A DNA stretch of 64,000 bases from Planctomycetaceae bacterium (GTDB lineage: Bacteria; Planctomycetota; Planctomycetia; Planctomycetales; Planctomycetaceae). Where the stretch lies: positions 1 through 64,000 of the forward strand of contig WFTL01000179.1 in NCBI GenBank assembly GCA_015485495.1. The letters run 5' to 3'. This document shows, piece by piece, positions 1 through 64,000 of this stretch. The notes below the pieces were generated by a model that ran no database searches, was not told the origin of the DNA, and was given only the letters and a program-made list of their open reading frames with translations. How positions within the stretch are numbered: the stretch's first letter is position 1; each line of letters begins with the position of its first letter. The position numbers were made by a program, and so were the translations under genes.

Positions 1-2
1 CG

Positions 3-539
3 GTTCCTGTGGTTCTGGTCACCCATGACCGCATGGAAGCGCTGGCCCTGGCCGACACGCTTGTGGTGATGGACGACGGCCGGATTCTGCAGAGCGGATC
101 TCTGGAATCGGTGTTCGGCCAGCCGGCCAGCCGCCGGGTGGCGGAAATCACAGGAACGGACACGGTTCTGGACGGCACCGTGGCAGATCGGCGGGACGGC
201 CTGATCACGGTTTCGGTGGGAGACGTGCGGCTGCTGGCTGTGGCACCGGATCGCCCGTCCCGGCGGGTGCACCTGTGCATCCGGGCGGAAGACGTGGTTC
301 TGCAGAACGACCCCGGAACGGCCCAGAGCATTCGGAACCGGTTTCCCGTCTGCGTCCGCCGCATCGTCCCGGAAGGTGCTCTGGTCCGGGTCGTTCTGGA
401 TGCCGGTTTCATTCTGGAAGCGCTCATCACGCGGCAGGCCTGTGACGCACTGAATCTGAAACCCGGGCAGCGGCTGACCGCCTGCATCAAAACAGCGGCG
501 ATTCACGTCATCCCTGTTCGCGATGCTCCGGATTGCTGA
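3..539 (+). CDS. modC: ABC transporter ATP-binding protein, C-terminal part with TOBE/Mop-like domain (ModC-like); 5' end truncated by window
   Basis: VTHDRMEALALADTLVVMDDGRILQSGS H-loop region followed by TOBE-like domain; reading frame open to the window edge. Confidence 0.75.
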   Translation, partial: VPVVLVTHDRMEALALADTLVVMDDGRILQSGSLESVFGQPASRRVAEITGTDTVLDGTVADRRDGLITVSVGDVRLLAVAPDRPSRRVHLCIRAEDVVLQNDPGTAQSIRNRFPVCVRRIVPEGALVRVVLDAGFILEALITRQACDALNLKPGQRLTACIKTAAIHVIPVRDAPDC

Positions 540-680
540 TGTCCGTTGCCACGGCAACCGGATGGAAGACAGCCGCCTGTCGAAGCCGCCGTGTCCTTCC
601 GAAAACGTTCGGCTGCCGGGCTGTATTCGGGCCACGGACCGACACAGCCGGTGCCGGATCCCGTTTCCGTCGGCCAACCG

Positions 681-1943
681 TTATCGACATGCATCGCAGT
701 GCCCGGTGCCACGACGGCCGGAATTCGCAACCAGTTCGTACGGAAGCTGCCAGGGCGGCACGGCAATCGCGGACACGGAATCCGCTTTCAACTGAAAGGC
801 ATCGCCGTGAAAGAACACGTCTGCTGCGACCGCGTCGTCGTGTTCTTTTCCGCTGGGAATTCGAAGAATGTCATGCCCCTGACCGACAGTGCTGCCCACA
901 TCCACCTGTTCTCTGGTTGTCAGAAACAGTGCATCATGGAAGGCCGCGGAAGCTCCGTTGATATCCTCACCGGACCTGGTACTCAGCCCGGACCGGCTGC
1001 CGTCGAAAAACATCTTCCATGTTCCGGAACTGTCTGATCCATACCGTCCGTTCGTAAGCTGAATCAGGTCTTCATCCTTTCCGCGGAGATCTTCGGTTTC
1101 GAAATTTCCGGTGGTCGAAATGATCAGGCCGTTTTCATTCACCGACACCGCATCCACGTCTTCATCATCGGTATCCAGCCCCACGTCGCTGCCGTCCAGA
1201 TAGATCGAAAACCATCCCCGCGTCACTTCACCGAGTCTCGTCGCTTCGAACAGCAGAACATCCGAATCATCGATGTCTCCCTGCAGACCCGGCAGTGCGT
1301 GATCGGCATCCACAGTGAATGGCCGTGTTACGGACAGAAGAATCCGGTTCGGAGAAAGAAACGCGAATCCATCGATCTCAAGACGGCTCATGCCCACATC
1401 GGATCCGTCGAAACACCGCACAACTTCGTGGCCGTCCGTGGCCAGAATGTCTTCATCCTTCGTACGAAGTCCGTTGATCTCAGTCGATCTGTTCACACTG
1501 AAAAACAGAAACGCCTGCATCAGAACCCGCTCATCATCCTGAGCCGTTCTGGGAAGCGTATAGTGAAACCCGGCACATCCGCAGCGGTCGCGCTGAGGAA
1601 CAGGCAGGCAGTGTGCAGCACGCCGGCGACCGATGAGACGTTCCATGACTGTCGCACGTCCGTCGCAGTCGGTTCCCGGCGTCCAGGGAGTCACTCGGCT
1701 GTGGTACGGGTAGCGACACAGAATCGGTCGCGGCGCATACTGATCCCGGTCGCATTTACCGAAACAGCATCCGTCGGCGGGATGCGCTTCGGGAGGACAG
1801 TTTTCGGCCATGCCCAGCCGGGGCACGCCGTCGATGAGATTCCGCCCGCGGTCGATCACGGGCACATGACAGCCGGCGACCAGGTGGACGGACAGCGCCA
1901 CGGCCAGAATCCGGACCACCGGAGCCGGCGGGGACCCGCTCAT
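681..1943 (-). CDS. Putative lipoprotein with about three internal DGSDVGL-type repeats
   Basis: 420 aa; N-terminal hydrophobic segment with lipobox-like LVAGC; repeated CFDGSDVG / YLDGSDVGL / FFDGSRSGL units each followed by D/E-rich segment. Confidence 0.6.
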   Translation of the reverse strand: MSGSPPAPVVRILAVALSVHLVAGCHVPVIDRGRNLIDGVPRLGMAENCPPEAHPADGCCFGKCDRDQYAPRPILCRYPYHSRVTPWTPGTDCDGRATVMERLIGRRRAAHCLPVPQRDRCGCAGFHYTLPRTAQDDERVLMQAFLFFSVNRSTEINGLRTKDEDILATDGHEVVRCFDGSDVGMSRLEIDGFAFLSPNRILLSVTRPFTVDADHALPGLQGDIDDSDVLLFEATRLGEVTRGWFSIYLDGSDVGLDTDDEDVDAVSVNENGLIISTTGNFETEDLRGKDEDLIQLTNGRYGSDSSGTWKMFFDGSRSGLSTRSGEDINGASAAFHDALFLTTREQVDVGSTVGQGHDILRIPSGKEHDDAVAADVFFHGDAFQLKADSVSAIAVPPWQLPYELVANSGRRGTGHCDACR

Positions 1944-2011
1944 CTGATCATCTCCCGGATATGAATGTTCCTGTTCATCGGTCGCACCGCCTGTTCCTCA
2001 GACCGGTCTCC

Positions 2012-3499
2012 TCAGAATGCAAGCTGATACTGAGCCCGAAACATGGTTCCGCGGTCGCCTGCCCGGATATTGAGGGCCGACGAATTCACGGGAGCTCCGC
2101 TGAAATAAACCGCATCGAACTGCAGTTTCGAATTGTGGCCGCGGAAGTAGAAATTGACGGCCACGCCGTCTTCACTGAATGTGTTTCTGTAGCCGCCGGG
2201 AATGGGTGACGCCGACCCGCTGCCGCTGGAAAATATCGAGGCGTGCCGGGCTGCAATCTCCACTTTCTCCGTGAGGAAATAGCCTCCCTGCACGTAGAAC
2301 CCGTGCGTGAAATCGCGGAAATCGTCGACGCTGGCGAACCGCACCCTGTTGATCCAGCGGGCGATGTATTCCGCATGCAGGCTCCACCCACCGTATTTCC
2401 AGCTCGCATCAGCGCCCAGCAGCCACAGGTCGTACTGGCGTTCGGCTGCACCGGGCAGCTGATCCATCGCGAAGAACGGCCGGCCATTGGCCACATCGGG
2501 GGCCAGCAGCAGGGCCGGCGTGTCGTCGAATTCATCCGTAGACCCCGCCCCGCCGCGTCGGGTCCTCCAGGTGAAGGCGCTGCTGATTCCCACCCGCATG
2601 GAAGGCACTGCACTCAGCGCGTTGTCGCTTTCGCCTCTTTGAAACGCACCGATGACGTCTTCTGTGAGTCGGAAAACGACCGCCGGTTTGTTGTCGAAAC
2701 CATCCCGCGGCCGGTTGGTGGATGTTCCCAGGCCATTCAAAACGGCCAGTTCATACCGGACACGGCGGTACCGGTGTGTGAATTCGCCCAGCAGTGCCAG
2801 GCCCGTATTGAAACCCGGATTGAACACCGAACTGACGATCGATCGGTCCACGAACTGCAGACGTTTGCTGGATTCACTGATCTGCCGCCCGAAATTCGTC
2901 TGCCAGTAGCCCAGCCGCAGTGCCGTCCTGTCCCCCCAGCCGATCCCCACGGCCTTTTGAAGGTCCACCTGAGTGAACGCGTGCAGCAGACCACCATTGT
3001 TCGTGATTCCGCCCAGACCATCGGAATCCCAGTCGGTCCCGATGTTGTATCTCAGCCAGCGATCGTACACGAACCCGCGGAATCCCAGCCGCACGCGTTC
3101 CATTTCGAATTCGGCAATGCTGGGATTTCCGAACGGCCCCCGGTCGTCGAACTGCGTGAACCGGGACTGCAGCCGACCGCTCACCTTCAGAGAAAACTGC
3201 TGCCTGTCCTGAACCTCGTCCGGGATGAGTTCGATGCCGCCGCCGTCGCGATACACGTCTTCTTCTTCGTTTGTACCGCTGCCCCCGGCCGGATACATCG
3301 ACAGCCAGCGGACCTGGGACATGCCCGAGACCACCGGAGAAATCCCTGGATCCCCGGGAACCGGGCCATCGGCCGCAGCACGAAGCAGCCCGCTGTCCTG
3401 CGCATCGGCGGTGACCGATGTCGTCCAGACCAGAAGGCACAGCGCACCGGTGATGTACGAGAAGCCGGGACGGCCCCAACTGTGATCGGTCCGATTCAT
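2012..3499 (-). CDS. OprO/OprP-like phosphate-selective porin family protein
   Basis: Signal peptide; GRLQSRFTQFD...ERVRLGFRGFVYDRWLRYNIGTDWDSDG; beta-barrel with aromatic C-terminus (AQYQLAF). Confidence 0.75.
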   Translation of the reverse strand: MNRTDHSWGRPGFSYITGALCLLVWTTSVTADAQDSGLLRAAADGPVPGDPGISPVVSGMSQVRWLSMYPAGGSGTNEEEDVYRDGGGIELIPDEVQDRQQFSLKVSGRLQSRFTQFDDRGPFGNPSIAEFEMERVRLGFRGFVYDRWLRYNIGTDWDSDGLGGITNNGGLLHAFTQVDLQKAVGIGWGDRTALRLGYWQTNFGRQISESSKRLQFVDRSIVSSVFNPGFNTGLALLGEFTHRYRRVRYELAVLNGLGTSTNRPRDGFDNKPAVVFRLTEDVIGAFQRGESDNALSAVPSMRVGISSAFTWRTRRGGAGSTDEFDDTPALLLAPDVANGRPFFAMDQLPGAAERQYDLWLLGADASWKYGGWSLHAEYIARWINRVRFASVDDFRDFTHGFYVQGGYFLTEKVEIAARHASIFSSGSGSASPIPGGYRNTFSEDGVAVNFYFRGHNSKLQFDAVYFSGAPVNSSALNIRAGDRGTMFRAQYQLAF

Positions 3500-3636
3500 A
3501 AGCGGCCTGCGTCCTGCCCCTCTGCGCCGCCTGTGTACCAGAATCACACAGCCCGCGCAACAGGCATCTCAGCAGCCGCAGGCGGACAGCATCCGCGAAC
3601 GACCGGACTCTTCCCGAAGCGTGCAGAAACGGCTTC

Positions 3637-5412
3637 TCATGAAGCCGAATCAGCAGTTCCTGCAGCATCGCCCGGTTGCAGTTCCGGGCACATCGCCGGA
3701 AGGCAGTCCGCCCCGCGCCCCTGGAACACAAACGGCCGCTCCGAATCGGACACCGCGCGGACCTCCGCCCCCGGATCCCGGACACAGACGATTCCGATCC
3801 GGAGACCTGCCGTTTCCAGATGGTTCAGAATCCAGTCGACATCGGGCGCATCGATGAAAACCATGCTCGGCCGGCGCAGCGCGATCCGGGCGATCTGCAG
3901 CCTGTGCCTGTCGTCCACGGACAGTTTCCAGCCGTCCGCACCGGTGGACTGCGCCAGCCATTCGGACACGTCACCTGCGTTTTCCAGAAGACGCCCGGCG
4001 ATGTCCTCCACCTCACGACCGTCCGCACCCGGACGGGCAATGAAAATGTTTTCCAGAATCGACCCCTGAACAATGATCGGACGAACCGCATACCAGCCGA
4101 TCTGCCGGCGAAGTCTGCGGATACTCAGAACATCGGCCGACTGTCCGTCGATCAGCAGTTCCCCGGATTCCACAGGACGCACGCCCATCAGAGCATCGAA
4201 AGCCGTCCGATAGCCGGATTCCCGCAGCAGCACCGGCGGGTCTCCGGATTTCAGTTCCAGAGACAACGCGGCCGTCGGCTGTTCCCGGCCATCAGGTTTC
4301 AGAATGAGATTTCGGAACCGGATCCTGTGCCGGATGCGGACTGTTTTCTTTCTCCTGGACGACCGGCCCGGTTCGGCCTTTCGTTCCAGAATCCGCAGAA
4401 TGCGATGAACGGAAACCATCGCTTTCGCTTCCTGCACAGCCGCCAGCGACAGCCGCTGAAGAACGACAGCCGTGTGCACAGCCAGCCACGTCATGGCCAC
4501 GAACTGTCCCGCCCCCAGTGTACCGGCCCACACAGACTGCACCCCGAACCATCCAAGCAGAGGCACCGGCAGGAAAGCCAGAGTCGCACCGACCAGGCGA
4601 ACAGCGGCGGCGAACCGTTCCCGGTGAATATTGGCTTCGCACACATCATCGGCAGCGTCCGTGACGCCCCGGACAGCATCACGAAATGCGGCCAGCCATT
4701 TTCCGTATGCGATGGAACTGAGAAAACTTTCGACGCGTCCCGTGAATGATGCCTGCAAAGACCGGGCCGCACGCGTTCGCCGTCGCAGCCCCGGCGTCAG
4801 CAGCAGAATGACACACAGTGTCAGCAGCATCGGAACGATGACTGCCAGCGACAGCGCCGGACTGACTGCCATCATGCCGACCGAAAGTACGGCCAGCAGA
4901 ATGCGGTCCGCGACAACGGCCGGCCATGTGCGTGAAAACCACACACGCAGCGCATCGGAATCGCCAATAAAGCGCAGAAGCACCCTGCCCGTCCCGCGAC
5001 GGCGCACATACCTGGCGGGAAGCCGCAGAATGTGTTCGAACATCGCTGCTCGCAGATCGGCGACCAGCGTATGACCGCATCGCCCCGAAAGGGACACGAA
5101 GACGAATCCGGCTGCTCCCCGCACCAGAGCGGCCACGCAGCCGGCAACGATCAGCAGCATCAGCAGCCCGTTCGGGTCTACAGGTCCCCACGGAGTGGTA
5201 ACGGCCGACTGTTTCAAAATCGGATCCAGCGTGAACCGGAGCAGGACCGGGACCACCAGCGGAGCCATTCGCAGAACAAGCGAAATCGACGTCAGGCGGC
5301 GCAGCGTCTTTCTCTGACGGTCGAAAATCGCAGCCAGCTCTTCCTGAGCACGAACAGTCCGCGACCGTGTCTTTTCACCAGACAGCGATCGCACCATTCG
5401 AAGACTGAGCAT
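3637..5412 (-). CDS. ABC-type exporter (fused TMD-NBD) with degenerate nucleotide-binding motifs
   Basis: Six-TM type-1 exporter N-terminus; NBD recognisable (RRLRRQIGWYAVRPIIVQGSILENI) but Walker A, signature and Walker B are degenerate. Confidence 0.7.
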   Translation of the reverse strand: MLSLRMVRSLSGEKTRSRTVRAQEELAAIFDRQRKTLRRLTSISLVLRMAPLVVPVLLRFTLDPILKQSAVTTPWGPVDPNGLLMLLIVAGCVAALVRGAAGFVFVSLSGRCGHTLVADLRAAMFEHILRLPARYVRRRGTGRVLLRFIGDSDALRVWFSRTWPAVVADRILLAVLSVGMMAVSPALSLAVIVPMLLTLCVILLLTPGLRRRTRAARSLQASFTGRVESFLSSIAYGKWLAAFRDAVRGVTDAADDVCEANIHRERFAAAVRLVGATLAFLPVPLLGWFGVQSVWAGTLGAGQFVAMTWLAVHTAVVLQRLSLAAVQEAKAMVSVHRILRILERKAEPGRSSRRKKTVRIRHRIRFRNLILKPDGREQPTAALSLELKSGDPPVLLRESGYRTAFDALMGVRPVESGELLIDGQSADVLSIRRLRRQIGWYAVRPIIVQGSILENIFIARPGADGREVEDIAGRLLENAGDVSEWLAQSTGADGWKLSVDDRHRLQIARIALRRPSMVFIDAPDVDWILNHLETAGLRIGIVCVRDPGAEVRAVSDSERPFVFQGRGADCLPAMCPELQPGDAAGTADSAS

Positions 5413-5469
5413 GACGAATCGTCCCCGAACCGTGGAACATCCGCGTCCGGTCCTCCGCAGTTCTGCCTG

Positions 5470-6612
5470 CTAAACAACCGAACCGGTCGGCGAACAGTGC
5501 CCATTGCGGTCCGGACACGGGGTTTTCTGAAAAAACGAGCGAATGTCGGGAGAACACAGTTCTTCCGCCGTCACAACGGGGGATGAAGCCAGTTCGGCCG
5601 CTTCCGCGGTACTTAGCGGACTGTTCGTCACGACACCCGAAATCAGCGTCGGCCGAAGCTGCCAGCGGTCGAACAGAAGTTTTTCTCCGAACGGAATCGC
5701 CATGCTGTCGTGAACGGCCAGGCACACGAAATCGACCAGGTGTTCTGAAAGCAGACAGTCCAGCACGTGAACGGTTTCCGAATGCACCAGGCCATCGGCA
5801 ATCTCCAGAACCAGATAATCCGGGCTGCTCAGGGACAGAGTCGCCGTCAGATCTCTGGCAAGCTGCTGCAGTTCTTCGGCGGAACAGCGGAACGTGGACG
5901 CGAACCCGAAATCACAGAAATCAAGAACCTGAGCGGCCCCTGCATCACGATACTCATTGACGTCCTTGCGACATGCGGTCCCGGTCAGTTTTCCGGCGTG
6001 GACGGTGAACCCGGCGGCCGACAGCCCGTGAACAATCCCGGAAACGGTCCGCGTCTTTCCCGAATCCATGGAGGATCCCACCACGGCAACGGTCGGAACC
6101 CGACGCAAAAGGGGGACACCAGGCCCGGCGATGCGCCGCAGATTCACAGTCCGGCCCGATTCATCCGTGAGATATCCCAGAGGCTTTATCAGCGTGGGTT
6201 CCCGCATTCGTTCCGCTCCGGACACGACCTGACCGCAGACACCGGCCTGGCTCAGCATGTCGTATTCGTTCTGCACGCCCGGGACGGTCCCTTCGTACTG
6301 CTGTGTCGCATAGCGATGGCCGAACGCCACACCCACCAGATCACCGGCGTACAGACGTGTCCGTCGCCCGCCGCAGACCTCCAGTCTCCTGTGACGCCCC
6401 AGTTCCAGAACCCGCCCGATGAACACATCGTGTGCCTGCGGAGGCGTATGGATGGGAGCGATGCGGGACTGAATATCTCGCCAGCAGGCGGGCCGATGTT
6501 CGACAGAATCCGTCACACTGCCCCATTTGACCCGCGATTCCGCATGCAGCGGCGGCAAAGAAGGGACCAGGCGGGTCTGAACAGCGTCATCACGTCTCAG
6601 GAAGGATGTCAT
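5470..6612 (-). CDS. P-loop NTPase (DUF1611-like)
   Basis: VAVVGSSMDSGKTRTVSGIVHGLSAAGFTVHAGKLTGTA P-loop; 380 aa. Confidence 0.6.
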   Translation of the reverse strand: MTSFLRRDDAVQTRLVPSLPPLHAESRVKWGSVTDSVEHRPACWRDIQSRIAPIHTPPQAHDVFIGRVLELGRHRRLEVCGGRRTRLYAGDLVGVAFGHRYATQQYEGTVPGVQNEYDMLSQAGVCGQVVSGAERMREPTLIKPLGYLTDESGRTVNLRRIAGPGVPLLRRVPTVAVVGSSMDSGKTRTVSGIVHGLSAAGFTVHAGKLTGTACRKDVNEYRDAGAAQVLDFCDFGFASTFRCSAEELQQLARDLTATLSLSSPDYLVLEIADGLVHSETVHVLDCLLSEHLVDFVCLAVHDSMAIPFGEKLLFDRWQLRPTLISGVVTNSPLSTAEAAELASSPVVTAEELCSPDIRSFFQKTPCPDRNGHCSPTGSVV

Positions 6613-7175
6613 TGGTCACTCAGAACATACTCAGATGGAGAACAGGCACGACAAAACCACATACCCGGCTAACGAAAAGACGTCGAAAGATCCGGCCCGA
6701 TTTTCAAAAAAACGGGCCATCGAGAAAACCCGGATCCTCTGTGCCCGAACCCTCTCAGCCCGTTGCGATCCCGGCCAGTCGCAAAGCGTGACCAGTTTCT
6801 GCTTTACGTCAGCCGTACCGAATCCTGAACAGGACGGAAACGGTCTCAGTGAATCACAAAATCCTTACCAAAGAGAACGGCTGTTCGACAGAAACTGCCC
6901 ATCGAGCCCTGACGATCAGCATCGAAATCTGCTCGTCACTCCGGACACGGCACCATCTCAGGACACCCCCGTCCGGATCGGCGCCTGTGAGTTCCGCCCG
7001 CTTCCGACAGGCTGAATGCCGTCCGCCTGCTGTACCCCCGGATGCACTGTCGCGAAAACGGATTTGCAGTCCGGCGGCCGGTTCGCCATCCTGTGCGCTG
7101 CAGCGGTCTGTCGACCGTCCGGGCTGATCACGACCGGCCGCTTCGATCCGTCCCTGCAGTTCGGAGGCCCTCAGC

Positions 7176-7637
7176 ATGCTCCGCAGAACCTCGTCCCCGG
7201 CCATCCCCTGGACCATCGGCCTCATTCTGGCCGCATCCCTCGGATGCGGCGGGGTCGTCCAGGAATCTCAGGAAACACCGGCCAGACCTTCCCGCCACGT
7301 CCTCGCCCCCAAAATGACTCAGGACATCGATGAATTCCAGGGAGACCGGGAAGTCGTGGTTCCCGACGTGGAAATATCCAACCCATACACGGGTGCTCTG
7401 GAGGCTTACGAACCGATCAAACAGCAGCTGGCTCAACTGAATATCGAACACAGTGTCGAACTGTTTCATGCTCTGGAAGGCCGGTATCCGAAAGATCATG
7501 AAGAATTCATGCAGCGCGTGATTCGGGAGAACAACATCCGGCTTCCGGAACCTGGCAAAGGATTCGAATACCAGTACGACGTCGACAGACACGAACTGGT
7601 GATCGTGAAATCGAAGCCGGATGACGACGGTTCCTGA
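7176..7637 (+). CDS. Hypothetical lipoprotein
   Basis: N-terminal hydrophobic segment with LAASLGCGG lipobox; 153 aa. Confidence 0.65.
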   Translation: MLRRTSSPAIPWTIGLILAASLGCGGVVQESQETPARPSRHVLAPKMTQDIDEFQGDREVVVPDVEISNPYTGALEAYEPIKQQLAQLNIEHSVELFHALEGRYPKDHEEFMQRVIRENNIRLPEPGKGFEYQYDVDRHELVIVKSKPDDDGS

Positions 7638-7822
7638 ATGGCGATTTCCGTCCGCACCGGCTGCCGACCTGGCCACACGCCTGCACCGGAACCGCCCATC
7701 AGACGGATCCGTTCTGTCCGGCTTCTTTCCATCCAGGCCAACACATCCGGCCAGGATCGTTTCGACAGCCACCTGGCAACGGCTCAGACCGCTCCAGCGA
7801 CGCCCATTCTCCGCAGCTCCGT

Positions 7823-8641
7823 ATGATTCCACTCAAAGACAACATCCCGTCCCGGACAACGCCCTGGGTCAACTACACCATCATCGGCCTCTGCAGTCTG
7901 GTGTTCTCCCAGCAGCTGAACGATCCCGACGGAGTGCTGATCGAACGATACGGCATGATTCCTTCGCGTGTCCTTCACCCGGATGAGCCAGTCATCATGA
8001 AGGACCGTGCCCTCGTCAGAACTTTGCGGGGCCTGGAGCAGCGGGAAATCACCCGACCGGCCGCTCCGGCAGGAGTCGCTCCGCCGCTGACTCTGCTCAC
8101 CTGCATCTTTCTGCACGGCGGATGGATGCACATCATCGGAAATCTGTGGGTGCTGTGGATTTTCGGCGACAATGTGGAAGACCGGCTGGGACATACGGGA
8201 TTCGCTTTGTTCTACCTGTTCTGCGGAATCGCGGCCAGCGCAGCGCACCTGATGTTCAACACCGATTCCACGGTGCCCACGATCGGGGCCAGTGGAGCCA
8301 TCGCAGGGGTGATGGGCGCCTACATGCTGCTGTATCCCCATGCCCAGGTTCTGTCGATCCTTCCCATTTTCTTCTTCATTCAGATGGTCGTTCTGCCGGC
8401 CCCCGTGTTTCTGGGCATCTGGTTCCTGATCCAGTTCTTCCAGGGAACGGCTGCGGCCGCCGGTGTGCAGAGCACCGGGGTCGCCTGGTGGGCGCATATC
8501 GGAGGCTTCATCGCCGGGTTCCTGATTGCCTGGATGCTGAATACCGCACACCGCACACGACCGGCCGTCACGGTCGTCCGCCCTCGTACCGAACGGCCGA
8601 CGGTGTATCGGGTCCATGTGCGTCCCCCGAACAGGCCGTGA
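7823..8641 (+). CDS. Rhomboid family intramembrane serine protease
   Basis: HGGWMHIIGNLWVLWIFGDNVED and GASGAIAGVMGAY catalytic motif; later conserved His in WWAHIGGFIAGF. Confidence 0.93.
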   Translation: MIPLKDNIPSRTTPWVNYTIIGLCSLVFSQQLNDPDGVLIERYGMIPSRVLHPDEPVIMKDRALVRTLRGLEQREITRPAAPAGVAPPLTLLTCIFLHGGWMHIIGNLWVLWIFGDNVEDRLGHTGFALFYLFCGIAASAAHLMFNTDSTVPTIGASGAIAGVMGAYMLLYPHAQVLSILPIFFFIQMVVLPAPVFLGIWFLIQFFQGTAAAAGVQSTGVAWWAHIGGFIAGFLIAWMLNTAHRTRPAVTVVRPRTERPTVYRVHVRPPNRP

Positions 8642-8663
8642 GTTCCGCGCTGCGGCAGCCTGT

Positions 8664-9782
8664 TCAGTCTTCGATCAGCACGCAGATCGGAGCGGGCACC
8701 GGCACGACAGACTGGCTGTAGGTCAGTTCGCCGGTGTCCTCATCGATAGCGAAGGAAGCCAGAGTGTGCGAATCCTGACCGGCCGCCAGCAGCCATTTAC
8801 CGGATGGATCCAGTCCGAAGTTGCGGGGACGGGCTCCCCGCACCGGTTCTCGTTCCACCACCGTCAGGTTTCCGGTTTTCGGATGGACACGGAACACGGT
8901 CACCGTGTCATGACCGCGCGTTGCTGAATAGACGAAACGGCCGTCCGGACGGACCCGGATTTCCGACCCGCTGAACCGCCGCTCCCGCAGCAGCCGTTCT
9001 TTGGGAACAGCCGGCAGTGTCTGCCGGGGCTGCATCGTCCCGGCAGTCGGATCGTAGTCGAACAGGGTCACCGATACGTCGTTTTCGTTCAGCACGTAAA
9101 TCCACCGTCCGTTCGGGTGGAACTTCATGTGCCGCGGACCGGCGCCAGGCGGAACACGTCCCGATCCGTGTGGCGTCAGTGTCCCGGTGTCCGGATCGTA
9201 TGCGTAAATGACGACCCGATCCTTTCCCAGATCCGGAACGAATACGAAACGGCCGTCGGGAGAAAACCCGGCCCAGTGGGGATGGGGCCGCGTCTGATTC
9301 GGCCGCACTCCGGACGGCTGGTCATGCCGAATCAACTGCAGGCGTTCTCGCAGGGACCCATCCGGCTGCAGACCGAAGACCGCGGTGGATCCGCCTCCGT
9401 ACTGTGCCGTCACGATCACTCGCCCGGCCGGATCCACGGCCAGATGCGTGGCCCCGCCGTCTCCCACAGCCACCGCGCTGATCCGTTTCAGAACCGGCCC
9501 GGTATCCGTCCGTTCGATGCTCCAGGCCACCACGGACGGTTCTCCCTGGAAGCCTCCCACAGCGTACAGAACGGGCAGACTCGGATGCCGGGCCAGGAAC
9601 CCGGGACCGTGCATAGCGGCTGCCAGAGTCGGTTCCGACAGCCGTCCGTCCTGTTCATTCAGCGTGCAGTGGTAGATGCCGCGGCTGAGCGGATGGGCGG
9701 ACGTGCCGATCCAGACATCGGCCGCCGGAACCACGCTGCACAGACTCATGACCGCCGCGCAGAGAAACCGATGAATTCTCAT
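8664..9782 (-). CDS. Lactonase family beta-propeller protein (6-phosphogluconolactonase-like)
   Basis: Repeated beta-propeller motifs (HLAVDPAGRVIVTAQYGGGSTAVF, HWAGFSPDGRFVFVPDLGKDRV); signal peptide at MRIHRFLCAAVMSLCS. Confidence 0.88.
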   Translation of the reverse strand: MRIHRFLCAAVMSLCSVVPAADVWIGTSAHPLSRGIYHCTLNEQDGRLSEPTLAAAMHGPGFLARHPSLPVLYAVGGFQGEPSVVAWSIERTDTGPVLKRISAVAVGDGGATHLAVDPAGRVIVTAQYGGGSTAVFGLQPDGSLRERLQLIRHDQPSGVRPNQTRPHPHWAGFSPDGRFVFVPDLGKDRVVIYAYDPDTGTLTPHGSGRVPPGAGPRHMKFHPNGRWIYVLNENDVSVTLFDYDPTAGTMQPRQTLPAVPKERLLRERRFSGSEIRVRPDGRFVYSATRGHDTVTVFRVHPKTGNLTVVEREPVRGARPRNFGLDPSGKWLLAAGQDSHTLASFAIDEDTGELTYSQSVVPVPAPICVLIED

Positions 9783-9843
9783 CCCGTTTGCCCCCCTTTC
9801 CGGCCCGGCCGTCCGGATCTGCCGGATCTCCCGGTCGTTCGTT

Positions 9844-10764
9844 TCATCCGGCGGCCCCGGCCGTGTCCACCGGGTCATCGGCACCGACATCACGGTATCG
9901 ATTCTTGCGCAGAAGGACTTCGTTTCCTGCATCGCTGAACTGAACATCGTCCATCACAGAGCGCATCAGAGCGATCCCGCGGCCTTCCTGCTGCGCGACG
10001 GAATCACCGGACATCCAGGGCCGCCAGTCGAACCCGTGTCCATCATCGCGCACCCGGAATTCGGCTCGGCAGCGGTCGATCTGAATCCGCAGATGAATGC
10101 GGCGGTCGGAATACGGCTTTTCGGCCCGCCGGGCCGCCGCCACTTCGGCATACTTCCGCCGATCCGCCCCGGCAGCCTCCCGCACTTCCAGATTGCCGTG
10201 GTAGTATGCGTTGTTGAGTGCTTCTTCCAGAGCGATCCCGACGCGCAGCCGTTCGGTCTGATCGCGCAGCGGCAGACTGCGCAGCAGGTGGAGCACATGA
10301 TCGACAGCCATGCGAATCAGGCTGCGGTCCGTGAACAGGCTGAACGTCGTGTCGGATTCCGACACATGGTGCATCAGCCGGCCCATGGTGCGTTCCCCCT
10401 GTGCCGTGCTGACCACCTGTCTCAGCGTAGCCACGAGGTCTTCGGCCAGACGGCGTTTGGGAACATAGCTGGCCGCTCCGGCGCGCAGAGCCCTGGCAGC
10501 CATTTCTTCACTGCCCATGGCCGTCATCAGAACCACGGGAATGGCCGGGTTCATCTCCCGCACGGCCGTGACCAGTTCCAGGCCGTCCATTTCGGGCATG
10601 TGCATATCTGTGAGAATCAGATCGGGAGGATCCTGGGCCACCATGTCCAGGGCCGCCGGGCCGCTGTCGGCCAGACGCACTTCGCAGTCGTTCCATGCGG
10701 CGGCGATTCCGGAAACCAGCGTCCGATCGGCCAGAGCGTCGTCAACGATGAGGATGCTGGACAC
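9844..10764 (-). CDS. Response regulator receiver domain fused to HATPase_c (anti-sigma/Rsb-type) domain
   Basis: ILIVDDALADR...LILTDMHMPEMDGLELV receiver; EEALNNAYYHGN N-box and DDGHGFDW...EGRGIALMRSVMDDV GHKL ATPase motifs. Confidence 0.88.
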   Translation of the reverse strand: MSSILIVDDALADRTLVSGIAAAWNDCEVRLADSGPAALDMVAQDPPDLILTDMHMPEMDGLELVTAVREMNPAIPVVLMTAMGSEEMAARALRAGAASYVPKRRLAEDLVATLRQVVSTAQGERTMGRLMHHVSESDTTFSLFTDRSLIRMAVDHVLHLLRSLPLRDQTERLRVGIALEEALNNAYYHGNLEVREAAGADRRKYAEVAAARRAEKPYSDRRIHLRIQIDRCRAEFRVRDDGHGFDWRPWMSGDSVAQQEGRGIALMRSVMDDVQFSDAGNEVLLRKNRYRDVGADDPVDTAGAAG

Positions 10765-10787
10765 GGCACGAACCTCCGCCTCGAAAA

Positions 10788-11687
10788 TCAGTCGTCGTTC
10801 AGAGAATACACGCGGCGACCGGAAAACGAACTGTCATCATCGGAAAGCGATGCCACATCACGGGCAGACAGGCCGGCCTGTTCCACCAGGCTGCGGCGCC
10901 GCGACAGCGGCCCGCTGTCTGCTTCCCACGGATCATGCACGACCGGCGGCACACCATCCCCCGGCTCATATTCCAGAATGAACGCCTCCCGCGACAGCGA
11001 CAGTTCCGCTCCCGGCATCACGCATTTTCGCTGATAACGAATCCCGTCGACACGCACGCCGTTGCTGCTGTTGAGATCTTCAACGACCCAGTAGCCGCTG
11101 ACAAGCTGCAGACGGCAGTGCCGACCGGACACCGTGGAAGAAGCGATCCGGATGTCGCACCGCCGGCTGCGTCCCAGAATCAGATCCGGTCCGGACAGGA
11201 CGATGGGGCGGCCGCCGCCGGACGGCAGCAGAGTGCCCAGAGGACCGGCCGCGACAGCGTCTGCCGGAACATCTCTTCCGGACGGCGGCACCGGGAACGA
11301 TGCACCGCGCTTCGATCGATCGACGCCGGCACCGTGTTTCGGCGCATCGTCCGCTTCCTGCAGCCAGCTCATGGCCATCTCATCGTCGTCTCCGCCGCCG
11401 GCCGCCGGAGTGTACTCAAGCTGAAACCGCTGGCGGGCCACATGCAGCACCTGGCCGGGCTGTATCTGAGCGGACCGGCAGCGGCGACCGTTCACGCCGG
11501 TCCCGTTGTGGCTGTCCAGATCCGTCACCCGCCACACACCATCGACCAGATCGAGCCGGCAGTGCTGACCGGACACCGACCGGGCACCGACCACCACATC
11601 GCATTCGGGCCGACGTCCCACAATCACCGTTTTCTTCAGCAGCGGCAGCGGTTCGCCTCCTCCGACGGGAACCAGCAGACCATACAT
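10788..11687 (-). CDS. Protein with two tandem FHA domains
   Basis: VIVGRRPECDVVVGARSVSGQHCRLDL...DLDSHNGTGVNG and LILGRSRRCDIRIASSTVSGRHCRLQL...DLNSSNGVRVDG. Confidence 0.92.
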   Translation of the reverse strand: MYGLLVPVGGGEPLPLLKKTVIVGRRPECDVVVGARSVSGQHCRLDLVDGVWRVTDLDSHNGTGVNGRRCRSAQIQPGQVLHVARQRFQLEYTPAAGGGDDDEMAMSWLQEADDAPKHGAGVDRSKRGASFPVPPSGRDVPADAVAAGPLGTLLPSGGGRPIVLSGPDLILGRSRRCDIRIASSTVSGRHCRLQLVSGYWVVEDLNSSNGVRVDGIRYQRKCVMPGAELSLSREAFILEYEPGDGVPPVVHDPWEADSGPLSRRRSLVEQAGLSARDVASLSDDDSSFSGRRVYSLNDD

Positions 11688-12020
11688 ATGTTCACCTCAG
11701 CGATGGTTCAGAATGATTCATCATGGCATCGAAAACGCGTCGGTGAAAACGGGCGGGAAATGTTCTGGTCGCCTCGAACGGCCGTCAGCCGGCCTCATTG
11801 TATACGACACGAAAACCGTCTGGCGAGAAGACAGTCTGGAGATTCCGCGGGATGCGAACACGTCCGGAATCCGATTCTCCCGATTCAAACAGCCATCCCA
11901 ACCGCCCCGATCGACTGCTCGCGGCCGCGGCACAATGCGTCCCCGTCTGTTCCGGATCGGCGCGTCTGCCGCACCTGTCACACCGGCCGGGCCTCATCAG
12001 GGCGTCTTCGACAGAAGCCC

Positions 12021-13454
12021 TTACAGGAAGGTCATGGCCACTTCGTAAAACAGCACGACTCCCAGCACATCCACGATGGCGGCAATGAGCGGGTTGGACA
12101 TGATGGCCGGATCCATTCCCAGCCGACGGAAAAGAATCGGCAGCAGCGTTCCGGCCGCCGTCCCCACGACCACGATCGACAGCACCGTCAGACCGACGAC
12201 CAGAGCTCGCCGCAGATCACCGACCGTTCCCGACGATTCCCAGATGCCCAGATGAAAGCCAATCGTCACGACCAGTGCATCCAGAACCCCCAGAGTCGTC
12301 CCCAGTGCCAGACCGATCAGCAGTTCACGCAGAATGAGACGGCGGTCAACACGGAATTCCGTTCCCGGCACCGCCGCATCCGTGGGCTGCAGAGCGAACA
12401 TGCGAATGAACAGAGTGGCCGACTGCGACCCCGCATTCCCGCCGCTGGCCATCACCAGCGGCAGGAACAGAATGATGAGCGTGCCGGAAAGATCGGGCGG
12501 AGCATCGCGCAGTCCGCTGGACGTGGCATGTTCGTACAGTCCCAGCATCCAGGCCGTCACCAGCGCCACCAGAGACAGGGCCAGCAGCCAGACGCCTCTT
12601 TTCCACAGGATGACGGAAATCGGTGCGTCTTCGTAGTCGTCCCGCAGAGGTTCCACGGCCCCCTGACGGTAGGCATCTTCAGTGGCTTCTTCCTGAACGA
12701 CATCGATGGCATCATCGTGCGTGACGATGCCGACGAGCCGATCGTGTTCATCGACGATCGGCATCGCGATGAAGTTGTAACGGGCCAGTTCCTGAGCGAC
12801 GTGTTCGCGGTCTTCATCGACACGCATGCGAATGACGTCGGTCTCCATGATCTCCGCCAGAGGCTGGTCTTCGGGAGCCAGAATGAGTTCTCTCAGGGAG
12901 ATGAGGCCCTTCAGGCGGCGGTCTTCCCCCAGAATGTAGATGTAGTAAATCGTTTCGCTGTCCGGAGCCTGCTGCCGAAGACGCTGCAGGGCTTCGCCGA
13001 CAGTGATGTTGACCGGCAGCGACGCATACTCCGTCGTCATGATGGCGCCGGCCGTGTTTTCGTCGTACGACAGCAGACGCCGGATGTCGTTGCGTTCGGC
13101 CTGAGCGATCAGTCGGAGAATCTGTTCCACGCGCTGAGGCGACATGCGGGAGAGCAGGTCCACGCGGTCGTCCGGAGACATCTCCTCCAGCAGCTCCGAC
13201 AGCCGCCGCTGATCCAGACTCCGCACCAGCTCCGCCTGCCGGCGCAGCGACATGTACTCGAAAATCTCCACCCGGCGCGGCAGATCGGCATTGTCCAGAA
13301 CGGCCCAGATCTCCTGGTCCTTCATGTCCTCCAGAATGGAAGCCGCCACCGCCGGATGCATCACGTCCAGCAGCGCCTTCAGCCCGGCCCGGTCGCGTTC
13401 CCGAATCATCTGCCGGATGTCCGGCTGCACCAGCGATTTGAAGTAGTCGACCAT
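12021..13454 (-). CDS. mgtE: Magnesium transporter MgtE
   Basis: MgtE_N and CBS domains, MVASGGNAGSQSATLFIR transporter motif. Confidence 0.94.
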   Translation of the reverse strand: MVDYFKSLVQPDIRQMIRERDRAGLKALLDVMHPAVAASILEDMKDQEIWAVLDNADLPRRVEIFEYMSLRRQAELVRSLDQRRLSELLEEMSPDDRVDLLSRMSPQRVEQILRLIAQAERNDIRRLLSYDENTAGAIMTTEYASLPVNITVGEALQRLRQQAPDSETIYYIYILGEDRRLKGLISLRELILAPEDQPLAEIMETDVIRMRVDEDREHVAQELARYNFIAMPIVDEHDRLVGIVTHDDAIDVVQEEATEDAYRQGAVEPLRDDYEDAPISVILWKRGVWLLALSLVALVTAWMLGLYEHATSSGLRDAPPDLSGTLIILFLPLVMASGGNAGSQSATLFIRMFALQPTDAAVPGTEFRVDRRLILRELLIGLALGTTLGVLDALVVTIGFHLGIWESSGTVGDLRRALVVGLTVLSIVVVGTAAGTLLPILFRRLGMDPAIMSNPLIAAIVDVLGVVLFYEVAMTFL

Positions 13455-13625
13455 CGCCGAACACCCCCGAACTTTCTGTTCCGTCACGGTCCGGACGGAC
13501 CGCCCACATGGCCCGATCCGAACCGCATCTGAAACATCCGCAGCCGCGGATCACGCACAGCACCCGATCCGCAGACCTGCCGGCAGCCGGCCCCTGACGC
13601 CGACAGGACACAGGACCGCCGCCGG

Positions 13626-13663
13626 CAAAACAAAATCCCTGCCGAAATGAACATCAGCAGGGA
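13626..13663 (-). terminator. Rho-independent terminator of the rplM-rpsI operon
   Basis: Minus strand TCCCTGC-N14-GCAGGGA stem followed by TTTTGTTTTG. Confidence 0.7.
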
Positions 13664-13752
13664 CTGTTCGAATCGACCATCGCGGCGGCCAGGACAGCGT
13701 GCGGCAGAACCGGCCACCCAGTCCGTTTCCGTTCGTCCGCTGCAGCCGCAGA

Positions 13753-14472
13753 TCAGCGTTTGGAGAACTGGAAACTGCGCCGCGCCTTTCTCAGACCGTA
13801 CTTCTTGCGTTCCACCATCCGCCCGTCCCGGGTGAGGAACCCGGCTTCTGACAGCGTCTGATGAAGCGACGAATCCAGAACCTGCAGCGCCCGGGCGATT
13901 CCCAGAACAATCGCGCCGGTCTGACCGGTCGTGCCGCCGCCATTCACACGAATGTGGACGTCGAGCTGATCCTGTTTTCCGGTCAGACGAAGCGGTGCCA
14001 GCACCATGTGCCGGTCCCGTTCCACACCGAAATAGTCGTCCAGAGAACGGCCGTTGATCTGAAATTCCCCTTTCCCCGGCCGGATGCGAACGCGGGCAAC
14101 CGACGTCTTCCGCCGCCCGGTGCCCATGGCCACACCGAATCGGTCGATCCGCCCACGCACTACCGGTGTGTAATCCGGGTCCGCCGTGGCATCGGCCGGT
14201 GCTCCCTGACAGAGCGTCACTTCCGGAAGCGCTCCTTCCGCCACCGGAACATCGACCGCCGGCTCTTCCACGGCCGGCTCGTCCACCGCCGGTTCTTCCG
14301 CCACCGGTGCCTCCACCACAGGCTCTTCTGCGGTCGGCTCCTCGCCGGCCGGCGTGGTCACCGCGTCGGAAGCAGCCGCCGGTTCAACGACAGATGCCTG
14401 TTCTTCGGCCGCCGACGATTCCGCCATGCTGTCAGAAGCCTTGTCGTCCACGGGATCAGAATCAGAACTCAT
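13753..14472 (-). CDS. rpsI: 30S ribosomal protein S9 (uS9) with long acidic N-terminal extension
   Basis: [26 protein letters not shown]...[22 protein letters not shown]; about 110 aa E/P/A-rich N-terminus. Confidence 0.95.
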
Positions 14473-14585
14473 GAGATCACTCGAACTCAGCCGCGAAGGC
14501 CTGGTGCAGAAGGAAACAGAAAATCAGAAACACAAATTGCATTCAGCCGAAGTCGGATGAAAACCGAACGCCGGCTGCCATGCCG

Positions 14586-15095
14586 TCATTTTGCCGTACG
14601 ACGCGGCATCAGATGTTCAGGAAGCGGGCGAGCCTGCTGCGCCTGATGCGGATGATCCGGACCGGTGTACAGTTTCAGTTTTTTCAGCATCTGTCGGCCA
14701 AGACGGTTCTTCGGAAGCATCCGCCGGACGGCTTCCCGCAGAATCCGTTCCGGGTTCTTTTCCCAGACCTGAACGGCCGTCCGCACCCGCCGCCCGCTCG
14801 GATAGCCGCTGTAGCTGTCATATTCTTTTTTCGCGGTCTTCGTGGAAAAATAGGGCAGCTTCGGATGCTGCATCTCATTCCCCGAAAAGCGAACCCGTTC
14901 CACGTTGGTCACGATCACCGCATCGCCGCAGTCCACGTGCGGCGTGTACGTGGCCTTGTGTTTGCCCATCAGAATCGTGGCCAGCTGAGCAGCCAGATGG
15001 CCGACAATCATACCGTCGGCATCCACAACGAACCATTCCCGGGATTCCGGAGCCTGTTCCTTTGTGGACATCCAGGTTTTCGAAAGCATCGGCAT
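14586..15095 (-). CDS. rplM: 50S ribosomal protein L13 (uL13)
   Basis: WFVVDADGMIVGHLAAQLATILMGKHKATYTPHVDCGDAVIVTNVERVRFSGNE. Confidence 0.95.
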   Translation of the reverse strand: MPMLSKTWMSTKEQAPESREWFVVDADGMIVGHLAAQLATILMGKHKATYTPHVDCGDAVIVTNVERVRFSGNEMQHPKLPYFSTKTAKKEYDSYSGYPSGRRVRTAVQVWEKNPERILREAVRRMLPKNRLGRQMLKKLKLYTGPDHPHQAQQARPLPEHLMPRRTAK

Positions 15096-15732
15096 CGCCG
15101 CAGTTCCTCAGGTCTGATTTCGCTGCCGGCCGCCGTCTGTGCGACCGAAAAAACACTCATCCCGTCTTCGCCGGAATCCGATCCCGCCACCTTCCCCGCA
15201 CCGCACGCGCGAACCGCAGGCGGAAAAGAAAACGGAACGGACAGCACAGCCGCCATGGGCAGCAACGGACACCGCCGCCCAGCGGACAGCTCCGTCGGAA
15301 AACAACAGGATCCCGGAGCTCCGCCATCCCCCGCGTTTGTTTCAGCAGGTCCACAGCAGGCATTCCGAAGCAAGTCGGGCAATCTAACGGGAATTCCACG
15401 GACAATCAATGCAGAGTCAGCCGATTTCCCGCCTCCCGCTTCACCCGGCCGATTTTGAGCATTCGCTGCGTGTATCGACGGCTGCCGGGCATCCCTGGCC
15501 ACGCGTTCCGACGGAGGTGCTGCTGTACCTCCGTGACTCTGCGTCTCCGTGAGACACCTTCTTCACGGCATCAAATTGCTCCTTTCACCCGGCCAGCACC
15601 GAACCACCTGGGCACAAAGTCCCGCAGGCTGGCGAAATCCTGTGTCGTTCCCACAATGATTCAGCAACGTCGCACGCGGGCGCCTGCCGAGTGGCCGGAT
15701 CGGCGTCGCTCCGCTCCTGGATCCGGCCTGCG

Positions 15733-15774
15733 GGCATTCCGAACGTCAAACACTGGCATTCCGAACGTCAAACA
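15733..15774 (+). repeat. Two-copy tandem repeat (22-nt period) in long intergenic region
   Basis: ggcattccgaacgtcaaaca at 15733-15752 and again at 15755-15774. Confidence 0.85.
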
Positions 15775-16126
15775 ACAGTGGAAGCGGAAGGATGCAGGCC
15801 CTCCTGTGACAACGACCGCTCGCCCAGCGACCGGACGGGGCACGCCGTCCCGCTTCCATACGCGGCCCCGCCGATGCGGCCCGGAATTCCCCGGTTTCGG
15901 TTCCGGACAAAAAGAGGACCGGACACCCCGTGCGTTCGCACGCCCCGCCTGTCAGACTGGACAGCGGTTTCACCGATCGGCAGGCCCTGTTCTGGTATCG
16001 GTGAGGGATCCCCGTAGGATCTGGCGGATGAAAATCGCCGAAAAGCCGGACCGGATGGCCGGCAGTCAGAATTCGTTCTTCTTAGCTTCTGATTCCTTGT
16101 TTCTGATTTCAGTTCGGACCGGCCCC

Positions 16127-16828
16127 ATGCGGATTCTCCTGCTCGCCGATATCCATTCCAACTGGCCGGCTCTGGCCGCCATCGACGAAGAATTCGACAT
16201 CTGCCTGTTCCTGGGCGACCTGGTCGATTACGCCACGGACCCGGTGCCCTGCATCGAATGGATTCAGAAACACGCCACGCATCTGGTCCGCGGAAACCAC
16301 GACCATTCGATCGCCCAGCGCGTGGCTATCCGTCCTTCGGGCACCTTTCGCCTGCTGTCGGCGGCCATGCGAGACCACCATTACCGCGTCCTGTCCGATG
16401 ACCATCTGACCTGGCTGGCTCGTCTGCCGGTCACCTGTCACGTGACATGCGGCGATCTGCGTTTCCTGCTGGTCCATGCCAGCCCGCGCGATCCCATGGA
16501 CGAATACGTCGGCAACGATGCGGATCAGTGGCGGATGCGGCTGGATCACGTCGACGTGGACTTCGTCTGTGTCGGACACACGCATGTTCCCATGCATCTG
16601 CACGTCGACGACACACAGATTGTCAACCCCGGCAGCGTCGGACAGCCCCGGGACGGCAATCCTCAGGCCTCCTATGCCGTGATCGATGACGGCCAGGTGG
16701 AATTCCATCGAGTGGACTACGAGATCGACCGCACCATCGAACACATGCGTCAGTCCGGAATCGATGAGGACGCGGTGCGTTCCACCGAACAGATTCTGCG
16801 AAGCGGAGGCGCCCCCGCGCCGGCCTGA
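16127..16828 (+). CDS. Metallophosphoesterase (YfcE-like)
   Basis: MRILLLADIHSNWPAL, GDLVDY, RGNHDHS, VGHTHVPM motifs. Confidence 0.92.
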   Translation: MRILLLADIHSNWPALAAIDEEFDICLFLGDLVDYATDPVPCIEWIQKHATHLVRGNHDHSIAQRVAIRPSGTFRLLSAAMRDHHYRVLSDDHLTWLARLPVTCHVTCGDLRFLLVHASPRDPMDEYVGNDADQWRMRLDHVDVDFVCVGHTHVPMHLHVDDTQIVNPGSVGQPRDGNPQASYAVIDDGQVEFHRVDYEIDRTIEHMRQSGIDEDAVRSTEQILRSGGAPAPA

Positions 16829-16892
16829 TCGAACAGTTCCGGCGACGGTCGCGCCCCGGCCTGTGCTCCGATCGGACAGGACCGAACCTGGT

Positions 16893-17603
16893 TCATTGTC
16901 CCCGCGCCGGCCGGCCCCGAACGTTCATCAGCGCCCGCAGCAGCGATGCCAGCCAGGTCCCGGCGAACGCCGCCGCCGCCACGGCAGTCACAGCCGGAGC
17001 CAGCCAGGCCGCGACCAGGACGACGTTCACCAGCAGAACCGATCCGGCAGACTGCGCACGCTTCCGGATCAGCCAGGGCATCTCCACCGGCAGCAGCATC
17101 GACACGGCGTGAAGCGGAAACAGGATCACCAGAAACGGACCGGCCGGCAGTACGCCCTGGTCCGACAGCAGCAGAACGAACAATACGTGGCGAATCAGTT
17201 CATTCGTGGGGGATCCGGTGCCGGTCGGACGGTCCGGATCCAGCCGGGACACGATCCGCAGCAGGACGGCGGCTGCGGCAACGGCAGCCGCTGCCATGAC
17301 CCCGAAGGACATCACGGAATGCTGCTCCATGCCCGAAGCCACCTGGGCTGCGGCCATCATCACGAACAGCGTGTGAGAAAACCCGTCGCAGACGTTGTCC
17401 AGGATGGCTCCGAACCGACTGCGAATCTGCAGCCGGGAAGCCGCCATCCCGTCCAGGTCATCCATCAGGTTGTTCCAGAGAATCAGAGGAATCAGGGACT
17501 CCCTGCCGCTTTCGGTCAGCAGCATTCCCAGCGGCAGCACGCCCAGCAGCGACAGCCCGTTGGCCAGGTTCCTGTGCATGAACGATCCGAACGGAAATCT
17601 CAT
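16893..17603 (-). CDS. CDP-alcohol phosphatidyltransferase family protein
   Basis: DGMAASRLQIRSRFGAILDNVCD matches DGx2A(R/S)x8Gx3Dx3D; multiple TM segments. Confidence 0.8.
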   Translation of the reverse strand: MRFPFGSFMHRNLANGLSLLGVLPLGMLLTESGRESLIPLILWNNLMDDLDGMAASRLQIRSRFGAILDNVCDGFSHTLFVMMAAAQVASGMEQHSVMSFGVMAAAAVAAAAVLLRIVSRLDPDRPTGTGSPTNELIRHVLFVLLLSDQGVLPAGPFLVILFPLHAVSMLLPVEMPWLIRKRAQSAGSVLLVNVVLVAAWLAPAVTAVAAAAFAGTWLASLLRALMNVRGRPARGQ

Positions 17604-18469
17604 GTCGTCTCCGAACACACAGAACGGCCGGCCGCCGCGCCGCAGCTTCCGGAAACACCGGTTCCCACAGGACGCAGGACGAAAAAGTGGTTGGTGAGCT
17701 GAGGAAAACGGACATGCAGAATCTTTGGAAGATCGGCGATCCACGGATAGCCGACCCGGAGCATGCGGTAGACGCACTGGCCGGCCAGAGACGTCATCAG
17801 ACGGCCGGCCGGCACAGCCGCCTTCCACTTCTTCATGAATTCGCATCCCATCTGCAGCACGATATACGGAGTGTTCCGCTGAATCGCTTCCACCCGCAGG
17901 TCGCTTTGAGCGAACAGACGGGTGTACAGAGGCACCGATCGGTACGCGGCCTGATAGTCGCCGTCACGAATCACAGCTCCCCGGCGCACCGTCGTTTCCC
18001 GGCACACGATCATGCCGCCCGGTGCCAGATGGTCCGACAGACGGTGCAGCAGAGTCACCACATCCGGTTCGTTCAGATACATCAGCAGTCCGCCCAGAAA
18101 AATGAGTTCGTACTGTTCTTCAGGTTCGAACTGCAGAACATTCTTCTGCACGGCCGTGATGCGCGGATGCCCTGCACACCGCTGCTGCAGCGCGGCATAC
18201 AAAGACGGACTGGCTTCGACAGCATCCACTTTCGCGAACCGTCCGGCAAACTCTTCGGCCCAGCACCCCGTGCCGCTGCCCAGATCGAGGACGGCCCCGC
18301 ACGAATCGAGCCCTGCCGTCAGCGACCGCACGATGCGTGCTTCCGCCTGAAACCGAAACGTCCCGGCAGATGACGGAAATCCGAAGCCTTCCATCATGGA
18401 CGTCCCCAGTGTCGATGGCCGGACCGTCTGCCAGTAGCGACGGACCTGTTCATAATCCAGTTCTTTCAT
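17600..18469 (-). CDS. SAM-dependent methyltransferase
   Basis: GAVLDLGSGTGCWAEEFA motif I; ends in ATGA overlap with the downstream CDP-alcohol transferase. Confidence 0.85.
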   Translation of the reverse strand: MKELDYEQVRRYWQTVRPSTLGTSMMEGFGFPSSAGTFRFQAEARIVRSLTAGLDSCGAVLDLGSGTGCWAEEFAGRFAKVDAVEASPSLYAALQQRCAGHPRITAVQKNVLQFEPEEQYELIFLGGLLMYLNEPDVVTLLHRLSDHLAPGGMIVCRETTVRRGAVIRDGDYQAAYRSVPLYTRLFAQSDLRVEAIQRNTPYIVLQMGCEFMKKWKAAVPAGRLMTSLAGQCVYRMLRVGYPWIADLPKILHVRFPQLTNHFFVLRPVGTGVSGSCGAAAGRSVCSETT

Positions 18470-18691
18470 CGGTCTGACGAACGAATGTTTCTGCTGATTC
18501 CGTGATTCCCTGACAGCACCGTGCTGCCGCCTGAAACCGCATCTCCCGCCGGCAGGGAACGCTCCCCCCGCCGGCTCCTTTTCCGGACCGCTTCGGCCGT
18601 CCGCCCGGATCAGACAGACGACCGGACGGATCCGCGCGAACCGGTATCGCGTGACGGAGGAACAGCCGTGTTCCCGGCAGGACCGAATGCG

Positions 18692-19477
18692 TCAGGCCGG
18701 AGACGGTGCCCGCGGCCCCGGCCGCCCGAACAGCCGCTCCGCCCTGTGCAGATCGTCGACCGTGTCCACTTCGTACCAGGAATCCGGATCGAAGAACACC
18801 GGTTCCAGATGCAGGCTGCCGTCGGCCACCATTTCGGCGAACACGCTTTCGTAATAATCGCTCACCCGCCCCGACACGACGTGGTGCGTCAGCCGCCGAA
18901 CGATCCGTGCCCAGGAAGACAGCGACAGGCTGTACATGTTGACGGTTTTGTATTCCACACTGTTCGGCGGCGGATGCCGGACCATCCCCGGCAGATGAAA
19001 GCGGCGGACCCGCTGCAGCCGATCGATTGAGACGGTCGTGCCGTTCATCCAGGATCGCAGCGGCGACACGGCCATGCGGTCCGGCTGCTGAAGCAGTTTC
19101 AGCAGGTGCGCATCGAACAGCAGATCCGATTCGAGCAGCAGAAACGGCTGCCGAATCGCCTCACGGGCCAGCCACAGCGAATACAGATTGTTCGTCGTGC
19201 GGTAACGGGCGTTGACAACATAGTCGACAGCCAGCGGCCCCCGGCAGCCTTCCAGAAACGCGCGGATGCGGTGTTCCAGATACCCCACCACAACGATGAG
19301 GCGTTCAAATCCGTGGTCATTCAGGGCGTTCACCAGGCGTTCCAGAATCGGAACACCCCCGACTTCCGTCAGGCATTTCGGGTGATTGCGTGTCAGAGGC
19401 TGCAGCCGGCAGCCGCTGCCGGCTGCCAGCAGCACGGCCGTCGACACGGGCGACGGGTCAGAACAGGTGTCCATCAT
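18692..19477 (-). CDS. Nucleotidyltransferase (LicC/sugar-phosphate NTP-transferase-like)
   Basis: AVLLAAGSGCRLQPLTRNHPKCLTEVGGVPILERLVNAL. Confidence 0.85.
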   Translation of the reverse strand: MMDTCSDPSPVSTAVLLAAGSGCRLQPLTRNHPKCLTEVGGVPILERLVNALNDHGFERLIVVVGYLEHRIRAFLEGCRGPLAVDYVVNARYRTTNNLYSLWLAREAIRQPFLLLESDLLFDAHLLKLLQQPDRMAVSPLRSWMNGTTVSIDRLQRVRRFHLPGMVRHPPPNSVEYKTVNMYSLSLSSWARIVRRLTHHVVSGRVSDYYESVFAEMVADGSLHLEPVFFDPDSWYEVDTVDDLHRAERLFGRPGPRAPSPA

Positions 19478-19872
19478 CGGCGAATCTGAATCCAGACGGT
19501 TTCCTGCAGACGCCCGGGTTCCGTCGCAGACCGACACACGTCCGCGACAACAGACCATCTGCAGAAGGTCCAACTGGCCGCCGAGATGCGGAGCGCTCAA
19601 TCGCCGTCGCCTTTCGATGACCAGCAAAAAACAACGGTTGTCTCCATTGTAATCGTGTCCCGGCAGCAGACAAATCCGTTCGTACTCCGGTTTCCCATCC
19701 GACCGCCGGTTCCCCATCCGACCGGGTGCTTCCGGGCGGAACTGCCTGCGTGCCGCCGGATATCCGGTCTTCCCGCTTCCCACAGGTCCGGCTCGCCGTA
19801 CCAGCTTTTCCGATGCCGTCTGCTGCGTCTGCCGGTCTGCTGATGACGGCAGGCGGGGCCGTGAAGCAGCCG

Positions 19873-20367
19873 TCATCTGGCCTCGCTGCGGGCCGATTCC
19901 GACGGCCCGTCCGCGAAGGCTTCGAACCGCTTCCGATAGTCCGCCGGAATCTCAATGGATTCGAACGGATGCCCGGGACGGAAACGGCAACAGGCCGTTT
20001 TCAGTGTCCCCCGGGCCACCGGAAGATCTCCCCGGAAAAATTCCACGTCGTACGTCATGGATTTCACGCCGATCCGCTGAATCGTCAGCACGACGGTCAC
20101 TTCGTCTTCGAACTTCGCCGGCGCCAGAAACCGACACGACGCCGACACACGAGGGAAACCGATCGTGCTGCCGTCCTCCTGATGATCAGAAACGGTCAGT
20201 CCCAGTGACCGGAGGAACGCGTGTTCGGCCTGTTCCATCCAGATGTAGAACCGGGAAAAGTGCACGATCCCCGCCATGTCCGTTTCACAGAACTCCACGA
20301 TGCGTGTCATGGAAAACGACGATCCCACAGCGACTCCTCTCGCAGATTCCGGTTCCTGTTGCCGCAT
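19873..20367 (-). CDS. Acyl-CoA thioesterase (4HBT hotdog family)
   Basis: VEFCETDMAGIVHFSRFYIWMEQAEHAFLRSLG hotdog active-site region. Confidence 0.85.
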   Translation of the reverse strand: MRQQEPESARGVAVGSSFSMTRIVEFCETDMAGIVHFSRFYIWMEQAEHAFLRSLGLTVSDHQEDGSTIGFPRVSASCRFLAPAKFEDEVTVVLTIQRIGVKSMTYDVEFFRGDLPVARGTLKTACCRFRPGHPFESIEIPADYRKRFEAFADGPSESARSEAR

Positions 20368-20639
20368 CACCCCATCCGATCTGTTCACATTCAGACCTGT
20401 TCCCGACGTGCAACGCACCATACGGCCCGCTCCGACACCGATCAACAGGGGCAGACATCGGATGAACCGGCACCCGCATTCCGCACCTTCATCCGGTTTC
20501 CGGAGGAAATCGGCCCGGGCGCCGCACGAAACGGGCGCCCGCATGGGAATTCCCGACCTATGGTGCATCAGAAGCGTTCCGTCGGAACCATGGAACCGGT
20601 TCCGACGGAAGGATTGTGACGCCTGTACGGGATCTGACG

Positions 20640-21806
20640 ATGACGGCACTGCTCGCACCCGCTCCGGAACCGCGTTCCGACACTCGCAGCGGAAAACTGC
20701 CGAACCAGACAGGAAATGCAGCGGCCGAAGACCGTTCTTCCGGACGCGTCGCCTGGGTGGATGCGGCCAAAGGGATCTGCATCATCTTCGTGGTGATGAT
20801 GCACACGGTGCGCGGCATCGAAACAACGTGCGGGGAATACGGATACCTGCACCTGGTCGTGGCTTTCGCCGCCCCGTTCCGAATGCCCGATTTCTTTTTG
20901 ATTTCCGGTCTGTTCCTGTCACGTGTCGTCGTCCGGGACCGCCGCCGGTTCATCGATCGGCGGGTTCTGCATTTCGCTTACTTCTACTGTCTGTGGGTGA
21001 GCATCCAGTTTCTGTTCCGGGCTCCAGGCCTGGTCCAGGAGATCGGAACGGCCGGAACGATCCGGCAGTATCTGCAGTCGTTCATCCACCCCTACGGCAC
21101 TCTGTGGTTCATCTACATGCTGCCGATCTTCGCGATCACCGCGCGGCTGGCATGGAAAGCATCCATTCCGCACTGGGTGATGCTGGCCGGAGCGGCCGCT
21201 TTGCAGATGGCCCCCATTCACACCGAAAACGTCCTCATCGATTCCTTTGCCGAGCGGTTCGTATTCTTCTATGCGGGCTATGCACTGGCTCCCTGGATCT
21301 TCCGCTTCGCCGGGTGGATCGAACAGCACACGCGCGGAGCATTGCTGATTCTGGGGACGTGGGCCGTGATCAACGGACTGCTCGTGTTTCAGGGCGGGTA
21401 TGCCGCAGCACCGGCCGTGGTCACTCCGGGGTATGCCGACCTGCCCGGTGTCAGTCTGCTTCTGGGATTTTTCGGAGCGGTGGCGATTGCCAGCCTGGCC
21501 GCTTTGAGTACGCAGGTGCGTCTGTTTCGGTTTCTGTCGGATCTGGGATCCCGTTCCCTGGTCGTCTACCTGGCGTTCTTTCTGCCGATGGCTCTGGGCC
21601 GAACCGTTCTGCTGAAACTGGGCGTCACGAACGTGGATCTGCTGGCCGTTCTGGTCAATGTGTTCGCCGTGATCGCTCCACTGGCCCTGGACCTGGCAAT
21701 CCGCCGCAGCGGTTACGGAACCTTCCTGTTCACACGTCCGTCCTGGGCACGCCTGTCAGCCCCGGACGGCTGCCGAACCGTTTCTGCCGCGGGTGGTTCT
21801 GCGTGA
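20640..21806 (+). CDS. Acyltransferase 3 family membrane protein
   Basis: RVAWVDAAKGICIIFVVMMHTVRGIE N-terminal motif; about 10 TM segments. Confidence 0.88.
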   Translation: MTALLAPAPEPRSDTRSGKLPNQTGNAAAEDRSSGRVAWVDAAKGICIIFVVMMHTVRGIETTCGEYGYLHLVVAFAAPFRMPDFFLISGLFLSRVVVRDRRRFIDRRVLHFAYFYCLWVSIQFLFRAPGLVQEIGTAGTIRQYLQSFIHPYGTLWFIYMLPIFAITARLAWKASIPHWVMLAGAAALQMAPIHTENVLIDSFAERFVFFYAGYALAPWIFRFAGWIEQHTRGALLILGTWAVINGLLVFQGGYAAAPAVVTPGYADLPGVSLLLGFFGAVAIASLAALSTQVRLFRFLSDLGSRSLVVYLAFFLPMALGRTVLLKLGVTNVDLLAVLVNVFAVIAPLALDLAIRRSGYGTFLFTRPSWARLSAPDGCRTVSAAGGSA

Positions 21807-22005
21807 ACAGGGATCCGGTCGCTGCCGCTCCGGGCACCTGTTATGATTTCCGGCGGCCGGACGGATCTGTCATCCGGCATCCGGCCATACGGCGGGCCGC
21901 ATTTCCGGGCTGTCGTTTTCGAATCGGCCGACAGCACGGCCGGGAAGGATGCCCGCCGAAACGCCGTCAGCCCCGCACCGGACATCCCCGCAGGCAGGCA
22001 GCACC

Positions 22006-23181
22006 ATGACAATGTCTTCATCTTTCGCGGATTTTCAGCTGGGCATTTATCAGCGCGGACTGACGGGAGACAGACCGAAGCTGCCGCTGTCGCCGGATGC
22101 TCTGGAAGAACAGGCCCGCACGCGTCTGTCTGAAGAAGCCTGGTGCTACATCGCCGGCGGCGCCGGTTCGGAAATCAGCATGCGGACGAATCGGGAAGCG
22201 TTCGATCGCTGGCAGATCGTTCCCCGCATGCTCCGCGACGTGGCTCAGCGCGATCTCAGCGTGGAACTGTTCGGCACTGTTCTGCCGGCTCCCCTCATCC
22301 TGGCTCCCATCGGAGTGCAGACGCTCGCCTGCCCGGACGGGGAGCAGGAATCGGCGCGGGCGGCGGCTTCTCTGGGCCTGCCGTTCTGTTATTCGTCCGC
22401 GTCCACAGCGTCTCCTGAAGACGTGGCGACCGCCGCGGGAAGCGGACCGCGCTGGTTTCAGCTCTACTGGCCGCGCGACCGGGACATCACCCGCAGTTTC
22501 GTGCAGCGGGCGGAAGCGGCCGGATACACGGCACTGGTGGTCACACTGGACACCCGCATGCTGGCCTGGCGGGAACGCGATCTGGCTCTGGCGTTCCTGC
22601 CTTTTCTGAAAGGGGAAGGCATCGGCCTGTACCTGTCCGATCCGGTCTTCCGCAGCCGGCTGGAACGGCCGCCGGAAGAAGACATGCGGTCCGCGGTGCT
22701 GGCCTGGGCGGGCGGATTCTCCGATCTCAGCCACACCTGGGACGACATCGCCTTCCTGAAGGACTGCACGGACCTGCCTGTCGTTCTGAAAGGCATTCTT
22801 CATCCGGACGATGCCCGGCTGGCTCTGCAGCATGGAGCCGACGGAATCATTGTGTCCAACCACGGTGGTCGGCAGGTCGACGGCAGCATCGGTGCTCTGG
22901 ATGCACTGCCGGCTGTCGTCGATGCGGTCAGCGGCCAGGTTCCGGTCCTGTTCGACAGCGGAATTCGCCGGGGCGCCGACATCTTTCGCGCGGTGGCTCT
23001 GGAAGCCGACGCGGTCCTGCTCGGACGTCCCTGGATGTGGGGGCTGGCTCTGGACGGCGCGGACGGCGTCGTCGAAGTCGTGTCCCGCATTCTGGCGGAC
23101 TTCGATATCACGATGACGTTGTGCGGCTGCCGCTGTCTGAACGATGTGACCGCAGACATGCTTGTGCGGGCCCCGGGCTGA
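22006..23181 (+). CDS. FMN-dependent alpha-hydroxy-acid dehydrogenase (lactate monooxygenase-like)
   Basis: ILAPIGVQTLACPDGE, VSNHGGRQVDGSIGALDALP, VLFDSGIRRGADIFRAVALEADAVLLGRPW. Confidence 0.9.
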   Translation: MTMSSSFADFQLGIYQRGLTGDRPKLPLSPDALEEQARTRLSEEAWCYIAGGAGSEISMRTNREAFDRWQIVPRMLRDVAQRDLSVELFGTVLPAPLILAPIGVQTLACPDGEQESARAAASLGLPFCYSSASTASPEDVATAAGSGPRWFQLYWPRDRDITRSFVQRAEAAGYTALVVTLDTRMLAWRERDLALAFLPFLKGEGIGLYLSDPVFRSRLERPPEEDMRSAVLAWAGGFSDLSHTWDDIAFLKDCTDLPVVLKGILHPDDARLALQHGADGIIVSNHGGRQVDGSIGALDALPAVVDAVSGQVPVLFDSGIRRGADIFRAVALEADAVLLGRPWMWGLALDGADGVVEVVSRILADFDITMTLCGCRCLNDVTADMLVRAPG

Positions 23182-23421
23182 CCGGAATCCGCAGAGGCCG
23201 CGAACCGGAGGTGGACGTTCTTTTCCGGACTGTATTGAATGGCGCCGAACGGCCGAACGGCCCCTCGCCTCGGTCGCATTGGACTCCGCCCGCGCCGCCC
23301 TCTACGCTGTCCTCACACTCAGCCGCCCGGACCGGCCGAAGCGGCCTGCGGTGTCGACCAGCGGCTCCTTCCGCGGTCCTGTCAGCGGCACCGGTCGCCT
23401 TTCTCTCCCGAACCATCGACG

Positions 23422-24336
23422 ATGACTTCTTCCGCTGTTTCGCCTGCTGCCTGCCGTCCTGACCGTCACTCCACCGGACTGCCCCGTCTGGATGCCGCTC
23501 TGGGCGGTGGGCTCATTCCGGGAACACTCACCGTTCTGGTCGGGGCCACGGGCATCGGCAAAACGCAGCTCAGTCTCAGCTACTGCCAGGCCGGCCGGCA
23601 GCAGGAAGGCGAACGAGGCATCATTTTCGACCTGACGACGCGCGGGGATTCTCAGAACCAGGCCGAGTATGCCCGGCGCATGTTCGACTGGACGCTGACA
23701 GCCCGGTCGCCGGATCAGCCGGCGGATCCGGACCGCGTCTGGGACGCCGACCATGCCCGGGTCGATTACCTGCACGCGTTCGACCGGTCCGGCCGCCGCG
23801 TGACCATCGACGACATGTCACCGGAACAGTGGCAGGAATTCCGGTCGGATTTCATGAGGCGGCTGGACCGCACCATCGCCTTCTTTTACGGAAACTTCGT
23901 TCACGGAGTCCGCCGTGTGGTCGTGGACGGCGTGGAACCCACCGAACGCGATTCCGACTCATTCCAGTTCCATCTTTTCGATTATGTGTATCATCAGATT
24001 CTCAGAAAAGAACATGACTGGGTGGCGCGTGATCTTTTCCGGGTGGGTTACCGCGCGGCAGAAGAAACGGTCCGGCAGCATGCGTACGATTCCGACAGCA
24101 TCAGCGGACTGCTGGCCTGGACGTGCCATGAAGTCATGCTGGACGATCTGATCGAACGCCCTGTCCGATCGGGCGATGTTCTGACCAATGCCAACACCAT
24201 CATCCTGATGGGCCGCACACGAACACAGAACCGAATCGGCCGCGCCCTTTACGTGGCCAAGCATCGCGGCAGTGCGTGCGAAGAAACCATTCTTCCCTAC
24301 ACCATCACCGAATCAGGAATCCGTTTTGACGACTGA
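23422..24336 (+). CDS. RecA-superfamily/KaiC-like ATPase
   Basis: LPRLDAALGGGLIPGTLTVLVGATGIGKTQLSLSYC Walker A. Confidence 0.8.
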   Translation: MTSSAVSPAACRPDRHSTGLPRLDAALGGGLIPGTLTVLVGATGIGKTQLSLSYCQAGRQQEGERGIIFDLTTRGDSQNQAEYARRMFDWTLTARSPDQPADPDRVWDADHARVDYLHAFDRSGRRVTIDDMSPEQWQEFRSDFMRRLDRTIAFFYGNFVHGVRRVVVDGVEPTERDSDSFQFHLFDYVYHQILRKEHDWVARDLFRVGYRAAEETVRQHAYDSDSISGLLAWTCHEVMLDDLIERPVRSGDVLTNANTIILMGRTRTQNRIGRALYVAKHRGSACEETILPYTITESGIRFDD

Positions 24337-25396
24337 CCCTGCTGCCTGTGCCGCTTCCGATCCTCCCGCCTGGCAGAACGGCCCTTTCATGAAGGCTGTG
24401 CGCCGGGAACCGGCTTCGGTCACGCCGGTCTGGATCATGAGGCAGGCGGGACGTTATCTGCCCGAGTACATGGACGTGCGCCGCCGGGTAACGTTTCTCG
24501 AACTGTGCACGACTCCGGAACTGGCCTGTGAGGTCACCGTGACCGCTCAGCAGGTTCTGAATGTCGATGCCGCCATTTTGTTCGCCGATCTGCTGCCGAT
24601 GCTGCAGCCGATGGGAATGGAGCTGGAATACGTTCAGGGAGAAGGCCCCGTGATTCACAATCCGCTGCGGGAACCGGCAGATGCCGATCGCCTGCAGCCG
24701 CTGGAATCGACGGAACCTCTGCACTACGTGTTCGACGCCGTTCGCCTCATTCGGCGCGCCCTGCCGACCGACATCCCCCTGCTCGGATTCGCCGGCGCCC
24801 CCTTCACACTGGCATCGTACTGCATCGAAGGCGGCGGGTCCGGCCGGCATGTGGCCACCCGATCGTTCATGAACAGCGATCCCGGCGCCTGGGAAACGCT
24901 GATGCGGTGTCTTTCGGATGCCGTGATCATTTATCTGCGGGAACAGATCCGCAGCGGCTGTCAGGCCGTTCAGCTTTTCGACAGCTGGGCCGGCTGTCTG
25001 TCGCCGTCCGACTACCGCCGCTGCGTGCTGCCGTGGACGAAACGGGTGATCGACGCGGTCTGCCGGGACGCACCGGTCATCAGCTTTCTCACCGGCAATC
25101 CGGCTCTGCTGCCCGCTCAGCGGGATGCCGGCGGTCAGGTCATTGGAATCGACTGGCGTATGGATCTGGATGACGCCTGGAAGATCATCGGTCCGGACAG
25201 AGCCGTTCAGGGAAACCTGGATCCGGCCGCCCTGTACACCGATCTGCCGGTTCTGAAGCAGCTCGTCCGGCGCGTTCTGGATCAGGCCGGAGGACGGCCG
25301 GGACACATTTTCAATCTGGGCCATGGTGTGATGCCCGACATGAATCCCGATCACGTCAAAGCGGTCGTCGACTGCGTTCATGATGCCGGAACATGA
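24326..25396 (+). CDS. hemE: Uroporphyrinogen decarboxylase (likely TTG start overlapping the upstream stop)
   Basis: PVWIMRQAGRYLPEY; LFDSWAGCLSPSDYRR; FNLGHGVMPDMNPDHVKAVVD. Confidence 0.95.
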   Translation: MTTDPAACAASDPPAWQNGPFMKAVRREPASVTPVWIMRQAGRYLPEYMDVRRRVTFLELCTTPELACEVTVTAQQVLNVDAAILFADLLPMLQPMGMELEYVQGEGPVIHNPLREPADADRLQPLESTEPLHYVFDAVRLIRRALPTDIPLLGFAGAPFTLASYCIEGGGSGRHVATRSFMNSDPGAWETLMRCLSDAVIIYLREQIRSGCQAVQLFDSWAGCLSPSDYRRCVLPWTKRVIDAVCRDAPVISFLTGNPALLPAQRDAGGQVIGIDWRMDLDDAWKIIGPDRAVQGNLDPAALYTDLPVLKQLVRRVLDQAGGRPGHIFNLGHGVMPDMNPDHVKAVVDCVHDAGT

Positions 25397-26895
25397 TGGC
25401 GGCCTTTTCCTCAGCACAACCGAACAGTTCCACAGCACAGCCGGACGGCTTTCCCCGCGTGGGCATTGTGGGGGCCGGAATCACGGGGCTGAGTGCCGCG
25501 CTGCGTCTGCTGAAGCAGCACCCGCGTCTGCATGTGGATGTGTTCGAAGCCTCCGACCGCGCCGGCGGAACCATTGAAACAGAACACCGGGACGGATTTC
25601 TGATCGAACACGGACCGGATTCGTTCATCACCACGCGACCGGGAGGTCTGGAACTTTGCCGCGACCTGGGCATCACTGAGGAACTGATCGGTACCTGCAG
25701 CGACTGCCGCCGATCCCTGGTGCTTCGAAACGGCCGGCCGCTTCCTGTCCCCGAAGGGTTCATGCTCATGGCGCCGCAGCGTCTGAGCAGCATTCTCACG
25801 ACGCCGGTTCTGTCTCTGCGCGGCCGTCTGCGGCTGCTGGCGGAAGTCTTCCAGCCGCGCGGGCCTGCCGGGACCGATGAAACCCTGGCCTCCTTCGTAC
25901 GCCGCCGCTTCGGGCAGGAAGCCTTCGATCGGCTGGTCCAGCCGCTCATCGGCGGCATCTACACGTCCGATCCGGAAAAACTGAGTCTCCAGGCGACGCT
26001 GCCGCGTTTTCCGGACATGGAGCAGCAGTTCGGAAGCGTGATTCGCGGGACTCTGAAGAATCGCTTCGCAGCACGCAGTGAAACGTCCGATGGCAGCGGA
26101 GCCCGCTATGGACTGTTCGTCACACACCGCGACGGACTGTCCGCCCTCATCGATCGGCTCGTGGATGCACTGAACCGCACCGGACGCTGTCGGCTGCATC
26201 TGAACTGTCCGGTCGGCGGTATCACACCAGTCGACGACAGCCGCACCCCGTGGCAGATCAGCTTCCGCCGCGATGCGACTCCGCAGCGTTTCAGCGGCCT
26301 GATCGTGACGACACCCGCGTGGATCGCCGGTGAACTGACAGCGTCACTGGACGACCGGCTCAGCGGTCTGCTGCGGGACATCGAATATGCGTCCACGGCC
26401 ATCGTGACATCGACCCATCGTCTGGACGAGTTCGAACATCCGCTGGACGCCTTCGGACTGGTCATTCCGATCATCGAAGGTCGCGATGTTCTGGCGATTT
26501 CGTTTTCCAGCAGAAAGTTTCCTCATCGGGCACCGGATGGTCATGTGGTGCTCCGAACCTTCGTGGGCGGAGCGACGCAGCCGGAACTTCTGGACCTGTC
26601 CGATGATCAGATTCTGGAACGGGTGCAGAAGGAAATGCGATCCCTGCTGGGTCTGAAAACGACGCTCCGGTCGGCCGATGTGTGGCGGCATCTGCGGGCC
26701 ATGCCGCAGTACCACGTCGGCCACCGCGACCGGATCGCCGCTGTGGAACAGCGCATGCAGGCACACGGCGGCCTGGAACTGGCCGGCAATGCGTACGCCG
26801 GTGTCGGTCTGCCCGACTGCATCACCAGCGCACGCCAGGCCGCCGACCGTCTGCTGAAAGACGAATCGCTGACACGTCTGGCGGCTTCCGTGTGA
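25393..26895 (+). CDS. Protoporphyrinogen oxidase (HemY/HemG type)
   Basis: VGIVGAGITGLSAALRL FAD-binding; QPLIGGIYTSDPEKLSLQATLPRF; C-terminal ELAGNAYAGVGLPDCITS. Confidence 0.94.
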   Translation: MMAAFSSAQPNSSTAQPDGFPRVGIVGAGITGLSAALRLLKQHPRLHVDVFEASDRAGGTIETEHRDGFLIEHGPDSFITTRPGGLELCRDLGITEELIGTCSDCRRSLVLRNGRPLPVPEGFMLMAPQRLSSILTTPVLSLRGRLRLLAEVFQPRGPAGTDETLASFVRRRFGQEAFDRLVQPLIGGIYTSDPEKLSLQATLPRFPDMEQQFGSVIRGTLKNRFAARSETSDGSGARYGLFVTHRDGLSALIDRLVDALNRTGRCRLHLNCPVGGITPVDDSRTPWQISFRRDATPQRFSGLIVTTPAWIAGELTASLDDRLSGLLRDIEYASTAIVTSTHRLDEFEHPLDAFGLVIPIIEGRDVLAISFSSRKFPHRAPDGHVVLRTFVGGATQPELLDLSDDQILERVQKEMRSLLGLKTTLRSADVWRHLRAMPQYHVGHRDRIAAVEQRMQAHGGLELAGNAYAGVGLPDCITSARQAADRLLKDESLTRLAASV

Positions 26896-27043
26896 ACCAT
26901 CCCACAGACACGTTTCCGAAACCGACGGAAGCTGCCCCGATCGTAACGATTCTGGCGATTGTACCGGGCCCGGTGTCGACGGCACCGATCCGCCCCGTCT
27001 GTTCGCATCATTGAATCCGGTTCCGAACGACGATGAGAATTCC

Positions 27044-30000
27044 ATGAGTTCTCCGGGATGCCCAGGTGTGCGGCCTTCCCGGTCTCTCGGCACGGACGCG
27101 GCGGTTTCCATGACTGATGCAATCCGCAGAGTTTCCCACGGCCTGCTGATCGCGGGAATCTCCCTTCTGTGTCCGGACCGTCTGCCGGCAGATCCCATCC
27201 AGAAACCGGTCCGGCAGCCGGTCCGGACGCAGGTTCCCGCGGAACCTGCGGCGGAGCAGACTGTTTCCCCCGGTCCGGTTCCGGATGTTCCCGAATCGGC
27301 CGACGTCCGGCCCGTTCCGGATCCGATTTCCGCGGCTCCGAAAGACGTCCCGCCGATCGCGCAGCCCGTCGATTCCGACAGCCGGATCGTGGAACTGCCG
27401 TCGTATGCCCTGGACATCGATCTGGACCCGCAGCGCCGCCTGGTCCGCGTCCGTCAGCAGGTGCGCTGGACGAATCCCGGGACACAGCCCGTCCGGGAAC
27501 TCATCTTTCAGGTCATTCCCAACAACCGTCCGTCTCCTGAAACCATTGCCCTGGGAGAACGGATTCTGGAATCTCTGCGTGTCGATCCGAACACCGCACT
27601 GGACCGTCGGGGACGCCGGTTTCATCTGATCGGGGTGCGTCGTGGAGACCGCCGGCTCACGGCCGCCTTCGACGCACAGGAAGACACCCATCTGCACGTC
27701 CGTCTTCATGATCCGCTGCCGCCCGGTGCCGCGATCGAAGTGCAGATGGAATACCGCATTTCCATCCCGCCGGTGATGGGACGTCTGGGCCGCTGGCGCT
27801 GCGTGACCAGCCTGGTCAACTGGTATCCGGTTCTGGCCGCGTACCGCTGCGATTCCTGGCAGCCGGTTCCCTGGATCCCCTGGCATCAGCCGTTCTTCAA
27901 CGAAGCCGGAAACTACGATGTCACGCTGCGCGTTCCGCGCGACGAAATCGTGGTGACGGGTGGTCACGTCATCGAAGAACGCCTTCTGGACGACGGACGG
28001 AAACAGCTTTCCATTCAGGGACGCGGCCTGCGCGATTTCACCATCGTCAGCAGCCGGCGGTTTCGGGAATGGCGGTCCGAAGTGAACGGCATTCCGCTGC
28101 GGGTCGTGGCGTTTCCGGAACACGCGGCCCACGCCCGTCTGGCGATGACCACGGCGGCCGAATCCATTGCCACATACGAACAGTGGTTCGGGCGGTATCC
28201 GTACCGGGAATTCGAACTGGCGGAAAGCTATTTCGGCTGGAACGGCAATGAATCGTCCGGCGTCGTGATGATCGATGAACGCATCTTCGATGCGCCGCAG
28301 TACGCCGGACGTTATGTGGAACACCTGATCAGCCACGAAATCTGCCACCAGTGGTGGTATTCCGCCGTCGGCACGAACGGGTACGCCGAACCCTGGATGG
28401 ACGAAGGTCTGGTCCAGTGGTTCACCCGGGTCCGGATGGAAGACAAATACGGCCCCGATCCGCTGCTGCTGGATCTTCCGGACATCGGACACACGCAGCT
28501 TCCCAATATTCGCTATCGCACGCTGCTGCACAGCAGCTACGCCGCGTTCCGGCGCCGCGGCGAAACCGGCACCACAGGCGGCACGCTCGATGATATGCAG
28601 CACCTGCACAACCTGTTCGCTCTGGTCTACGATCGCGGTGCCCGCATCACGGGCATGATTCAGAACCGGATGGGCCGCACGAACTTCTTTGCCTTCATGA
28701 AGACGGTGTACGAAAAGTACCGCTTCCGCATCCTCACCATCGATCAGTTCCGGTGCGAACTCGAACAGTGGACCGGATGCAGCTGGGAACACTTTTTCCG
28801 AACCTGGCTGCGGACCGACGGACACACGGACTGGAAGGTGGAAGACGTCCGCGTCACCCGCAGCCGGTCCGGATCCGGCTGGCGGACGGAAGCCCGCATC
28901 AGCCAGCAGGGCCCGATTTCCGAACCGGTGTGCGTGGCCCTGTCGGAATCCCGCAGCGGACCGCCGTTTCGCTGTCTGCTGCTGCACGAAACGACAGACT
29001 ATCCGGACGTGACCATCCGACGACAGTCACCGACAGACTGGCTGGTGACCGTAGAAACGGACCGCAGACCGAAACAGCTCATCATCGATCCGCACCATCG
29101 CACGCTGGATGCCGACCGCCACAACAACACCTGGAAGAAACCGCACCGCATCCGCATCAGTTCCCTGTATTCCCCGGCAGACGAATCGGCCATGGTGCAG
29201 TCGGAATCGCACGACAGTCTCGTGGCCGGCTTCGGAATCGATTCGGACGCGCGGCCGGGATTCCGAGCCGCCCTCGCTTCGGCCGGCCGCTACACGATTT
29301 CTCCCTTCATCGCCTGGACGGCTGCGACAGCCACCAACAACGACGATCACCTGTCCGCCGGAATCGATGCGGTCGTGTACGGCATTCCGTCGGAACGCTG
29401 GGAACTGCGGGCCCGTTATGAACATGCCCTGCTGTCCACTCTGGCCAACGACCCGGGGCATCAGGCCCGCTTCGCGCTGCGCCGCATCTTTCAGTACACC
29501 ACCAGCCTGATGTATCCCAATCTGAGTTACCTGGAACTGTACACCCGCATGGGAGACAATTTTTTTCCGGACCGCGACACGACCATCCCCGCCAGTCCGC
29601 TCATCCAGGACTACCGCGACGTGCGGGCCGCCGGAATCGCCTTCCATCTGGACAGCCAGATGCCGTACTGGAATCCGGAACGCGGTTTCCGCCTGGACGC
29701 GAACTACGAACACGGATTCACGGCCTTCAGCCGCGGCGTGACCTACGATCGCCTCACCGGTCAGCTCAGCACCGTTCGAAAGATCCCACACGGTCCCGAC
29801 TGGCTGCAGCAGACCCGTCTGGCCGGACGTGTCTCCGGAGGATACGGATGGGACAGCAACGGCCAGCACTTCCGTTTCGGAGGTCCCGGGCGGTTTCGCG
29901 GCGTTCCGGCCACGGACGTGGAAGGCAATGCCTTCTGGGTCAGTTCGGTCGAATGGCGATTTCCGCTCACCGGAGAACTCGACCTGGAAGTGCTGGACAA

Positions 30001-30226
30001 CACCGCTTCCCTGCATTCGATCGACGGATCCCTGTTTTATGACGTGGGGCAGTCCTTCCTGTTCGATGCCCCGCAGGGTCCGGTCGATCATGCGGTGGGT
30101 GCCGGAATGTACCTGCAGGTTCCTGTTCTGAGTTTCGTGGAACGCCTGACGATTCGCTTCGAATACGGCTATTCGCTGGTGAACCGCACGAGTGCCTTCT
30201 GGTTTGGACTGTACCGGGCCTTCTGA
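27044..30226 (+). CDS. M1-family metallopeptidase with C-terminal Omp85/surface-antigen-like beta-barrel
   Basis: HLISHEICHQWWYSAVG (HExxH) ... MDEGLVQWF; C-terminal FRGVPATDVEGNAFWVSSVEWRFPLTGELDLEVLDNTA...FWFGLYRAF barrel signature. Confidence 0.85.
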   Translation: MSSPGCPGVRPSRSLGTDAAVSMTDAIRRVSHGLLIAGISLLCPDRLPADPIQKPVRQPVRTQVPAEPAAEQTVSPGPVPDVPESADVRPVPDPISAAPKDVPPIAQPVDSDSRIVELPSYALDIDLDPQRRLVRVRQQVRWTNPGTQPVRELIFQVIPNNRPSPETIALGERILESLRVDPNTALDRRGRRFHLIGVRRGDRRLTAAFDAQEDTHLHVRLHDPLPPGAAIEVQMEYRISIPPVMGRLGRWRCVTSLVNWYPVLAAYRCDSWQPVPWIPWHQPFFNEAGNYDVTLRVPRDEIVVTGGHVIEERLLDDGRKQLSIQGRGLRDFTIVSSRRFREWRSEVNGIPLRVVAFPEHAAHARLAMTTAAESIATYEQWFGRYPYREFELAESYFGWNGNESSGVVMIDERIFDAPQYAGRYVEHLISHEICHQWWYSAVGTNGYAEPWMDEGLVQWFTRVRMEDKYGPDPLLLDLPDIGHTQLPNIRYRTLLHSSYAAFRRRGETGTTGGTLDDMQHLHNLFALVYDRGARITGMIQNRMGRTNFFAFMKTVYEKYRFRILTIDQFRCELEQWTGCSWEHFFRTWLRTDGHTDWKVEDVRVTRSRSGSGWRTEARISQQGPISEPVCVALSESRSGPPFRCLLLHETTDYPDVTIRRQSPTDWLVTVETDRRPKQLIIDPHHRTLDADRHNNTWKKPHRIRISSLYSPADESAMVQSESHDSLVAGFGIDSDARPGFRAALASAGRYTISPFIAWTAATATNNDDHLSAGIDAVVYGIPSERWELRARYEHALLSTLANDPGHQARFALRRIFQYTTSLMYPNLSYLELYTRMGDNFFPDRDTTIPASPLIQDYRDVRAAGIAFHLDSQMPYWNPERGFRLDANYEHGFTAFSRGVTYDRLTGQLSTVRKIPHGPDWLQQTRLAGRVSGGYGWDSNGQHFRFGGPGRFRGVPATDVEGNAFWVSSVEWRFPLTGELDLEVLDNTASLHSIDGSLFYDVGQSFLFDAPQGPVDHAVGAGMYLQVPVLSFVERLTIRFEYGYSLVNRTSAFWFGLYRAF

Positions 30227-30274
30227 AGGATCACCGGCATCTGCGCCCGGACGGCCGTCGGCTGCTGCACGAAT

Positions 30275-30814
30275 CTACAGCCACAGACTCACCGCCTGAA
30301 CGACGAAAATCGCGGCGCCGATGATGATCTTGATGGTCATCCCCAGCAATCGGCCCGTCATGGCCGCCCGTCCGATCCGGTCCCGCTGGCCGGGATGACG
30401 TCCGGCCCAGGCTTCTCCCAGCCACGCTCCGGCGTACGCCCCTGCGGCCGCTCCGGCCACGGCACCGACGACCGTCCCGATGACCGGAACGGGAATCGCG
30501 AAGGTCCCGGCCACGCTCAGGACGAACGAAGCGATCAGAGACAGCAGCATGCTGCGCCGCGTCGCACCGGCGCGTCCGGCGGTGGCACTGCCGGCGGCCA
30601 GTTCGACGATTTCTCCCACAGCCGCCAGAACGGCACAGACCAGCAGGGTCGACCAGTCCGGGCCGGACTCCGGATGCCCGACCGCCAGGAGAAACAGACA
30701 CAGGGAGGCCACCATCATCCAGTTGCCCGGCAGCAGCAGCAGATTTGCCGCCATCGCGGCCGCATTGACGACGACCAGAACAACAGCCGCAGCCCAGTAC
30801 GTCATGAGAACCAT
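30275..30814 (-). CDS. DUF456 family membrane protein
   Basis: LLLLPGNWMM...GRAGATRRSMLLSLIASFVLSVAGTFAIPVPVIGTVVGAVAGAAAGAYAGAWLGEA. Confidence 0.85.
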   Translation of the reverse strand: MVLMTYWAAAVVLVVVNAAAMAANLLLLPGNWMMVASLCLFLLAVGHPESGPDWSTLLVCAVLAAVGEIVELAAGSATAGRAGATRRSMLLSLIASFVLSVAGTFAIPVPVIGTVVGAVAGAAAGAYAGAWLGEAWAGRHPGQRDRIGRAAMTGRLLGMTIKIIIGAAIFVVQAVSLWL

Positions 30815-31252
30815 CCTTTCAGACCGCCATCCGCTCGGTTCCCGGCACCGGCAGAATCGGCGGAAGTACGGAACAGACGACGGAATGGACAGCCGCCCCG
30901 ATCCGGACGGACGATTCGGGGCGGAGACCACTCTGAATCTTTTTCCGTTCTTTTGTCCGGTTCCGGCAGATCCGGGCCCGGCAGCACCGCAATTTCCGCT
31001 GATTTTTCTGCCACAAAAGACCTATTGACCCATTCTGCAGGTTCTTCTACTTTCCGCCCGTCCGATGCGTTCCGGCATCGGTTCTCCCTTCAACTCTCTC
31101 TCCTCTTGCAACGGCCGCACACGGTCCCGTCCGGGACCGGACTTCCTTCGGCCTTTCGTCCGCGGGAAGCCCCGGCTCGTTCATTTCAACTCTCAGTTCT
31201 CGTTGTCGGCCTGGTCTCAGGACACCCACGGCGGCAGCATGGAGGCACTCTG

Positions 31253-31501
31253 ATGAAGCGTTTCATGATGGTCTGTTCTGGTCTGCTGCTGATGACATGC
31301 ATGACCGGCTGCTGCCTGTTCGGCCACGGATGCGGTTATGGAGCCGCTTACCCCTACGGTGGCGCTGCAGGCGGATGTGCCAGCGGAGCCTGCGGTGCGG
31401 CAGCACCCGGCTATCCGACAGCTTTCAATGGTGGTTATCCGCAGGCTGCCTATGCTCCGGGAACCACAACAGCCCTGGTGGAGCCTCTGCCCACATTCTA
31501 A
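31253..31501 (+). CDS. Small Gly/Ala/Tyr-rich lipoprotein
   Basis: 82 aa, signal peptide with lipobox MTCMTGC then G/A/Y-rich region. Confidence 0.7.
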   Translation: MKRFMMVCSGLLLMTCMTGCCLFGHGCGYGAAYPYGGAAGGCASGACGAAAPGYPTAFNGGYPQAAYAPGTTTALVEPLPTF

Positions 31502-31631
31502 ACGGGACACCACGGAATTCCCCGCTGCCCGCTTCACAGGGGCACCTGTTCCTTCCGGATTCTTCCGGTCTGCGCCGGGACGTGCCGGGGACGACCGCCG
31601 GAATGCCCCGTCTTTTCCGATTCGCCGCTTC

Positions 31632-31667
31632 ACAGCACCGAACGTCCTGATGGACATTCGGTGCTGT
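31632..31667 (+). terminator. Strong intrinsic-terminator-like hairpin
   Basis: ACAGCACCGAA-C-GTCC-TGAT-GGAC-A-TTCGGTGCTGT followed by TT. Confidence 0.6.
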
Positions 31668-31964
31668 TTCCGTGCGGAATCCCCGTTCGCAGCGACCGGA
31701 ATTCGCTCCCGATCATTTGTATCCGGCGCCGGAAGCCGGTAAATTGCCTCGTTTCGAAATTCCGGCCGATGCCCGACTGCCGAACGTTGCCGATTGCCCC
31801 GGGTCAGCGGCCCGAACCATCTGCGGATGTGATCTGCAGGTTGTCCGCGTTGTCCGCACCGTTTCGACGAGCGGTCCGGCCCGGCGACGGCCGGTTCATC
31901 GTTCCGGCAGATCGTCACAGCCGGCCCTCCCGTTCGTCAAACCGCTCAGCAAGGAACCAGGCCC

Positions 31965-33284
31965 GTGTCCGTTGTGAACTCCGTGAACATCGCCGAACTG
32001 CTGCAGGGCAGTGGAAATCTGAGTCCGGAGACTGTTGAGGAACTGCTCAGCGCAGCAGGCGGTCCGCAGGCGGGTGATGTCCGACAGGCAGTCACGGAAG
32101 TCAGCCGCAGTGCGGGAGACAATCCGCCCGAATCCGTGCGGGCCCGGCTGGGGGTGGCCAGTTTTCTGCTGGCCCGGCACGAAGACGCCGACCGCTGGCT
32201 GAGCGGCGTGAAGAAGGACCCGCTGGCCATCTATTATCACGCCTGTGCTCTGTCGTCTCTGGAACGGCACGAAGAAGCCGCGGAACGATTCGAACAGGCC
32301 GGCAAAGCCGGTTATGACCCGATCGACGCCACCCTCCGGCAGGCCGGCTGCCTGCGGGCCACCGGCCGCATCGATGAAGCCGAACAAATGCTCCGCAGCG
32401 TCGCCGCATCAGCGGCCAGCCGCGCGGAATACTCCTTCCAGATGGGCTGCATCTGGGCCGATCGAGGCGATTCGCTCACGGCCGTGGAATACTTCGAACG
32501 AGCGGTCGATATGGACCCCCATCATTCCCGCGCCCTGTTCTGGCTGGCAGCCGAAAACTCTCTGCGCGGCAACGATGAAGAAGCCATTCAGCTTTACGAA
32601 CGCAGCCTGTCCCGACCGCCGTATTTCGTGGGCGCCCTGCTGAATCTGGGACTGCTGTACGAAGATCATGAGCGTTATCAGACGGCCGCGTTCTGTTTCC
32701 AGCGGGTTCTGGATTACGACCCGAATAACGAGCGAGCCCGCCTGTATCTGAAGGACATCGAAGCGACGCACAACATGCATGTGAATGAGGAGCAGGCGCG
32801 GCAGGAAGCCCGCATGAAGCAGCTTCTCAGTCGCCCCGTGACCGATTTCGAACTGTCCGTGCGCAGCCGCAACTGTCTGTCCGCCATGAACATCAACACG
32901 CTGGGCGACCTGACGGAAATCAGCGAACAGGAACTGCTGGCCGGCAAGAATTTCGGCGAAACATCGCTCATGGAAATCCGCGAACTGCTGGCCGCTCACG
33001 ATCTGACCATCGGACAGAACCTGCATAAGGTTCATTCCCGAGACACCTTTGCAGATCAGAATCTGTCTCCCGAAGAACAGGCCCTGCTCAATCGTCCCAT
33101 CAGCGATCTGAATCTGTCCGTGCGGTCCCGCAAGTGCATGACGCGGCTGTCCATTCAGACCATCGGTCAGCTCATCCAGCGAACGCCCGATGAACTGCTC
33201 GCCAGCCGCAACTTCGGCGTGACGTCGCTGAACGAAATCCGGTCCAAACTGGCAGAACTGGGTCTGAAACTGCGCAACGACTGA
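31965..33284 (+). CDS. TPR protein with two C-terminal RpoA alpha-CTD-like domains (GTG start)
   Basis: TPR repeats then VTDFELSVRSRNCLSAMNINTLGDLTEISEQELLAGKNFGETSLMEIRELL and ISDLNLSVRSRKCMTRLSIQTIGQLIQRTPDELLASRNFGVTSLNEIRSKL. Confidence 0.9.
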   Translation: MSVVNSVNIAELLQGSGNLSPETVEELLSAAGGPQAGDVRQAVTEVSRSAGDNPPESVRARLGVASFLLARHEDADRWLSGVKKDPLAIYYHACALSSLERHEEAAERFEQAGKAGYDPIDATLRQAGCLRATGRIDEAEQMLRSVAASAASRAEYSFQMGCIWADRGDSLTAVEYFERAVDMDPHHSRALFWLAAENSLRGNDEEAIQLYERSLSRPPYFVGALLNLGLLYEDHERYQTAAFCFQRVLDYDPNNERARLYLKDIEATHNMHVNEEQARQEARMKQLLSRPVTDFELSVRSRNCLSAMNINTLGDLTEISEQELLAGKNFGETSLMEIRELLAAHDLTIGQNLHKVHSRDTFADQNLSPEEQALLNRPISDLNLSVRSRKCMTRLSIQTIGQLIQRTPDELLASRNFGVTSLNEIRSKLAELGLKLRND

Positions 33285-33345
33285 CAGACGGCCGCACCGG
33301 CCGTCACGGTCTCCGAACGGCCAAAACCGAACAACGGTCCCCGAC

Positions 33346-33417
33346 AACCCGGTGGTGTAATTGGTAGCACAACAGATTTTGGTTCTGTTAGTTCAGGTTC
33401 GAGTCCTGGCCGGGTTA
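33346..33417 (+). tRNA. tRNA-Gln (anticodon UUG), CCA not encoded
   Basis: Acceptor AACCCGG/CCGGGTT, D-loop GGTGGTGTAATTGGTAGCAC, anticodon arm ACAGA-TTTTGGT-TCTGT, T-loop GTTCGAGTC. Confidence 0.95.
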
Positions 33418-33440
33418 TCTGCACGACAGCAGGTGATCGC

Positions 33441-33761
33441 ATGACATTCGAAGAACTTCGCAGAGCCAACCGGGCCCGCCATGAAGAATGGGCCCGCGGC
33501 ACAGATGTGTCCCTGGCGTTCCGCGGACTGGAACTGGCCGGCGAAGCCGGTGAAGCCTGCAACGAACTGAAGAAGCTGGAACGAACCCGCATGGGCATGG
33601 TGGGCGGCCGCGATGATCTGCAGGGCATCACGGAAGAACTGGCCGACATCATCGTCTGTGCCGATCTGATCGCTATGGATCTGGGCATCGATCTGGAAGC
33701 AGCCGTCCAGAAGAAGTTCAACAGCACGTCGGAAAAATACGGTCTGACGACCCGCCTGTGA
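33441..33761 (+). CDS. MazG-like nucleotide pyrophosphohydrolase
   Basis: LELAGEAGEACNELKKLER...ITEELADIIVCADLIAMDLGIDLEAAVQKKFN. Confidence 0.88.
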   Translation: MTFEELRRANRARHEEWARGTDVSLAFRGLELAGEAGEACNELKKLERTRMGMVGGRDDLQGITEELADIIVCADLIAMDLGIDLEAAVQKKFNSTSEKYGLTTRL

Positions 33762-34009
33762 GGCGACTGCCGGGCCGCTTTGGGTATCCCGGCGATGCCC
33801 GAATCGAATACGCCCCGGCCGCGTTGACTGGACATATCGGACGGAACCGGCCGCATCCGGACCGGAGAAACGGCCGGCCCGTCCTCCTGCCCGCGCGGCC
33901 GGATCACAGAATTTCACCGCGTTCCGGATCACTTTCTTCCATTTTGCGTGTAAGAAATCGGTGTCCGAAGAGTGTATCACTGCAGAAATACTGTCAGTGA
34001 AAGAACGGC

Positions 34010-34636
34010 ATGGCCAACGGACCGACAACCCGCCACAGCCTCATTCTGCGCCTGCGCAACCGCGACGACCTGGAAGCCTGGCAGCAGTTTGCGGAAACCT
34101 ATCAGCCGCTGCTGTACAGCTTTGCGATTCGCCGCGGATTCCAGCATTCTGACGCGGTCGACATCGTCCAGGAAGTGCTGTTGAGAGTGGCGGGGGCCGT
34201 GGACCGCTGGGATCCGCACGAACAGCGTGGTTCCTTCCGATCCTGGCTGTACCAGATCGCCCGCAACTTCATGATCAGCCTGCTGAAACAGCGTATCCGG
34301 CGTCCGGATATCGCGGGAACCGGTTCGGTTGTCGAAGACGCTCCCGATGACGGTGCTGTCGATCCGGCTCTGGAAGACGAATTCGACCGGGCCATGCAGC
34401 GGGAAATCTACCAGTGGGCTGCCCGTCGGGTTCAGGCGGCCTGCAGCCGGACCACCTGGCTGGCGTTTTATCGAACCGCCGTGGAAGGCCGGTCCCCGGC
34501 AGCCGTCGCCGAAGAACTGGGTCTGTCACCGGGCAGCGTGTACGTGGCCCGCAGCCGGATCATCCGACGCCTGCAGGCCGAAGTCGCCAAAGTTCCGGAA
34601 GGAAGGACAGCCGGGAGGACCTGTCATGGGACATGA
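34010..34636 (+). CDS. ECF-type RNA polymerase sigma factor
   Basis: Sigma-2 (DAVDIVQEVLLRVAGAVDRWDPHEQRGSFRSWLYQIARNFMISLLKQ) and sigma-4 (SPAAVAEELGLSPGSVYVARSRIIRRLQAEV). Confidence 0.92.
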   Translation: MANGPTTRHSLILRLRNRDDLEAWQQFAETYQPLLYSFAIRRGFQHSDAVDIVQEVLLRVAGAVDRWDPHEQRGSFRSWLYQIARNFMISLLKQRIRRPDIAGTGSVVEDAPDDGAVDPALEDEFDRAMQREIYQWAARRVQAACSRTTWLAFYRTAVEGRSPAAVAEELGLSPGSVYVARSRIIRRLQAEVAKVPEGRTAGRTCHGT

Positions 34637-36257
34637 GTTCTGCCGCCCGGAATATCTCGACGCCATCCTGCAGGACCGGTGCGAACAGGAAACCTTCGCA
34701 GCAGCCGTCGATCATCTGTCGAACTGCCGGATGTGCTGTCGCCGTCTGGAACAGCGTGCGGCCGATGCTGCCGTCTGGAACAGCGTGCGGGAACACCTGA
34801 GTGCACCGGAGATCGAAGTTCCCGACAGTCTGCCGCCGGTGAGCACGCTGATCACCGGCACCCTGCAGACAGCCGAAGCGCCTTCCGCACAGGACATCCG
34901 GGCATTTCTGTCCCCGCCCCGACACCCGGAATTTGCCGGCCGCATCGGCAGCTACGATATCGAACGGGAAATCGGCCGCGGCGGCATGGGCATCGTACTG
35001 AAAGGATTCGACAGCGAACTGAACCGTCCGGTGGCCGTCAAACTGCTGGCACCGCATCTGGCCAGCAGCGCCACGGCACGCCGCCGTTTCATCCGGGAAG
35101 CCCGGGCCGCCGCCGCCGTTGTCCATGAAAATGTTGTGGCGATTCACGGCATCCAGACGGATGGTCCGCTGCCGGCCATCGTGATGCCGTTCATCAGCGG
35201 CCGGTCGCTGCAGCAGCAGATCGACCAGCACGGTCCGCTGGATGCTGTCGACGTCGTTCGCATCGGAATTCAGATTGCATCCGGTCTGGCCGCCGCTCAC
35301 GACCAGGGCCTCGTGCACCGCGACATCAAACCGGCCAACATCATGCTGGAACACGGTCTGTCGCGTGTGCAGATCATGGATTTCGGACTCGCCCGGGCAG
35401 CCGACGATGCGGAAATCACCCGCAGCGGCATGATCACCGGAACTCCTGCATTCATGTCGCCCGAACAGGCGCTGGGCGACAGCATCGATCATCGGTCCGA
35501 CCAGTTCAGTCTGGGATCCGTTCTGTATTTCGCAGTCAGCGGGTGCCTGCCGTTTCATGCGTCGACCCCCATGGGAGTTCTGCAGCAGATCTGCCATGGA
35601 CGCCCCCGCCGCCTGCGCGACATCGATCCTCAGATTCCCGCACCGGTGAAGGCGGTCATCGAAAAACTGATGGCCCGCAGTCCGGATGACCGTTTCCCGG
35701 ACGCCGCCGCCGTCCGCGACTGGCTGACCGCCTGTCTGGCCCATCTGCAGAATCCGGACACGGCAGAACCGCCGCCGAAACTGCGCCGCCACCGATCCGC
35801 TGCGCCGGCATTCCGGCTGGTCGCCGCCCTGACGGCCGTCCTGGCCGCCATCAGTCTGACTGTCGGCATCGCCGCGTGGAACATCCGTACGAAGACCGAT
35901 TCCGTCTCCGCATCGTCCGTCAATGCGGCTGCGGACGGCCCGACCACCCGCATTCCGGATTCACTCGTGTCGGCCGCCGTGATCGATGAAGAAATCCGGT
36001 CCGTTCGGAGCGATCTGGAACGGCTGGAACAGGCCGTCCAGCCAGTTTTGTCGGCCGGGATCACCGCCGAAATCGATGACCTGCCCCGGCTGACTCTGGA
36101 AGTGCTGGCTCTGGAACAGAAGTACGCAGAAGACGGAACGGACCCGATTTCCGAAATCACAGACACCGACACATGGACGTCTGCCCTGCAGCGTCTGGAG
36201 AAACAGCTGGATTCCCTGGAATCCGGCCCGGCATCCGGTCCCGTTTTTCGACAGTAA
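34626..36257 (+). CDS. Serine/threonine protein kinase with N-terminal ZAS-like zinc motif and C-terminal TM segment
   Basis: HLSNCRMCC (Hx3Cx2C), IGRGGMGIVLKGFDSELNRPVAVKLL, HRDIKPANIML, DFGLARA. Confidence 0.93.
   Translation: MGHEFCRPEYLDAILQDRCEQETFAAAVDHLSNCRMCCRRLEQRAADAAVWNSVREHLSAPEIEVPDSLPPVSTLITGTLQTAEAPSAQDIRAFLSPPRHPEFAGRIGSYDIEREIGRGGMGIVLKGFDSELNRPVAVKLLAPHLASSATARRRFIREARAAAAVVHENVVAIHGIQTDGPLPAIVMPFISGRSLQQQIDQHGPLDAVDVVRIGIQIASGLAAAHDQGLVHRDIKPANIMLEHGLSRVQIMDFGLARAADDAEITRSGMITGTPAFMSPEQALGDSIDHRSDQFSLGSVLYFAVSGCLPFHASTPMGVLQQICHGRPRRLRDIDPQIPAPVKAVIEKLMARSPDDRFPDAAAVRDWLTACLAHLQNPDTAEPPPKLRRHRSAAPAFRLVAALTAVLAAISLTVGIAAWNIRTKTDSVSASSVNAAADGPTTRIPDSLVSAAVIDEEIRSVRSDLERLEQAVQPVLSAGITAEIDDLPRLTLEVLALEQKYAEDGTDPISEITDTDTWTSALQRLEKQLDSLESGPASGPVFRQ
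34741..34790 (+). repeat. 21-nt direct repeat inside kinase gene, copies in different reading frames
   Basis: gccgtctggaacagcgtgcgg at 34741-34761 and 34770-34790 (29-nt offset). Confidence 0.9.
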
Positions 36258-36275
36258 CCAAGAAAGGAACCCGTT

Positions 36276-36968
36276 ATGCGTCCTGGCATTTTTCTGGCAG
36301 CGGCCGTCTGCCTGACCATCGGCCTGACCATGGCTCAGGATGACCCGGACTTTCGCGACGAGCCACAGCCGGCAGTCGATAAAAACGATCAGGATTTCAG
36401 GGAGCCGGGTCCACCACGTGACGAACAATTCGATCGCGACAGACGTCCGCCGGAAGACGGCCGGTTCGGTCCTGGCCCGCGGTTTCGAGACCGGCGCGGC
36501 GGTCCTGAAGAAGGCCCGCGGCCGGGCGGTTTCGGCGGGCCTCCGGGCGAATTCGATCGAGGCCCGCGAGATTTCGGACCGGAAGATCGTCGGACGTTTG
36601 ACGACGGGCGTCGCGGCCCGTTTCCTCCCGGGCCCGGTTTCACCCACCGCCCAGGAAGGCCGCACTCGGTTCGGTCCCGTCAGAGCCGCGAAGCGGAACG
36701 GGCCGAACACGAGATCCGCAGCCTGATGGACAAACTGCGGGAGACCTCGGATGAGGAAGAACGCCGAACGGTGACGGATGAGCTGAAAACCGCTCTGGAA
36801 ACGCTGTTCGATGCACGAACGAAAGAGCGTGAAGAACAGATTTCCGAGCTTGAAAAGCGCATCGCCCGCCTGCGGGAACAACTGGATGAACGCACAGCGC
36901 GGCGAGACGAAATCGTGCGGCTGAAACTGCAGATGCTCATCAATGAATCCCGAGGTCTGTCGTTCTGA
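36276..36968 (+). CDS. Secreted, highly charged R/D/G/P-rich protein with C-terminal coiled coil
   Basis: Signal peptide; FRDEPQP...FGPGPRFRDRRGGPEEGPRPGGFGGPPGEFDRGPRDFG low complexity; coiled-coil EEERRTVTDELKTALETLFDARTKEREEQISELEKRIARLREQL. Confidence 0.7.
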   Translation: MRPGIFLAAAVCLTIGLTMAQDDPDFRDEPQPAVDKNDQDFREPGPPRDEQFDRDRRPPEDGRFGPGPRFRDRRGGPEEGPRPGGFGGPPGEFDRGPRDFGPEDRRTFDDGRRGPFPPGPGFTHRPGRPHSVRSRQSREAERAEHEIRSLMDKLRETSDEEERRTVTDELKTALETLFDARTKEREEQISELEKRIARLREQLDERTARRDEIVRLKLQMLINESRGLSF

Positions 36969-37157
36969 CAGTCTCAGGTGTCTCATCTGTGCCAGGAACC
37001 CGACTCCAATGGGAGAAATCCGACGTCCACCTGCCGGGGTCGGATGAAAGGAAGACGGTCCACCTGCTAACGTGCCGGTGACGACAGGCTCCTTTCGAAA
37101 TGCCGTTCGGTCGTATTCCGGAAAAGCGGCCGAACGGCGGGTTCCAGGACAGACCAG

Positions 37158-37979
37158 ATGCCCGCTCCTCGCGTGTGTGTGCTGCGTGCTCCCGGCACGA
37201 ACTGCGACGCTGAAACCGCTCATGCCTTCGAACTGGCAGGGGCCCGGGTGGAACGGCTGCATCTGTTTCGCCTGCTGGAAGAACCGCGGCGGCTGCTTCC
37301 GTATCAGATTCTCTGCCTGCCGGGCGGATTCAGCTATGGCGACGATCTGGGGGCCGGAGTCATTTTCAGTGAACATCTGCGGGGACAGCTGCACGATGTT
37401 CTGCAGCAGTTTCGCCAGGCCGACACGCTGCTTCTGGGAATCTGCAATGGTTTCCAGGTGCTGCTCAAAGCCGGCCTGTTCGAAGGCGATTCCTCTTCAG
37501 ATTCCGCCGACCGCCGCCGAACCATGACACTCACCTGGAACCGCAGCGCCCGCTACATCGACTGCTGGGTGCGTCTGGACGTGGCAGCCGACCACTGCGT
37601 GTTCCTGAAGGACATGGACGCGCTGGAAGCTCCCGTGGCCCATGCGGAAGGCCGTCTGGCTGTCCGGGACGATGCTGTTCTGAAGGATCTTCTGTCGCGC
37701 CGCGCCGTGGCACTGCGCTACGCGGCGGCCCCGAACGGAACCGATCCGTCGGCGGCTGCCCCGGACGATTCCGGCGTGCTGCCGCCGCCGGTCAATCCGA
37801 ACGGATCCGTGGGCAATGTGGCCGGACTGACCGATGCCAGCGGCCGCGTCCTGGGCCTCATGCCGCACCCGGAACGCAGTCTGTTCGCCACGCAGCATCC
37901 GCAGTGGACCCGCCGTCAGCTCACCGGAGAAGGCGACGGAATGAAGCTGTTTCGCAACGCCGTGCGTTACTTCGGCTGA
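37158..37979 (+). CDS. purQ: Phosphoribosylformylglycinamidine synthase subunit PurQ
   Basis: RAPGTNCDAETAHAFELAGA; LPGGFSYGDDLGAGVIF; LLGICNGFQVLLKAGL; GLMPHPERSLF. Confidence 0.92.
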   Translation: MPAPRVCVLRAPGTNCDAETAHAFELAGARVERLHLFRLLEEPRRLLPYQILCLPGGFSYGDDLGAGVIFSEHLRGQLHDVLQQFRQADTLLLGICNGFQVLLKAGLFEGDSSSDSADRRRTMTLTWNRSARYIDCWVRLDVAADHCVFLKDMDALEAPVAHAEGRLAVRDDAVLKDLLSRRAVALRYAAAPNGTDPSAAAPDDSGVLPPPVNPNGSVGNVAGLTDASGRVLGLMPHPERSLFATQHPQWTRRQLTGEGDGMKLFRNAVRYFG

Positions 37980-38177
37980 ACCCCCGGCCGCACATCGCCC
38001 CGCCCTGGACGAAGTCAGCCGGTTGTCAGAAACACCGGCCGCGCCGGCCGCACCGATCATCCGGTGAGTGGAAGGTTCCGAAGCCAGCCTCAGCAGCGTG
38101 GTGCCGATGACTTCCGGCGGCGCAAATGAGCGGCTCGACCACCAAAGCTGCGAAGCCCTTTTCTGCAGTGTCGGTGG

Positions 38178-38780
38178 TCACAGCTTTTCATCAAGCACCC
38201 GTTCGCAGCGCACGAAACTGGGGAGATGCTGTCGGAGCACCGCGGGATTGAGTTTTCCGACGATTTCAAACGACTTCCGTCCTTTGGTATAGGCGTTTTT
38301 GCATTTCTGAGTTGCGCGGATCAGGGCGTCCTGTATCGCCTCTCGCGGGCGCGACTCCATATTGGTCAGGCTGGGCAGCGCATTGTCCTGGAGACAGCTG
38401 CCGAAATGTTCCTGCAGCGTCTGTCGGTCGGATGCGATCCAGGTCTCCATACACGTCGTCATCAACAGGACCTGCTCATTCACTGCGCCGTCAGGCTGCT
38501 CCCAGCCGTCGCGACTCTTCAGATGCCGCCAGGTTTCCTCGATGTCGGCAACCGGCTCTTCGCTGTCGACCAGCATGGCCACGTAATCGCCGTCACCTGC
38601 ATGCGCCTGCGCGGTCGAGAAGTCATCGAATGTCGCCCCACGTCCACCGCAGGCGACCAGACGCGGCATCCGTCCGCTGAAACCACACTTTTCCAGCAGT
38701 CGACGAAAACCTTCCCGGCAGCGTGTGTGCAGTTCCTTCGAATCGCCGCCTCCCTCAATGTAGCCCCTGGCGTTCACCAT
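38178..38780 (-). CDS. DUF4276/TOPRIM-like protein
   Basis: YIEGGGDSKELHTRCREGF...DYVAMLVDSEEPV TOPRIM-like acidic motifs; start overlaps the end of the ATPase gene. Confidence 0.7.
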   Translation of the reverse strand: MVNARGYIEGGGDSKELHTRCREGFRRLLEKCGFSGRMPRLVACGGRGATFDDFSTAQAHAGDGDYVAMLVDSEEPVADIEETWRHLKSRDGWEQPDGAVNEQVLLMTTCMETWIASDRQTLQEHFGSCLQDNALPSLTNMESRPREAIQDALIRATQKCKNAYTKGRKSFEIVGKLNPAVLRQHLPSFVRCERVLDEKL

Positions 38781-39946
38781 CGTGTTCCTCCGATTTCGCC
38801 ACGAACCCAGAGCTGGCCCAGGCGGTATTTTTCCAGCCATTGTTTCAGCTCTTTCGTTGCCTCAAGACGTCTGGCCTGCGTCGTACCGTCATGCTTTTCA
38901 ACAACGACCACTGCTTCCGGCTGGTCGCTCATCGCATCGACCAGAATGTCTGAATGCGTCGCCACAATCAGCTGCGTCCTCTCGGATGCAGCGACCAGCA
39001 GATCGGCAATTTTCGGAATCATGTCGGGGTGCAGGCCGAGTTCCGGCTCCTCGATACACACAAGCGCCGGCGGATCCGGGTCGCACAGAATCGCCAGCAG
39101 GCACAGATATCTCAGCGTGCCGTCTGACAGACGGCTGGCAGGAATGATGAAGTTCCTCTCGGTCAGGAACACTTCCACCGTTCCGCCCCTGATCCGTACG
39201 TCAAATTCATCCAGCCCCTCATACAGGTCCCGCATGTGACTGATGATCGTCCGCTTGGTTTCCGGCTCGCCGCGCAGGTGATTCAGAAACAGTCCCAGAT
39301 TGGAAAGATTCTCTTCGAGAGAGTCGCTGGGCAGGTCGGCCGATTGCGGGCTGCGAAAGACCGATTTGCGTCCGAAGGACCATTCGCGATACAGCCGCAC
39401 CCCCTCATACGATTCGCCCAGATACGCCAGCTCCGGATACTGATCGGGATCCTTGCGCTGCGACAGGATCGACTCGTGGGGTGAAACGTCTTCGCGGCGA
39501 AGCTGTCGGCTGCCTTCATCTCGCACCGACAGCACCGGACGTCCGTTCTGATAGCGATAATAGAAGAACGGCTTATCATGTCCCGGATCGGGTTCACGTT
39601 TTTCGATCGCTTCGTCAACCAGCTCGAATCGCGCAGCGGTCTCGGTGAATTCGATGCGATGTCGGATCGGCTGGGCGCCGTCCGGATAATCGACAACCGC
39701 TTCGATCAGAGCATGGCCGTTCCCTGAACCTTTCCAGATCCACTCTTTGACGCCGCTGCCACCGGGACCTCGTATCGGCGCGCTCAGTCTGGTCGGTGTC
39801 GACCGGAGCAGGTCGACCGATTCGATCAGATTCGACTTGCCCGACCCGTTCGGGCCGATCAGCACATTGAGCGGCCGCAGCTTCAGCGGCGGCGTGTCCG
39901 GCCCGAACGACAAAATGCCGCGCAACGTCAGTTCATGAATCAACAT
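38774..39946 (-). CDS. AAA (AAA_21/OLD-like) ATPase
   Basis: MLIHELTLRGILSFG...LNVLIGPNGSGKSNLIESVDLLR Walker A; SRLSDGTLRYLCLLAIL signature; LVCIEEPELGLHPDMI Walker B; LIVATHSDILVD. Confidence 0.9.
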   Translation of the reverse strand: MLIHELTLRGILSFGPDTPPLKLRPLNVLIGPNGSGKSNLIESVDLLRSTPTRLSAPIRGPGGSGVKEWIWKGSGNGHALIEAVVDYPDGAQPIRHRIEFTETAARFELVDEAIEKREPDPGHDKPFFYYRYQNGRPVLSVRDEGSRQLRREDVSPHESILSQRKDPDQYPELAYLGESYEGVRLYREWSFGRKSVFRSPQSADLPSDSLEENLSNLGLFLNHLRGEPETKRTIISHMRDLYEGLDEFDVRIRGGTVEVFLTERNFIIPASRLSDGTLRYLCLLAILCDPDPPALVCIEEPELGLHPDMIPKIADLLVAASERTQLIVATHSDILVDAMSDQPEAVVVVEKHDGTTQARRLEATKELKQWLEKYRLGQLWVRGEIGGTRW

Positions 39947-40071
39947 GGAATGCCTTCCCAGTGAACTTTGATTTGTATGCCGCTGCCCGGCATCAACTGC
40001 CTCCTCCACCAGCTGCTCATCGTCCTCGTCGTGAAACTCATCGTCAAAATCAACATCATTTCTGAGGTCGT

Positions 40072-40275
40072 TCAGTTCGTCGGCGTCGCCGTTGTCGGGG
40101 GGGGGGGGCAGCTGCGCACGTCCCGTCTCCCCGTCACCACGTCCGCAATCAGCCGCATGCAGCATTCGCGAACCAGGCCAACTTCAGCCTGCGCTGCTGC
40201 AATCGCTTCGTGACAAAATCTGGTCTCACCTGCCACGAATTGTACGACGTCCTGTTGCTCATCTCGTCCTGGCAA
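40072..40275 (-). other. Frame-disrupted upstream reading frame that would join the ATPase frame if the C tract had 10 or 13 residues
   Basis: Minus strand PGRDEQQDVVQFVAGETRFCHEAIAAAQAEVGLVRECCMRLIADVVTGRRDVRSC-(P)n; the same frame stays open upstream as ANTDPRKTERFLRDFVANLVVLL; frame breaks at 12-C run. Confidence 0.35.
40097..40108. repeat. 12-nt G:C homopolymer
   Basis: gttgtc-GGGGGGGGGGGG-cagctg, read directly. Confidence 0.95.
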
Positions 40276-40656
40276 TAGAACGACCAGGTTTGCGACAAAG
40301 TCCCGAAGAAACCGTTCCGTCTTCCGGGGATCGGTATTGGCGAAGCAGGGAAGACGGGTTCTGCTGATGCATCATGGACGGTCCACCGACGATTGTCGAG
40401 AGCACGGAAGCCGACACAGAATCTGTCGAATGCTTTCTGACGGCACCGGTCCCGAAGAGGAATCGGTACGGCGCGATCCTGCCGGTCGGTGCGCGGGCAA
40501 TCGTTCTCACCGGACGGCTCGCGACCTTTCGCTGCTGTTTCTGCAGACGTGTGCTTCGCACGGCGGGCGGTTCCCGGTCGGGACCTGCGAAACCAGCGAC
40601 ACAGACGGTCCGGATCGACGTTGACGGGACCGCCGGACCGGATACGATGCGCTCCG

Positions 40657-40817
40657 GTGGCCTGGGGGCCGGATAAGCTTCAGCCGTTCACGGCACTGCG
40701 GGGCAACCCCGCAGCAGAATCGTTGTTCCCGTTTCGTCGCACGAATCTGCACCGGGTCGCGCCCTGTCGACCCGCTGCAGATTCGCCACAGGATTCGTTA
40801 TCCGGCCCGCAGGCCAC
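40657..40817 (+). ncRNA. Retron ncRNA (a1-msr-msd-a2)
   Basis: a1 GTGGCCTGGGGGCCGGATAA (40657-40676) and a2 TTATCCGGCCCGCAGGCCAC (40798-40817) are 19/20 complementary; candidate branching G at 40677; hairpins GCCG-TTCA-CGGC, CTGCGGGG-CAA-CCCCGCAG, CGAATCTGC-AC-CGGGTCG-CGCCCTGT-CGACCCG-CT-GCAGATTCG; ends 28 nt before the RT start. Confidence 0.9.
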
Positions 40818-40845
40818 ATGTTTTTCCGGGGCGCAGGGATGTGTC

Positions 40846-42114
40846 ATGGGGCTGTTCGATTTTCTTCGCCGCCTGTTCTCGAAACAGCCGTCCGACAGGA
40901 ATGCGGCACCCGTCGTTCTTCCCGTTGCCGATCCGGAATCGAACGAAGCGGCAAAATGCGGCCTGACGCCTCTGCGCTACCGTTCCAGCCTGAAACCGGT
41001 TCCACCGGCTGATGAACAGGCCGACAGATCACCGTATCTGTTTTCCTGGCGGAATCCGCAGAACGACGGCTTCCTGGATCTGTCCACCGATGCGGACGAA
41101 CAGTGGCTGGCGGATTTCGGCCTGCCGCATCTGAAAACACCGACCGACCTGGCCGATTTTCTCCAGGTCCCGCCAGGACAGCTTGCCTGGCTGATTCATC
41201 GCGGACAGCCGGGATGCCGCCCCGGCAGTGTCCGGAAGGCGCACTACCACTACCGCTGGCTTCCGAGAAAAACGGGAGGCCACCGACTCATCGAAGCTCC
41301 CCGCCCCAGACTGAAGGCCGTTCAGCGGCGGATTCTGCGCGGCATTCTCAACCGCGTCCCGGCCCATCCGGCGGCCCATGGTTTCGTTTCCGGGCGTTCC
41401 ATCCGCACAAATGCCGAACCGCACGTGGGCCGGTCGATTCTGCTGACATTCGATCTGGAAAACTTCTATCCGTCTGTCGGATATTCCCGGGTGGTGGCCA
41501 TCTTTCGGACCATGGGATTTTCGCGTGAGGTGGCTTTGTGGCTGGCCCGTCTGACCACGTCCACCGTTCCTCCCGGGCTGACCGCTCCGTCGGAAGCGGA
41601 CCTGCGTCCTTACCGCACCCGCCATCTGCCCCAGGGCGCGCCGACATCACCGGCGCTGGCCAACCTGTCCGCATTTGCACTGGATGTCCGCCTGTCTGGC
41701 CTGGCCCGCCGGTTCGACGTCCGCTACACCCGCTATGCCGATGACATCACGTTCTCCGGCCACGGACGATTCGGCGGTGCTCTGAAAGACTTCATCCCTC
41801 TGGTGACCGCCATCGTACGGGATGAACGCTTTTCGGTTCATCGGCGCAAACGCCGCGTGCTGCGGCGCGGGCAGCGGCAGATGGTGACCGGCGTGGTCGT
41901 CAATGAAAAGATCAATGCCGCCCGCAGGGATTACGATCAGCTCAGAGCCATCCTGCACAACTGCATCCGGCACGGTCCGTCGACTCAGAACCGCGACGGA
42001 CTCGAACACTTCGCGGCCCATCTGGCGGGGCGCATCGGACACATCCGGCACCTGAATCCTCAGCGCGGACATCGTCTGCGGCAGATGTTCGACCGCATCG
42101 ACTGGTCCCGGTGA
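40846..42114 (+). CDS. Retron reverse transcriptase (422 aa, with N-terminal extension)
   Basis: RT motifs FDLENFYPSV, LPQGAPTSPALANL, YTRYADDITFSG; retron-specific NAEPH (NAxxH, 41410-41424) and VTG (41884-41892) followed by LRAILHNCIRHG. Confidence 0.95.
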   Translation: MGLFDFLRRLFSKQPSDRNAAPVVLPVADPESNEAAKCGLTPLRYRSSLKPVPPADEQADRSPYLFSWRNPQNDGFLDLSTDADEQWLADFGLPHLKTPTDLADFLQVPPGQLAWLIHRGQPGCRPGSVRKAHYHYRWLPRKTGGHRLIEAPRPRLKAVQRRILRGILNRVPAHPAAHGFVSGRSIRTNAEPHVGRSILLTFDLENFYPSVGYSRVVAIFRTMGFSREVALWLARLTTSTVPPGLTAPSEADLRPYRTRHLPQGAPTSPALANLSAFALDVRLSGLARRFDVRYTRYADDITFSGHGRFGGALKDFIPLVTAIVRDERFSVHRRKRRVLRRGQRQMVTGVVVNEKINAARRDYDQLRAILHNCIRHGPSTQNRDGLEHFAAHLAGRIGHIRHLNPQRGHRLRQMFDRIDWSR

Positions 42115-42219
42115 ACGCAGCCTGGCAAGCCGGAGGCCATGTCCTGTCGATCCGTCGTTCCTGCATTCTGAGTTCGCCTCCGTACAGCTCACCACCGCCT
42201 TTGTTCAGAACCATTCCCC

Positions 42220-42858
42220 ATGCCGATTCGCGCCTGTCTGTTCGACCTGGGAAACGTGCTTGTTTTCTTTTCTCATGACCGCATGGTGAACAACATGGCG
42301 GCTGTCAGCGGCGCCGATCCGCGGGATATTCGCCGCTTTCTGTTCGATGCCGGATTCCAGAACGCGATCGAAACCGGACAGGTCACGGAAGACGAATTTC
42401 ACCGACAGTTCGAAGCCCACACCGGCACGCGTGTGTCGGCGGACGCACTGGACCGGGCCGTCGGTGACATCTTCGAACTCAACGCAGCCATGCTGCCCCT
42501 GCTGGATGAACTGCGCACGGCCGGCGTCCGTCTGGTTCTGCTGTCCAACACCTGCCGCAGCCACATTCGTTTCGTCCGCAGAACGTGGGACATTCTGGAC
42601 CGTTTCGATGCCCTGACAACATCCTGGGAAACCGGTGCCATGAAACCGGATGCCCGGATCTACGAATCCGCACTCATCCAGGCAGACTGCCCGGCTTCCG
42701 ATTGCTTCTACACGGACGATATCGAAGATTACGTGGCCGCAGCCCGCTCTCACGGGATTCAGGCGCACGTATTTCGTGATGCGTCCACGACACGCCGGAT
42801 TCTGCATAAACTGGGACTCCCGGTGACATGGCCGGTGTGCGACCGTACCAGTGAATGA
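42220..42858 (+). CDS. HAD-family hydrolase
   Basis: RACLFDLGNVLVFF, VLLSNTC, KPDARIYESAL, CFYTDDIEDYVAAARSHGI. Confidence 0.9.
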   Translation: MPIRACLFDLGNVLVFFSHDRMVNNMAAVSGADPRDIRRFLFDAGFQNAIETGQVTEDEFHRQFEAHTGTRVSADALDRAVGDIFELNAAMLPLLDELRTAGVRLVLLSNTCRSHIRFVRRTWDILDRFDALTTSWETGAMKPDARIYESALIQADCPASDCFYTDDIEDYVAAARSHGIQAHVFRDASTTRRILHKLGLPVTWPVCDRTSE

Positions 42859-42864
42859 CCAGGG

Positions 42865-43338
42865 ATGACGCGCGATTCCGAACAGAATTCCGGCACAACC
42901 GACCCGGCCATCCCCGAACGGGGGCGGCTGCTGGGCATCGATTACGGAACGGTGCGCGTGGGCGTGGCGGTCTGCGATGTGCAGCAGCGGCTGGCCAGCC
43001 CTTACGAATCGTACACGCGCCGCAGCCGGCAGGCGGATGCGGATTTCTTTCGGAACTGTGTGCGGGAATTCGAAGCGGTGGGTCTGGTAATCGGACTTCC
43101 GCTGCACATGTCGGGCGAAGAAAGCGACAAATCCCGGGAAGCCCGACAGTACGGCCGCTGGCTGTCCCGCGTCACAGAACTGCCGGTCGCCTGGCAGGAT
43201 GAACGGCTCAGCACCGCTCAGGCCGACGTCCTGCTGCACTCCGTGGATCTGTCATCTCGCCGTCGCAGACAGCACCGGGACAAGCTGGCCGCGCACATCA
43301 TTCTGCAGAGCTGGCTCGACCGCCGCCGCTCCGGTTAG
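42865..43338 (+). CDS. ruvX: Putative Holliday junction resolvase (YqgF/RuvX family)
   Basis: LLGIDYGTVRVGVAVCD; LVIGLPLHMSGEESDKSREAR; WQDERLSTAQAD; LAAHIILQSWLD. Confidence 0.92.
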   Translation: MTRDSEQNSGTTDPAIPERGRLLGIDYGTVRVGVAVCDVQQRLASPYESYTRRSRQADADFFRNCVREFEAVGLVIGLPLHMSGEESDKSREARQYGRWLSRVTELPVAWQDERLSTAQADVLLHSVDLSSRRRRQHRDKLAAHIILQSWLDRRRSG

Positions 43339-44273
43339 CCCGGTTCCGGAGGCGGTTCGGTTTCCACATCGTGCCACTTCATGGCTGCCTGCAGAGGTTC
43401 GATCCGCAGAACGACCTTGCCGTTCTGAAAGATCCGCACGGTGCCGGTGGACTGAGACACGGCCACGGCCACCGCATCGGTCGCCTTGGAAATCGAAGCG
43501 GCCGCCCAGTGACGGGACCCCAGCCCTTTGGACAGTGCCAGACCATCGGCAGCGGCCAGAAGATAGCGGCCGAATCCGTGAACAATACCGTCTGAAGAAA
43601 TGATGAATGCACCGTCGACCTGAGCGAGTTCCTTGATGCTTTCCCGCACGCGCGGATTGCGAACGGACCGTTCGTCCTTCGGATAAGCACCGCCCCGAAA
43701 CGGGTCGTGCACCTGTTCCTGAGACAGACTCAGCACCTTGCGATGGTGACCGACAACGAAAATCGTGCCCACCGGCTTGCCTTCGCGGCCTTCCCGACCG
43801 ATTTCGCAGGCCAGATCGACCACCTGTCGCAGAGTATCCAGCGGAACCTGCGTTTCCAGACGCTGCAGATCACGAGACGTGAGCCGGGCCAGATGCTCAG
43901 ACAGTTCCACGGCACTGATCGTGTCGCAGCGGCTGCTGTCGTAGGACGAATACACGGCCACGATGGTGTCGCCGGACTGGAGCAGCTCGTCCGCAATCGC
44001 CTCCAGAAGAACCTGAGACACCTGGGTGCTGCGCGTCTGCGGTTCGTGCAGAATGGGAACCAGGTCCACGTCGTCCTGCTGAACGGCTTCCTGAACCTGA
44101 GCGTCTTCACTGGCGACGACCAGGCGGCGGCCCCGCAGAAGCTTCTGAATCGCCCGGAAATCGAGTACATCATCGGTGAGCAGCACGACAGCGGCCGCAT
44201 CGGACAGATCGGCCAGCCGGTGAGCGGCTTTGAGAAGGTTTCGGAACTGCGGACTGATCTTGCGGCGTTTCAT
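43335..44273 (-). CDS. DisA_N/DAC-domain protein (putative diadenylate cyclase)
   Basis: VDGAFIISSDGIVHGFGRYL...GLGSRHWAAASISKATDAVAVAVSQSTGTVRIFQNGKVVLRI. Confidence 0.8.
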   Translation of the reverse strand: MKRRKISPQFRNLLKAAHRLADLSDAAAVVLLTDDVLDFRAIQKLLRGRRLVVASEDAQVQEAVQQDDVDLVPILHEPQTRSTQVSQVLLEAIADELLQSGDTIVAVYSSYDSSRCDTISAVELSEHLARLTSRDLQRLETQVPLDTLRQVVDLACEIGREGREGKPVGTIFVVGHHRKVLSLSQEQVHDPFRGGAYPKDERSVRNPRVRESIKELAQVDGAFIISSDGIVHGFGRYLLAAADGLALSKGLGSRHWAAASISKATDAVAVAVSQSTGTVRIFQNGKVVLRIEPLQAAMKWHDVETEPPPEPG

Positions 44274-44500
44274 GGCAGGGAGTGTAGGACACACCGCACG
44301 CCGGTCAACAATCGTCTCAAAGGCTTTCGCAGTTTGCTGCCTCGCCGCCCGCCCTGTCCCGCCGCTCCGACTGATCCCACAGCCGGTCGCTGCCACAGCC
44401 GGTCGTCCGGTCGGTCCTCCCGGGTCCTCCCGGGCGGCCCTGCTGAGCATCCGAACGGATGCGTCCGCCGAACGCCCGCCGCCAGGATGTCCACAGCAGG

Positions 44501-45295
44501 TCAGGACATTCGTTCCGCAGTCGACCGTTTCCGCATGGCGGCCAGTTTACGCTGATAACGGCTTTGCACCACATCGACCGCAATGAGCACCACAAGGACG
44601 AAATAGAACGTGCTTTTGGTCATCGGGTGGACGGGATGACCAAACAGACTCACACCGGCCAGATGCCCGCCTTCCGAAACAAGCATGATGCCCACGATGA
44701 ACAGAATGAACAGTCCCAGCACTTCATAAAGACGGTTGCGGTGCAGAAAGACGCTGACCCGATCCGCCAGAAGCATCATGAGCACTCCGCTGATGATGAT
44801 GGCCAGAACCATCACAGCGGCGCCGTACTCCATTTTTCCCGCCAGAGCGATGGCGCTGAGAATGGAATCGAAACTGAACACGAGATTCATCGTGACAATC
44901 CAGAACAGCGCCCGGGAAACCGACTGCGGCCCGGTCGATTTCGGCTGTCCCAGATCATCCACCTGCAGCATGTGGGAAATTTCCCGGACTGCCGTATAAA
45001 TCACGAAGGCGCCTCCCAGTATCACGATCAGCGAATGGACATTGGCCTGCATGGCCACCGGCTGCGTGTCCAGAACGAAAAACGGTTCCTGAAACCGGTC
45101 GATGGCCGCCATCACGACGAACAGCAGAACGATCCGCAGCACGATGGCAATGCCGATTCCCCATCGGCGCACCATCGCCTGCCGATCGGGCGGAACCCGC
45201 TGCGATTCGATGGAAATGTACAGCAGATTGTCAAAACCCAGCACCGCCTGCAGCAGCGTCAGCATCAGCAGCGTGAAAAGGTGTTCGATGAACAT
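44501..45295 (-). CDS. TerC family integral membrane protein
   Basis: LLQAVLGFDNLLYISIESQRVP; MNLVFSFDSILSAIAL. Confidence 0.92.
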   Translation of the reverse strand: MFIEHLFTLLMLTLLQAVLGFDNLLYISIESQRVPPDRQAMVRRWGIGIAIVLRIVLLFVVMAAIDRFQEPFFVLDTQPVAMQANVHSLIVILGGAFVIYTAVREISHMLQVDDLGQPKSTGPQSVSRALFWIVTMNLVFSFDSILSAIALAGKMEYGAAVMVLAIIISGVLMMLLADRVSVFLHRNRLYEVLGLFILFIVGIMLVSEGGHLAGVSLFGHPVHPMTKSTFYFVLVVLIAVDVVQSRYQRKLAAMRKRSTAERMS

Positions 45296-45699
45296 GACGT
45301 TGAAATGCTCTCCCGATGCCGTACCAGAAAACGGCCTTCACTCACCGGCATGCCGCGTTCAGCCGGTGAGCAGCCCAGGCGTATCTGAGCCCGGAACCCT
45401 TCGCCTGACAACCCCGGTCCCTGCAGACCGGCTGATGGTGAAACCGGATCATCATGAACACCGTATGCAGCCGGCACTGCGGCCGGCCCGGCCGGCCGCG
45501 CAGTTCGCCCACGGCACCGTCTCCGAACACCGGCAGCACCGGTCCCGGCGGTCGATCAGGACCGGTCACATTCCGGAACCCGGCCGGACGATTCAGATTC
45601 CTGACCGGCAGGATTGTCTCCTGCAGCCGGCGGCCGTTATGGTGCCGTCTGGACGATGGTGTTCTGCTGTCGCCGTCCTGCTTCCGTCCGCACATCCCC

Positions 45700-46875
45700 A
45701 TGGAAACGGCCAGTTTCGTGGACATTCGCCGCAATCCCACTCGCACCATCTCCGTCGGCACGACCCGTATCGGATCCGCCGCGCCGATCGCCGTGCAGAG
45801 TATGACGGCCACCCGCACTCAGGACATCGCCGCCACAGCCGCTCAGATTCGCGCCCTGGCGGATGCCGGCGCCGACATTGTCCGCGTGGCCGTGGACAGT
45901 GCGAAAGATGCCGAAGCACTCATCGAAATCTCCAGGGAAGTGGATGCCAACCTGGCAGTGGATCTCCAGGAGAACTACCGGCTGGCATCGATTCTGGCAC
46001 CGCATGTGGCCAAACTGCGCTACAACCCGGGACACCTGTATCACCATGAACGTCAGCGTTCCTGGCAGGACAAAGTGCGGTTTCTTGCCGACACGGCCGC
46101 CGCGCACGACTGTGCCCTGCGCGTGGGAGTGAACTGCGGTTCTGTCGATCCGGAGAAAAAATCGAAGCACGCCCCTTCGGACAGCATCAGCCCGATGCTG
46201 GAAAGTGCTCTGGAACACTGCGAACTGCTCGACCGCATCGGCTTCACGCGCTACTGCGTGTCTCTGAAAGATTCCGACCCGGATCATGTCATCGAGGTCA
46301 ATCGCCGGTTTGCGGATCAGCGGCCCGACGTTCCCCTGCATCTGGGCGTCACGGAAGCCGGGATGCCTCCGGAAGGCATCATCAAAACACGCATCGCCTT
46401 CGAACAGCTCATCAGCCGCGGCATTGGCGATACGATTCGGGTTTCTTTGACGGTTCCCAATGACCGCAAGGCCGAAGAAATCGCTGCCGGACGCCGGATT
46501 CTGGAAGACATTGCGGCCGGCCGGGTCCGGTCGGTTGTGGATTACGGCCTGCAGACGCTGAATATCATCAGTTGCCCGAGCTGTTCACGGGTGGAAAACG
46601 AAGCGTTCATCGAACTGGCCGAGCAGGTCCGCGACATGACCAGGTACGCTCAGGACCACGACATCACCATCGCCGTGATGGGCTGCCGCGTGAATGGTCC
46701 GGGCGAAACGGATGATGCCGATCTGGGCCTGTGGTGCGGCCCGAATTTCGTCAATCTGAAACGCGGGCCGGAATCCCTGGGGGCCTGGAGTTACGACGAG
46801 ATTCTGCCGAAGCTGCGGGAAGAACTCGATCGGCTCATCGCTGACCGCTGCCCGGCACAGTCCCGGCCGACCTGA
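45700..46875 (+). CDS. ispG: 4-hydroxy-3-methylbut-2-en-1-yl diphosphate synthase
   Basis: [48 protein letters not shown]. Confidence 0.95.
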
Positions 46876-47050
46876 TACGAGACCGGCAGCAACTGCCGGT
46901 TCCCGCAGGGTTCTGCCGGCCGGTGCCCAGGCGGCAGACCGGATCGCCTGCCCGCTGCGGGTTTCTCTCTAGGGCGCCCGCGGCCGATTTCGATACCGTC
47001 TGTGCGGTGCCCCGGCGTGTGAGAAATGGTCCGGCGACAGGAGACCTGCC

Positions 47051-47449
47051 GTGTCCGAAGCAGAAATCATGACCATCGTCAAAGACAGTCTCAATGAACT
47101 GCTGCGCTGGGTCGGTTTCGGCACGCTGACCGGTCTGGCGGCCAAAGCCATCATGCCGGGACGCGATCCGGGCGGCGCCGTGGCCACCATGCTCATGGGC
47201 ATCGGCGGCAGCGTGATCGGCTGCGGCACCGTGCTGTTCTTCTGGCGCGACGCATCGATCGATCCCATCAGCGGCAAAGGATTCGTGGCCGCCACGCTGG
47301 GTGCGTTCACACTGCTGTTTTTCTATCGGCTGCTGGCCGGATCGTTTATCCGGGAAAGCAGCGTTCATGAAGACCGCATGATCCACCGCGCCCGGCGCCG
47401 CAGCCGCAGACGGCGGATGGTGGAAGACGCCATTCGGGACGCCGCCTGA
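47051..47449 (+). CDS. Small membrane protein (GlsB/transglycosylase-associated-like)
   Basis: GTLTGLAAKAIMPGRDPGGAVATMLMGIGGSVIG and further TM segments. Confidence 0.7.
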   Translation: MSEAEIMTIVKDSLNELLRWVGFGTLTGLAAKAIMPGRDPGGAVATMLMGIGGSVIGCGTVLFFWRDASIDPISGKGFVAATLGAFTLLFFYRLLAGSFIRESSVHEDRMIHRARRRSRRRRMVEDAIRDAA

Positions 47450-47529
47450 CGCACACAGCGTCCCTGCCCTGCGGCAGCCGCCACGGGGGTTGGGGGGACG
47501 AGTACAGTCTGTGTGCGAAGCGCATGCAC

Positions 47530-47561
47530 AAAGCCCGGCATGATCAGTCATCCCGGGCTTT
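47530..47561. terminator. Bidirectional intrinsic terminator
   Basis: AAAGCCCGG-C-ATGA-TCAG-TCAT-C-CCGGGCTTT. Confidence 0.75.
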
Positions 47562-47593
47562 TGTCGAAAGACGCGGTCAGCGACCCGTGCCGG

Positions 47594-47680
47594 CTACTTG
47601 CGATGACGAATCTTCGCCCGCATGCGCCGTTTTTTGCGACCGATCTTGCGTCGTCCCTTGCCCGTCTTCTTGGTTCCCAT
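47594..47680 (-). CDS. 28-aa extremely basic microprotein (ribosomal-protein-like)
   Basis: Minus-strand ORF MGTKKTGKGRRKIGRKKRRMRAKIRHRK, stop 33 nt before a terminator; too short for the ORF track. Confidence 0.7.
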   Translation of the reverse strand: MGTKKTGKGRRKIGRKKRRMRAKIRHRK

Positions 47681-47911
47681 GTTCGGCTGGTTTCCGATTT
47701 GTCATACAGAGATGAAGTGAATCGACTGGCAGCAGACTTCAGACTGCCACGCCTGCAGTTCGGCCGGTTCGCGCTGGACGAAACCGCGGACCGGAGGCCG
47801 TCTGCCGGCACAGCTCGGCAGGGCCGTTCCGGAAAAACCGCCCGGCGGCATGCACGAAACAATCATTCTAACGGGGGCCGGCCGCCCCATCAAACTCAGA
47901 CCATCGCCGCT

Positions 47912-48418
47912 TCAGAATTCGGGAATCCCGTCCGGTTCCGACCGTGTTCGGCGGGGCAGGCCGCCGAACTGCCGCACCGCTTCATAAACCACCGTATTCA
48001 CCGTGCTGGCCAGATTCAGACTGCGGACCTGCGGATACATGGGCAGCATGAGTCGATGGGCCGGCTGTTCGGCCAGAATCGATTCGGGCAGACCGCGGGA
48101 TTCCCGTCCGAACAGAACGACGTCTCCCGGCCGGAACGCGGCGTCCCACAACGGACGGGTTGCGGTTTTCGTGAGATACCAGACCTGTGAATCCGGAAGC
48201 TGCCGCCGCACCTCCGACCAGCTTTCCGCCACTTCCCAGTCCAGGTGTTTCCAGTAATCCATGCCGGCCCGCTTCAGATATCGGTCTTCCAGGCGAAAAC
48301 CCAGCGGCCGAATCATCCACAGACGGGCCCCCACCGCCACGCACGTGCGGCCGATGTTTCCCGTGTTCTGTGGAATTTCCGGCTGATACAGCACAACATT
48401 CAAAAGCGGGTCGAACAT
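47912..48418 (-). CDS. trmL: tRNA (cytidine(34)-2'-O)-methyltransferase TrmL (SPOUT family)
   Basis: [68 protein letters not shown]. Confidence 0.93.
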
Positions 48419-48568
48419 TTTTCCGGCGGGAGACGTTGGACGGAAAGAAACACAAACACACGGCGAACAGCCGCCGGATGCGGACAGCGACCGGCATTCT
48501 GGAAGAAACGTGTGTCCCGGCCAACTGAACACGGCCGGGCTGAAGACTCGAACAGCGGAGACTCATTC

Positions 48569-50383
48569 ATGGCACCGACGCTCCGGAAGTCGATCGCAGT
48601 CACTCTTCTGGCAGCCCTGAACGTGTTGCTGCCGTGCCACGAAGCCGCCGCCGCTCTGCCGAAGGACGTTCGCCGGGAACTGGGCCGGCTCTCCCGAGAA
48701 GCACGCCGGGTTCCCGGACTGGTGCGCCACAATCAGATCGATCAGGCCCGCCGCCTGGTCGAATCGCTGCAGGAACGCGCCGCGGCTCTGGATATCGCCG
48801 ACGATGAAACCGATCGGACCTGGCGAACCTTTCAGCGTCATCTGGATCGTGCCCGCCGTGCGCTTCCGGTCCGGTTCGAAACGGACATCGCCCCCATTCT
48901 GCGGGAACACTGTCTGAACTGTCACGGTGCCGACCGGGCGGAAGCCGGGCTGCGGCTGGACACGTTTCGCGGTCTGAGGCAGGGCAGCCGCAGCGGGGCC
49001 CTGCTGCGGCCGGGCAGCGCACGAAACAGTCTGATCATCGCGCGGCTGACGGCTTCCGATTCCGGACGACGGATGCCGCGCCGCGCAGATCCCCTGACCG
49101 AAACCCAGATCCGTCTCATCGCCCGCTGGATCGACGGCGGAGCGGTCTTTGACGGCAAAGACGAAACAGCGCCCATTGGAACATCGGCCGTTCCTCCTGA
49201 GGATCCCGTGAACGTCCCGGCCGCAGACGGAACGGAAACGGTGTCTTTCGTTCGCGACGTGGCTCCGATTTTCGTCACCTTCTGCCTGCGGTGTCATCGC
49301 GGTCGGGAACCCCGCGGCGGATTTTCTGTGGAAACTGTGGAACATGTGCTGCGGGGCGGGGATTCCGGAAGCACCATCGTGCCGGGAAACGCCGACGACA
49401 GTTATCTGTGGCATCTGGTCGGCCTGCAGGATCCGATCAAAATGCCGCAGGGTCCCGCCCTGCTCCGCCGATCACAGGCCATGACCATCCGCACCTGGAT
49501 CAATGAAGGAGCGACGTTCGACGGCAGTGATCCCCGGGCGTCGCTGCGGAGTCTGGTTCCCACGGAAGCCGAAAAGGAAGCACAGCGTCTGCGTTCCATG
49601 AGCGACGAGGAATTTCAGCAGCGACGGATCGACCAGGCAGAGACTCTGTGGAAACGGGCCGCAGCAGGCGAACCGGCCGAATCGATCATCACGGAACATT
49701 TCGTTGTCCGCGGAAATGTGCCGGCTGAACGTCTGCAGCACGTGGCCGATCTCGCGGAAGACCAGATCCGGCTTCTGCAGGCCAGGCATTCTCAGATCGG
49801 CCGACCATGCCGGGGGCGGCTGATTCTGTTCGTCTGTCGGGACCGTTTCGGATACACGGAATTCGATACGGTTCTTCTTGATCGACAGACACCTGCGGGA
49901 ATCTCCGGTCATGTGGTCATCACGTCCCGGACCGCCACGGCCTGGGCAGCCATGCACGATTTTCCCGGTTCCGGATCCGTCGACGGACTGACGTCCGACC
50001 GTCTGGTCCGGCGACTGGTGTCGGAAGCCTGGATCCTGCACGACGGACGCCGGCTGCCGGAATGGCTGCAGACGGGATTCGGCATCGTCGCATCCGAACC
50101 GGATGCCCGCACTCTGAAGCGGCTGAAACCTGTGGTCGACCGGGCCGTTCAGCGACTCGCCGACCCCGAAGACGTCTTTCACCCGGATGCCGCGGATCCG
50201 GCCGATGTCCCCGTTCTCGGCGCGTTTCTCATTCGGTTTCTGCAGTCCGGCCGTTCGTCCGCATTTCCGCAGTACGTCCAGGCGGTGCGTTCCGGCGACG
50301 ATCCGGCAGAAGCCGCCGCGTCGGTGTACGGACAGCCGGCAGCCGCGATCGGACGGCAGTTTCTTCGCAGCCTGAACCGCTGA
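48569..50383 (+). CDS. Secreted protein with two CxxCH heme-binding (planctomycete cytochrome-type) domains and C-terminal peptidase-like region
   Basis: ILREHCLNCHGADRAEAGLRLDT and FVTFCLRCHRGREPRGGFSVET; signal peptide. Confidence 0.85.
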   Translation: MAPTLRKSIAVTLLAALNVLLPCHEAAAALPKDVRRELGRLSREARRVPGLVRHNQIDQARRLVESLQERAAALDIADDETDRTWRTFQRHLDRARRALPVRFETDIAPILREHCLNCHGADRAEAGLRLDTFRGLRQGSRSGALLRPGSARNSLIIARLTASDSGRRMPRRADPLTETQIRLIARWIDGGAVFDGKDETAPIGTSAVPPEDPVNVPAADGTETVSFVRDVAPIFVTFCLRCHRGREPRGGFSVETVEHVLRGGDSGSTIVPGNADDSYLWHLVGLQDPIKMPQGPALLRRSQAMTIRTWINEGATFDGSDPRASLRSLVPTEAEKEAQRLRSMSDEEFQQRRIDQAETLWKRAAAGEPAESIITEHFVVRGNVPAERLQHVADLAEDQIRLLQARHSQIGRPCRGRLILFVCRDRFGYTEFDTVLLDRQTPAGISGHVVITSRTATAWAAMHDFPGSGSVDGLTSDRLVRRLVSEAWILHDGRRLPEWLQTGFGIVASEPDARTLKRLKPVVDRAVQRLADPEDVFHPDAADPADVPVLGAFLIRFLQSGRSSAFPQYVQAVRSGDDPAEAAASVYGQPAAAIGRQFLRSLNR

Positions 50384-50386
50384 CGG

Positions 50387-51355
50387 TCAGCCCCGGGTCG
50401 GCGCGTCTTTCTCACGAATCCCCGTCACGTTGACGCCGCTTCCGATGAGAAGATTGAGATCGTAGACGCGCCGGTAAAGCCGTCCCGTTTTTTCAGGAGG
50501 CAGAACCTGTAACTGTCCGAATCCGGCTTCCCGAAACCAGCCCAGCAGTTCTTCCACCGTGTGGTGGTGCTGGTATTTCGGGGCCCACCAGTCGAAGGTG
50601 TCGCAGACCCGGTTTTCGTAGTTCGGGTGCGCACTGAAATTGACGATCTTGTTGAGCGTCCGGTTGATCAGCGGAATCCCGCCAAGTACGGCGCCAACGT
50701 GGCAGGCCGGGCGGAGAATCGACGCCGGAAGACGTGTGGTCACGGCCCGCAGAGACTGATTGATGCATTCCTGCCACCATTGATTGCGGCGATACAGCCA
50801 CACCGAATAGCGGCCGCCGGGACGGACCATGCCGGCCACAGCGTCGAAAACACGTCGTGTGTCGGCATCGTGGTGCATCACGCCGATGGAAAACACGACA
50901 TCGAAGGATGCCGCTTCCAGCGGCAGGTGTTTGAGATCGGCCTGCAGAAACTGCACGCTGTCCAGATGGGCGCACAGCTTTCGGGCTCTGTCCACCGCCC
51001 GGGAATGGTCGACGGCCACAACACGGGCTCCGGCTTCTCCGCAGACCTTTGCATACCGTCCGCCTCCGCATCCGGCATCCAGAACCCGCTGTCCGGCCAG
51101 ATCATCCGGACAGACTCCGGTCTTCGCCTCGAACGTGGCCCGGTCTTCATCGTCGTGGGCCACGTCGTATCGATTCCACTGATCTCCGAAACTTTCCAGA
51201 TGTTCATCGCTGACGAAACGCGGAATCCCGTCGACCAGGCGGCCGATCACCTGACCGTCTGAGGCCACCAGAGTGCCGTGTTCGGCATTCCACTTCAGAG
51301 GGCTGCCGTCGACGGGATGCCGCAGTTCACTGAGAAGATCGGGAGGATTCATCAT
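50387..51355 (-). CDS. SAM-dependent methyltransferase with Trm112-like N-terminus
   Basis: LRHPVDGSPLKWNAEHGTLVASDG...GIPRFV; VLDAGCGGGRYAKVCGEAGARVVAVDHS. Confidence 0.88.
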   Translation of the reverse strand: MMNPPDLLSELRHPVDGSPLKWNAEHGTLVASDGQVIGRLVDGIPRFVSDEHLESFGDQWNRYDVAHDDEDRATFEAKTGVCPDDLAGQRVLDAGCGGGRYAKVCGEAGARVVAVDHSRAVDRARKLCAHLDSVQFLQADLKHLPLEAASFDVVFSIGVMHHDADTRRVFDAVAGMVRPGGRYSVWLYRRNQWWQECINQSLRAVTTRLPASILRPACHVGAVLGGIPLINRTLNKIVNFSAHPNYENRVCDTFDWWAPKYQHHHTVEELLGWFREAGFGQLQVLPPEKTGRLYRRVYDLNLLIGSGVNVTGIREKDAPTRG

Positions 51356-51398
51356 GTCGGCCCGGTCGTCCCGAAACCGGGACGGCCGTCAGGGTCAG

Positions 51399-52868
51399 TC
51401 AGGACAGGCGGCGTTCGCGAATCCAGTCGGTATGAAACTTTTCGCCGCGCGGCCGGTCGATGCGTTCGTACGTGTGCGCTCCGAAATAATCCCGCTGGGC
51501 CTGAAGCAGATTGGCCGGCAGAGATTCCCGCCGGTACCCGTCGTAGTAGGTCAGAGCGGCCGAGAATGCGGGAACCGGCAGCCCCAGTTCCACGGCCGTG
51601 GCCACAACCCGCCGCCAGGACGGCTGAGCGTTTTCCGTGGCGCGGCGGAAGAAGTCGTCCAGCAGCAGGTTTTCCAGATCCGGACAGCGGTCGAACGCCT
51701 TCTTGATGTCTTCCAGAAACACCGAACGGATGATGCAGCCGCCCCGCCACAGCAGTGCAATGGACCCGTTGTTCAGATTCCAGCCGAATTCCCGGGCGGC
51801 AGCGTCGAGCTGAACGAACCCCTGAGCATAACTGACCAGCTTGGAAGCATACAGGGCCTGGCGCACATCGTCGATGAACTGCTTCCGGTCTCCCTGGAAG
51901 GCGGCGTCCGGTCCCGAAAGGATTTTCGATGCCCGCACGCGCTGGTCCTTCTGAGCCGACAGACAGCGGGCGTAAACCGCTTCTGTCACCAGTGTGGTGG
52001 GGACTCCCAGTTCCAGAGCATGCTGGCACATCCAGCGGCCCGTTCCCTTCTGGCCGGCTGTGTCCAGAATCATGTCCAGCAGATCACCGCCCGTTTCCGG
52101 ATCCGCCACCGTGAAGATGTCGCGGGTGATTTCGATGAGATAACTGTTCAGTTCTCCTTCGTTCCATTCCCGGAACACCTCGTACAGTTCCCGGTTGGAC
52201 AGTCCCAGTCCGTGTTTCAGGATGAAGTAGGCTTCGCAGATGAGCTGCATATCGCCGTATTCGATGCCGTTGTGCACCATCTTGACATAGTGCCCGGCTC
52301 CGGCTTCGCCCACCCAGTCGCAGCAGGGAATGTCGTGGGCGGGACCGACCTTGGCGCTGATTTTCTGCAGGATGTCCTTTACGAAGGGCCACGCTTCCGG
52401 ATGGCCGCCCGGCATGATGCTGGGCCCCCGCAGGGCTCCTTCTTCTCCACCGGACACACCGGTTCCGATGAATCGAAACCCGGCGGCCGCCAGTTCTTCG
52501 TGCCGGCGGTTCGTGTCGTGAAAATCGGCATTGCCTCCGTCGATGATGATGTCTCCGGGATCCAGCAGCGGTTTGAGCTGTTCGATGACCGCATCCACCG
52601 GCGCTCCGGCCTGCACCATGATCATCACCCGACGGGGCGACTGCAGCCCGGCCACCAGTTCCTCCAGAGTCTCACAGCCGTGAATCCGTTCGGCCGCTCC
52701 GTCTTCCAGAACACCTTCCGGTCGATGCTTCAGACTGTTCAGGAACTCCTTCGTCCGCTCCGTCGTGCGGTTGTAAACCCGCACGTGGAACCCCTTATTG
52801 GCCATGTTCATGACCAGATTCTGCCCCATCACCGCCAGGCCGATCAGGCCAATGTCATGTCCGGACAT
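51399..52868 (-). CDS. gnd: 6-phosphogluconate dehydrogenase (decarboxylating)
   Basis: IGLIGLAVMGQNLVMNMANKGFHVRVYNRT; GTGVSGGEEGALRGPSIMPGG; KMVHNGIEYGDMQLI. Confidence 0.95.
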   Translation of the reverse strand: MSGHDIGLIGLAVMGQNLVMNMANKGFHVRVYNRTTERTKEFLNSLKHRPEGVLEDGAAERIHGCETLEELVAGLQSPRRVMIMVQAGAPVDAVIEQLKPLLDPGDIIIDGGNADFHDTNRRHEELAAAGFRFIGTGVSGGEEGALRGPSIMPGGHPEAWPFVKDILQKISAKVGPAHDIPCCDWVGEAGAGHYVKMVHNGIEYGDMQLICEAYFILKHGLGLSNRELYEVFREWNEGELNSYLIEITRDIFTVADPETGGDLLDMILDTAGQKGTGRWMCQHALELGVPTTLVTEAVYARCLSAQKDQRVRASKILSGPDAAFQGDRKQFIDDVRQALYASKLVSYAQGFVQLDAAAREFGWNLNNGSIALLWRGGCIIRSVFLEDIKKAFDRCPDLENLLLDDFFRRATENAQPSWRRVVATAVELGLPVPAFSAALTYYDGYRRESLPANLLQAQRDYFGAHTYERIDRPRGEKFHTDWIRERRLS

Positions 52869-52989
52869 GATGAACCGTCTGATTTTCTGCTGAAGAAAAG
52901 AGAATCGAAACCCGGCCGTTCCCGCGGTTCAGGCTGCCTCCGGTGCTGCCGGATAGCGCGAGCCGGCCGATGCAGGGCACCACCGCGAT

Positions 52990-54063
52990 TCAGCGCTGAA
53001 TGCGGGCGGACCCCCCGGCCGCGAACGCTTCCACCTGTTCGAGTGTCGCCATGGTGGTGTCGCCCGGATAGGTCGTGAGCAGAGCCCCGTGGGCCCAGCC
53101 CAGATCCAGAGCTGTCTGCGGATCCTTTCCGCTGAGCAGTCCATAAAACAGCCCCGACGCGAATCCGTCACCGCCGCCCACCCGGTCGAGCACATCCAGC
53201 CGGGCCTCCCGGGCCTGGTATGTCTGACCATCTGCCCACAGCACGGCACTCCAGCGGTGCCGATTGGTGGATTCCACTTCCCGCAGCGTGGTGGCCACGG
53301 CTTTCACATTCGGCAGTTCACGGGCCACGCTTTCCATCATCCCGAAGAAGGCGGACGGGTCGAGTTTCGATTCTTTCTCCACATCCTGACCTTCCAGCCC
53401 CAGTCCCAGCTGCAGGTCTTCTTCGTTCCCCACCAGCACATCGCAGTGTTCCACGATGCGCCGCAGGGTCTGCTGAGCGGTTTCCTGGCCGCCGCTGATG
53501 GCCCAGAGTTTGGCGCGGTAGTTCAGATCGAACGACGTGACCGCTCCGGCCGCCCGCGCCGCCTGCATCCCTTCGATGATGACATCCGGCGTGGTGGGAG
53601 ACAGCGCCGCGAAGATGCCGCCGCTGTGAAACCAGCGGACACCCCCGGAAAAGATCTGATCCCAGTCAAAATCGCCGGCCTTGAGCAGCCCGGCCGCCTC
53701 ATTGCAGCGATTGTAAAACACCACCGGAGCACGCACGCCGCATCCCTGATCGCTGTACACGGTGGCCATGTTGGGCCCCCGCACACCATCGTGTTCGAAA
53801 CGCTTATAAAACGGACGAACTCCCATCGCCCGCACCCGCTCATCGATCAGGTCTCCCAGCGGATGGCCGACCATCGCCGTGACGATGCCCGTGTTCAGAC
53901 GGAAACAGTCCGCCAGATTCGCAGCGCAGTTGAATTCGCCGCCGCTGACATGAACATCGAACGATGTCGCCTTGCGAAACGGAATGCGTCCGGGATCCAG
54001 GCGATGGACCAGGGCTCCCAGCGATACGAAATCCAGCGCGGCCTGTTCGGGAATGGTCAGCAT
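52990..54063 (-). CDS. PfkB-family carbohydrate kinase
   Basis: GGEFNCAANLADCFRLNTGIVTAMVGHPLGD; DRVGGGDGFASGLFYGLL. Confidence 0.88.
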   Translation of the reverse strand: MLTIPEQAALDFVSLGALVHRLDPGRIPFRKATSFDVHVSGGEFNCAANLADCFRLNTGIVTAMVGHPLGDLIDERVRAMGVRPFYKRFEHDGVRGPNMATVYSDQGCGVRAPVVFYNRCNEAAGLLKAGDFDWDQIFSGGVRWFHSGGIFAALSPTTPDVIIEGMQAARAAGAVTSFDLNYRAKLWAISGGQETAQQTLRRIVEHCDVLVGNEEDLQLGLGLEGQDVEKESKLDPSAFFGMMESVARELPNVKAVATTLREVESTNRHRWSAVLWADGQTYQAREARLDVLDRVGGGDGFASGLFYGLLSGKDPQTALDLGWAHGALLTTYPGDTTMATLEQVEAFAAGGSARIQR

Positions 54064-54411
54064 GTCGAAGTTCTGTTCCTGTCCTGCCACTGAAAAATCG
54101 GGACGCGCACCGGCCTGCCGGGAACCCGCCCCGGACGGATTCTTCACAAAGCGAAACGGCCGGGCGATGCCCTGGACCGGCTGCCGCCGGGGCGGCCCGC
54201 CCGGGCAGTCTGATGTGCCGTTCAGGCAAACTGCCTGGAGTTCCGGCCGCCGCGGTCTCGCACGCACGAAGGGCGTATCGTATGGTGCCCTGGAACGAAT
54301 TCAAAAGAAAGCGGCCGATTCGCCGCCGCTTCTTGCAAAAGCGACGAACGCGAAACGCTTTTTCATCCGGTGCCGCACCGGGTTTCTCTGATTCCTTCCT
54401 GAATTCTCCGC

Positions 54412-55869
54412 ATGTCGCTGATCGAAACCGTCTGGTCGCCCGAACAGTTTCAGGAACTGGCCGATCTCTGGAAAGACATCCTGACGGAACACCTGCGCTG
54501 TGTTCAGGACCGGCGCGGCCCCGTGCTGCACTGGTCGGATCCGCAGGAACTGACCCGGGCCGCCGCGGCAGCACTCCGCCCTGACAAAGCCGCCGGTTCT
54601 CTGACAGACCGCTTCCGCGACCTGATCACCACAATGCTGCAGTCCGGGCAGAACCTGCAGCATCCACGTTACGTCGGACATCAGGTGCCCGCCGCGGTTC
54701 CTCCCGCAGCGCTGTTCGATGCCGTCGGATCCGTCACCAACCAGGTGATGGCCATTTATGAAATGGGACCGTGGGCGACCGCCGTGGAAGGCGCTCTGAT
54801 CGAACGGCTGTGCGAAAACATCGGCTGGTCGACCGAACAGGCCGGCGGTCTGCTGACCAGCGGCGGCTCTCTGGCCAACCTGACCGCCCTGCTCACAGCC
54901 CGCAACGTGCGGCTGCCGGATGTCTGGGAACGCGGCGTCCCGGATTCTGCCGTTCTGGTCTGCCACGCGGACGCTCATTATTCGGTTTCCCGGGCGGCCG
55001 GAGTTCTCGGACTGGGAACCGGCCAGGTGGTACGCGTCGCCCTGGATGACCGCCGTCGAATGGATCCGCAGCATCTGGACAGAACGCTGCAGCATCTGCA
55101 CGAAGACGGCCGTTCTGTCATCGCAGTCTGTGCCTGTGCCTGCGCCACCCCCATCGGCGCCTTCGATGACCTGCATGCAGTCGCCGATGTCTGCCGGCAG
55201 CACGGTGTCTGGCTGCATGTGGACGCAGCGCACGGCGGCAGCGCCCTGATGAGTCGACAGCACCGATGGCGGCTTCAGGGCATCGACCGGGCCGACAGCG
55301 TGGTCTGGGACGCCCACAAAATGCTGTTCGTGCCGGCACTGTGTGCGGCCGTCCTGTATCGGGACCGCAGTCGCCGTCTGGAAACATTCCACCAGGACGC
55401 TCCCTACCTGTTCGATCCGTCGAATCCCGGTCTGGCCGAATACGACAGCGGCGTGGCCACCGTCGAATGCACCAAACGGGCTCTGGGCTTCGGTCTGTGG
55501 GGAATCTGGTCTCTGTTCGGCGACGAACTGTTCGAACAGATGGTCGACCGGACGTTCGAACGGGCCCGTCAGCTCTGGGAACGCCTGCGGAACGCTCCGG
55601 ATTTCGAACCGCTGCACGAACCGGAGTGCAACATCGTGGCCTTCCGTTATCGACCGGCCGGATGCACGGAACCACAACAGATCGACCGGCTGCAGTACCG
55701 CCTGCGAACGTCTCTGATTCGGTCCGGGGAGTTCTACATCGTCCAGGCCGTTCTGGACGACCGACCGGTTCTGCGCGCCTGTGTCATGAATCCTCTGACA
55801 GCCCCGAACGACCTGGACGCTCTGCTGGATGCCGTGCGCCACCATGCGGCCGCGGTCGCAGACACCTGA
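54412..55869 (+). CDS. PLP-dependent group II amino-acid decarboxylase
   Basis: TSGGSLANLTAL; WLHVDAAHGG; DSVVWDAHKMLFVP (PLP lysine). Confidence 0.9.
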   Translation: MSLIETVWSPEQFQELADLWKDILTEHLRCVQDRRGPVLHWSDPQELTRAAAAALRPDKAAGSLTDRFRDLITTMLQSGQNLQHPRYVGHQVPAAVPPAALFDAVGSVTNQVMAIYEMGPWATAVEGALIERLCENIGWSTEQAGGLLTSGGSLANLTALLTARNVRLPDVWERGVPDSAVLVCHADAHYSVSRAAGVLGLGTGQVVRVALDDRRRMDPQHLDRTLQHLHEDGRSVIAVCACACATPIGAFDDLHAVADVCRQHGVWLHVDAAHGGSALMSRQHRWRLQGIDRADSVVWDAHKMLFVPALCAAVLYRDRSRRLETFHQDAPYLFDPSNPGLAEYDSGVATVECTKRALGFGLWGIWSLFGDELFEQMVDRTFERARQLWERLRNAPDFEPLHEPECNIVAFRYRPAGCTEPQQIDRLQYRLRTSLIRSGEFYIVQAVLDDRPVLRACVMNPLTAPNDLDALLDAVRHHAAAVADT

Positions 55870-55973
55870 CGCGGTGAGGCTGCATCGCGGTTCCATCACC
55901 GCAGTCGGCCAGGCGGTATCAGCGGACCGCCAGAACGCTTCGTCTGCCCGACCGGCCGGCGGCCGCGCGCCGT

Positions 55974-57200
55974 TCAGGGGATGTCCGGCGGATACAGAAC
56001 CACACAATCGTCCTGCACATCCACGCGCACCGGAAGTCCGGAAAAGATCTGTGGAAAGAACTGATCGCCGGGAACGTCGTGCAGATCGACCTGAACCGTC
56101 TGGTCCAGAACATCTTCCAGATCGACTTCGCAGCGCACAGTCACACCGGATGCGGCCAGCCGTTCCAGAAGCTGTCGACAGGTGACACCGCGGCGCGTGA
56201 CCAGGGTCCAGGTCTGCGTGCGCAGAGATTCCGCCGGGGCACCCGAACGAGATTCCTGTCCGGTCAGCAGCCGTTCGATCTGCTCGTGCTGTTCGACGGT
56301 CGCCACGACATGGAAGGAACGGCCGGTCCAGTCGAACTGCAGAGACGGCCAGCGGGCTGCGAGAGTTTTCTCGATGGCCTGCTGCCGCGATTCCGGAACC
56401 CGATGACGCCGCCGGATGCCGATTCGATCCGGCAGCGGACGGATGCGCAGCGCATCCGGTTCCGATCCAGGTTCCATCATCAGATCGAACTGAAACAGCA
56501 GCATCGCCAGGGCATCCCGGACAGGCATTTTCGGCAGCCGACCGGCATGCCACAGATCGTGCGGAATCCGTTCCGCATCCGACAGATTCAGATTCAGCGA
56601 TGCGGCCGTGCGGCGAATGATGTCTGCGGGATGAGACAGATCGGGCCAGATGACAGACCGCATCTTCTGCAGGCGGCGGGCGGTTTTCTGAAATTCCTTT
56701 CCGGACTGCTGCCGAAACATCCGGCGGGTGATCTCCAGAACGGTTCGCAGCCGGCCGGCGTGAGGCGCCGGCCCCACATAGACGAACCGTTCGGTCACGG
56801 AAATATCCGCACCGGCAGAAGCGGACACCACGCGACGGATCAGTTCGTCCGTCGGCAGCAGCGCGGTAGTCAGACGGACCGGAGCGGACGGATCCACCCG
56901 CCGGTCCCGCACGAAGCACAGCCCTGCGCGTGCCGCCAGATCATCCAGAACTTCCTGCAGCGGCCGGGCCGTCACACTGACCGAACGCGGCCGGGACAGT
57001 TCTTCCTGCAGGCGGTTTCCCGTCAGACAGTCATCGGCCGATCCGGACGGCAGTCCGGCCAGGCAGCCCCACAGCACGGCGGCCGCGGCCGCCCCGTTCC
57101 GGAAACAGCCTGCCGAAAAAAGCCTCCGGAACAGACAACCGAACCGATCTTCAGCGAACGCCGCGGTGTCCGCGGTTTTGGTACGGACACGAGTGTTCAT
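55974..57200 (-). CDS. Secretin/STN-domain-like hypothetical protein
   Basis: SVSVTARPLQEVLDDLAARAGLCFVRDRRVDPSAPVRLTTALLPTDELIRRVV STN-like fold pattern. Confidence 0.5.
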   Translation of the reverse strand: MNTRVRTKTADTAAFAEDRFGCLFRRLFSAGCFRNGAAAAAVLWGCLAGLPSGSADDCLTGNRLQEELSRPRSVSVTARPLQEVLDDLAARAGLCFVRDRRVDPSAPVRLTTALLPTDELIRRVVSASAGADISVTERFVYVGPAPHAGRLRTVLEITRRMFRQQSGKEFQKTARRLQKMRSVIWPDLSHPADIIRRTAASLNLNLSDAERIPHDLWHAGRLPKMPVRDALAMLLFQFDLMMEPGSEPDALRIRPLPDRIGIRRRHRVPESRQQAIEKTLAARWPSLQFDWTGRSFHVVATVEQHEQIERLLTGQESRSGAPAESLRTQTWTLVTRRGVTCRQLLERLAASGVTVRCEVDLEDVLDQTVQVDLHDVPGDQFFPQIFSGLPVRVDVQDDCVVLYPPDIP

Positions 57201-57323
57201 TCCGCGTAGATTCAGAGAAAGGCAGGCGAACGTCATCCGTCGCATCAGTCGATGACAGTCCTTATTATTCTCCGTGGCCGGCACAGCAGCAACCCGACAG
57301 ACGTTCTTCGCGAGTGACGCACC

Positions 57324-59186
57324 ATGTCCCATACGGATGCAGTCGGCATCGACCTGGGAACCACGTATTCCTGCATCGCCCGTCTGGACCGGCACGGGCA
57401 GCCGGTCTCCATCCCGAACCAGGAAGGTGAACTGTCGACGCCGTCGGTCGTATTCGTCGACGGAAACGACATTGTCGTGGGCACCGAAGCACTGCGCAAC
57501 GCCATCGCTCATCCGGACCGGGTCATCCAGAACGCCAAACGGTTCATGGGCGACCGGCAGAAACGATGGAGCATCGGGGACAGGGTTCTTACACCGCGGA
57601 CCGTCGCCGCACACATCATCCGCCGCCTGCTGGATGCGGCCGAACAGGAATCCGGCCCGATTTCGCAGGCCGTGATCACGGTGCCGGCCCCATTCAGCGA
57701 TGCGGAACGGCATGCCACGATCCAGGCCGGACACGATGCCGGTCTGCAGAAAGTGGAGATCATCAATGAACCGGTGGCGGCCGCCTTATGCCACGTACTC
57801 GGCAGCGAAGGACTGGGATTCACGGAACTGGCCATTGATCAGCAGCTTCTGATATTCGATCTGGGCGGAGGCACCCTGGACCTGGCTGTTGTGCACTATG
57901 CGAGCGACGAAGTGCGGGTCGTGGCATCGGACGGCGATCTGGAACTGGGCGGCATCGACTGGACCCGCGTTCTGGCAAACATGGCGGCGGAACGTTTTCT
58001 GGAGGACATTCGGGACGATCCCCGCCGCGATCCGGAAAGCCATCAGGCGCTGTTTCTGGAAGCGGAACAGGCCAAGCGCAGTCTGTCTGTTCGCCCGCGG
58101 GCAGTCGTCACGGTTCAGCACGGCGGACACCGCCGGGCCTGTCAGATCTCACGGGACGAATTCCAGGACCGCTGTCAGCCGCTGCTGAATCGCTGTGAAA
58201 TCATCACGCGGCGGATTCTGAAAAAACATCGGTTCGGCTGGGCGCACATCGATGCGGTGCTGGTGACCGGCGGCGCGTCCCGGATGCCCATGGTGCGGGA
58301 ACGTCTTCAGGAAATCAGCGGCCGCACACTGAATACGACTCTGTCGCCCGATCAGTCGATCGCCCACGGAGCCGCCTACTATGCGGGAATGCTGCTGTCG
58401 AACAGTCAGTCCGTGCGGACCGTTTTCGATTCCCGAACATCGAAACGCCTGTCGAAGATGCGACAGCGGCCGGTGAATTCCCGATCCCTGGGCATCATGG
58501 TGCGCGATGACCGGACCGGCAGGCGCATACCCTACTATCTCATTCCCGCCAACACGCCGCTGCCGGTTTCCAGAACACACACCTTCGGCACGGTGGTCGA
58601 TCATCAGACGTCTGTGCGCGTCCGTGTCGTGGAAAGCGGCACCGGCCCCGATAAACCGATCACCGAACTGGGCGACTGCCGCGTCACGGGACTGCCGCCC
58701 GGACTGCCGGAAGGCAGTCGGGTTGATGTCACCATCAGCTACGACACTCAGGCCCGCGTTCATGTGGCGGCCCGGGAACTGACAACGAACCGCAGCGCCG
58801 AAGCGGAATTCGTCCGTCTGGAAAACTTCGTACCGCCGCCCGGCCGGTCCATGCCCATGCTGCCGATCGCCGGCGACGCTCAAAGGGCCCCGGCAGGAAA
58901 GACGTCGGACCGGAAGGACGATCAGCGATCGCCGGATGCGGCGGACGAATCCGTTCAGCAGTCGCTGGAAACTCTTGCCGGCCTGTCGCAGGCGGACGAA
59001 CCACCGTCTCCGGATGCCTCAGAAGAAGCCGTGCTGCTCCGATGCACCGCCTGCGGCCGTCCGCTCAACATCGACGGCGAATGCGATGTGTGCCTCACAG
59101 ATTCTCAGGCTCTGAGAAAACTGGTGGAATCGGCCGACGACGAACCGACCGCCGACAACGATCCGCCGGGATGTGTTTCCGAATGA
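57324..59186 (+). CDS. Hsp70/DnaK-family chaperone homolog with C-terminal zinc ribbon
   Basis: AVGIDLGTTYSCIARL; IINEPVAAALCHVLG; IFDLGGGTLDLAVV; VLVTGGASRMPMV; C-terminal CTACGRPLNIDGECDVC. Confidence 0.92.
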   Translation: MSHTDAVGIDLGTTYSCIARLDRHGQPVSIPNQEGELSTPSVVFVDGNDIVVGTEALRNAIAHPDRVIQNAKRFMGDRQKRWSIGDRVLTPRTVAAHIIRRLLDAAEQESGPISQAVITVPAPFSDAERHATIQAGHDAGLQKVEIINEPVAAALCHVLGSEGLGFTELAIDQQLLIFDLGGGTLDLAVVHYASDEVRVVASDGDLELGGIDWTRVLANMAAERFLEDIRDDPRRDPESHQALFLEAEQAKRSLSVRPRAVVTVQHGGHRRACQISRDEFQDRCQPLLNRCEIITRRILKKHRFGWAHIDAVLVTGGASRMPMVRERLQEISGRTLNTTLSPDQSIAHGAAYYAGMLLSNSQSVRTVFDSRTSKRLSKMRQRPVNSRSLGIMVRDDRTGRRIPYYLIPANTPLPVSRTHTFGTVVDHQTSVRVRVVESGTGPDKPITELGDCRVTGLPPGLPEGSRVDVTISYDTQARVHVAARELTTNRSAEAEFVRLENFVPPPGRSMPMLPIAGDAQRAPAGKTSDRKDDQRSPDAADESVQQSLETLAGLSQADEPPSPDASEEAVLLRCTACGRPLNIDGECDVCLTDSQALRKLVESADDEPTADNDPPGCVSE

Positions 59187-59228
59187 GCATCGTGCGCCCG
59201 ACTCTTTCAGAACAAAGGACTCCGTACC

Positions 59229-59735
59229 GTGTCGGAACGCATTGAGCTGGCGGTTTATGACAGTCCGGTCGGCCCACTGGGTCTGCGGTCCGACGGCCAG
59301 GCACTCCGGGAAATCCTGCTGCCGTGCCGCATGCAGTCCCTGCCGGCCGGAACGATCCCCCTGTTTTCCGATCGGATCACCGACCAGGCCTGTGAAGAAC
59401 TGGCCGCCTGGTTCGCCGGACAGCGGCGTTCCTTCGGCATTCCCCTGAATCCCGTCTCCGGAACCGCCTTTCAGCGCCGCGTGTGGCAGGAAATGCGGCG
59501 GATTCCGTGGGGAACGACCATCAGTTATGCCGAACTGGCCCGACGCATCGGACGGCCCGCGGCGGCCCGGGCCGTGGGGGCCGCCAGCGGCCGCAATCCT
59601 CTTCCCATTGTGATTCCCTGCCACCGCGTGATCGGATCCGACGGGTCGCTCACAGGTTACGGCGGCGGCCTGGCTCTGAAACGGCTGCTGCTGGAACAGG
59701 AAGGCAGCCTGGAAACTCAGACGACAGCCAGTTGA
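59229..59735 (+). CDS. ogt: Methylated-DNA--protein-cysteine methyltransferase
   Basis: [78 protein letters not shown]. Confidence 0.95.
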
Positions 59736-59885
59736 AAGTCCCGGCCGGGCGCCGTAAAAGCCATGCACCGCCCATCGGATCACCGGCAGCCGGTGTGCGG
59801 ACAATCGATTCGCATCGCGGTGAACACGCCGCCGTCAGAACCTGCCGCCCTGTCCGAATGCTCCCCTGAACAGGAGATACCGACC

Positions 59886-60647
59886 ATGCACTGGCCCGCA
59901 GATCGGAACACGATTCGGGACTCCTACGATGCCGACGGTTTCGTGATTCTGAAACAGTTTCTGTCGCCGGACGCGCTGGCCCAGGTGAACCAGGCGCTGC
60001 AGACCTATATTGAACAGAAGGTGCCCTTGCTTCCGCCCATGGACGTGTTCTGCGAAGACCGGCCGACGCGGCAGCAGATCCGCATGCTGCCCCGGATGAA
60101 CGAACACGACGACTTTTTCGACGGCCTGTTTCGGTCCGGCCCGCTGCGCGACCTGGCCGCTCATCTGCTGGGAACGGACGCCGTTCCGAAAGACGTCGCT
60201 TACTTCAACAAGCTGCCCCGGATCGGTGAAGCCACGCCGCCGCATCAGGACGGCTGGTACTTCCATCTGGATCCCTGTGAAGCGGTCACGCTGTGGCTGT
60301 CCCTGGATCACGTGGACGAAGAAAACGCCTGTGTGCGCTATCTGCCAGGTTCTCACCGAAGCGGAATGCGGCCCCATGAACGATCCCGCGTTCTGGGGTT
60401 CAGTCAGCACATCACCGACTACAGCGAACAGGAACGCTCTCGCGAAGTGCCGGCCTGTGTGGCGCCCGGTGATCTCATTGCCCATGATGCGCTGGTCGTT
60501 CACCGCACCGATGCCAATCGATCGACCCGAACACGGCGGGCTGTCGGGTTCGTCTACTTTTCCACGCGCGCAGCCGTCGATGAATCCGCCCGGGATCGCT
60601 ACCAGCAGCAACTGGCCCAGGAACTGGCCGCAGAAGGAAAAGTCTGA
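59886..60647 (+). CDS. Phytanoyl-CoA dioxygenase family protein
   Basis: SYDADGFVILKQFLSPDALAQ; PPHQDGWYFHLDPCEAVTLWLSLDHVDEENACVRYLPGSHRSG. Confidence 0.9.
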   Translation: MHWPADRNTIRDSYDADGFVILKQFLSPDALAQVNQALQTYIEQKVPLLPPMDVFCEDRPTRQQIRMLPRMNEHDDFFDGLFRSGPLRDLAAHLLGTDAVPKDVAYFNKLPRIGEATPPHQDGWYFHLDPCEAVTLWLSLDHVDEENACVRYLPGSHRSGMRPHERSRVLGFSQHITDYSEQERSREVPACVAPGDLIAHDALVVHRTDANRSTRTRRAVGFVYFSTRAAVDESARDRYQQQLAQELAAEGKV

Positions 60648-60743
60648 CGCTTCCTGGCACCAGACAGCGCCGAAACCACCGGACGGGCACAGTCAGCACC
60701 GATACGGCACCGACTGGAACGGACATTACGGATTCCTGACAGC

Positions 60744-61835
60744 ATGAACGACCGTCTGCCGGCCATCGGCTGCACCCCATCGGATATCTGCACCCCCTTC
60801 CTGCTGCTCGATCTGGACCGCTTCGAAGCGAACATCCGGACCATGGCGGCCGCCTGCGCAGACCGCGGCGTGCAGTGGCGTCCGCATTCCAAGTGCCACA
60901 AGTCTCCCGTCATCGCCCGCAGGCTGCTGAACGCCGGAGCCTCCGGAATCACGTGCGCCACGCTGCGGGAAGCGGAAATCATGGCCGATGCCGGCATCCG
61001 AAATCTGCTCATCGCCAACATGATCGCCGGACCGGCCAAAGTGGCTCGCCTGATCCCGCTGGCCGCCCGCAGCGATCTGATCGTGTGCGTCGATCACCCG
61101 GATCAGGCCAGGCCGCTGTCTGCCGCACTGGCTGCAGCCGGTGCGTCCGTGCGGGTGCTCGTGGAAATCGAAATCGGCATGAACCGCGTGGGCATCGTTC
61201 CTGATGAAAACGCCGTCCGCCTGGCCCGTCTGGTGCATGATCTGCCCGGTCTGGAACTGGCGGGCCTGATGGCCTACGAAGGGCACCTGCTGACCGTTCC
61301 GGATGCCGACCGAAAAAAATGCGAGATCACTGCGGCTCTCGACAGGGTCCTGAAGCTGAAATCCCGCCTGCTGGATGCCGGCCTGCCCTGCCCGGTGGTT
61401 TCCTGCGGAGGCACAGGGTCGTACCCGATCACGCTGCAGCAGCCGGGGATCACGGAAATCCAGGCCGGGGGAGCCATCTTCATGGACGCGTTCTATGAAC
61501 AGGCCTGCCACATCGATTCCCTGCAGCACGCTCTGACCCTGCAGACCACCGTGGTCAGTCTGCCGACCGGTGACCGAGCCATCATCGACGCCGGACACAA
61601 ATCCATGAACATCACCATCCACATGCCGTACGTGCGCGACCGGCCGGATCTGTCGGTTGCCTGGCTGTCCGCCGAACACGGTGCTCTGACACGCACTCAG
61701 GATGCGGACGGCCTGTTCATCGGTCAGCGTCTGGAACTCATTCCCGGCTACGGAGACCTGACGAATGTCCTGCATCCGTGCTTTTACGGATTCCGAAACG
61801 GCCGGCTGGAAGAGATCATTCCGATTGTGAGATGA
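60744..61835 (+). CDS. D-threonine aldolase / alanine-racemase-N family PLP enzyme
   Basis: TPFLLLDLDRFEANIRTMAAACADRGVQWRPHSKCHKSPVIARRLLNAGASGITCATLREAEIMADAGI; C-terminal IPGYGDLTNVLHPCFYGFRNG. Confidence 0.9.
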   Translation: MNDRLPAIGCTPSDICTPFLLLDLDRFEANIRTMAAACADRGVQWRPHSKCHKSPVIARRLLNAGASGITCATLREAEIMADAGIRNLLIANMIAGPAKVARLIPLAARSDLIVCVDHPDQARPLSAALAAAGASVRVLVEIEIGMNRVGIVPDENAVRLARLVHDLPGLELAGLMAYEGHLLTVPDADRKKCEITAALDRVLKLKSRLLDAGLPCPVVSCGGTGSYPITLQQPGITEIQAGGAIFMDAFYEQACHIDSLQHALTLQTTVVSLPTGDRAIIDAGHKSMNITIHMPYVRDRPDLSVAWLSAEHGALTRTQDADGLFIGQRLELIPGYGDLTNVLHPCFYGFRNGRLEEIIPIVR

Positions 61836-62018
61836 CACCCCACCTTCCACTCAGAATCCCTTCCCCTCAGAATCAAGCGGGCCGTTGCCCGAACAATGGT
61901 CTTCGAAGCCGCAGGGCCCCCGAGAATACCGGACCGTCTGTCGTTTCGACCCGAGACCTTTTCACCGCCTGGGACCGGGCGTCTGTTGCGGCGGCCGGTC
62001 CGAATCTGAGCAGCACTC

Positions 62019-62816
62019 ATGACGGAACGCACTGTTTCTGAACTGTTCGACCTGACCGGAAAAACGGCTCTGGTGACCGGCGGAACCGGATATCTGGGCA
62101 GCGCTTTGAGCCGGGCGCTGGCGGAAGCCGGAGCCTGTGTGGTGATTTCCAGCCGGGATGCCGACAGGGCCCGGCAGGCAGCCGCTGCCCTGCCGCCAGC
62201 CCCGACAGGGCCGCATCACGGCGTCTGCCTGGATCAGATGGATGCCGAATCGATTCGTTCCGGTTTCGCGGAAGCCGTGGAAGCCGCCGGTTCGCTCGAC
62301 ATCCTGGTGAACAACGGTCTGGCCGCCACAGCGAACGACCTGACAACCGTTTCCTTCGAAGAATTCGCCCGGCATCAGGCGAACAACGCGGGTTATTTCG
62401 AACTGGCGCGTCTTCTGCGAAACCATGTGGTGGAACGCGGCGTGTCCGGCAGCGTGATCAACATCGGATCGATGTACGGACAGGTGGCATCGTACCCGGA
62501 TGCTTACGAAGGAATCTGTCCGGCCAGTCCCGTGGCCTACCATGCACTCAAAGGCGGCACGATTCACATGACACGGCACCTGGCGGTGTACTGGGCCCGG
62601 GACGGCGTGCGGGTGAACTGTCTGAGTCCGGGGCCGTTTCCCAATCCACAGTCGGCTCCCGCCGCCCTCATCGAACGGCTCAGCCGACACTCACCTGTCG
62701 GCCGTCCCGGATATCCGGAAGAACTCAAAGGAGCCATCGTGTTTCTGGCCAGTGATGCTTCCGCCTACGTGACCGGCCAGAATCTCACCGTGGACGGCGG
62801 CTGGACGGCCTGGTAA
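62019..62816 (+). CDS. SDR family oxidoreductase
   Basis: LTGKTALVTGGTGYLGSALSRALAEAGA; NNGLAA; YHALKGGTIHMTRHLAVYWARDGVRVNCLSPG; GQNLTVDGGWTAW. Confidence 0.93.
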   Translation: MTERTVSELFDLTGKTALVTGGTGYLGSALSRALAEAGACVVISSRDADRARQAAAALPPAPTGPHHGVCLDQMDAESIRSGFAEAVEAAGSLDILVNNGLAATANDLTTVSFEEFARHQANNAGYFELARLLRNHVVERGVSGSVINIGSMYGQVASYPDAYEGICPASPVAYHALKGGTIHMTRHLAVYWARDGVRVNCLSPGPFPNPQSAPAALIERLSRHSPVGRPGYPEELKGAIVFLASDASAYVTGQNLTVDGGWTAW

Positions 62817-62879
62817 GCCGTCTTCAGCGGCGCCGACAGTCTGTCTGCCACCCCGGTTCCGCAGGCCGGGCCGTGCCAT

Positions 62880-64000
62880 TCATGTGAGCCGCTGAAATCC
62901 GGTCTGCCGAACCGGTGTCTGCAGGCGGTCCTGCAGATCGTCCTGTTCCAGACCGCGTCGCAGTTCGGCAAAGACGGCATCGGCCGCTTCGGCGAAGCGC
63001 ATCACATGGTCAGGTGTGTGAGCCAGCGTGGGATAAAACTGCGGACCGGCAAGAAACCCGTGATCCAGCATGCGGCAGGTGAACAGAGTCTGCAGCGTGG
63101 TTTCCTGAGGATGGTTGAAACCGAACTGCACGAACGGCGGCAGACCTCCGGCTCGCGTCGGCACGGCGTGGGTCTGACCGAGTTGTTCCCACACAGTCAT
63201 CGCCTGCCGGCCGATGGCATCCAGATGCCCCGGCAGATCGACCTGCTGCATCTGCTGCAGAGTCGCCAGAGCGGCCGCGGGACCGATGCCGTCCGTCCAG
63301 TAGGTGCTGGACAGGAACGTGGTCTGAGCGGCATCCATGACGTCCGATCGCCCCACCACGACACTCATCGGATACCCGTTGCTGATGGCCTTGGCGAAAA
63401 CAGCCAGGTCCGGCTGCAGACCGAACTTCAGGTGAGCCCCGCCACGGCAGAACTTCCAGCCGGCGCTCACCTCATCCACGATGAGCACCGCACCAGCCTG
63501 GTCCGCAAGCTGCCGGACAGAATCCAGAAACCCATCCGGAGGCAGATGATGCCGCACCGGTTCGATCACGATGGCCGCCGGAGCATGCTGCTGAAGGATC
63601 TTCTGCAAAGCCGCCAGGTCTCCGTAACGAAAAGGCCATGCCGTGCCTTCCAGTCCGCCAGGCACGCCGGCCGGGCTGAGTCCGGCCAGAAGATGTTCCC
63701 CCAGTCGTTCGGCTCCCAGGTTCGCCGCCAGATACCAGTCCGACCATCCGTGGTAACCGCAGAACGCCACGGCGTCCCTTCCGGTGAAGGCCCGGGCGAT
63801 GCGGACCGCCATCGCCAGTGCTTCGCCTCCGGTCCGCGCGTAACGGACCATGCCGGCCCAGGGATGCCCTTCCAGCAGCCGTTCGGCCAGTTCCACTTCA
63901 TCGGGCGAGTTCAGACTGCAGATGCTGCCGGCCGCGATGCGCTTCTGCACGGCCTGGTCGACCGCTTCACAGGCGTACCCCAGCAGACAGGCACCCACAC
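62880..64000 (-). CDS. Class III aminotransferase (glutamate-1-semialdehyde aminomutase-like), N-terminus beyond window
   Basis: YARTGGEALAMAVRIARAFTGRDAVAFCGYHGWSDWY; LIVDEVSAGWKF; LAVFAKAISNGYPMSVVVG PLP lysine. Confidence 0.9.
   Translation of the reverse strand, partial: VGACLLGYACEAVDQAVQKRIAAGSICSLNSPDEVELAERLLEGHPWAGMVRYARTGGEALAMAVRIARAFTGRDAVAFCGYHGWSDWYLAANLGAERLGEHLLAGLSPAGVPGGLEGTAWPFRYGDLAALQKILQQHAPAAIVIEPVRHHLPPDGFLDSVRQLADQAGAVLIVDEVSAGWKFCRGGAHLKFGLQPDLAVFAKAISNGYPMSVVVGRSDVMDAAQTTFLSSTYWTDGIGPAAALATLQQMQQVDLPGHLDAIGRQAMTVWEQLGQTHAVPTRAGGLPPFVQFGFNHPQETTLQTLFTCRMLDHGFLAGPQFYPTLAHTPDHVMRFAEAADAVFAELRRGLEQDDLQDRLQTPVRQTGFQRLT

Follow-up and report, generated by a model that had tools for sequence, protein, structure and literature searches.

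Retrons are usually patchy in their distribution and horizontally spread, and their function is now explained mainly by linked toxins in abortive infection. Retron Eco1 (Ec86, type II-A), with its linked nucleoside-deoxyribosyltransferase-like effector and sporadic distribution, has the closest solved fold to the reverse transcriptase (RT) that we describe here (TM-score 0.83-0.86 on the Ec86 length). The two retrons have in common the a1/a2 repeat, the priming G, the msr hairpins and the msd hairpin; their RTs are 27% identical, and that of Ec86 is not known to have an N-terminal extension such as our RT has.

The retrons of the myxobacteria, present in 27 of 28 strains, are mainly vertically inherited (PMC6868368). 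Four of these, Mxa1 (Mx162), Mxa2 (Mx65), Sau1 (Sa163) and Nex2 (Ne144), resemble the element described here in their N-terminal RT extension, vertical inheritance, high prevalence and msr-msd-RT order, a likeness that we draw by description only. An amphipathic or transmembrane RT N-terminus, an RNA in trans and a planctomycete host are, in contrast, planctomycete features that do not form part of the description of the myxobacterial retrons (PMC6868368), and the planctomycete msd is much shorter than the 162-nt product of Mx162.

Our locus lies in the window (by which we mean the whole 64,000-nucleotide stretch of Planctomycetaceae DNA that was analysed). We read it as a complete, mainly vertically inherited, effector-less and probably membrane-tethered planctomycete retron, and put the probability of this overall reading at about 0.88. 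The retron RT class itself is already known; what is provisionally new, as far as checked, is a family-wide covarying RNA, vertical descent in planctomycetes, a probable membrane anchor, the lack of a dedicated linked effector, and a split form. A limited search of the literature, pairing retron with planctomycete terms, found no description of the planctomycete element.

The reverse transcriptase and the retron RNA of the window

The original prediction was of a complete retron, with an RNA just upstream of its RT gene, and all four of the RT motifs that it named (NAEPH, QGAPTSP, YADD and VTG) were found in place (Table 1). The RT does fall within the retrons: its best PADLOC profiles are RT_other (PDLC02949; 462 bits over residues 50-421) and RT_outgroup (PDLC03740; 436 bits over residues 88-420); retron RTs (Ec86, Ec67, Ec78 and others) come first among the nearest solved chains by sequence in the PDB; and an AlphaFold2 model, built from the window sequence and 37 relatives (mean pLDDT 89), finds only retron RT chains at Foldseek ranks 1-18, with group II and DGR RTs at ranks 19 and 23. 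The NCBIfam retron models score 189-195 bits versus 33 bits for the group II intron maturase model (group_II_RT_mat); that low score, together with Foldseek ranks that follow 18 retron chains, rules out a group II intron or DGR RT. Neither a Pfam search nor the structure model revealed a fused effector domain in the RT.

The best PADLOC profiles are not those of a typed retron (types I-XIII): RT_other and RT_outgroup are bins of unclassified retron RTs, without a named effector or RNA. As RT_other-type profiles score this family well, related RTs have probably been surveyed before, but without a type or an RNA being given to them. A sister planctomycete clade (clade 2) scores up to 527 bits against RT_other, which suggests that the window clade is related to RT_other but is not its core. 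Type XIII (RT_XIII, PDLC02956), the third PADLOC profile, scores 351 bits, over 100 below RT_other, and differs in that no partner genes of a typed retron system are conserved in the neighbourhood of the window-type RTs (80 loci). Clade 2 (L191-L213) is a second planctomycete retron clade, having an RNA with a similar msr hairpin (of the CGGGG-NNN-CCCCG type), and is co-resident with the window-type retron clade in some genomes.

A complete a1-msr-msd-a2 RNA is found 5′ of the RT gene, at 40657-40817. The predicted inverted repeat is present, with 19 of 20 bp paired and one mismatch, and its 3′ arm does end 28 nt before the RT ATG at 40846. When the upstream 400 nt were shuffled 300 times, no repeat of equal quality arose, and the fold of the RNA region is 6.7 sd better than that of dinucleotide shuffles. 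The layout of the RNA, with small msr stem-loops and one long msd hairpin, is as in retrons, and G40677, at the inner end of a1, sits where the priming guanosine of retrons is defined to be (PMC6868368). No family in Rfam 15 fits the retron RNA at the gathering threshold; the sole Rfam match in the window is a tRNA gene at 33346-33417 (+).

Table 1. Positions of the retron features in the window, with the RNAs that lie in trans in genus g16
Feature	Position	Strand	Basis
a1, 5′ arm of the 20-nt inverted repeat (GTGGCCTGGGGGCCGGATAA)	40657..40676	+	95% complementary to 40798-40817
Predicted priming (branch) guanosine, 2′-5′ linkage of msDNA	40677	+	G after a1 in 74/74 loci
msr stem-loop 1, GCCG-UUCA-CGGC	40683..40694	+	MFE fold
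msr stem-loop 2, CUGCGGGG-CAA-CCCCGCAG	40696..40714	+	most conserved element; 99.2% of cells paired
msd hairpin, template of the predicted msDNA	40742..40785	+	18-bp inverted repeat
CCACAGGATTCG adjoining a2, predicted first-copied template	40786..40797	+	conserved in alignments A1/A2
a2, 3′ arm of the 20-nt inverted repeat	40798..40817	+	pairs with a1
Retron reverse transcriptase, 422 aa	40846..42114	+	ORF, retron profiles, model
N-terminal amphipathic helix of RT (MGLFDFLRRLFS), predicted membrane anchor	40846..40881	+	motif recurrence
NAxxH (NAEPH), retron region X	41410..41424	+	H193 invariant in RT alignment A3
QGAPTSP	41632..41652	+	sequence
YADD catalytic motif	41734..41745	+	invariant in RT alignment A3
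VTG, start of retron region Y	41884..41892	+	G349 nearly invariant in RT alignment A3
g16 trans RNA, first genome	L292:5001-5170	+	complete RNA
g16 trans RNA, second genome	L293:5001-5172	+	complete RNA
g16 trans RNA, third genome	L294:5001-5173	-	complete RNA

Conservation, inheritance and split form of the retron

A search of 170 genomes from the family to which the window belongs provided 80 loci for comparison, taken with flanks of up to 5 kb. Adding the window gives 81, of which four begin at a contig end, leaving 77 with upstream sequence. Loci from other families whose RT is similar but whose upstream hairpins differ (e.g. Bacteroidota L018, L021 and L031) were excluded, and five loci were aligned via hand-set motifs. 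The same RNA is found upstream of the RT in 74 of the 77 loci (window counted), and in every one of them the base directly 3′ of a1 is a G, here in the context AAG[C/A/T] and not the commonest TAGC. Length and sequence of msr stem-loop 1 differ between relatives.

In a 62-sequence alignment, compensatory changes were seen in 25 of the 33 predicted pairs, a level that 500 shuffles did not match. Paired cells amount to 93.3%, versus 79.2% in column shuffles and 37-43% with slid partners, and the covariation score is 0.446, versus 0.183 in column shuffles and at most 0.10 with slid partners. This covariation spans all three helices: a1/a2, where 15 of 18 pairs have both-sided changes, the msr hairpin CUGCGGGG-NNN-CCCCGCGG, and the hairpin of the msd, where both-sided changes occur in 7/7 aligned pairs of the stem. 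The a1/a2 complementarity of the original prediction is thus kept among homologues, with compensatory changes. Taken together, the presence of the RNA in nearly all loci, its covariation, and sequence and structure matches in which retron RTs come first support the call of a retron, with a retron-class RT and a complete a1-msr-msd-a2 RNA; that this retron is complete and would make msDNA we regard, by analogy with characterised retrons, as highly probable.

A hairpin resembling msr stem-loop 2 is also found upstream of clade 2 RTs and of relatives from other phyla. Such an msr-like hairpin (CCGGGGTTACCCCGG and variants) lies upstream of related RTs at L006-L010, L012, L016 and L039, and its carriers include Burkholderiales, Thermoleophilia and Pseudonocardia-type loci. 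The similarity of the msr hairpin across those groups suggests, at the level of sequence, that there may be a wider retron superfamily.

A covariance model from the 62-sequence alignment, run over the 170 family genomes at a threshold of E<1e-10, matches 106 of them, nearly always in one copy, and 104 of these 106 hold the RT. In the two that do not (G035 and G037), a contig end lies about 0.5 kb or less from the RNA. By our own count the RNA adjoins the RT in 97 of the 104 genomes, and another four have them on separate contigs, each at a contig end or close to one; the remaining three belong to genus g16, with the RNA in trans. Two tandem RNA copies were seen upstream of one RT in a single genome (G061; C274:3931-4083 and 4250-4402). 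Outside the family, the model found the RNA in five genomes of a phylum sample, each with a related RT nearby; among 151 genomes sampled from another phylum there was an RT match in just six, even at E<=1e-30.

The three genomes of g16 carry the RNA on another contig instead of upstream of the RT, flanked by a sulfotransferase-like gene and a transporter-like gene, and its location is shared by all three. No RT was found within the flanks of these RNAs (L292-L294), the RTs being on other contigs (L146, L160 and L156), and the contigs of G053 are so long that a distance of at least about 90 kb must separate RNA and RT. The msd stems of these g16 RNAs have different sequences and yet keep their pairing, which argues for selection on the free-standing RNA, and the sequence arrangement predicts that msDNA synthesis would occur in trans. 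No account of a naturally split retron came up in a limited literature search.

Trees of the RT and of IspG (the product of a core gene that lies in the window) were compared for 66 genomes. Each of the 12 testable genera forms a clade in the RT tree and in the IspG tree, the two trees have 26 of 63 splits in common, and their distance matrices correlate with a Mantel r of 0.53, a value reached in 0/999 permutations. As the RT tree tracks that of a core gene, inheritance appears to be mainly vertical, and we consider it very likely that the retron is both mainly vertically inherited and effector-less. The window copy may be an exception to this vertical descent: its RT, which is nearest to the RTs of genus g25, is located away from the common locus, and two genomes of the same genus are without window-type RT and RNA, so that this copy may have been transferred, or its sisters may have lost theirs.

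The RT N-terminus, the neighbouring genes and rival explanations

In most of 78 RTs the first element is a short amphipathic helix (for example MGLFDFLRRLLFG), after which comes a linker that varies, and the window RT starts with this conserved helix (MGLFDFLRRL...). In three genomes (G080, G007 and G008) the amphipathic helix is replaced by a hydrophobic stretch of membrane-spanning length (mean hydropathy 2.3-3.0 over 17 residues). A similar motif (MGLSFLKKLFGG, MGLGFLKRLFGG or MGLGFLRRLFGG) opens the RTs of a second family whose RNA is related; the clade 2 RTs, which belong to the window's own family, have an unrelated, soluble-looking N-terminus. The RT model has a helix at residues 3-11, with most of residues 1-60 at low confidence. 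The swapping of an amphipathic helix for a transmembrane-like one is the pattern expected of a membrane anchor and, reading from this pattern and from the start codons chosen, we think that the RT is probably tethered to the membrane via its N-terminal helix.

No conserved dedicated effector was found beside the RT, within 5 kb, in the 80 loci; an effector that is encoded elsewhere, or that differs from locus to locus without homology, may exist. The commonest neighbour is a polytopic protein of ~265 aa that matches no Pfam family and is encoded immediately after the RT in 38 of the 80 (these being among L111-L190); next in frequency are a divergent M50 peptidase (26/80) and MutL (14/80; identified by its sequence). 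The gene for the polytopic protein occurs in 147 of the 170 family genomes, including several without window-type RT (G003, G014, G016, G099, G100 and G117), and this family-wide presence, even where there is no RT, suggests a core gene in ancestral synteny rather than a dedicated toxin. Close to the window retron, at 43335-44450 (-), lies the gene of a diadenylate cyclase in which Pfam recognises a DacZ_P sensor domain.

The polytopic protein might still be an effector, forming with the RT a membrane toxin complex that the window genome would supply from another contig: it is encoded immediately 3′ of the RT, on the same strand, in many genera, the RT N-terminus is membrane-like, and a homologue is present in the window genome (G000 C74:19099-19596). 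We find this unlikely, however, since a gene so widespread, and present in some genomes without the RT, is better explained as a core gene. The window itself offers other candidates, as a divergent AAA_21 ATPase (~38774-39946) and a DUF4276 protein (38178-38840), both (-), adjoin the retron, which could then be an ordinary anti-phage tripartite retron with this pair as its effectors. The two match the PADLOC candidate defence system HEC-01A/HEC-01B (574 and 225 bits), and ATPase and TOPRIM effectors in other retron types provide a precedent. But HEC-01 is catalogued as a separate system, and the pair, on the opposite strand and ~0.7 kb from the RNA, does not form a recurring neighbour family beside the RT among the 80 homologous loci, for which reason it was rejected as the effector and the tripartite explanation seems to us most improbable. 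An anti-phage role is, for the planctomycete lineage, a hypothesis.

Two further explanations would deny the RNA, or the whole element, a role. In the window no stop interrupts the RT frame as far up as 40489, and the RT could be read through from a GTG there, the inverted repeat being merely coding sequence; yet 64 of the 74 homologous loci have an in-frame stop between a1 and the RT ATG, which refutes read-through and argues against taking the RNA for a coding extension of the RT N-terminus. With indels in the RNA region that are not multiples of three, and with pairs that covary, we give this explanation practically no chance. A selfish or decaying element without a host role would be in keeping with a lineage of no known function, and the role of the vertically inherited myxobacterial retrons was likewise left unexplained in a review (PMC6868368). 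That the catalytic motifs, the RNA pairing and the priming G are all retained across about 50% protein divergence, that the retron is near single copy and vertically descended, and that the RNA persists even apart from the RT, makes such an element a very unlikely one.

Proposed action of the retron and its significance

Drawing on the conserved anatomy and on known retron biochemistry, we propose that pairing of a1 with a2 would set the invariant G40677 at the end of the stem, and that the RT would bind the msr hairpins and prime from the 2′-OH of this G. It would then copy CCACAGGATTCG (just 5′ of a2), followed by the msd hairpin, so that the predicted first DNA bases are CGAATCCTGTGG; the role of CCACAGGATTCG as the start of synthesis is taken from established retron biochemistry. 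The product would be a branched, RNA-linked DNA (msDNA), staying bound to the RT. The N-terminal amphipathic helix could hold the RT-msDNA complex at the inner membrane, in which case the msDNA particle should be a membrane-tethered complex.

As to what such a complex might do, we put forward, somewhat short of even odds, a near-core, membrane-tethered retron, distinct from abortive-infection modules with a linked effector, and with an RNA that may work as a free-standing gene in trans (as in g16). Fixed in the chromosome, it could serve as a guard or sensor with an unlinked partner, responding to phage or membrane stress, and this we offer more tentatively still.

A retron that is vertically inherited across a family, without a linked effector, reopens the question, raised by the myxobacteria, of what benefit the host derives. 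As this planctomycete group has complete genomes, deletion tests may be possible. The probable membrane anchor is a concrete lead on the site at which the complex acts, and the trans arrangement provides a natural example of RNA and RT at separate loci. The covariance model of this 150-185 nt RNA finds a gene that is missed by ORF callers and by Rfam. If the near-core, membrane-tethered reading is true, the retrons of this lineage would have a conserved role in the cell or in membrane surveillance.
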